A stretch of DNA of 33,185 bases from an uncultured Synechococcaceae cyanobacterium. GTDB taxonomy: Bacteria; Cyanobacteriota; Cyanobacteriia; PCC-6307; Cyanobiaceae. Positions 1-33,185 of the stretch are shown here, one piece after another (positions within the stretch are counted from its first letter, which is position 1; each line of letters starts with the position of its first letter). The notes under the pieces are model-generated. The model had not been told where the DNA came from and did not search any database. It saw nothing but the letters and a program-made list of their open reading frames with translations. The stretch spans positions 1 to 33,185 of the forward strand of contig CACBAW010000007.1 of assembly GCA_902537275.1 (NCBI GenBank), read 5' to 3'. The translations under genes and the position numbers were made by a program.

Positions 1-455
1 ATATCATGCGATTTTTGTCTAAATTATTCCCAAAAAAATTTATGTTATCAAGTTATGAAAGTTTAAATTCTTTTGATCAACTTTTTAAAACAAAAGTCAT
101 TCTAACTTCAACCTATTTAGGAATTGCTTCTTGGTTAGCAGAATCTCTGGGATTTTGGATCTTATTGAGGGGTCTAAACTTAAATCAAATATCTTTTGGA
201 CATGCGGCCGTCGCACATTTAGGAGCTGGTTTATTGGGAGTTTTTTCATTCCTCCCTGGAGGTATTGGAGCCACTGAAATTGGAACTACAGCAATTTTAA
301 CCGTTCAAAATGTGCCATTAAAGTTAGCTATAACTTCGACCATATTAATTAGAATTATGACTCTTTGGTTTTCTGTATTTATAGGGATATTGGCATTGAT
401 ATTCACTAATATTAAAAAAGATAATTTTGTGGATAATTCATATTCTAATAATTAG
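1..455 (+). CDS. C-terminal part of a YbhN/UPF0104 (LPG synthase TM-type) integral membrane protein, probably truncated by window start
   Basis: ORF 6..455, frame open to the window edge; hydrophobic helices and an FLPGGIGATEIGTTAIL motif typical of the UPF0104/AglD-like family; too short for the family. Confidence 0.65.
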   Translation, partial: IMRFLSKLFPKKFMLSSYESLNSFDQLFKTKVILTSTYLGIASWLAESLGFWILLRGLNLNQISFGHAAVAHLGAGLLGVFSFLPGGIGATEIGTTAILTVQNVPLKLAITSTILIRIMTLWFSVFIGILALIFTNIKKDNFVDNSYSNN

Positions 456-501
456 ACGATCTTCTATTAATTTTGTTTCTTATATATTTTTAATTAAACT
501 C

Positions 502-944
502 TTAATTATTACTTTTGACTGAGGCTAGAACATAGGCATTTGGATAATTGAAGCCTTTTCTATCTGAAATTTTAAAATTATTTTCTTCATTTATTGTGAA
601 ATTTCTTCAAGCATCTTTAAAATGTGCTTAGTCAAAATAGTATTGCTTTTAATCTGTATCCCAAGCAGCAATGTAATTTGGATTATCATCTCTTACATAT
701 TTATAGAATAAATCCCTATCTCTAGCTTTTTATTTTTTGTGACAGAGTTATAAACATCTATACTTTGTCCATTTGATGCTAATGATAAACCAGCCACCTC
801 AAAAATTATAGAATCATTTTTTTTTGTATTATGGTTGATCCAATGCGACGTAGAATAAATTAATTTATGAATTACATTCAAATAAGCGAAATAATCATTC
901 AAAATTAAAAAATAGATGATAAGTTTTAAGAAGAAATTATGCAA
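502..944 (-). pseudogene. Degraded gene remnant, C-terminal lumenal region of a membrane protein (possibly a GT39/PMT-like glycosyltransferase)
   Basis: ORF 693..944(-) gives hydrophobic helix then NDSIIFEVAGLSLASNGQSIDVYNSVTKNK; a +1 frame continues RDRDLFYKYVRDDNPNYIAAWDTD, then stop TAA (651-649), KQYYFD stop AHFKDA stop RNFTINEENNFKISDRKGFNYPNAYVLASVKSNN stop (504-502). One frameshift plus three in-frame stops in otherwise protein-like sequence. Confidence 0.6.
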
Positions 945-1029
945 ATAAAAGAAAATATTTTTTCCATAGAAAAATAGCTGAAACTATTGCTTCGGTTTAG
1001 ATATTTGAATTTTTCGATAAAGAATTACA

Positions 1030-1923
1030 TCAAAAATCTAATTTATCATATTCCAATATTTCTTTTTCAATATCTATAGGTATTAATTTACGATTTATAT
1101 AATACTTTTTATAAGGAAAAATTCTATCAAATTTATGTTGAAAAAACTCCCTTAAAAGAAACTGACTTAATATTCTATTTTTAATTTTGAAAATTATATT
1201 ATTAGAAGGATTAATGAATTTTTTAATAAATGCTTGACTTTTATTAACATCAAAGAATTTATTCAAAAATAAAATTAAATTAATACCAAATTTTGAAATA
1301 GATTTATTATAGTATTTGTTAGTGTTATTCTTTAGGTTTTGTAAGTACTCATCATCTAAATTAAAAATATTTTTTAAAAAGTCTAAATTTTTAAAATTCT
1401 CGTATTTTACAACTACAACTTTTTTAAAATAACTTTTATATAAAGAAATTAATTTTGAATAATTAAAATTGTGTAGATTATATCTGTTATTTATTCTAGT
1501 ATTCATTTCTTTATCATCAATATAGAAAAAGTTTTCAGGTTTTACTATATTCATTGCATGAATTGACTGACAATAAATAGAATTTAATAAATCATAAGGA
1601 TTTCTTATAATAATTAAAATTACAGTATCATTTGAAAAATTATCTCTAATGTGTTCAAAGTTTTCCTCTATTCTAGAAAATTCCCAAACCTTCGAAAATA
1701 AACTCTCATTTGATATTATAAAATTATTTGGCAATAAATTTTCAATATTTTTAAAATTTTCAAATACAGAATATTTAATTTCTTTTTTCTTGATATTAAA
1801 AAAATCATTTTTAAATATGTTTATATAATTTGTATTAATTTTTTTTTCTAATTTAGGAAAAATTTCTCTTTGTAAAAATGTAGAACCACATTTACCAAGT
1901 CCAATATGTAACAATTTAGTCAT
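1030..1923 (-). CDS. Sulfotransferase-family (PAPS-dependent-like) protein
   Basis: 297 aa; N-terminal P-loop-like LLHIGLGKCGSTFLQ resembling the 5'-phosphosulfate-binding loop, and VILIIIRNPYDLLNSIYCQ resembling the 3'-phosphate-binding motif. Confidence 0.7.
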   Translation of the reverse strand: MTKLLHIGLGKCGSTFLQREIFPKLEKKINTNYINIFKNDFFNIKKKEIKYSVFENFKNIENLLPNNFIISNESLFSKVWEFSRIEENFEHIRDNFSNDTVILIIIRNPYDLLNSIYCQSIHAMNIVKPENFFYIDDKEMNTRINNRYNLHNFNYSKLISLYKSYFKKVVVVKYENFKNLDFLKNIFNLDDEYLQNLKNNTNKYYNKSISKFGINLILFLNKFFDVNKSQAFIKKFINPSNNIIFKIKNRILSQFLLREFFQHKFDRIFPYKKYYINRKLIPIDIEKEILEYDKLDF

Positions 1924-2009
1924 TTAATATATTTTACTTGTAAAAATAATGATGTAAATTTTAATCAAAAAAAATTATGCAAGTCCAATTCATCAGCAAT
2001 AGAATTTGC

Positions 2010-2277
2010 TAACTATTTTTGATTTTAGCCTCTCTTTTTTATGACAAGAAGAACACAAAACATAATCCAAAGTATTTGGATATTTTTTATGTAAAAACTT
2101 ATCCCAATTAGACAGAGGAACTTACAATCAAAACATATAAGTTTGATTTCTGTATATTTGTTTGAATATTTTGTAACAATATAATTTAAAGAAAAAAAGC
2201 TTATTTTTAATCTTAATTTTTAGATAAGAATTAAAATCTAAAAGAGTTAATATTAATATTTCCAAAGTAATGCATGA
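2010..2277 (-). pseudogene. Possible degraded small protein with a CxxC...CxxC zinc-ribbon-like motif
   Basis: Minus-strand reading KLRLKISFFSLNYIVTKYSNKYTEIKLICFDCK, then a frame change, VPLSNWDKFLHKKYPNTLDYVLCSSCHKKERLKSKI; surrounded by stops. No intact ORF. Confidence 0.35.
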
Positions 2278-2279
2278 TA

Positions 2280-2541
2280 TTTTTATTTGGATGATTGCTT
2301 TTTGGGAATTTATAAATATTGAATTAATAATATCCTTATCTCTAATATCTCCCTTTATGAAAATTAGGCTTTTTTCATTTGGCTTTTAATAAAGCCGCCT
2401 GCTCTAAAATTTTATGTATTACTTTGGAGAACTATTTATGTTTGAACGAATGATAATAATTCAGAAGCCTTTTTTTTTAAGAACTAAAGAAGTATTACTC
2501 CCAATTAATCCATAACCTCCTGAAACAAGAATTATTTTCAA
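2280..2541 (-). pseudogene. galE-like (UDP-glucose 4-epimerase family) N-terminal remnant
   Basis: Minus strand from a TTG at 2541: (M)KIILVSGGYGLIGSNTSLVLKKKGF*IIIIRSNINSSPK*... ; the alternative frame gives VIHKILEQAALLKAK; back in first frame SLIFIKGDIRDKDIINSIF. Matches the GalE order GGxGxIGS, NSS, GDIRD, with stops and two frame changes. Confidence 0.75.
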
Positions 2542-2705
2542 AAAGATTCTTGATTTATAATTTGATCAATATATTAATTATATTTTGATCACTTTTTAGA
2601 TTTAAAGAAGAGAACCTATATTAAAATAAATTTTAATTTAAATTCAATAACTTACTAAATAAGGGTATTAAATATAAAATATTTTTATGAAAACTTATTA
2701 ATAAA

Positions 2706-3794
2706 TTGAAATCTCGTAAGAAAGCACTTATTACAGGTATAACAGGACAAGATGGTAGTTATCTTGCAGAATTTTTATTAAAAAAAAATTATGAAGTTCA
2801 TGGTTTAAAGAGAAGATCAAGTAGTTTTAATACAGCAAGAATAGATCACTTATATCAAGACCCACATATTAATGATCAAAATTTTGTTTTGCATTATGGC
2901 GATCTTACCGATAGTACAAATATAGTAAGAATAATTCAAAAAATACTACCAGATGAAATTTATAATTTAGGTGCTCAAAGTCATGTTGCAGTTAGTTTTG
3001 AAAGTCCAGAATATACAGCAAATGCAGATGCCTTAGGTGCATTAAGAATTCTTGAAGCGATAAAGATTCTTAACTTGGTTGATAAAACAAAGTTTTATCA
3101 GGCAAGCACTAGTGAACTTTATGGGCTTGTTCAAGAAACACCACAAACTGAAAAAACTCCTTTCTATCCAAGAAGTCCCTATGCAGTAGCCAAATTGTAT
3201 GCTTTTTGGATCGCTGTTAATTACAGAGAGGCATATGGCATATATGCATGTAATGGAATTCTATTTAATCATGAAAGTTCTAGGAGAGGAGAGACTTTCA
3301 TTACAAGAAAAATATCAAGAGGTTTGTCGAGAATCCACTTGGGTTTAGATTCTTGTCTTTTTGTAGGTAATCTTGATGCTCAAAGAGATTGGGGTCATGC
3401 AGAGGATTATGTTGAAATGCAATGGCTAATGCTTCAACAGGAAAATCCTGAGGATTTCGTTATTGCTACGGGAAGGATGGAAAGTGTAAGAAAATTTATT
3501 GAACTCAGTGCTAAACACCTAGGATGGGTTAATCAGAAAGGTGATTCAATTATTTGGGAAGGAAATAGTATTAATGAAATAGGTAAAAGGGCAGATACTA
3601 ATGAAGTAGTTATTAAAGTCGACTCTCGTTATTTCAGACCAACCGAAGTGATGGAATTGAAAGGCGATGCTAAAAAGGCTAAAGATAAACTGGGTTGGGA
3701 GCCAAAGATATCTCTTGAAGAAATGATAAAAGAAATGATTGATTTTGATCTTAAAGAAAGCGAATTTGAAAAGTTAAAGATTAAACATTTATAG
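2706..3794 (+). CDS. gmd: GDP-mannose 4,6-dehydratase
   Basis: 362 aa, TTG start; [93 protein letters not shown]. Confidence 0.97.
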
Positions 3795-3821
3795 TATAAA
3801 GACTCTAAAACTTTTTCAAAA

Positions 3822-4847
3822 GTGAATAAAAATAAATTAATTTTAAAATCTGACAAAATATTTATTGCTGGCGCAACAGGAATGGCAGGAAGTGCATTAA
3901 AAAAAATTTTTTTAAGACATGATTATGGAAATAAAGAATTTGATGGAGAAATTTTAACTCCTACAAGAAAAGAATTAAATTATTTAAATAGTGAAATGGT
4001 GAAAAATTGGTTTGAAATTAATAGGCCCAATGTTGTCATTATAGCCGCTGCAAAAGTTGGAGGTATTTACGCTAATCAAACCTACCCTAAAGATTTTCTA
4101 TTAGATAATATTAAAATTCAAAACAACATAATCGAAAATGCGTGGGTTTATGGAGCAAAAAGACTTTTATTTTTAGGAAGTAGCTGTATTTATCCAAAAT
4201 TTTCAGTTCAACCAATAGATGAAGAATCTTTGCTTTCTGGATATCTTGAAAAAACAAATGAAGCATATGCTTTGGCAAAAATAAACGGAATTAAATTATG
4301 TGAGTATTTAAGAAGGCAATATGATTTTGATTGTATTTCTCTAATGCCAACAAATCTTTATGGCCCGAATGATAATTATCATGCTTTAAATAGTCATGTT
4401 ATTCCTTCATTAATAAGAAAATTTTCTCAAGCAATAATGAATAATGAGGAAAATGTTACTTGTTGGGGCGACGGTTCACCACTTAGAGAATTTTTACATG
4501 TGGATGATTTAGCTGAAGCATGCTTATTTATTTTAGAAAATTGGAATCCTGATTATGATACATCTCCTAAAAAGAAAAATGGGGAAACTTTGACATGGCT
4601 TAATGTAGGACATAAAGAAGAATTATCTATTAAAGATTTAGCTGAAAAAATTTCTTTATATTCAGGATTCAAAGGAAAAATAATTTGGGACAAAACTAAA
4701 CCTAATGGTACTCCAAGGAAAAAATTAAATATTTCAAGGATCACAAGTCTTGGTTGGGAGCCAAAGATAAATCTAAAGGAAGGTCTAATTGAGACTTTAA
4801 AATCATATAAATTTGAATATGAAAAAGGAGAATTAAGGTCTATTTAA
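3822..4847 (+). CDS. fcl: GDP-L-fucose synthase
   Basis: 341 aa, GTG start; FIAGATGMAGSALKK, KVGGIYANQTYPKDFLLDNIKIQNNIIENA, FLGSSCIYPKFSVQPIDEESLLSGYLEKTNEAYALAKINGIKLCEYLRRQY. Directly downstream of gmd. Confidence 0.97.
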   Translation: MNKNKLILKSDKIFIAGATGMAGSALKKIFLRHDYGNKEFDGEILTPTRKELNYLNSEMVKNWFEINRPNVVIIAAAKVGGIYANQTYPKDFLLDNIKIQNNIIENAWVYGAKRLLFLGSSCIYPKFSVQPIDEESLLSGYLEKTNEAYALAKINGIKLCEYLRRQYDFDCISLMPTNLYGPNDNYHALNSHVIPSLIRKFSQAIMNNEENVTCWGDGSPLREFLHVDDLAEACLFILENWNPDYDTSPKKKNGETLTWLNVGHKEELSIKDLAEKISLYSGFKGKIIWDKTKPNGTPRKKLNISRITSLGWEPKINLKEGLIETLKSYKFEYEKGELRSI

Positions 4848-5875
4848 TAATAGTTTTTGAACCAATTTACAAAATCATGAATCCCTTCTTCGATTAATAC
4901 CTTTGGCGAGAAATTTATCCATTCATCTAAAAGAGTTGTATCAGCATAAGTTGCAATTACATCACCTGGTTGCATAGGCATAAAATTCTTTCTAGCTTTA
5001 ATACCTAGTTCACCCTCCAGGATTTCGATGAATTTTATTAAAGATGTTGGTTTGTTATTCCCCACATTAAAGACTCTATGAGGAGCAAAAGATATAGAAT
5101 TTTTTGGATTGTGATAATCAAAATCTTCTACTCTGGTGGGAATTTTAAAACTACATTTATAAATGGCATCAACAATATCAGAAATGTAAGTAAAGTCCCT
5201 TAACATATCACCATTATTAAAAACATTTATCGCCTCCCCTTTTAACATCGCTTTTGTAAAAATCATAGGAGCCATATCTGGCCTGCCCCAAGGTCCATAA
5301 ACTGTAAAAAATCTTAATCCAGTACATGGAATTTCAAATAAATGACTATACGTATGAGCCATGAGTTCATTAGATTTTTTAGTTGCAGCATATAAACTAA
5401 CAGGGTGATCAACGCGATGATTTTCTGAATAGGGAATATTTCGGTTTCCTCCATAAACAGAACTACTTGATGCATAAACTAAATGATGTATCTTATATTG
5501 TCTGCAGCACTCAAGAATATTACTAAAACCAACTATATTGCTTTGTATGTAACTTGATGGATTTTTTATGGAATATCTTACACCTGCTTGGGCAGCAAGA
5601 TTTACAACTATCTTAGGATTTTTTTTATTAAAAATTTCTTCAAGAGATTTTTTATCATCAATAGAATAATTATAAAATTTAAATTTTCCATATTTACAAT
5701 CTCTTTCAGCATTTATAAAAATTAAACGGTCTTCTTTAAGTTTTGTATCGTAGTAATCATTCATATTATCGATACCTATAACGTCATTTCCAAACTCAAG
5801 AAACTTTTTGGCTACGAAGGAGCCAATAAAACCCGCGACCCCAGTAATTAATATTGGACTCTCAGAATAAATCAT
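4844..5875 (-). CDS. UDP-glucuronate 4-epimerase-like NAD-dependent epimerase
   Basis: 343 aa; ILITGVAGFIGSFVAKKFLEFGNDVIGIDNMNDYYDTKLKEDRL, LAAQAGVRYSIKNPSSYIQSNIVGFSNILE, RFFTVYGPWGRPDMAPMIFTKAMLKGEAINVFNNGDMLRDFTYI. Confidence 0.88.
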   Translation of the reverse strand: MIYSESPILITGVAGFIGSFVAKKFLEFGNDVIGIDNMNDYYDTKLKEDRLIFINAERDCKYGKFKFYNYSIDDKKSLEEIFNKKNPKIVVNLAAQAGVRYSIKNPSSYIQSNIVGFSNILECCRQYKIHHLVYASSSSVYGGNRNIPYSENHRVDHPVSLYAATKKSNELMAHTYSHLFEIPCTGLRFFTVYGPWGRPDMAPMIFTKAMLKGEAINVFNNGDMLRDFTYISDIVDAIYKCSFKIPTRVEDFDYHNPKNSISFAPHRVFNVGNNKPTSLIKFIEILEGELGIKARKNFMPMQPGDVIATYADTTLLDEWINFSPKVLIEEGIHDFVNWFKNYY

Positions 5876-6006
5876 AATTATTTATCGAATATAGAATGTT
5901 ATGATGAATTACGGATTGATTTTTTGTCCTCTTCATAACTATTTAATATAGTTTAAACTTTAGACTAATATTCCTTGAAATAAGAAATTATTTACTAAAT
6001 TTATAA

Positions 6007-7821
6007 ATGAACCTAAAGGCTAAAATAAATAAAATTAACTTTAAAAAAAATATTATATTTGATTTATTCAGTTATATTCCTAATAAAAGAAAGGTAACCC
6101 TATTTTTACTTCTATTTTTGATGTTGTGTAATGGATTAAGTGAATTATTTAATATAAGAATGTTTCAAGAATTTTTGTTGGTTATATCAAATAAAAATAA
6201 TCTTGAAAACAATTTCTTATTAAATAATTTATTAAATGAATTCAATATAAATTCTGAAAAAAATTTATTATTATTTACTGGTTTTTTTTATATATTTTCT
6301 TTAATAATATCAACTTTTCTAAAAACTTATATTATTTATTTAACTGCCAAAATTTCATCCTTAATAGCCAAAGACTTTAGTTATTTAGCAATAAAAAATT
6401 ATTTATACCAAAATTACGAGTACCATATAACTGAAAATAGTAATAAGATAATTTCAATAATAAATGTGCAAGTAGAATACGCTAAAAGTTACGTTCTGAA
6501 TTTAATAGAATTTATTTTCCAAGCAATTACTATATCTTTTCTTATAGTTTTCTTGATTAGATTCAATTTTAACTTGGCATTTACTTTTTCTTCTTTAATT
6601 TTAATTACATATTTCACAATTTCCTTAGTCCTAGACAAAAGAATAAAAAACAATGGCAAAATAATTTCAAAAAGTATTAAAGCAAAAAATAAAAGTCTTT
6701 TAGAGTCAATAGGACATATTAAGGAATTAATTTTAACTCAAAATCAAAATCTATATCTTTCAAGATTCATGAAATTTGAAACAAAATTTAGATTAAAAAA
6801 TGCTGAAAATATTTTTCTTCCAAGATTGCCAAGATATTTTGTTGAGTCAATTGCCTTAACAATTTTTATTTCCATAAGTTTAGCCAATGCTCTTAATAAC
6901 AATTCATTTTTAACAAACTTTATTGCAATTTTGGGTACATTTGCTTTAGCTTCTCAGAAATTATTATCTTCAGTTCAAGCCTCTTTTGCTAATTGGTCAA
7001 GTATGTTAGGTTCAAATGAATCATTAAAAAATGTTCTAGAGTTATTAAAATTAGATAAAAAAGAATATGAGAATAAATATTCAAATGATAAGAAAAGATC
7101 AATATTTAATTTTAAAAATTCAATAACTTTTTCTTCAGTCTCATATAAATATAATCAAAACTCCTTTTATAGTATAAAGGATATTAATTTAACAATAGTT
7201 AAAGGAGAAAAGATAGGAATAATTGGAAAAACAGGTTCTGGAAAAACTACGTTTTTAAATTTATTAATTAGTCTTCTAACTCCTACTTCTGGAAAAATTA
7301 TTATTGATAAAAAAGACCTAAGGAGCAAAAATAATATATATAAATATAGAAGTTTAGTTTCATATGTACCTCAAAATATTTACTTGTCTGACAATACCAT
7401 AAAAAATAATATCGCTTTTGGTATTCAAGAAAATCAGATTGATCAAAATAAATTGGAAAAAGTTATAAAAATTTCTCAATTAAAAAATTGGATTGATAGT
7501 CTTCCTTTGAAAGAAAATACATACGTTGGAGAGAATGGATTAAGTATTAGTGGTGGACAAAGACAAAGATTAGCTATTGCAAGATCAATATACTCTAAAA
7601 GTCAAATTCTCATTCTTGATGAAGCTACTAGTGCAATGGACCAAAAAACTGAAGAAATTATTCTCAATTCTTTAGATAAAATAGATAAAAATATAACTTT
7701 GATTATGGTAGCTCATAGGTTAAATACTTTAGTTAATTGTGATAGAGTAATTGAACTTGAAAATGGCTTAATAAAAGATATTTATAATAAGAATGAATTC
7801 TTAAAAAAACTTATTAATTAA
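6007..7821 (+). CDS. ABC transporter, fused permease/ATP-binding (MsbA/PglK-type half transporter)
   Basis: 604 aa; N-terminal TM domain; Walker A IGIIGKTGSGKTTF, signature LSISGGQRQRLAIARSI, Walker B ILILDEATSAMD, H-loop VAHRL. Confidence 0.92.
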   Translation: MNLKAKINKINFKKNIIFDLFSYIPNKRKVTLFLLLFLMLCNGLSELFNIRMFQEFLLVISNKNNLENNFLLNNLLNEFNINSEKNLLLFTGFFYIFSLIISTFLKTYIIYLTAKISSLIAKDFSYLAIKNYLYQNYEYHITENSNKIISIINVQVEYAKSYVLNLIEFIFQAITISFLIVFLIRFNFNLAFTFSSLILITYFTISLVLDKRIKNNGKIISKSIKAKNKSLLESIGHIKELILTQNQNLYLSRFMKFETKFRLKNAENIFLPRLPRYFVESIALTIFISISLANALNNNSFLTNFIAILGTFALASQKLLSSVQASFANWSSMLGSNESLKNVLELLKLDKKEYENKYSNDKKRSIFNFKNSITFSSVSYKYNQNSFYSIKDINLTIVKGEKIGIIGKTGSGKTTFLNLLISLLTPTSGKIIIDKKDLRSKNNIYKYRSLVSYVPQNIYLSDNTIKNNIAFGIQENQIDQNKLEKVIKISQLKNWIDSLPLKENTYVGENGLSISGGQRQRLAIARSIYSKSQILILDEATSAMDQKTEEIILNSLDKIDKNITLIMVAHRLNTLVNCDRVIELENGLIKDIYNKNEFLKKLIN

Positions 7822-7840
7822 AACTAAGATTTATTTGCAA

Positions 7841-8554
7841 ATGCCTGAATTAAATTCTATTTGTATGATACCAGCAAGAATTGGATCACAAAGATTTAAA
7901 AAGAAAAACTTGGCAATTATAGGAAATAAATCAATTTTAGAAATGGGAATTGATAGAGCACTAGAAGCAAATATTTTCAGTAAAGTGGTTGTTAATGGAG
8001 ATGATGAAGTATTTGAAGAGATTGCAAAAAAAAAAGGTGTAGAATTTTTTAAGAGAGATAAGTATCTTGGATCAAGTGATACAAAATCAGATGATGTAGT
8101 TTATGATTTTATAATTAAAAATAGTTGTAAAAATATAATTTGGTTTAATGCCATAGCTCCTTTACAAACTTTAGAGGATATTAGAGGTTTCAGTAATGAT
8201 TTATTTAAAAAAAATATCGATGCTCTCTTTGCGACGAAAAAAGAATACTTGCAAGCTATTTACCATGATTTACCTTTGAATTTTTCAGAACATGAAAAAT
8301 TTCCTAAAACTCAGGATCTTAATCCTGTAGAACTATTTGTCCCATCTTTAATGGGTTGGAAGTCAAAAGTATTTATTAATCAATATAAAAAAAAGAAACA
8401 TGCATTTTTTTGCGGAAATATAAGCTACTTCCCAGTCTCAAATCTTTCCTCATTAGTGATAAAAAATGAAGACGATTTCCGCCTTATTCGATCTGTAGTT
8501 GAGGGCATTTCATCATATGATAAGAATATAAATTACTATAAATATTCAAAATGA
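7841..8554 (+). CDS. Acylneuraminate/CMP-sugar cytidylyltransferase-family protein (NeuA-like)
   Basis: ORF 7835..8554 (TTG 7835 or ATG 7841); MIPARIGSQRFKKKNLAIIGNKSILEMGIDRALEA, KVVVNGDDEVFEEIAKKKGVEFFKRDKYLGSSDTKSDDVVYDFI. Confidence 0.82.
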   Translation: MPELNSICMIPARIGSQRFKKKNLAIIGNKSILEMGIDRALEANIFSKVVVNGDDEVFEEIAKKKGVEFFKRDKYLGSSDTKSDDVVYDFIIKNSCKNIIWFNAIAPLQTLEDIRGFSNDLFKKNIDALFATKKEYLQAIYHDLPLNFSEHEKFPKTQDLNPVELFVPSLMGWKSKVFINQYKKKKHAFFCGNISYFPVSNLSSLVIKNEDDFRLIRSVVEGISSYDKNINYYKYSK

Positions 8555-9555
8555 TTTACATTGATTTTGAAACATTAAAAATCAAAACTAAGGAATTACT
8601 TTTAAAAAATGGTGCAAATCAATTTTCTGCTGAATCAGTAGCTATAGGTTTATCTGAAACTTCATTAAGGGGAGTTGACTCACATGGTATAAGACTTCTA
8701 CCTCATTATATTAATGCTCTTAAAAATGGTCGAATTAATGGTAATCCCAAATTCAAAGTTATAAATACTTTTCCTTCATTTATAGGCCTAGATGGAGATA
8801 ATGGTTTTGGTCATGCTTGTGGATTTAAAAGTGTTGATTTAGGAATGGAGTTGGCCAACAAATATGGAATTGGTGCAATTTCAGTTTTTAATTCAAGTCA
8901 TCCGGGAGCAATGGCTTCTTTTTCACTAAAGGCTGCTCGCAACAATCTTTGCTGTTTTGGTTTTACTCATGCTGACTCATTAATTCAAAGTTTTAATTCA
9001 AAAAATACTTTTTTTGGAACTAATCCAATTTGTTTTGCAGCTCCAAGGGCTAATGAGGAACCTTTTTGTGTTGATATGGCTCCTACTTACGCGCCCTGGA
9101 ACAAGATCTTAGACTATAAAGAAAAGGGATTAAGCTTAGAAAATAATATTGCAATAGATATCAATGGAGATAATACATGCAACCCTAATGAAGCCAAAGC
9201 ACTTTTACCTATAGCAGGATACAAAGGTTATGCATTGGCTGCATTAGTAGAAGTATTATGCGCTACTTTAAGTGGAATGAATTTTGGCCCTCATATTCCA
9301 TCTATGTACGGCTCATCGATTAGAGAATCAAGAAAACTAGGACAATTTTATATTTTGATGAGACCTGATGTTAATGTTGATTATGAGGAATTTACTAAAG
9401 CTCTTAATTTAATGTCAGAAGAGATTAGAGGTCAGGAATCAAAAAATGATAATCCTGTTTTAGTACCTAATGATCCTCAGATTGTTGAGTCAAAGAAAAG
9501 AGCTCAATATGGAATACCTATAAGCAAAGAAATTAACGAATTAATAGCAAATTAA
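8551..9555 (+). CDS. Ldh_2-family (malate/L-lactate/YiaK-like) NAD(P)-dependent dehydrogenase
   Basis: 334 aa; SETSLRGVDSHGIRLLPHYINALKNGRINGNP, FNSSHPGAMASFSLKAA, GTNPICFAAPR, LLPIAGYKGYALAALVEVLCATLSG; ATGA overlap with the upstream gene. Confidence 0.88.
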   Translation: MIYIDFETLKIKTKELLLKNGANQFSAESVAIGLSETSLRGVDSHGIRLLPHYINALKNGRINGNPKFKVINTFPSFIGLDGDNGFGHACGFKSVDLGMELANKYGIGAISVFNSSHPGAMASFSLKAARNNLCCFGFTHADSLIQSFNSKNTFFGTNPICFAAPRANEEPFCVDMAPTYAPWNKILDYKEKGLSLENNIAIDINGDNTCNPNEAKALLPIAGYKGYALAALVEVLCATLSGMNFGPHIPSMYGSSIRESRKLGQFYILMRPDVNVDYEEFTKALNLMSEEIRGQESKNDNPVLVPNDPQIVESKKRAQYGIPISKEINELIAN

Positions 9556-9560
9556 AATTT

Positions 9561-10724
9561 ATGGAAGAAAAGTTTATTGATATTATCATTATCGGTACTG
9601 GATCTTATGTATGTGGAAAAGATAACGATGACTTTGGTACTATCCTCCCAGCATTATTTGTATATGTTCAAAAATTTAAATTTAAACTTAATATTATCAT
9701 TGCTTGCAATTCATTAAAAGGGAATCGAAAAATATCAAAAAAATTTGAAATTCTAAAATCTCTGATGAAGGTTGAAGAATTTGTCAATCTCGAATTAATT
9801 AATTGTGGAGGTAATACTGAAATATTCTTTGAAGAATTATCACTTTCATCAAATATCAAAGCCTCCATAGTAGCAGTTCCTGATCAATATCATTACTACT
9901 GGATTAAAAGTTTGCTTATAAAAAAAATACCAGTTTTAACTGTGAAACCTTTAACCTTGAATTTAAAGGATGCTATTGAGCTGAAAGATATTTCAAAAAA
10001 ATTAAACGTACCTGCATTTGTTGAGTTTCATAAGAGATATGATAGACAAATAAGATATGCAAAAGATAAATATAAATCATTAGAGTTAGGTGATTTACTT
10101 TATTCCTTTACCGAATATACTCAAAGAAAAATAATCCCCACTGAAGTTTTTAAATCTTGGTCTGATAAAACAAATATATTTTCTTATTTAGGAGTTCATT
10201 ATGTAGATGCAATCTATTACATTACAAAGTCTAAACCTAAGAAAGTTATGGCGACTGGTCAAAAAAGTTTTCTTATTTCAAAAGGAATCGATACTTTTGA
10301 TAGTATCCAATGTAACGTTAAATGGGAAACTCAAGGAGGTAAGTTTTTTACTCAGAATATAATGTGTAGTTGGGTAGAATCAAATTTTTCTACTGCAATG
10401 TCTGCTCAAAATATTAATCTTATTTTCTCTCAGGGTAGAATTAATTGTGAACAAAAAGATAGAGGTTTATCTCTTTTAAAAGATAATTGTGGAATAGAAC
10501 ACATCAATCCTGATTTTTCAAGAATGTATTCAATTGAAGATCATTTTACTTTTGAAGGCTATGGTATTGAAGCTTACATAAATTTTTTAAATTTTATAAC
10601 TAATTCAAATCGTGATGTAAATGATGAAAGATTATGCCCATTTAATGAAGGGTGCATATCAACATCAGTAATCCATGCAGCAAATCAAAGTTTAAATCAA
10701 AATTCAAAGTGGATTGATATTTAA
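9561..10724 (+). CDS. Gfo/Idh/MocA-family oxidoreductase
   Basis: 387 aa; VAVPDQYHYYWIKSLLIKKIPVLTVKPLTLNLKDAIELKDISKKLNVPAFVEFHKRYD matches the family EKP-like segment (here VKPLT), with a C-terminal substrate domain. Confidence 0.8.
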   Translation: MEEKFIDIIIIGTGSYVCGKDNDDFGTILPALFVYVQKFKFKLNIIIACNSLKGNRKISKKFEILKSLMKVEEFVNLELINCGGNTEIFFEELSLSSNIKASIVAVPDQYHYYWIKSLLIKKIPVLTVKPLTLNLKDAIELKDISKKLNVPAFVEFHKRYDRQIRYAKDKYKSLELGDLLYSFTEYTQRKIIPTEVFKSWSDKTNIFSYLGVHYVDAIYYITKSKPKKVMATGQKSFLISKGIDTFDSIQCNVKWETQGGKFFTQNIMCSWVESNFSTAMSAQNINLIFSQGRINCEQKDRGLSLLKDNCGIEHINPDFSRMYSIEDHFTFEGYGIEAYINFLNFITNSNRDVNDERLCPFNEGCISTSVIHAANQSLNQNSKWIDI

Positions 10725-10818
10725 GATTTATAAATTATCTAAAATTATAATAATGATTATAAATAAGCTTTTTTTAAATTATAATTTTTCTTGAAAGTAA
10801 AAATATTTAATAGAATAA

Positions 10819-12177
10819 ATGCAAAAATTAAAAAAGGTCTCAATAATAATAAGGACAAAAAATGAAGAAAGATGGATTGGACATTGTATCAAAAGGATTC
10901 ATACGCAAACTTACAAAAATTATGAGATTATCCTTGTAGATTCATTAAGCGAAGATAATACAGTTAATAAAGCAAAACAAAATAAAATCGATAAATTAGT
11001 AGAAATAAAAAACTATAGGCCAGGATTTGCAATTAATGAAGGAATTAGAGCCTCTACTGGAGAATTAATTGTTATGTTGTCAGCCCATTGTTTAGCAATT
11101 AACAATAATTGGTTAAAAGATCTAGTAGGCGCTATTGATTCTGATGAAAATTTGGCTGGAGTTTATGGTAAACAAGTGCCAATGGATTTTTCAAGTGCTG
11201 AAGATAAAAGAGATTTATTAATAGTTTTTGGCGAAGATGAGAGAATACAAGTCAAAGATAGTTTTTTTCACAATGCAAATTCAATAATCAAAAGAGATGT
11301 TTGGTCAAAAATTAATTTTGATGAGCAAGTCACTAATATTGAAGATCGAATCTGGGCAAGGGATGTAATAAAAAAAGGATTTAAATTAAAATATATTCCT
11401 AAAGGATCGGTTTATCATTATCATGGAATTCACCAAACTGGAAATATTAAAAGACTTGAGGGGGTTACAAAAGTTATTGAGAATTTCGAATCAAAAAATA
11501 ATCCATGTCTGATAAATCCAAAAGAATTTGATATCTGTGCAGTTATTCCAATAAGGGGAGAACCATTAAAGTTTGGTGAAAAAAATCAATTAGAATTAGC
11601 CGCCGAATCAATTTTTTCAAGTACGTATATAAATAGATTTTTTGTTACTACTGATTCTCAAATTACCCTGGAAATTGCAAAAAAATTAGGCTTCGAAGTA
11701 TTGAGCCTCAGGGATAAAACCCTCGCGGATCAAAAAACGACTATTGAAGAAGTACAAAACTGGCATCTTGAACAATTAGAGAAGCAATTGAATTATTTAC
11801 CTGATGTTATTGTTCATGCTGAAGTAACCTTTCCATATAGGCCTAAAAAACTTATAGATAATTTAATTGAGCTATTTGCAAAAACAGGTGCTGATACAGT
11901 TTTACCTGCAAAATTTGAATATACTTGGGCTTGGAAAGAGATTGAGGATGATACCTTAATTAGGCTTGATGATGGAGATATACCAAGAGAATATAAAAAA
12001 TCACTATTACTGGCATCACATGGTTTAGGGTGCGTTACTCACAGTGAAATTTTAAGGAATAAAACTTTAGTTGGTAAAAAGATTAAACTTCTGCCAATAG
12101 ATAATCAAATAAATTTTATAGAAGCAAGAACAAAGGAACAGTGTGAATTTTATTCCTCAAAGATATTTGTTAAATAA
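10819..12177 (+). CDS. Bifunctional fusion: GT2 glycosyltransferase (N) + CMP-sugar cytidylyltransferase-like domain (C)
   Basis: 452 aa, single frame; N-term VSIIIRTKNEERWIGHCIKRIHTQTYKNYEIILVDSLSEDNT ... IEDRIWARDV (GT2); from about residue 233 ICAVIPIRGEPLKFGEKNQLELAAESIFSSTYINRFFVTTDSQITLEIAKKLGFEVLSLRDKTLADQKTTIEEV (cytidylyltransferase-like). Confidence 0.82.
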   Translation: MQKLKKVSIIIRTKNEERWIGHCIKRIHTQTYKNYEIILVDSLSEDNTVNKAKQNKIDKLVEIKNYRPGFAINEGIRASTGELIVMLSAHCLAINNNWLKDLVGAIDSDENLAGVYGKQVPMDFSSAEDKRDLLIVFGEDERIQVKDSFFHNANSIIKRDVWSKINFDEQVTNIEDRIWARDVIKKGFKLKYIPKGSVYHYHGIHQTGNIKRLEGVTKVIENFESKNNPCLINPKEFDICAVIPIRGEPLKFGEKNQLELAAESIFSSTYINRFFVTTDSQITLEIAKKLGFEVLSLRDKTLADQKTTIEEVQNWHLEQLEKQLNYLPDVIVHAEVTFPYRPKKLIDNLIELFAKTGADTVLPAKFEYTWAWKEIEDDTLIRLDDGDIPREYKKSLLLASHGLGCVTHSEILRNKTLVGKKIKLLPIDNQINFIEARTKEQCEFYSSKIFVK

Positions 12178-13916
12178 TGTTCAAAAAGGATTTATACATT
12201 TTATTAAATAATAATGAATCATATAAGCTTCCTAAAAAAGCAAAATATTTATTTTGTCGCTCCAGAATATTTGCAAAATCGTTAAATCAAAATTCATACA
12301 AAATAATCATTCCTGATCCAAAAAAAACTTCAAGAGAATCATTTAAACTCTTAAAAAATGAGGAAAAATTATCTAAGATCATAATCAATGAAACTGAAAA
12401 TTTATTAAATAATTCTGAAATAAATTCTTATGAAGAACTCTTAAAGCCTTATCTATCTTTAAGAATTTCTAGTTACCTTTATTTAGATTCAATAATACCT
12501 ATTTTTGAAAAATATTTTATTTATAAAGATCGTAAATGGAAAAGTTTTTATTCAAGAACTCAATTAATTGTTGAAATTGAAGAAAAATTATCTTTAGAGA
12601 TTGATTCTATACATAAGGGTTTGAAAATTTTCACGGACAATAATAATTCTTTAGTGTTGAAATTTTTAGGTTTTCTTCAAAAAATAATTTTAAAAAATCG
12701 TCTTAAAGGATTAAAAGAATTATTTATCCTTACTGATAAGAAAGGTTATTTTTTTGATGATTTATTATCATCCCTTAATTCTAAGAATAAAGATATCATT
12801 TATTTGTATCATGGTAACAATTCTCTCAAATATGTTAGTTTACTGATCTCACTTTTAATTTCTTTTTTTAAGAGAAAAAAATTAATCAATGGGATTTTTT
12901 TGGTTTCTAAAAATTATAAATTGAATATTAATTATCAGATTCATATTAAAGATAAAATAAAAAATAGTAATTTAGTCGATAAACAGTATGCTGAAAAATT
13001 ATCTAAAGATATTAATCAATATCTATCAAATACAAATTCATATTTGAAATACGTAAAAGATATTTTTGAAAATATTAAGATTGATATAAGATTAATTTCT
13101 CATTCTAAAAGATTTGCAAAAATTTATGCCTTATCTGAAGCCTTAGAAGATTTGTGCCATAAAAATTATTTAATAAGTCATGGATCTCATACTGATCAAA
13201 AGGGTAAATTTTATGATGAAATTGCAGCAGATAATTTAGCCATCGGACTTATTTACTCAAACAACAAGAATACGATCTTATGTAGTCAATCTTATTTTGC
13301 AGATGAATATTTACGAAGTAAAAATAAGAAATTTATCAAGATACAACCCTTACAATCAATAAATTTAGCAAAATTTACCAAACCTACTGAAATTGATTCT
13401 TTGAAAATTAAAATTTTGCATGCATGTACAATTAAGCAAATGGGATGTAGACGATATTTATATCACTCTTCTCTTGAATACGTACAAAGCCTTTTAAATA
13501 TTTGCAAAAAATTAAAACCAATAAGAAAAGATATCAGATTTTTGGTGAGGGTTAGACCTGTTCAAAACGAAATATCTACCTATTACCTTAAAGAATATCT
13601 TTATGAATATCTTGATTTTGTTGAGTTCTCGAATACCAAGTCATTTATTGAGGAATTATTAAGTATTGATTGTTTATTAGCATTATCTTCTACAACTCTC
13701 GAACAAGCAATTAACAATGGCATTCCAGCTATGAGTATTGGAGAAACTGGTTATGATCATTTTAAAAAGTATAAAAATGAAAATATACCAATTACATACA
13801 AAAATTATAAGCAATTGTCTAAGATAGAAGAACTACTGGAAAGAAAATTTACTCTAATTTCAAATCCAGTAAGAAAAAATATTTATGATTTGCAAGAAAT
13901 ATTATTCAATAATTAA
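12177..13916 (+). CDS. GT-B-like surface-carbohydrate transferase of unclear family (possibly Kdo/sialyl-type transferase)
   Basis: 579 aa; C-terminal half YLISHGSHTDQKGKFYDEIAADNLAIGLIYSNNKNTILCSQSYFADEYL ... RVRPVQ ... FVEFSNTKSFIEELLSIDCLLALSSTTLEQAINNGIPAMSIGETGYDHF resembles GT-B donor domains; TAATG overlap with upstream gene. Family assignment uncertain. Confidence 0.5.
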   Translation: MFKKDLYILLNNNESYKLPKKAKYLFCRSRIFAKSLNQNSYKIIIPDPKKTSRESFKLLKNEEKLSKIIINETENLLNNSEINSYEELLKPYLSLRISSYLYLDSIIPIFEKYFIYKDRKWKSFYSRTQLIVEIEEKLSLEIDSIHKGLKIFTDNNNSLVLKFLGFLQKIILKNRLKGLKELFILTDKKGYFFDDLLSSLNSKNKDIIYLYHGNNSLKYVSLLISLLISFFKRKKLINGIFLVSKNYKLNINYQIHIKDKIKNSNLVDKQYAEKLSKDINQYLSNTNSYLKYVKDIFENIKIDIRLISHSKRFAKIYALSEALEDLCHKNYLISHGSHTDQKGKFYDEIAADNLAIGLIYSNNKNTILCSQSYFADEYLRSKNKKFIKIQPLQSINLAKFTKPTEIDSLKIKILHACTIKQMGCRRYLYHSSLEYVQSLLNICKKLKPIRKDIRFLVRVRPVQNEISTYYLKEYLYEYLDFVEFSNTKSFIEELLSIDCLLALSSTTLEQAINNGIPAMSIGETGYDHFKKYKNENIPITYKNYKQLSKIEELLERKFTLISNPVRKNIYDLQEILFNN

Positions 13917-14998
13917 TTTTTTTTTTCAATATTTAAATTCATATATTCAAAAATTTGATTAATACTAAATTCACGCATTTTAGTTTTTTTCTCTAAGAAT
14001 AAAGAGTACCATCGAGCAGTATTTTCTATTGTCTTCTCAAATGTTAGTTTTGGCAGCCAATTTAGTTCGGAAAATGCTTTGTCACAGTTTAACTTTAACA
14101 ATTTAGATTCTTTATGAGTTGGATTTTTAGCAGGCTTAATTTCGAAGTTTGCCTTTGGAAAGTAATTAATTAAATTAAGGACTAATTCTTCAACTGATCT
14201 ATTTTGCTCAGCAAAAGGGCCAAAATTATATGCCTCGCCGCTAATGATGCTTTCTTCATTTAAAGCTGAAGCTAAATTAAGATACCCTGATAGAGGTTCT
14301 AATACATGTTGCCAAGGTCTAGTAGATAGTGGATTCCTCAATATCACCTTTTCACCATTTGCCCAAGATTTAATACAATCAGGAATTATTCTATTTGGAG
14401 CCCAATCGCCACCTCCAATTACGTTCCCAGCTCTAGCGATACCTATTTTTATATTTTTACTATTACTAAAGAAAGATCTATAGTAAGAAGATATTACGAT
14501 TTCTGCACATCCTTTTGAAGCACTATATGGATCTGCGCCACCAAGTTGATCTGACTCTTTATAACCCCAAACCCATTCCTTATTATCATAAACTTTGTCA
14601 CTAGTTATTAAAACGGCGATACATTGATTTTTTAATTGCCTAAGCCCCTCCATTAAATTTATTGTACCTACAGTATTTGTGAGATAGGTCTCTAAAGTTT
14701 CTTCATATGACTTTTTTACAATTGGTTGAGCGGCAAGATGAAATAAAAACTGAGGTTCAATTTCTTTTATTGTTTTAACTAATAATTTTGAATCTTGTAT
14801 ATTGATCCTTATATCAGTTATTTCGTCTGATAATTTTATAGTTTCGTAATGCGATGGTTTGGTTGGTATATTGTTTGAAATTCCATAAATCTTGGCTCCC
14901 ATCATTGATAACCATAACGTTAACCATGATCCTTTGAAGCCAGTATGGCCTGTAATAAGAATCTTTTTATTTTTAAATATATCTTTATCTAAATCCAA
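13913..14998 (-). CDS. rfbG: CDP-glucose 4,6-dehydratase
   Basis: 361 aa; KILITGHTGFKGSWLTLWLSMMGAKIYGIS, LAAQPIVKKSYEETLETYLTNTVGTINLMEGLRQ, ITSDKVYDNKEWVWGYKESDQLGGADPYSASKGCAEI, RAGNVIGGGDWAPNRIIPD. Confidence 0.95.
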   Translation of the reverse strand: MDLDKDIFKNKKILITGHTGFKGSWLTLWLSMMGAKIYGISNNIPTKPSHYETIKLSDEITDIRINIQDSKLLVKTIKEIEPQFLFHLAAQPIVKKSYEETLETYLTNTVGTINLMEGLRQLKNQCIAVLITSDKVYDNKEWVWGYKESDQLGGADPYSASKGCAEIVISSYYRSFFSNSKNIKIGIARAGNVIGGGDWAPNRIIPDCIKSWANGEKVILRNPLSTRPWQHVLEPLSGYLNLASALNEESIISGEAYNFGPFAEQNRSVEELVLNLINYFPKANFEIKPAKNPTHKESKLLKLNCDKAFSELNWLPKLTFEKTIENTARWYSLFLEKKTKMREFSINQIFEYMNLNIEKKN

Positions 14999-15098
14999 TA
15001 GATATTAAAAATTTCAATTCTAATAATACTTTCATTTAGTCTTGGAGGTCAAATTAAATATAAGATGATATGCTTGATTAAATCAAAAAAATTGCAAA

Positions 15099-15827
15099 TT
15101 GAGTATTTGTATTCTTATACCTGCGAGGATGGGGAGCACAAGATTCCCTGGTAAACCACTTGCACCAATAAAGGGCATTCCAATGGTTGTATATTGTGCC
15201 AAAAATGCTATTAAAACTAATTTACCTGTTTATGTTTGCACTGACTCTAAAGAAATTAGAGCAGTATGTGACTTGTACGATATCAAATCAATCCTAACTT
15301 CAGATTGTTCGACAGGTACTGATAGAGTCGCTTCCGCAATGGAAAAACTTGATTATGATTACGTAATTAATTTACAAGGCGATGAACCACTTGTAGATAG
15401 TTTGATTTTAGATAAATTCATTGCAAAAATGAAAATATTAGAAAAAAGTCATAATTCTATTTTAAATTGTGTTTGTCCTGTAGATTCATCTGAAGCATTT
15501 GATCCTAATAATGTAAAGTGCGCTTTGATAAACAAAAAGCAAAATATCCAATATTTTTCAAGAAAACCACTTTTAAATAATACTGAAAAGGATCAAGATT
15601 CTTTTTTTAAACAACTTGGATTATATGGGATGTCAAAAAAAACATTATTTGAATTTAATAAGTTACCTCAAGGTAATCTTGAAAAAGCAGAAAAGGTTGA
15701 ACTTATGCGATGGTTAGAAAATAAAAAAGAGATTAAATGTTGTGTTGTTAATAATAAAACTATATCTGTTGATACCCCTCAAGATTTAGTTGAATTGCTT
15801 GATTATATTAATAAACCCCATAAGTAG
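15099..15827 (+). CDS. kdsB: 3-deoxy-manno-octulosonate cytidylyltransferase (CMP-Kdo synthetase)
   Basis: 242 aa, TTG start; ILIPARMGSTRFPGKPLAPIKGIPMV, VYVCTDSKEI, STGTDRVASAMEKLDYDYVINLQGDEPLV. Confidence 0.9.
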   Translation: MSICILIPARMGSTRFPGKPLAPIKGIPMVVYCAKNAIKTNLPVYVCTDSKEIRAVCDLYDIKSILTSDCSTGTDRVASAMEKLDYDYVINLQGDEPLVDSLILDKFIAKMKILEKSHNSILNCVCPVDSSEAFDPNNVKCALINKKQNIQYFSRKPLLNNTEKDQDSFFKQLGLYGMSKKTLFEFNKLPQGNLEKAEKVELMRWLENKKEIKCCVVNNKTISVDTPQDLVELLDYINKPHK

Positions 15828-16469
15828 TTGTCTGAAATAAAAACGGTATTATTTGATTTTGACGGAGTTTTAATAGACTCCATAGATGTTATGAGATATG
15901 CCTGGGATTCTGTTAAAAAAGAATTTAATATTAAGAGTAATTTTGAAGAATATAGAAATTATATTGGACTACCTTTTTTAAATATCCTTGAGAAATTAGA
16001 TATAGATTTGGAACTTCGACTAGCAATTAAATCTCATTACTCATTAATAACTAGCAAGGAAAAAGATAAGATAAAATTAAATCCGTATACAATTATTTTA
16101 TTAAATTGGCTGCATCACAATTCGATTAACGTTGGCCTTGTAACTTCAAAAGATAAATTAAGAACTCAAGAATTAGTAAATCATTTTCAATTAAATATTG
16201 ATCTCAAAGTGACGCCTGAACTAACAAATAAAGGTAAACCTGATCCAGAACCAATTATATTTGCGACTAAAACTTTTGCCTGTGAAACAGAAAATACTCT
16301 TTTCGTAGGTGACATGTATTCTGATTTGCTCACAGCAAAAAGAGCAAAATGTAATTATTTACATTATGTTCAAGGTTATCAATATTTAGATCATATTTCT
16401 TATGGAGGATCAATATCATCTCTACTGGAAATAAAAGAATACATATATTATTTTGGGAAGAGAAATTAA
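15828..16469 (+). CDS. HAD-superfamily hydrolase (phosphoglycolate phosphatase-like)
   Basis: 213 aa, TTG start abutting the kdsB stop; TVLFDFDGVLIDS motif I, VGLVTSKDKLRTQELV motif II region, KGKPDPEPI, LFVGDMYSDLLTAK motif IV. Confidence 0.85.
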   Translation: MSEIKTVLFDFDGVLIDSIDVMRYAWDSVKKEFNIKSNFEEYRNYIGLPFLNILEKLDIDLELRLAIKSHYSLITSKEKDKIKLNPYTIILLNWLHHNSINVGLVTSKDKLRTQELVNHFQLNIDLKVTPELTNKGKPDPEPIIFATKTFACETENTLFVGDMYSDLLTAKRAKCNYLHYVQGYQYLDHISYGGSISSLLEIKEYIYYFGKRN

Positions 16470-16521
16470 AATTTTTCTTAGCTAAATTATATTTTTAATT
16501 AAAAGAATTATTTGACAAATT

Positions 16522-16947
16522 ATGCTATTTGAAAATTCTATCTCTTTAACACCACAAAAAAGAATCTCGGTATCTAATGGAGATGTCTTACATGTTTTGA
16601 AATCAACTGATCCAGATTTCCAACAATTCAATGAAGCTTACTTTTCTTATATAAAGTCTGGAAAAATAAAAGCTTGGAAGAGACATCTGAAAATGACTAT
16701 GAATATTGTTGTTCCTATAGGAATGGTTGAGTTTGTATTTTACGATCTTGATGGAAAATTTATTAGAAAAGAAATAATAGGAGAAAAAAGATATTCAAGA
16801 TTAACAGTCCAGCCTAATATATGGTTCGGATTTAAATGTATTTCAGATGATGATGCTTTGTTATTAAATATATCTAATATTCTGCATTCACCTGATGAAG
16901 TTCAACGTAAAGATCTTTCATGCTTTGAATTTGACGTTGTAGTATAA
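16522..16947 (+). CDS. RmlC-like cupin (dTDP-4-dehydrorhamnose 3,5-epimerase family, short form)
   Basis: 141 aa; KAWKRHLKMTMNIVVPIGMVEFVFYDLDGKF, YSRLTVQPNIWFGFKCISDDDALLLNISNILHSPDEVQRKDL. Confidence 0.75.
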   Translation: MLFENSISLTPQKRISVSNGDVLHVLKSTDPDFQQFNEAYFSYIKSGKIKAWKRHLKMTMNIVVPIGMVEFVFYDLDGKFIRKEIIGEKRYSRLTVQPNIWFGFKCISDDDALLLNISNILHSPDEVQRKDLSCFEFDVVV

Positions 16948-16966
16948 GAATTATTGAATATTCAAA

Positions 16967-17728
16967 ATGAAAGTTGTAGTACTTGCTGGAGGATACGGAA
17001 CCAGGTTATCAGAATATACAACAAGAATACCTAAACCAATGGTTGAAATTGGAGGTAAACCAATACTTGAACATATAATGAATATTTATAGTAAATATTC
17101 GCATGATGAATTTTATATCGCGTTAGGTTATAAATCTGAATTGATAAAAGATTATTTTTTAAATTATAAAATTTTGAATTCCGATTTTAACATTAATATA
17201 AAGACAGGAAATGTTAAAGCTTTTAAAGATTATTCGAAAAGCTGGAGTATAAATTTAATTAATACAGGTCATAATTCAATGACTGGAGGCAGATTATTAA
17301 GATTAAAGAGTCATCTTAAGGAAACATTCTTTTTTACATATGGCGATGCAGTCAGTGATATAAATATAGATGAATTACTTGAATATCATAAATATAAAAA
17401 TAAATTGGTTACTATTACGGCTGTTAGACCGCCAGCTAGATTTGGACTGTTAAATTTGGATAATAATGATATAGTCAAAAGCTTTGAGGAAAAGCCACAA
17501 CTTAAGCAGGGTTGGATAAACGGTGGTTTCTTTGTTATGGAGCCTGAGTTTTTAGATTTAATAAAAAATGATCAATCTATACTTGAAAAAAGCCCTCTTG
17601 AACTTGTGGCTAAAAAAGGGGAATTAGCGGCTTTTAAACATGATGGATTTTGGCAATGTATGGACACAAAAAGAGATAAAGACAACTTAGATAATTTAAT
17701 AAAAATGAACAATGCGCCTTGGTTATAA
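16967..17728 (+). CDS. rfbF: Glucose-1-phosphate cytidylyltransferase
   Basis: 253 aa; MKVVVLAGGYGTRLSEYTTRIPKPMVEIGGKPILEHIMNIYSKYSHDEFYIALGYKSELIKDYFLNY, TYGDAVSDINIDELLEYH, QGWINGGFFVMEPEF. Confidence 0.95.
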   Translation: MKVVVLAGGYGTRLSEYTTRIPKPMVEIGGKPILEHIMNIYSKYSHDEFYIALGYKSELIKDYFLNYKILNSDFNINIKTGNVKAFKDYSKSWSINLINTGHNSMTGGRLLRLKSHLKETFFFTYGDAVSDINIDELLEYHKYKNKLVTITAVRPPARFGLLNLDNNDIVKSFEEKPQLKQGWINGGFFVMEPEFLDLIKNDQSILEKSPLELVAKKGELAAFKHDGFWQCMDTKRDKDNLDNLIKMNNAPWL

Positions 17729-18642
17729 TGAGTTCTTTATTAATAATTGGAGGTTCAGGATTTATAGGTGGAAACCTAGTTAAAAAATGTTTAAAGAAAG
17801 GTTTTAAAATTACAGTTATCTACAAGTCCAAAAAACCAAATGATTTAGATGAAAAAATAATTAATCTTGTTCATCTAGATATTACTGATTTAAGGACTGT
17901 TAATAATTTTTTTTTAAAGAACTATTTTGACTATATTGTTAATCTATCGGGTTACATTAATCATGATAATTTATTGAATAATGGTACTGATATATTTTAC
18001 GAACATGTAAATGGACTTATAAATATTTTTGAATCCACTAAACATAGATTTCCAAAGACTTTAATTCAAGTTGGAACAAGTGACGAATATGGAAAACATA
18101 TGGCCCCACAAAAAGAAATTCTTTCTGAAGATCCATTAACACCTTATGCTTTAGCAAAAACAACTTGCACAAAATTTTGTAAATTAGCCTTTTCAACTAC
18201 TAATTATCCTTGTATTGTTTTAAGACCTTTCTTAATTTTTGGACCAAATCAAAAAGATGATAGGTTAATTCCTTATGTTATTAATGCTTGTTTAGAAAAT
18301 AAAGAGTTTAAAATTTCTAATGGAGAAAAATGCAGAGATTTTTTATATATTGATAATTTTTTAGAATACATAATTGAATGTTTTGATAAGAAATCGTTGT
18401 TTGGAGAGGTGATAAATATTGGAAGTGGAGAAAAAAGAAGTGTAAAATCAGTTGTAGAATACATTCAAAAAATCATAAGTAAAGGTAAGGCTAATTATGG
18501 AGAAGGTAATTCAATTAAATTTGAAAATGAAGAGTTATATGCTGATATTGAGAAATTAAAATACTTTTTAAAACTTCATGATCCCATATCGTTTGAAGAA
18601 GGCATTAAAAAAACAATAGCCTACTTTAGTAATAAAAAATGA
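17728..18642 (+). CDS. NAD-dependent epimerase/dehydratase (SDR), candidate CDP-4-keto-6-deoxyhexose reductase/epimerase
   Basis: ORF 17719..18642; likely start ATG 17728 overlapping the rfbF stop (TAATG). SLLIIGGSGFIGGNLVKKCLKKGFKITVIY, VGTSDEYGKHMAPQKEILSEDPLTPYALAKTTC. Confidence 0.82.
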   Translation: MSSLLIIGGSGFIGGNLVKKCLKKGFKITVIYKSKKPNDLDEKIINLVHLDITDLRTVNNFFLKNYFDYIVNLSGYINHDNLLNNGTDIFYEHVNGLINIFESTKHRFPKTLIQVGTSDEYGKHMAPQKEILSEDPLTPYALAKTTCTKFCKLAFSTTNYPCIVLRPFLIFGPNQKDDRLIPYVINACLENKEFKISNGEKCRDFLYIDNFLEYIIECFDKKSLFGEVINIGSGEKRSVKSVVEYIQKIISKGKANYGEGNSIKFENEELYADIEKLKYFLKLHDPISFEEGIKKTIAYFSNKK

Positions 18643-19541
18643 AACTAGTATCGATTATTATGAATTGTTTTAACGGAGAGAAGTATCTTCGCGAAGCTCT
18701 GGATTCTATAATTAATCAAACTTACGAAAATTGGGAATTAATTTTTTGGGATAATATTTCCACTGACAATTCAATCAGCATATTGGAAACATATCACGAT
18801 AAGAGGATACGATATTTTTTAGCAGATAAGCATGGAACCCTAGGGGATGGTAGAAGTAAAGCAATAGAAAAAGTAAGAGGTGATTATATAGCATTTCTTG
18901 ATACTGATGATATTTGGTACGAAAAAAGATTAGAAGAATCTGTAAAAGCTTTTCAAACATCAAAAAATATAAGCTTGGTTTACAGCAATACAGAATTTTT
19001 TAGTGTAAATAGTAAAAAAAGACTTTATAAAAGTGCTCAACCTTCAGGAAGCATTACGAGCAAACTTTTAATTAATTACAATTTATCACTAGAGTCAGTA
19101 ACTATAAGCAAAAAATATCTAAATAAATTAGATATAATGTTTGACAATAAATTTAGTCATATTGCTGATTTTGATTTATTCGTGCGATTATCCACTCTTG
19201 GTCAATGTAAATATATAGATAAAGTTCTTTGTGGATGGAGAATGCATATGAATAATGATAGTTTTAAGAGGCCTTATCTATTTATTCTAGAGAGAAGAAA
19301 TTGGATTGAAAAATACCATGGTAGTAAACTTTTTGAAGGATATAAAAGTGAAATTGATGAATTGAATTTTCTATGTAAAACTGAGGATAAATTATCTAGT
19401 AAAAATATTTTTGATGTAAATAATATACTTGAAATAAGAAAGCACAAATTTATGGGTAAAAAGAATTTTATAAAGTATGTAATATCTTGTCTTCCTTTAT
19501 TTAAATCCTTTTATAAATTAAGATTTCTTATCAAAAACTAA
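18639..19541 (+). CDS. Family 2 glycosyltransferase
   Basis: 300 aa; LVSIIMNCFNGEKYLREALDSIINQTYENWELIFWDNISTDNSISI, GDYIAFLDTDDIWYEKRLEESVKAF. Confidence 0.9.
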   Translation: MKLVSIIMNCFNGEKYLREALDSIINQTYENWELIFWDNISTDNSISILETYHDKRIRYFLADKHGTLGDGRSKAIEKVRGDYIAFLDTDDIWYEKRLEESVKAFQTSKNISLVYSNTEFFSVNSKKRLYKSAQPSGSITSKLLINYNLSLESVTISKKYLNKLDIMFDNKFSHIADFDLFVRLSTLGQCKYIDKVLCGWRMHMNNDSFKRPYLFILERRNWIEKYHGSKLFEGYKSEIDELNFLCKTEDKLSSKNIFDVNNILEIRKHKFMGKKNFIKYVISCLPLFKSFYKLRFLIKN

Positions 19542-19544
19542 ATA

Positions 19545-20915
19545 ATGCAAATATATCCATTACTTTTCAATAATAATTTGAAAATTGGTAATATAAAAAG
19601 TCAAAATCAAAAATTTCTTAAGTTTTATAGATCCTCAGTGGCTATAAGTTTTATTATCAAATGCATAGAAAATGAATATAATCTCAAGAAAATAAATATT
19701 GCAGTTCCTTACTTGTACTGTCAATCAACATTAAACTATATTAAACAAAATAATAAGAATATCAATATTAATTTTTACGATATAAAAATAGGCAATGATT
19801 TAGACCTTAACGAATTAAATAATAAAATTAAATATGACATAATTATTGTTGTAAATTATTTTTGTGAATCTAAGATTATTAGAGGACAAAAAATTGACCC
19901 TTTAAAATTTATTATTGAAGATTGTACCCATTTAATAAATATAGATAAAAATATTAATAATGAAATTGATTTCAGAATTTTTAGTCCTTATAAATTTTAT
20001 CCCTTACCTTATATAGGTATATGTTCAATAAATAAAAATCATAGTTGGATTTGGAAGTATTATTATAAAAATAAAACTTATAAAATCTATTTTAAAAAAT
20101 TTTTCTTATACCTCATAGATGATATAAAATTTTTAATCAAAAATATTCTATTTTCCTTACACGTTTTTAAAAGAGCAAAAGAAATTAATTTCTTTAAAAA
20201 TAATGTAGAAGTTATACGTAATAAGATATTAATGCCTTCCCCATTAAGCTTGATATTAATTAATTTTTTTATAGATAGAAATAATAATATTTATGAAATT
20301 CATAATACAAATAAGAAAGTTATTAAAAATATTATTAGCTTAATTAATGATAATTGGTATATAGACAATAAAAAAAATTGCTATCTTTGTAAAATAAACG
20401 TGAATAATAATAGTAGTGAATTAATTTTTATAAATTCGCTTATAAAACTGGGAATTCCTTTCATGAAATGGCCGGATTTATACTATGAAGAGAATTCAAA
20501 AAAAAAATTTCCAGATACATATCATGAATACTTCAATAACATATATCTTCCTTTGAATATAAGTAATAATAAAGCTCTTATTGAAAGAGGTATAACTACT
20601 GCACTTTTTAAATATATAAAATTATTTTATTTTTGCGAAATCTCAAAAAACTTTTCAAGTAAGGGATTATTATTTTTTGAAATTAACCTTTCAAAAAAAC
20701 CTTTTCACAAGTTTAAAATAAAAATATCTTTTAAAAAAGATTCCTTCAAAAAAATTATTCAAATGCGGCATTTAGAATTTAAAGGAGATAAAGATATAAT
20801 TCAAAATGAAAGGAATCTAATGTTAATTAAATGTAAAATATTTCTTGAGAATTTTGTATTAAAAGATTTAAAAATTATTACTGGAATTAGTGTCTTAGAT
20901 AGATATTTGATTTAA
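19545..20915 (+). CDS. Divergent DegT/DnrJ/EryC1-like (PLP fold type I) protein
   Basis: 456 aa; segments matching the fold order: INIAVPYLYCQSTLNYI, YDIIIVVNYFCES, FIIEDCTHLI (PLP-Asp-like), DFRIFSPYKFYPLPYIG (candidate Schiff-base lysine). Confidence 0.45.
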   Translation: MQIYPLLFNNNLKIGNIKSQNQKFLKFYRSSVAISFIIKCIENEYNLKKINIAVPYLYCQSTLNYIKQNNKNININFYDIKIGNDLDLNELNNKIKYDIIIVVNYFCESKIIRGQKIDPLKFIIEDCTHLINIDKNINNEIDFRIFSPYKFYPLPYIGICSINKNHSWIWKYYYKNKTYKIYFKKFFLYLIDDIKFLIKNILFSLHVFKRAKEINFFKNNVEVIRNKILMPSPLSLILINFFIDRNNNIYEIHNTNKKVIKNIISLINDNWYIDNKKNCYLCKINVNNNSSELIFINSLIKLGIPFMKWPDLYYEENSKKKFPDTYHEYFNNIYLPLNISNNKALIERGITTALFKYIKLFYFCEISKNFSSKGLLFFEINLSKKPFHKFKIKISFKKDSFKKIIQMRHLEFKGDKDIIQNERNLMLIKCKIFLENFVLKDLKIITGISVLDRYLI

Positions 20916-20920
20916 ATACT

Positions 20921-21985
20921 ATGAATATAAAAACATATTATGATTTAAGTTCTCTTAATCTAAGAAATAAACTAAAAAAACTTCTAAATGAATTTCTTAA
21001 AACAAATAAATATGCCTTTACAAGTATATTCTCATATCTAGAGGTTTTAGAAGTTTTTATAAGAACAAATAAAATTCCAGAGGATAAAATATTTTTTATT
21101 ACAGTTGAAAATGATAATAAGGATATTATTTTATTTATTCCTTTATTAAAATTTAATTTTTTTAATATAACTATCTATACATTTATCGGAGGAAATAAGT
21201 TTGATTATAATACTTGTATTTACAATAATGAATTTAAAAATAGTTCTAATGTAATTATTAAGGATTTAAAAAATGTTTTTGCAACAAACTCTATAATTAT
21301 TTTTAACGCTATTTTAGATAAATTTATAATTCAGCAATTTAAAAATGTATTTAGACTTAATTTTATTTCTGTAAAAGATAAATATAGTTTTATTGAATTA
21401 GGAAATTTTGAGAAAAATGTATCAAAAAAACTCTATAAAGAAATCATTAGATCAGAAAAAAAACTAGCTGAAACCGCAAAACTATTTTTTAAGGAAAGTG
21501 TTAATGAGGAGAGATTAATTGATTTTATAATAGCTAAAAAGAATGAGCAATATAAAAATTCAGGAGTCGCAATACTTGATTCTAAAGGCGAGCAATTTTA
21601 TAGAGAATTAGCCAAACTAGACATAAGTCATATAAGTGCTATTTCACATAATGGAAGTATTGTGGCAGCACATCTTGGTCTTAGAACTTCAGCTTGCTAT
21701 ACCTATTTATTACCTGTATATGATACTAAATATAGAAAGTTCTCTCCTGGATGGATTTTATTATTTAAATTACTAGCTATTTCCAAAACGAGGGGATTAG
21801 ATAAGTTTGATCTAACAATTGGAGAGGAAGGTTATAAATCAAGGTTAAGACCTCAGCAAGGTGAAATATATTACTCTGCCTTTGCCTCAAATAAAATTTT
21901 ATTTTTATTGGTTAAATTCAATATATTTATCGTTAAGTTGAAAATTAAACTACATGATATAAAAACAAAATATATATTCAAATGA
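20921..21985 (+). CDS. GNAT/FemAB-like (CelD/BioF2-type) acyltransferase
   Basis: 354 aa; VAAHLGLRTSACYTYLLPVYDTKYRKFSPGWILLFKLLAISKTRGLDKFDLTIGEEGYKSRL typical of the GNAT_6/FemAB-like C-terminal domain. Confidence 0.72.
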   Translation: MNIKTYYDLSSLNLRNKLKKLLNEFLKTNKYAFTSIFSYLEVLEVFIRTNKIPEDKIFFITVENDNKDIILFIPLLKFNFFNITIYTFIGGNKFDYNTCIYNNEFKNSSNVIIKDLKNVFATNSIIIFNAILDKFIIQQFKNVFRLNFISVKDKYSFIELGNFEKNVSKKLYKEIIRSEKKLAETAKLFFKESVNEERLIDFIIAKKNEQYKNSGVAILDSKGEQFYRELAKLDISHISAISHNGSIVAAHLGLRTSACYTYLLPVYDTKYRKFSPGWILLFKLLAISKTRGLDKFDLTIGEEGYKSRLRPQQGEIYYSAFASNKILFLLVKFNIFIVKLKIKLHDIKTKYIFK

Positions 21986-22845
21986 TTTTCACTATCTGTT
22001 CTCACTCCTTATATGAAAGTCAACCCAAATTGCCTTTGGACGATATTTCAACACAAGACTTTAATAGACTTTCTAAGAGTTTTCATATTTCATTTGATGA
22101 TGGATACAGAAGTATTTATTCAATTGGGAGGAAATTATTTAATGATCTAAATAATAAAATTTATATCTTCATTAATACTGATTTTATAGAGAGACCTTCC
22201 ACAATATGGTGGTTCGAACTATATGACTATATTAAATTGAATGATACTATCACTTTTACAAAAAAATCAAAGGAATACAATTACACAATTAATACTAAAA
22301 AGGAGAAATCAAAAGTTTATAAATACTTGTCTTATATATTTAAATATCAATTAAAACATCATCAGGAAGATCTTCTTACTGATATAAAAGGGACAAAAAA
22401 GAGAAATAATTATCAAGAATTATTCATGACATGGAATATGGTAAAAGAATTATCAGAACTTAAAAATGTCATAATTGGTTCTCATACGTGCTTACATCAA
22501 AATCTTAAACTATTAACAAAAGATTTAGTAAAACATGAGTTAGAACTCTCTAGAGAAATACTTGAGATTAAACTTAATCGTTCTATTTATGATGTGGCGA
22601 TTCCATTTGGAGACGAAAATAGTTTCTCTAAAAGAGATTTAGAAATAACAAGTGATATAGGATATAGATATATTTTTACTACAGTTCCAAATTTGTTTTC
22701 TGTACATAATAAATTTGAAAATCTTATTATTGTTAATAGGATCTGTACAAGAATTGGATATAATAATAAATATTTAATATTTATAAGATTTTTTATTAAA
22801 TCTATTATATATGTCTTCTCAAGATTTAATAATCACTACTTATAA
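21982..22845 (+). CDS. Polysaccharide deacetylase (NodB domain)
   Basis: 287 aa; FHISFDDGYRSIY (motif 1), VIIGSHTCLHQNLKLLT (motif 2), YDVAIPFGDENSF (motif 3-like). Confidence 0.85.
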   Translation: MIFTICSHSLYESQPKLPLDDISTQDFNRLSKSFHISFDDGYRSIYSIGRKLFNDLNNKIYIFINTDFIERPSTIWWFELYDYIKLNDTITFTKKSKEYNYTINTKKEKSKVYKYLSYIFKYQLKHHQEDLLTDIKGTKKRNNYQELFMTWNMVKELSELKNVIIGSHTCLHQNLKLLTKDLVKHELELSREILEIKLNRSIYDVAIPFGDENSFSKRDLEITSDIGYRYIFTTVPNLFSVHNKFENLIIVNRICTRIGYNNKYLIFIRFFIKSIIYVFSRFNNHYL

Positions 22846-23566
22846 TTCACTTGATTATTGTAATTTATTATGTGAGCAAATTATATATTTAAGTAAATTA
22901 TATAATCGTATAATAATAGTTGATGATAATTCTAATGATAATACTTTTAACTTTTTATGTTGTGAATTAAACGAAATAAATAATATTAAATTAGTGAAAA
23001 ATAATTTTAATTTTGGTCCAAGTCTATCTAGAAATTTAGCGATTAATTATTCAAATGCGGAATATATATCTTTCTTAGATGCTGATGATGTTTTCTGTAA
23101 TAAAAAATTTTTTGAGATAAGTAAGTTTTGTAATGATTATTCTCCTGAAATTATTTTTCATGACTATAAGATTATAAAAAAAAGAGTACACACTTCAGAA
23201 TGTAAAAAAAAGGGATTTGAAATTCATAAATATTATTTATATTTATTTAAGTCTCTATATGTTACCCCGGCATTTACAATTAAAAGAAAAATATTTTTAG
23301 AAGAAAATGGGTATGATAATTCTATAAGATATGCTGAAGACTTAGATTTATATATAAGATTAAGAAAGAAATATAATTTTTATTTTCTTAAATGTGATTT
23401 GGTAGGGATATATAGATCTCAAAATTCTTTATCTTCAAATAGGAGGTTAATGAGAAAAAGTATTATAAAAATACTTTATAAACAGCTATCTTTTAAAAAA
23501 GTAAGCTCGTTAGTTTTTTTTATTGCAATTATTGTAAACTTATGCAAATATGCTTTAGATAAATAG
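22811..23566 (+). CDS. Family 2 glycosyltransferase
   Basis: 251 aa; DLIITTYNSLDYCNLLCEQIIYLSKLYNRIIIVDDNSNDNT, AEYISFLDADDVFCNKKFFE, YAEDLDLYIRL. Confidence 0.88.
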   Translation: MSSQDLIITTYNSLDYCNLLCEQIIYLSKLYNRIIIVDDNSNDNTFNFLCCELNEINNIKLVKNNFNFGPSLSRNLAINYSNAEYISFLDADDVFCNKKFFEISKFCNDYSPEIIFHDYKIIKKRVHTSECKKKGFEIHKYYLYLFKSLYVTPAFTIKRKIFLEENGYDNSIRYAEDLDLYIRLRKKYNFYFLKCDLVGIYRSQNSLSSNRRLMRKSIIKILYKQLSFKKVSSLVFFIAIIVNLCKYALDK

Positions 23567-23595
23567 CTATTTAATATTTTCTAGTTTATTTTTTT

Positions 23596-24786
23596 ATGAA
23601 TGTTCTTATATTTACTAAATCCACAAATGTAGTGGGAGGTGTAGAAAAAGTAGTTGACATTCATTGTGAATGGCTTAGAAAATTAGACATAAAAGTGAAT
23701 ATTGTTTCATTAAAAAAAACTTCATATGAAATTTTTAAAAAAATTAATTATGAAAATATATCAAAAAATAAAATCTATTATTGCGACTCAATTTTTAGTA
23801 AAAATTTAGGGTTTTCATTGATAAATGAATTACTAAATCAATTTAAGTTTGTCTCAAAAGTTATAGTTCATCAACCTTTTTTAAATGGACTATTAGGAAT
23901 AATAATTTCAACATTAATAAATAAGCTCAGAAAAAAGAGAATACCTGAATTATTTTTTTATCATCATGCGATTCCATCCAAAAATATTCTTGCAAAAATA
24001 GTTTATATTTTTTTAAGTAAAATTCTTTTCAAAATTAATAAAAAAACAATTTTAATTGCATCTAGCAATTCTATTGAAAATATTAATTTTTCAAAAATTA
24101 TTAATACAAATCTGAAGATAATTCCAATTCCAATTCCAAAGTTAAATAATGTTCTCTTAAGATCTAATAAATTTAATGAAACTGGCATAAAATATATTCC
24201 AAAAAAATCTAAAGATATTTTTGACTTTGTGTATATAGGACGTATAGCGAAATATAAAGGACTTATAAATCTCGTTAAGTCAGTCCCTTTTTTAAAAGGA
24301 AATATACGTTTAATTATTGCAGGGGCTGGACCTATGTCTAAAAAGATAAATAGTATAATAAATAAATATCCAACAGAAACCAGGGAAAAAGTTATTTTTA
24401 TAAATAAATATTTAGAAGAAAATGAGAAATATGAAATTTTAAAATTCTCTGATGCGTTTGTTTTCCCATCAATAACGAAAAGTGAAGCTTATGGGATTAT
24501 GCAACTGGAAGCTTTATTTATGGGATTACCAATAATTAATACTTTTTTAGGAACAGGAGTAAACATCGTTGCCAAAGAAAGTGATTATGTTATAACTTTC
24601 AAGGAAATAAACTCTTATAAAGCTCTAGCTAGATCAATAAATGAGATGGAATGTAGATTATCATCTAACAAATTTAACCTTAATCCGAAATATATAAGAG
24701 ATGAGACAATTAAATATTTTTCAGAAGAAATAATTAGAAATCAATTTTTAGATATTTTGGGATTAGATTCTTGCTATAAAAAATAA
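23596..24786 (+). CDS. GT-B glycosyltransferase (GT4/GT1 family)
   Basis: 396 aa; VVGGVEKVVDIHCEWLRK, DFVYIGRIAKYKGLINLVKSVPFLKGNIRLIIAGAGP, FVFPSITKSEAYGIMQLEALFMGLPIINT. Confidence 0.9.
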   Translation: MNVLIFTKSTNVVGGVEKVVDIHCEWLRKLDIKVNIVSLKKTSYEIFKKINYENISKNKIYYCDSIFSKNLGFSLINELLNQFKFVSKVIVHQPFLNGLLGIIISTLINKLRKKRIPELFFYHHAIPSKNILAKIVYIFLSKILFKINKKTILIASSNSIENINFSKIINTNLKIIPIPIPKLNNVLLRSNKFNETGIKYIPKKSKDIFDFVYIGRIAKYKGLINLVKSVPFLKGNIRLIIAGAGPMSKKINSIINKYPTETREKVIFINKYLEENEKYEILKFSDAFVFPSITKSEAYGIMQLEALFMGLPIINTFLGTGVNIVAKESDYVITFKEINSYKALARSINEMECRLSSNKFNLNPKYIRDETIKYFSEEIIRNQFLDILGLDSCYKK

Positions 24787-24830
24787 GGATTATTAATTAT
24801 TAATATTAAGAATTTTACATTTACTATTCA

Positions 24831-24853
24831 TAGTTTATTTTTGAAATAAACTA
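24831..24853. other. Perfect 10-bp inverted repeat, 3-nt loop
   Basis: TAGTTTATTT-TTG-AAATAAACTA lying in the 93-bp gap between 24786 and 24880; could be an attenuator/terminator-like or binding site; no following U-tract. Confidence 0.5.
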
Positions 24854-24879
24854 ATTAATAAATAATTAACTTCATTATT

Positions 24880-25812
24880 TTGGATATAAATATTGTAATA
24901 ATCTCTATATTTTCTCTAATATTAAACATATTACTTACTAAAAATTTAATGCCTTTTTTCAGGGCTAATCTTATTGACGAGCCTAATATTAGGAGTTCTC
25001 ATAAGAAAGCCAAGCCCAAAGGCGGTGGATTATCATTTATATTATCAAGCTATTTTGGGTTTATATTTTTAAATAATTATATACCTCTTTTGTTCACCCC
25101 TCTCGCCATTGTTGGCTTTTTGGACGATAAAAATAATCTTAGGAAATCTATAAGATTCATCTTTCAATTAAGTACGGCATTACTTATAGGAATTATCTTT
25201 ATTGGGAGACTTAAAGTTGATAGCTACCTATATTCTTTAATTTTTATAATCGCGTGGCAAATTTTTGCTACTAGTTTTGTAAACTTTACAAATTTTATGG
25301 ATGGTATTGATGGTCTTATCACATTATTAATGATTATATTTTTAATTTCAGACTCTTTAATAAATAATCGTTTAAATTCTCTACCTTTACTAGTAAGTTT
25401 AATAAGTTTTTTGTTTTGGAATTGGGATCCTTCAAAATTATTTATGGGAGATATTGGAAGTACTTTTTTAGGTATATATATCCCTTTTCTAATAATTTCA
25501 AGTTCCTCTTTAATTAACTCTATTGCTCTTTTTATTATTTCTTCCCCTTTATGGTTGGATGCATCGACTTGTGTAATAAGAAGATTTGCAAATGGCGAAA
25601 ATATTTTTGCACCTCATAAAAAACATCTATATCAAAGATTAAACCAAGCAGGATGGTCCCATAGTAAGGTCAGTTTAACGTATGGTGTTACATCTATTAT
25701 GTTGGCAATTCTTTATATTATTGGAGGTTTTTGGCAATTACTTATTGGATTTTTAGTAACATTATCTTTTGGAATTTTTTTAGAGAATACTCACTCTCGC
25801 ACTTTTGAATAA
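24880..25812 (+). CDS. Undecaprenyl-phosphate sugar-1-phosphate transferase (WecA/WbpL/MraY-like)
   Basis: 310 aa, TTG start; polytopic; DEPNIRSSHKKAKPKGGGLSFI, VGFLDDKNNLRKSIRFIFQL, NFTNFMDGIDGL, KLFMGDIGSTFLG, APHKKHLYQRLNQAGWSHSKVS. Confidence 0.92.
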   Translation: MDINIVIISIFSLILNILLTKNLMPFFRANLIDEPNIRSSHKKAKPKGGGLSFILSSYFGFIFLNNYIPLLFTPLAIVGFLDDKNNLRKSIRFIFQLSTALLIGIIFIGRLKVDSYLYSLIFIIAWQIFATSFVNFTNFMDGIDGLITLLMIIFLISDSLINNRLNSLPLLVSLISFLFWNWDPSKLFMGDIGSTFLGIYIPFLIISSSSLINSIALFIISSPLWLDASTCVIRRFANGENIFAPHKKHLYQRLNQAGWSHSKVSLTYGVTSIMLAILYIIGGFWQLLIGFLVTLSFGIFLENTHSRTFE

Positions 25813-25824
25813 ATTAATTTTTTA

Positions 25825-27702
25825 ATGGAATTATTAGCAAAATTACTAACAATTAAAAATATTTATAGAAAGTCTATTTTGATTTTTATAGACATGTTTC
25901 TTATTTATTTATCTATTAAATTAACCTATGCTATTTCCGATATAAATACTATCAGTACTGAATCAGTTAATAATGAACTAATTAATATTTCAATCTTAAT
26001 AACTTCTTTGATATCTATATTATTTTATATTTTTACAGGACAATATAAAGGAATTACGAGATATATTGGCAGTAGATCAGTTTATACAAATTCTTTAAGA
26101 AATATAATCATAACTATATTTATAAATTTATATTTTCTTATTTTTTTTGATATTAGAGTTAAGATTTTAGATTTTATAACTTTATGGTTTTTAATCTCAT
26201 CATTATGCTCTTCATATCGCTTTGTATTACGGGATGTTATTTTTTTAGTAAAAAAGAAGGTCTCTAAGTTTTCCAAATCAATTGTTATTTACGGTGCGGG
26301 GACAAAAGGTGCTCAATTATTATCATCATTAAAACTTTCTGAACAATATAAGGTTGTTTTATTTATTGATGATAATGTTAATTTACAAGGGAGACATTTA
26401 AACGGAATAAAAATTGTTTCACCAAATTGTATAAATAAATATAATGGTAAAATTTTTGGAATTTTTCTTGCTATTCCAAAACTAAAAAGAAAACAGTTAA
26501 TATCGACTATAAATAATTTTCAAAATTTAGGTATTAAGACATTTGAAATACCTGAAGCAGAATATTTATCAGATGAGCTATTGAATATAAAAAAATTAAA
26601 ACCTATTGATATTGAAGATCTTTTATATAGAAATAGTGTTCCTCCAGATGAAAAATTATTGAAAAAATGTATAAGAAATAAGATAATCTGCGTTACTGGA
26701 GCAGGTGGTTCAATTGGCTCTGAATTGTGTAGACAGATCATAAAATATAAGCCATTAAGATTGGTTTTGTTTGAGATGAGCGAGCATAATCTTTATCAGA
26801 TAGATAAAGAATTATCTAATCAAAGTCAACATGAAATTATTCCAATATTGGGGGATTGTAGCAATATTATATTTGTCAAAGGTATTTTAGAAAAATATTC
26901 AGTAAATATAGTTATTCATGCTGCTGCTTATAAACATGTACCATTAGTAGAATTAAATCCATTCACGGGAATTGCAAATAATATATTTAGCACAAAAGTG
27001 TTATGTCAAATAGCGTATGAATTAAATTTAGAGAAACTAATTTTAATTTCTAGTGATAAGGCGGTTCGACCAACTAATATAATGGGTGCTTCAAAAAGAG
27101 TCTCAGAAATAATAGTCCAAGCATATGCAGAAGAAATTAAATTACGAGAGAATAAAAATACTAAATTCTCTATGGTTCGTTTTGGAAATGTATTAGATTC
27201 ATCGGGCTCCGTAGTACCGCTTTTTAAAAATCAAATAAAGCAAGGAGGTCCACTAACACTTACTGATAATAATATTGAAAGATACTTTATGACTATTAAA
27301 GAGGCAGCGCAATTAGTTTTGCAAGCTGCAGAGCTCTCAGAAGGAGGGGAATTATTTTTACTAGATATGGGTGTTCCTATAAAAATAAGAGAACTCGCAG
27401 AGCAAATGATTAAACTAAGTGGCTTATCGGTTAAAAATAATAATAATCCTGATGGAGATATCGAAATAAAAATTACCGGTTTAAGACCTGGAGAAAAATT
27501 ATATGAAGAATTATTGATTGATGCAAAATCTGAAAAAACTTCAAACCCCCTTATTTTTAAGGCTAAAGAAAAGATGATACCTTTAGGTCAGGTTCTTGAG
27601 AAAATAAATTTAATTGAGGAATATTTACAAGACTCGAATATAAAAAAATTGTTTAAGGTCTTAAAATATTTAGTCCCAGAATGGTATCAAAGTAATAATT
27701 AG
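25825..27702 (+). CDS. Membrane-anchored UDP-GlcNAc 4,6-dehydratase (WbpM/CapD/FlaA1 family, long form)
   Basis: 625 aa; N-terminal TM helices; IVIYGAGTKGAQLLSSL, CVTGAGGSIGSELCRQI, HAAAYKHVPLVELNPFTGIANNIFSTKVL, LISSDKAVRPTNIMGASKRVSE, RFGNVLDSSGSVVPLFKNQIKQGGPLTLT. Confidence 0.93.
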   Translation: MELLAKLLTIKNIYRKSILIFIDMFLIYLSIKLTYAISDINTISTESVNNELINISILITSLISILFYIFTGQYKGITRYIGSRSVYTNSLRNIIITIFINLYFLIFFDIRVKILDFITLWFLISSLCSSYRFVLRDVIFLVKKKVSKFSKSIVIYGAGTKGAQLLSSLKLSEQYKVVLFIDDNVNLQGRHLNGIKIVSPNCINKYNGKIFGIFLAIPKLKRKQLISTINNFQNLGIKTFEIPEAEYLSDELLNIKKLKPIDIEDLLYRNSVPPDEKLLKKCIRNKIICVTGAGGSIGSELCRQIIKYKPLRLVLFEMSEHNLYQIDKELSNQSQHEIIPILGDCSNIIFVKGILEKYSVNIVIHAAAYKHVPLVELNPFTGIANNIFSTKVLCQIAYELNLEKLILISSDKAVRPTNIMGASKRVSEIIVQAYAEEIKLRENKNTKFSMVRFGNVLDSSGSVVPLFKNQIKQGGPLTLTDNNIERYFMTIKEAAQLVLQAAELSEGGELFLLDMGVPIKIRELAEQMIKLSGLSVKNNNNPDGDIEIKITGLRPGEKLYEELLIDAKSEKTSNPLIFKAKEKMIPLGQVLEKINLIEEYLQDSNIKKLFKVLKYLVPEWYQSNN

Positions 27703-27703
27703 A

Positions 27704-28912
27704 TTAAATATTATTTGAATTTGATAGTAAAAAGTAATCTTTTATACTCTCTAGAACAAAATTAATATCACTTATTTCCATGTCGTAGAATAGTGGAAGT
27801 GTTAAAGCTTCTCTGTAGTAGCTAAATGATTCTGGAAATAATTTATGGTCATTTGAGTTGTTTTTATTTTGATAATACGGGTGAAGTATAATTGGAATAT
27901 AGTGTACTTGAGTAATGATCCCTTTATTTCTTAAGTAAACCATTAACTCATTTCTTTGAATAGATAATTTATCAAAGTTTATTCTGACAGGAAAAATATG
28001 ATTCGCGTTCTTAGATATTAAGCTGCTTTGTGCTGGTTTAATGCTTTTATTATTTTTTAGTTGTTTTTTGTAAGAGGAAACTAACAATTCCCGTTTACTA
28101 ATAAATTTATCTAATTTTTTTAATTGGGATAAACCCAATGCACATTGAATATCGGTTATACGATAATGGAACCCAAGACTTTGCATTTCATAGTACCAAA
28201 GATTTTTTTTATCATTGGTGTAAGCAGCATCCTTGTTCACTAAAAAATCATCATTTTTGTTTATTCCATGACTTCTTAAACGTAATAATTTTTTGTATAT
28301 TTTTTCATTGTTAGTTGTAATCATTCCGCCTTCTCCTGCAGTAATGCTTTTAACAGGATGTAATGAGAAAACAGTAGCATCAGAAAAATTAGCCGAACCA
28401 ATCTTTGATCCATCAGAGTATTCTGAACCTAATGCATGAGCTGCGTCCTCGATAATATGAAAATTGAACTTTTCCGCTAAGTAGCTTAACCTTTTCATGT
28501 CAATAGCTAAACCACCAAAATGTACAGGTATAACGACCTTAAAAATTTCACCTGAAATTAATTTTGCTTCTAATTTGTCGATTGAAATATTTAAAGTTGA
28601 TTCCTCTATATCGATGAACTGCACTTTGGCTCCAATAAAACTTGCACAATTAGCAGATGAAACAAAACTAATATTTGATGTTACAGCAATATCATTTTTT
28701 TCTAAATTTAGTGCAATGCATGAAATATGAAGCCCTGCTGTACAACTAGAGACTGCCACTGCATAAGAAGCCCCAACATAGTTAGCAAATTCTTTTTCAA
28801 ATTCATAAATAAGAGGTCCTTGAGTCAGATTCCCGCCATCTCTAAGAATTTGAACCACAGAATTTATATCATCTTCATCTAGATGATGTCTGCCATATGG
28901 TAGAAATCTCAT
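27704..28912 (-). CDS. DegT/DnrJ/EryC1/StrS aminotransferase, PseC-like
   Basis: 402 aa; MRFLPYGRHHLDEDDINSVVQILRDGGNLTQGPLIYEFEKEFANYVGASYAVAVSSCTAGLHI, FHIIEDAAHALGSEYSDGSKIG, ATVFSLHPVKSITAGEGGMITTN. Confidence 0.9.
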   Translation of the reverse strand: MRFLPYGRHHLDEDDINSVVQILRDGGNLTQGPLIYEFEKEFANYVGASYAVAVSSCTAGLHISCIALNLEKNDIAVTSNISFVSSANCASFIGAKVQFIDIEESTLNISIDKLEAKLISGEIFKVVIPVHFGGLAIDMKRLSYLAEKFNFHIIEDAAHALGSEYSDGSKIGSANFSDATVFSLHPVKSITAGEGGMITTNNEKIYKKLLRLRSHGINKNDDFLVNKDAAYTNDKKNLWYYEMQSLGFHYRITDIQCALGLSQLKKLDKFISKRELLVSSYKKQLKNNKSIKPAQSSLISKNANHIFPVRINFDKLSIQRNELMVYLRNKGIITQVHYIPIILHPYYQNKNNSNDHKLFPESFSYYREALTLPLFYDMEISDINFVLESIKDYFLLSNSNNI

Positions 28913-29016
28913 TATAAATATTGTCTTTTCATTAAGAATTATTTTAAATTATTCAAAAACAGTTTTACTAGTAAATCCATTAATTAGTAATATAAAAAAG
29001 CACTACAGTCGGATAA

Positions 29017-30021
29017 ATGGATTATAAAGAATTAAAGGATAAAACCTTATTAATAACTGGTGGAACAGGATCATTTGGAGGATATATGTTAAGAAAAGTA
29101 TCCTCGTTAGGCTTAAAGAAAATAAAAATATTTAGCAGAGATGAAAAAAAACAGCATGACATGAGAATCAATCTTAATATGGATAATCTGGAATTTATAT
29201 TAGGTGATGTGAGAGACATTCAATCCGTAATGGCAGCATGCAATGATACAGATATTATTTTCCATGCAGCAGCTCTGAAACAAGTTCCTTCTTGTGAGTT
29301 TTTCCCTATGGAGGCTATTTCGACTAATGTAATTGGAACATCAAATTTATTAGAAGCTGCAATTCAAAATAAAGTTAAGTCTGTAGTATGTTTGAGTACG
29401 GACAAGGCTGTTCACCCTGTAAATGCTATGGGAATGACTAAAGCCTTGATGGAAAAAATTGCATTAGCAAAAGCAAGATCCTCTAAAGAAACAATTATTA
29501 CCATAACAAGATACGGTAATGTTATTTCTTCGAGAGGTTCCGTAATCCCTCTATTTCTTGAACAAATCAGAAAAAACACGCCCATTACAATTACGGATCC
29601 AGAAATGACTAGATTTATTATGAGTTTAGATGAAGCTATAGACCTTGTTCTTTATGCATTAAGTTATGGAGAAAAAGGGGACATTTATGTAAAGAAATCA
29701 CCTGCTTGCAATATTGGTCAAATATCAAAAGTGATTAAGAATTTATTAGACAAAGATAATCACCAAGAAGTAATAATTGGCCCAAGACATGGAGAAAAGT
29801 TTCATGAGGTTTTAATAAGTAAAGAAGAATTATCAAGAGCAACAGAGAAAAACGGATTTTATAAAATAATTCCTGATGGAAGAAATCTAGAATATAGTAA
29901 ATATGAAAATCACGGTGATAAAGATATAAATAAATATTCTGAATATAATTCAAAAGACTCAGAACAGCTAAATTATCAATCTCTTAAGAATATATTGAGA
30001 GATTATGTTCTTGAAAAGTAA
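29017..30021 (+). CDS. UDP-GlcNAc 4,6-dehydratase/5-epimerase, CapE/FnlA/WbjB-like
   Basis: 334 aa; LLITGGTGSFGGYMLRK, IKIFSRDEKKQHDMRINL, HAAALKQVPSCEFFPMEAISTNVIGTSNLLEAAI, CLSTDKAVHPVNAMGMTKALMEK; C-terminal EYNSKDSEQLNYQSLKNIL resembles the FnlA/CapE tail. Confidence 0.87.
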   Translation: MDYKELKDKTLLITGGTGSFGGYMLRKVSSLGLKKIKIFSRDEKKQHDMRINLNMDNLEFILGDVRDIQSVMAACNDTDIIFHAAALKQVPSCEFFPMEAISTNVIGTSNLLEAAIQNKVKSVVCLSTDKAVHPVNAMGMTKALMEKIALAKARSSKETIITITRYGNVISSRGSVIPLFLEQIRKNTPITITDPEMTRFIMSLDEAIDLVLYALSYGEKGDIYVKKSPACNIGQISKVIKNLLDKDNHQEVIIGPRHGEKFHEVLISKEELSRATEKNGFYKIIPDGRNLEYSKYENHGDKDINKYSEYNSKDSEQLNYQSLKNILRDYVLEK

Positions 30022-30025
30022 GGAA

Positions 30026-31789
30026 TTACTCTAGTAATCTTCCTTTTAAATTGTCAATATTTTTAGTTTGAGAAATAATTGAAATTAATTTTTTTTCTAA
30101 AGGAATGAGATTTTCTTCCTTTAACTTTATTTTTTTATTCTCAAGACTAACTGAAAAATTACAATTATAATCTTCCGATAATTTAGTAAAATCATCTCTT
30201 TGAAGAGCTCCTCTGCTTTCCTCTCTCATAAGTGAACTTAAAATAGTTGCTTCGGCTGTAAAAATAGAAGCTTCAAGGTCAAAAGAACTTATTAATTTAT
30301 GGTGATCATTTTTTTCTACATTATTTTGATTGGTTTCAGCAAATGTTTTAAGTTTTTCTAATCTGGTTAATGCATTTTTGAGTTTCTCTTTATTTTTGAC
30401 TACTCCGCAATATTCCCACATTATTTGTCTGAGTTTATTTTGTGAATTAGAAATAGAGGTTTGAGATTCTGTACTCCTTTTATTGATATTTTCATGTGCT
30501 TTTTTTATAACCTCTTCTTTATTCTCAGTAATACTGAAGCAATTGGAATATTCAACTGCAGCCTTACCTGAAAGTTTTCCAAAAACAAGTATTTCAGCTA
30601 GTGAGTTTCCTCCTAATCTATTTGCGCCATGTAAACCACCAGCAACCTCACCAGCAGCAAATAATCCTTGAACTTCAGTTGAATGATCAATAGAGTTTAC
30701 TTTTACTCCTCCCATTGAATAATGAGCAGTAGGTGCTACCTCCATGGGATCTTTCGAAATATCAAGACCTTGATATTCGAGAAATTGATTATATATTTTT
30801 GGAAGTTTACTTAAAATAATATCTTTTTTTATATGGCTTATATCTAAATAGACGCCTCCATTTGGCGAAGATCTTCCTTCTAAGATTTCTGTATAGTTTG
30901 CCATTGCAATTCTATCCCTAGTTGACAATTCCATTCTTTCTCTGTCGTAGTTAATCATGAATCTTTTGCCTTCACTATTCAAAAGTTTTCCTCCTTCTCC
31001 TCTAACTGCCTCAGTAACAAGAGTGCCTGCAATGCTTTCTGGCATAACCATTCCAGTCGGGTGGAATTGAACCATTTCCATATCAATTAATTTACATCCA
31101 GACTTTGCAGCTAGAAAAAAACCATCACCAAAATTTTCCAATTCCCTTGAAGAACTTTTTTTCCAAATACGTGTATGTCCACCTGTGCACAGAATAGTTG
31201 AATCAGAAAGATGAACTGTTCTCGAACCATTTTCTGTATTAATAGACATGGCACCCAGACATTTTTTATCTTCAATCAATAAATCCGTTACGTATTCATT
31301 ATCTAAAATAGGTATATCTAAACTATATGCTTTTTTGAGTAGAGCTTTTAATATAGCCTCTCCTGTATAGTCAGCTGAATAACAAGTTCTGCGATAAGTA
31401 TGGGCACCAAAAAATCTTTGATCTATCTTACCATTTGGTAATTTATTAAAATTTGCTCCCCATGAATCAATTTCATGTACAGCCTCTGCAGCATCTTTTA
31501 CCATTCTTTCAATAATGTGAGGATTGCCAATGCCATATCCCTCTAGGAAAGTATCCGCAAAATGTTGTTCCCATGAATCAGCATGATCAACATTACTTAA
31601 AGAGGCGTTTATCCCGCCGGCCGCTAGAACTGTGTGGGAATCAAATTTACTTCTTTTACCAAGAACTTTAACAATTAAGTCAGAGTTTTTTGCTTCAATA
31701 GCTGCTCTTAATCCTGCTCCTCCACAACCAATAATTAAAATATTACTTTTATCTACTTTATTTTCATATGAATTCATTTCATTAAACAT
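30026..31789 (-). CDS. sdhA: Succinate dehydrogenase/fumarate reductase flavoprotein-family subunit
   Basis: 587 aa; ILIIGCGGAGLRAAIEA FAD site, SHTVLAAGGINASL (His at covalent-FAD position), RRTCYSADYTGEAIL, MEMVQFHPTGMV, VAPTAHYSMGGVKV, GLFAAGEVAGGLHGANRLGGNSLAE. Confidence 0.88.
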   Translation of the reverse strand: MFNEMNSYENKVDKSNILIIGCGGAGLRAAIEAKNSDLIVKVLGKRSKFDSHTVLAAGGINASLSNVDHADSWEQHFADTFLEGYGIGNPHIIERMVKDAAEAVHEIDSWGANFNKLPNGKIDQRFFGAHTYRRTCYSADYTGEAILKALLKKAYSLDIPILDNEYVTDLLIEDKKCLGAMSINTENGSRTVHLSDSTILCTGGHTRIWKKSSSRELENFGDGFFLAAKSGCKLIDMEMVQFHPTGMVMPESIAGTLVTEAVRGEGGKLLNSEGKRFMINYDRERMELSTRDRIAMANYTEILEGRSSPNGGVYLDISHIKKDIILSKLPKIYNQFLEYQGLDISKDPMEVAPTAHYSMGGVKVNSIDHSTEVQGLFAAGEVAGGLHGANRLGGNSLAEILVFGKLSGKAAVEYSNCFSITENKEEVIKKAHENINKRSTESQTSISNSQNKLRQIMWEYCGVVKNKEKLKNALTRLEKLKTFAETNQNNVEKNDHHKLISSFDLEASIFTAEATILSSLMREESRGALQRDDFTKLSEDYNCNFSVSLENKKIKLKEENLIPLEKKLISIISQTKNIDNLKGRLLE

Positions 31790-31971
31790 AACTTAAAAAA
31801 TTATATTCCATGACAAGATAAATAAATTTATATTTTTTTCTTAAGAAATTTTTCTAATAAAAATAAAAAAAATTATTTGATTGATTAACAAATTATTAAG
31901 TATTTAAAAATACAATTTTAAATTTTTGATACCCTAGATATATGTTGTCTTGATGAAAAATGATTAAATAA

Positions 31972-33185
31972 ATGTTTTTAAAAATTGATAATTCTATATA
32001 TAAAAAGTTATGTATTTCTTCCAAAAAATATTTACGAAAATTTAATAATGATTTGATACTTTTATCAAATCCTGCATTTTTTATTTTACGGGAAAGCTCA
32101 TCAGAAATTTTTGATATTTTAGAGTTTAATTCATTTAAGCTTCTATTAAAAATAATTATAAAAATAATTTTGGCGCCTCTTAAATTAATAAATAATTTAA
32201 ATAAAAGTAATATATGCCAAATTAAAAAAGATTTAAATATTGCAAAAAATGCTGGAATATATATTTGCCATAAGGGGAAAAATCCAAAATCTTACATTGA
32301 TCCAAATAAACTTTTTATTGGTAATGAATATATTAACTGTACGAAATTTACTTTTCATCAAGATTCAGTCTATGAAAGAGATATCTGGAAAAAAAATTTA
32401 AAACAAATTAATAATAATAAATTTTCTTTTGTTCCCCCATTCATGACTTTTCAAAGTGAATTTAAATATTCAATAAAAACTTTTTTTAAAGTAGCAAAAC
32501 TTTTAAAATATTATTTTCTAGCTAGTAACTATATAGATAAAGTTGTTTTGTTAAATTCTATTTATCATTCAATATCTCTAAATAATCTTATTGCTTTGAG
32601 AATTTATGATTTTATTTGGAAAAATATTCATAAAAAAAATATAAGTTTTATTCAAACAACGTATGAGGGGTATCCATGGGAAAGACTTATTTATTATCTT
32701 GGATATGAATTAGGTGTACCAAGGATTGCTTTTATGCATGCACCCGTAAGTAAATATCAGTTTGCAACTTTTAATAGTATTAGTAAAAAGTTTGATCCAG
32801 ATATTGTAATTTGTAAATCAAAAAGAGATATTGAATTGGCGATTAATAAATCATTATCAAAAACCGCAAAATTTGTAAGTGTAGGTGTAAAGCAAGATAA
32901 AAAAATAACTAATTATGAGTATGTACTTAAAAAAAAGAATTTTTTAGAAGAGAAAAATAAAGTTTTGTTATTGCCTGAAGACTCAAATAAAGAGGTAAGT
33001 ATTTTTTTGGATTCAGCAATAAAAAGTTTATCAAAAGTTAGTTATTTATACATTTTAAGGTTACATCCCAATACTTCATTAGAAAAAATAAATTCATTGA
33101 ATAAAAAAATTATGAAGGTAAATAAAAAATATAATTCAAAAAGAATATTAATATCAGAGAATTCTCTATTACAAGATATTGAGGA
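31972..33185 (+). CDS. Partial (runs off window) GT-B-like surface-carbohydrate transferase
   Basis: Not in the supplied ORF track because it has no stop in the window. ATG 31972: MFLKIDNSIYKKLCISSKKYLRKFNNDLILLSNPAFFILRESSSEIFDILEF...; later FIQTTYEGYPWERLIYYLGYELGVPRIAFMHAPVSKYQFATFN...PDIVICKSKRDIELAI...SYLYILRLHPN. Confidence 0.65.
   Translation, partial: MFLKIDNSIYKKLCISSKKYLRKFNNDLILLSNPAFFILRESSSEIFDILEFNSFKLLLKIIIKIILAPLKLINNLNKSNICQIKKDLNIAKNAGIYICHKGKNPKSYIDPNKLFIGNEYINCTKFTFHQDSVYERDIWKKNLKQINNNKFSFVPPFMTFQSEFKYSIKTFFKVAKLLKYYFLASNYIDKVVLLNSIYHSISLNNLIALRIYDFIWKNIHKKNISFIQTTYEGYPWERLIYYLGYELGVPRIAFMHAPVSKYQFATFNSISKKFDPDIVICKSKRDIELAINKSLSKTAKFVSVGVKQDKKITNYEYVLKKKNFLEEKNKVLLLPEDSNKEVSIFLDSAIKSLSKVSYLYILRLHPNTSLEKINSLNKKIMKVNKKYNSKRILISENSLLQDIE

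Follow-up and report, generated by a model that had tools for sequence, protein, structure and literature searches.

A five-gene block of Prochlorococcus with a candidate role in CMP-activated sugar-acid synthesis, in part recurring in phage contigs

Which sugar is activated by a cytidylyltransferase whose gene is surrounded by oxidoreductase and transferase genes rather than by an ulosonate synthase gene? The known CMP-activated sugars are, to our knowledge, ulosonic acids, mostly made by synthases of the NeuB/KdsA type. The question is raised by a tight run of five open reading frames on the plus strand at 7835-13916 of the window, a 33,185-nucleotide stretch of contig CACBAW010000007.1 from an uncultured cyanobacterium that its genome relatives identify as Prochlorococcus. 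The initial annotation proposed for this run an undescribed pathway in which a sugar acid is built, CMP-activated and transferred, and as a predicted scheme this general idea is supported here. The probable role of the block is to produce an unusual acidic sugar, activate it and attach it at the surface of this ocean cyanobacterium. Its more specific reading, as a transferable surface-glycan cassette for a CMP-activated 2-keto sugar acid made without an aldol synthase of the NeuB/KdsA type, is given slightly less than an even chance. The searchable open-access literature yields no paper describing the five-gene block.

Composition and conservation of the block

The same-strand run is confirmed by the ORF coordinates (Table 1). 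All Pfam calls for the block genes are above the curated cut-off and uphold the families proposed initially (CTP_transf_3, Ldh_2, GFO_IDH_MocA, and Glycos_transf_2 with CTP_transf_3). The ORF of the 239-aa protein starts with TTG, with an alternative ATG two codons downstream. The gene of an ABC exporter ends 13 bases 5' of the block and is probably cotranscribed with it. The best NCBIfam model of this exporter is PglK (274.6 bits, under the PglK cut-off), and the protein is possibly a flippase. Of the other carriers of the block, only genome G541 has a related exporter (35%) directly upstream of it; G073 and G529 lack one there.

Table 1. Features of the window in and around the five-gene block
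Feature	Position	Strand	Basis or remark
ABC exporter related to PglK/MsbA	6007-7821	+	ABC_tran over cut-off
CTP_transf_3 cytidylyltransferase, 239 aa	7835-8554	+	Probable CMP-sugar synthetase; Pfam
Ldh_2-family oxidoreductase, 334 aa	8551-9555	+	Pfam
Gfo/Idh/MocA-family oxidoreductase, 387 aa	9561-10724	+	Pfam GFO_IDH_MocA
Fusion of GT2 glycosyltransferase domain and degenerate cytidylyltransferase-like domain, 452 aa	10819-12177	+	Pfam
Predicted GT-B glycosyltransferase, candidate CMP-sugar transferase, 579 aa	12177-13916	+	AlphaFold2/Foldseek, co-occurrence
PseC, outside the block	27704-28912	-	TIGR03588 458.6 bits, cut-off 423.5
PseB/FnlA-like dehydratase, outside the block	29017-30021	+	TIGR04130 421 bits (cut-off 730); TIGR03589 297 (cut-off 407.75)

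Of 266 Prochlorococcus genomes, 4 have the five genes in identical order, namely the window's genome and three others (G073, G529 and G541), while the flanks of the block vary among these carriers. Between the window and the other carriers the identity is 65-70% for the Ldh_2 protein and 48-51% for the Gfo protein. Chance adjacency is ruled out by the order kept in four genomes. Because the block is kept together in these genomes and parts of it occur in viruses, it is regarded as a genuine unit rather than a fortuitous run of genes; the five genes very probably form one functional unit, separate from the pseudaminic acid route of the genome. The neighbourhood check suggested initially thus found the linkage of the Ldh_2 and Gfo genes with cytidylyltransferases to be conserved. 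A single-protein scan of genome contigs gave at least one close relative. A search of 297 genomes around an actinobacterial centre, run without a positive control, found nothing.

The core trio of CTP_transf_3, Ldh_2 and Gfo/Idh/MocA genes recurs, with changed gene order, in T4-like phage contigs, and CTP_transf_3 and Gfo genes are located amid tail-fibre genes in a cyanophage-like contig. In the tree the CTP_transf_3 protein of the phage trio belongs to a different lineage from that of the block, and therefore the same oxidoreductase pair has been joined to a cytidylyltransferase twice. In named phage records no copy of the 239-aa cytidylyltransferase was found. The Ldh_2 matches in named phage records are unannotated or host-like records.

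Predicted activating enzyme and transferases

The 239-aa protein matches CTP_transf_3 with 60.7 bits (cut-off 22.6) and the profile of the CMP-Neu5Ac synthetase 1qwj with an E-value of 6e-29. Its N-terminal CTP-binding motif IPARxGSxRxxxKN (IPARIGSQRFKKKN) is fully intact in all four orthologues, and from family and motif the protein is probably a CMP-sugar synthetase. It shares these two features, and the profile match to NeuA structures, with PseF, NeuA and KdsB, but it scores far under the PseF (TIGR03584, 58.6 bits, cut-off 205.7) and KdsB cut-offs, has no dedicated synthase adjoining it, and carries Val-Ile-Lys (VIK) in place of the C-terminal metal-binding Asp-x-Asp of NeuA in four of four orthologues. 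The initial view of a NeuA-like activator therefore holds for family and CTP motif but not for the metal site, and since the two metal-binding aspartates of NeuA are absent the cytidylyltransferase activity remains that of a candidate. The corresponding triplet is EID in the phage trio and IVK in the cyanophage-like copy; VIK was dropped as a hallmark of the trio because of the EID of the phage proteins. The tree places the KdsB rows together with the block, on a long branch and with weak support, and this grouping was left out of the evidence.

Both domains of the proposed fusion were found in the 452-aa protein (Glycos_transf_2, 79.1 bits; CTP_transf_3, 27.2 bits), but the cytidylyltransferase-like domain is degenerate. 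In a profile comparison it still matches the 239-aa family (E 6e-10), and its catalytic motif is lost in all four orthologues, so that the domain is probably not a second activator and a second cytidylyltransferase activity is unlikely.

The AlphaFold2 model of the 579-aa protein (pLDDT 72, pTM 0.74) matched GT-B folds in Foldseek with TM-scores of 0.3-0.5, hence moderate. A GT-B fold is thus predicted, in line with the GT-B-like transferase named by the initial annotation. The model matched the bacterial polysialyltransferase of PDB entry 5wcn with an E-value of 1e-5 at 16% identity; UDP-GlcNAc 2-epimerases score better structurally than 5wcn. The predicted fold is common to this protein and the GT-B CMP-sugar transferases of the 5wcn type, whereas the 579-aa protein matches no curated sequence family in Pfam or NCBIfam and its CMP donor is a candidate. 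Members of its family occur in only 5 of 200 genomes, each with this or a related CTP_transf_3 gene close by (hypergeometric p ~8e-9, the profile being built from those same five). Because the family tracks a nearby related cytidylyltransferase, the protein is likely a CMP-sugar transferase, a candidate by co-occurrence.

Oxidoreductases and a proposed oxidation route

The 334-aa protein matches Ldh_2 (PF02615) with 299.8 bits (cut-off 38.8). Its nearest named relatives are AllD and the sulfolactate and malate dehydrogenases, and no named subfamily (AllD, sulfolactate dehydrogenase, YiaK) was reached, all NCBIfam equivalogs being below cut-off (229 against 356 for the ureidoglycolate dehydrogenase model). 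Known members of Ldh_2 use 2-hydroxy or 2-keto acids or their imines, and none is known to act on hydroxyls without a neighbouring carboxylate; the substrate predicted for the 334-aa protein is a 2-hydroxy or 2-keto acid. The N-terminal Rossmann domain of the 387-aa Gfo/Idh/MocA protein (PF01408) was detected with 34.8 bits (cut-off 24), and in the phage copies both the N- and the C-terminal domain were matched. The window and phage Gfo proteins share the motifs VKPLT and GVHYVD and belong to one uncharacterised subfamily. For the Gfo protein, AlphaFold2 gave a model of too low confidence to be used (mean pLDDT 50).

In the oxidation route proposed for the block, which falls just short of an even bet for the sequence Gfo, then Ldh_2, the Gfo enzyme would oxidise C1 of an aldose to give an aldonic acid, and Ldh_2, judged by the known substrates of its family, would oxidise the C2 hydroxyl beside the carboxylate to give a 2-ulosonic acid. 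The 239-aa enzyme would convert this acid to the CMP-sugar, and the 579-aa protein may then transfer it. The GT2 domain of the 452-aa protein may add a neighbouring sugar, its degenerate domain probably serving in binding or docking. The E. coli K3 capsule is reported to contain a hexulosonic acid, according to a title among the references of PMC10433991.

The oxidation route is favoured by gene sets of Leisingera, Sinorhizobium fredii and Paenibacillus, for which no description was found. In these sets a related CTP_transf_3 gene (protein 29-31% identical to that of the block, with VIK in two of three) is accompanied by genes for a Gfo protein, a D-2-hydroxyacid dehydrogenase, a SIS isomerase and a phosphatase of the inositol-monophosphatase type. 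They differ from the block in their own isomerase and phosphatase, in another Gfo subfamily, and in the D-2-hydroxyacid dehydrogenase, which takes the place of Ldh_2 and is not homologous to it. Unrelated enzymes take the same chemical roles in these sets, which also include an evident source of free aldose. Counting against the route, the block itself contains no source of free aldose, the window Gfo protein is without a characterised close relative and has weak scores to aldose dehydrogenases, and the Gfo subfamilies of block and SIS sets are different. Furthermore, the tree gives no supported grouping of the Prochlorococcus cytidylyltransferases with those of the SIS cassettes, and no Ldh_2 gene adjoins the CTP_transf_3 and Gfo genes of the cyanophage-like contig.

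A general synthase-free route, with two oxidations (by Gfo, then by Ldh_2 or a D-2-hydroxyacid dehydrogenase), CMP activation by enzymes with some altered metal sites, and phages that carry the enzymes and alter the host surface, is offered tentatively, as something that may well be wrong. If true, an oxidation-based module common to Prochlorococcus and phages would broaden bacterial surface-sugar chemistry, would account for cytidylyltransferase genes lacking an accompanying synthase, and would direct attention to surface sugars as possible targets of recognition or modification by cyanophages.

Pseudaminic acid genes and alternative readings

The initial statement that no NeuB-type synthase is visible is true within the window, but the genome has PseI over the NCBIfam cut-off on contig C31 and a genuine PseF (TIGR03584, 249.4 bits, cut-off 205.7; metal-site triplet DID) on contig C50. 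A synthase-free window alone therefore does not mark the pathway as odd. PseC, PseI and PseF are over cut-off and PseB-like and PseG-like proteins under it; the genes are distributed over three contigs, outside the block, and do not form a textbook operon of PseB, C, G, I and F. As the genome encodes its own PseF and PseI, the block would be redundant for pseudaminic acid activation, and this role is ruled out. Among the carriers, all with incomplete genomes, PseI is found in the window's genome, sialic-type NeuB with NeuC in G073, and a high-scoring but untyped member of the NeuB family in G529; no NeuB was detected in G541 (82% complete). NeuB occurs in about half of the Prochlorococcus genomes and is hence a weak marker.

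The oxidoreductases might instead tailor a nonulosonic acid whose synthesis is encoded elsewhere in the genome, oxidising and re-reducing one carbon, with the 239-aa enzyme activating the epimer. This is unlikely, though it has a precedent in epaA-epaB of Acinetobacter, which convert pseudaminic to 8-epipseudaminic acid, combine a CTP_transf_3 domain with two oxidoreductases, and lie on prophages, in company with a complete Pse pathway (PMC12053666). Pse genes are present in the genome of the window as well, and the core trio is likewise phage-borne. The likeness to epaA-epaB, ela and aci of A. baumannii as sugar-modifying units is one of composition only (PMC12053666, PMC5595891): an aldo-keto reductase and an SDR act there on a Pse or Leg substrate, whereas the block has Ldh_2 and Gfo and, in the incomplete carrier genomes, seems to go with more than one nonulosonic acid route. 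To judge from the synthase genes listed above, different carriers would probably need different parent acids, and Ldh_2 is not known to use hydroxyls of the kind that tailoring would involve, those without an adjacent carboxylate.

It is quite improbable that the trio produces or alters a CMP-activated 3-deoxy 2-keto acid whose skeleton stems from an HpcH/HpaI or DRE-TIM type aldolase encoded elsewhere in the genome, with the oxidoreductases adjusting this acid. In L071, L072, L073 and G044 the genes for relatives of the 239-aa protein do lie next to aldolase-like genes of the HpcH/HpaI or DRE-TIM type, but the four blocks and the phage trio neither contain nor adjoin an aldolase gene. Loss of cytidylyltransferase activity from the 239-aa protein, leaving ordinary sugar oxidation and glycosyl transfer via another nucleotide, is very improbable: replacement of both aspartates agrees with it, but retention of the complete CTP motif in every orthologue and the company that the GT-B family keeps with cytidylyltransferases of this kind argue against it. 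A further CTP_transf_3 match of the genome, on contig C10, is GlmU.

Conservation of the block in Prochlorococcus

The window is contig C7, taken whole (33,185 bases), from a genome of 971 kb that is 58% complete. The positions and families of the five block ORFs in the initial annotation were correct, as judged from ORF coordinates and Pfam/NCBIfam matches; the ORFs are tightly packed, either overlapping slightly or separated by 5 to 94 bases. The conserved linkage of the five families was upheld in the neighbourhood search. All five genes occur in unchanged order in three further genomes, all Prochlorococcus: G073 (L008), a MAG named Prochlorococcus AH-321-C14 that shares its genus with the window's genome, G541 (L061) and G529 (L062). 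Identities between the window and these orthologues are 52-58% (CTP_transf_3), 65-70% (Ldh_2), 48-51% (Gfo), 60-61% (GT2 fusion) and 30-31% (579-aa protein). The flanks represent three different settings, those of the window, of G541 and of the G073/G529 pair.

Close relatives of the 239-aa CTP_transf_3 protein (53-58%) were found in 3 of 266 Prochlorococcus genomes, the window's own not counted. A phylum-wide sample of 386 genomes yielded one further match for Ldh_2 at E 1e-60 and, for the cytidylyltransferase, six genomes belonging to a single distant family (29-34% identity); the block was absent from the three of these loci that were read. The five genes form a unit, and the block is genuine, conserved and mobile; it is a probable sugar-acid cassette and would be a new variant among CMP-sugar pathways, with a testable mechanism. 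No description of its gene combination was found in open-access papers.

Cytidylyltransferase domains and the predicted transferase

The 239-aa protein retains the CTP motif and carries Val-Ile-Lys at the Asp-x-Asp position of NeuA and of the genome's PseF. Relatives in Leisingera and S. fredii share this change, as does one from a phage (L084); the phage-trio, Paenibacillus and G044 proteins described below do not. Profile comparison (E 6e-10) marks the cytidylyltransferase-like part of the 452-aa fusion as truly related, but this domain lacks GS and has a deletion after the motif; Arg is replaced by Lys in two orthologues.

An AlphaFold2 model of the 579-aa protein with five homologues (mean pLDDT 72, pTM 0.74) is GT-B-like. 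Foldseek matched it to UDP-GlcNAc 2-epimerases of the non-hydrolysing type and, at E 1e-5, to a polysialyltransferase with bound CDP, in agreement with the earlier proposal of a GT-B-like transferase candidate. The family is present in only 5 of 200 Prochlorococcus genomes, the four with the block and G071, by a profile built from these five. In G071 a related cytidylyltransferase (32%) is encoded about 3 kb away, and neither Ldh_2 nor Gfo of the block kind accompanies it. By this distribution the predicted GT-B protein goes with the cytidylyltransferase and not with the oxidoreductases, with the caveat that the profile was drawn from the same five genomes.

Nonulosonic acid routes in the carrier genomes

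Absence of a NeuB-type synthase, as first reported, holds for the window but not for the genome: contig C31 carries genes for PseI (369.8 bits, cut-off 340.25) and for a PseG-like protein. The window itself encodes PseC (458.6, cut-off 423.5) together with a PseB/FnlA-like dehydratase. PseF is found on contig C50 (249.4, cut-off 205.7) and the 239-aa protein reaches 58.6 bits against the PseF model; pseudaminic acid is therefore probably served by an activator of its own.

By analogy with Acinetobacter epaAB, the two oxidoreductases and the cytidylyltransferase might instead convert one nonulosonic acid into another, which we consider unlikely. The prophage-borne epaAB genes turn pseudaminic into 8-epipseudaminic acid (PMC12053666) and resemble the block in make-up; however, their oxidoreductases are an SDR and an aldo-keto reductase fused to CTP_transf_3, whereas those of the block are Ldh_2 and Gfo. 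The nonulosonic route also differs among block carriers: G073 has sialic-type NeuB and NeuC, with their own cytidylyltransferase-like ORF on the same contig, and NeuB was not detected in G541 (82% complete). A NeuB family gene is present in about half of Prochlorococcus genomes, so that its presence alone is hardly informative.

Proposed sugar-acid oxidation and related gene sets

The substrates of Ldh_2 enzymes are 2-hydroxy or 2-keto acids. Leisingera, S. fredii and Paenibacillus each encode a relative of the 239-aa protein alongside Gfo, D-2-hydroxyacid dehydrogenase, SIS isomerase and an inositol-monophosphatase-type phosphatase (some families assigned from annotation or sequence), with a different gene order in each and a methyltransferase in two of the three. 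No description of this set was found. Judged by gene content, SIS isomerase and phosphatase would release a free aldose. Gfo could then act at C1 of this sugar and the 2-hydroxyacid dehydrogenase would oxidise C2, so that the resulting 2-ulosonic acid could be activated with CMP; in the block, Ldh_2 would perform the C2 step instead. A similar set in Prochlorococcus G044 is possibly a further NeuB-free sugar-acid route. Distant relatives beside aldolase-type genes again suggest that family members of this kind activate 2-keto acids from non-NeuB sources.

Coordinates of related and neighbouring features
Feature	Location	Remarks
CTP_transf_3, SIS, inositol monophosphatase, D-2-hydroxyacid dehydrogenase, Gfo sets	L016:8511-13612; L017:5760-10654; L018:9971-14883	Leisingera, S. 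fredii, Paenibacillus
G044 locus	L011:2394-11610	KdsB-like, HpcH/HpaI aldolase, inositol monophosphatase, SIS, CTP_transf_3, FAA hydrolase, 2-hydroxyacid dehydrogenase
CTP_transf_3 with aldolase-type neighbours	L071:4877-9872; L072:7346-9603; L073:8408-10243	Distant cyanobacterial-phylum relatives; either HpcH/HpaI, AroB-like and TPP enzyme genes nearby, or adjoining DRE-TIM aldolase-like and HAD phosphatase genes
CTP_transf_3 and Gfo	L085:2747-4625	Cyanophage-like
Ldh_2 of another phage lineage	L080:8001-9035; L081:7995-9035; L091:7899-8936	37-39%; 3' of TPP-type enzyme, cupin-like and HAD-like genes
KdsB-type cytidylyltransferase and HAD phosphatase	Window 15099-16469	After the block; KdsB above one NCBIfam subfamily cut-off
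RfbG and RfbF (CDP-glucose pathway)	Window 13913-14998 and 16967-17728	Each above cut-off; opposite strands, KdsB-like gene between

IMG/VR was scanned with Ldh_2 and Gfo alignments. Several contigs of two close types (L074-L079, two of them ending within Ldh_2) carry the trio in the order Gfo-Ldh_2-CTP_transf_3, along with genes for a DNA polymerase and clamp loader of T4-like type. Compared with the window's proteins, Gfo is 33-34% identical, Ldh_2 41-45% and the cytidylyltransferase 29%. The phage-trio cytidylyltransferase forms a separate lineage from the window's in the tree (starred branch); thus, on at least two occasions, the oxidoreductase pair was joined with a cytidylyltransferase, and this speaks for one common pathway. 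Near the Ldh_2 genes of the other phage lineage, no Gfo or CTP_transf_3 was found. On L085, CTP_transf_3 (57%), the window's nearest neighbour in the tree, and Gfo (54%) are flanked by tail-fibre genes, with no adjoining Ldh_2. LPS genes are generally known in cyanophages (PMC9602691).
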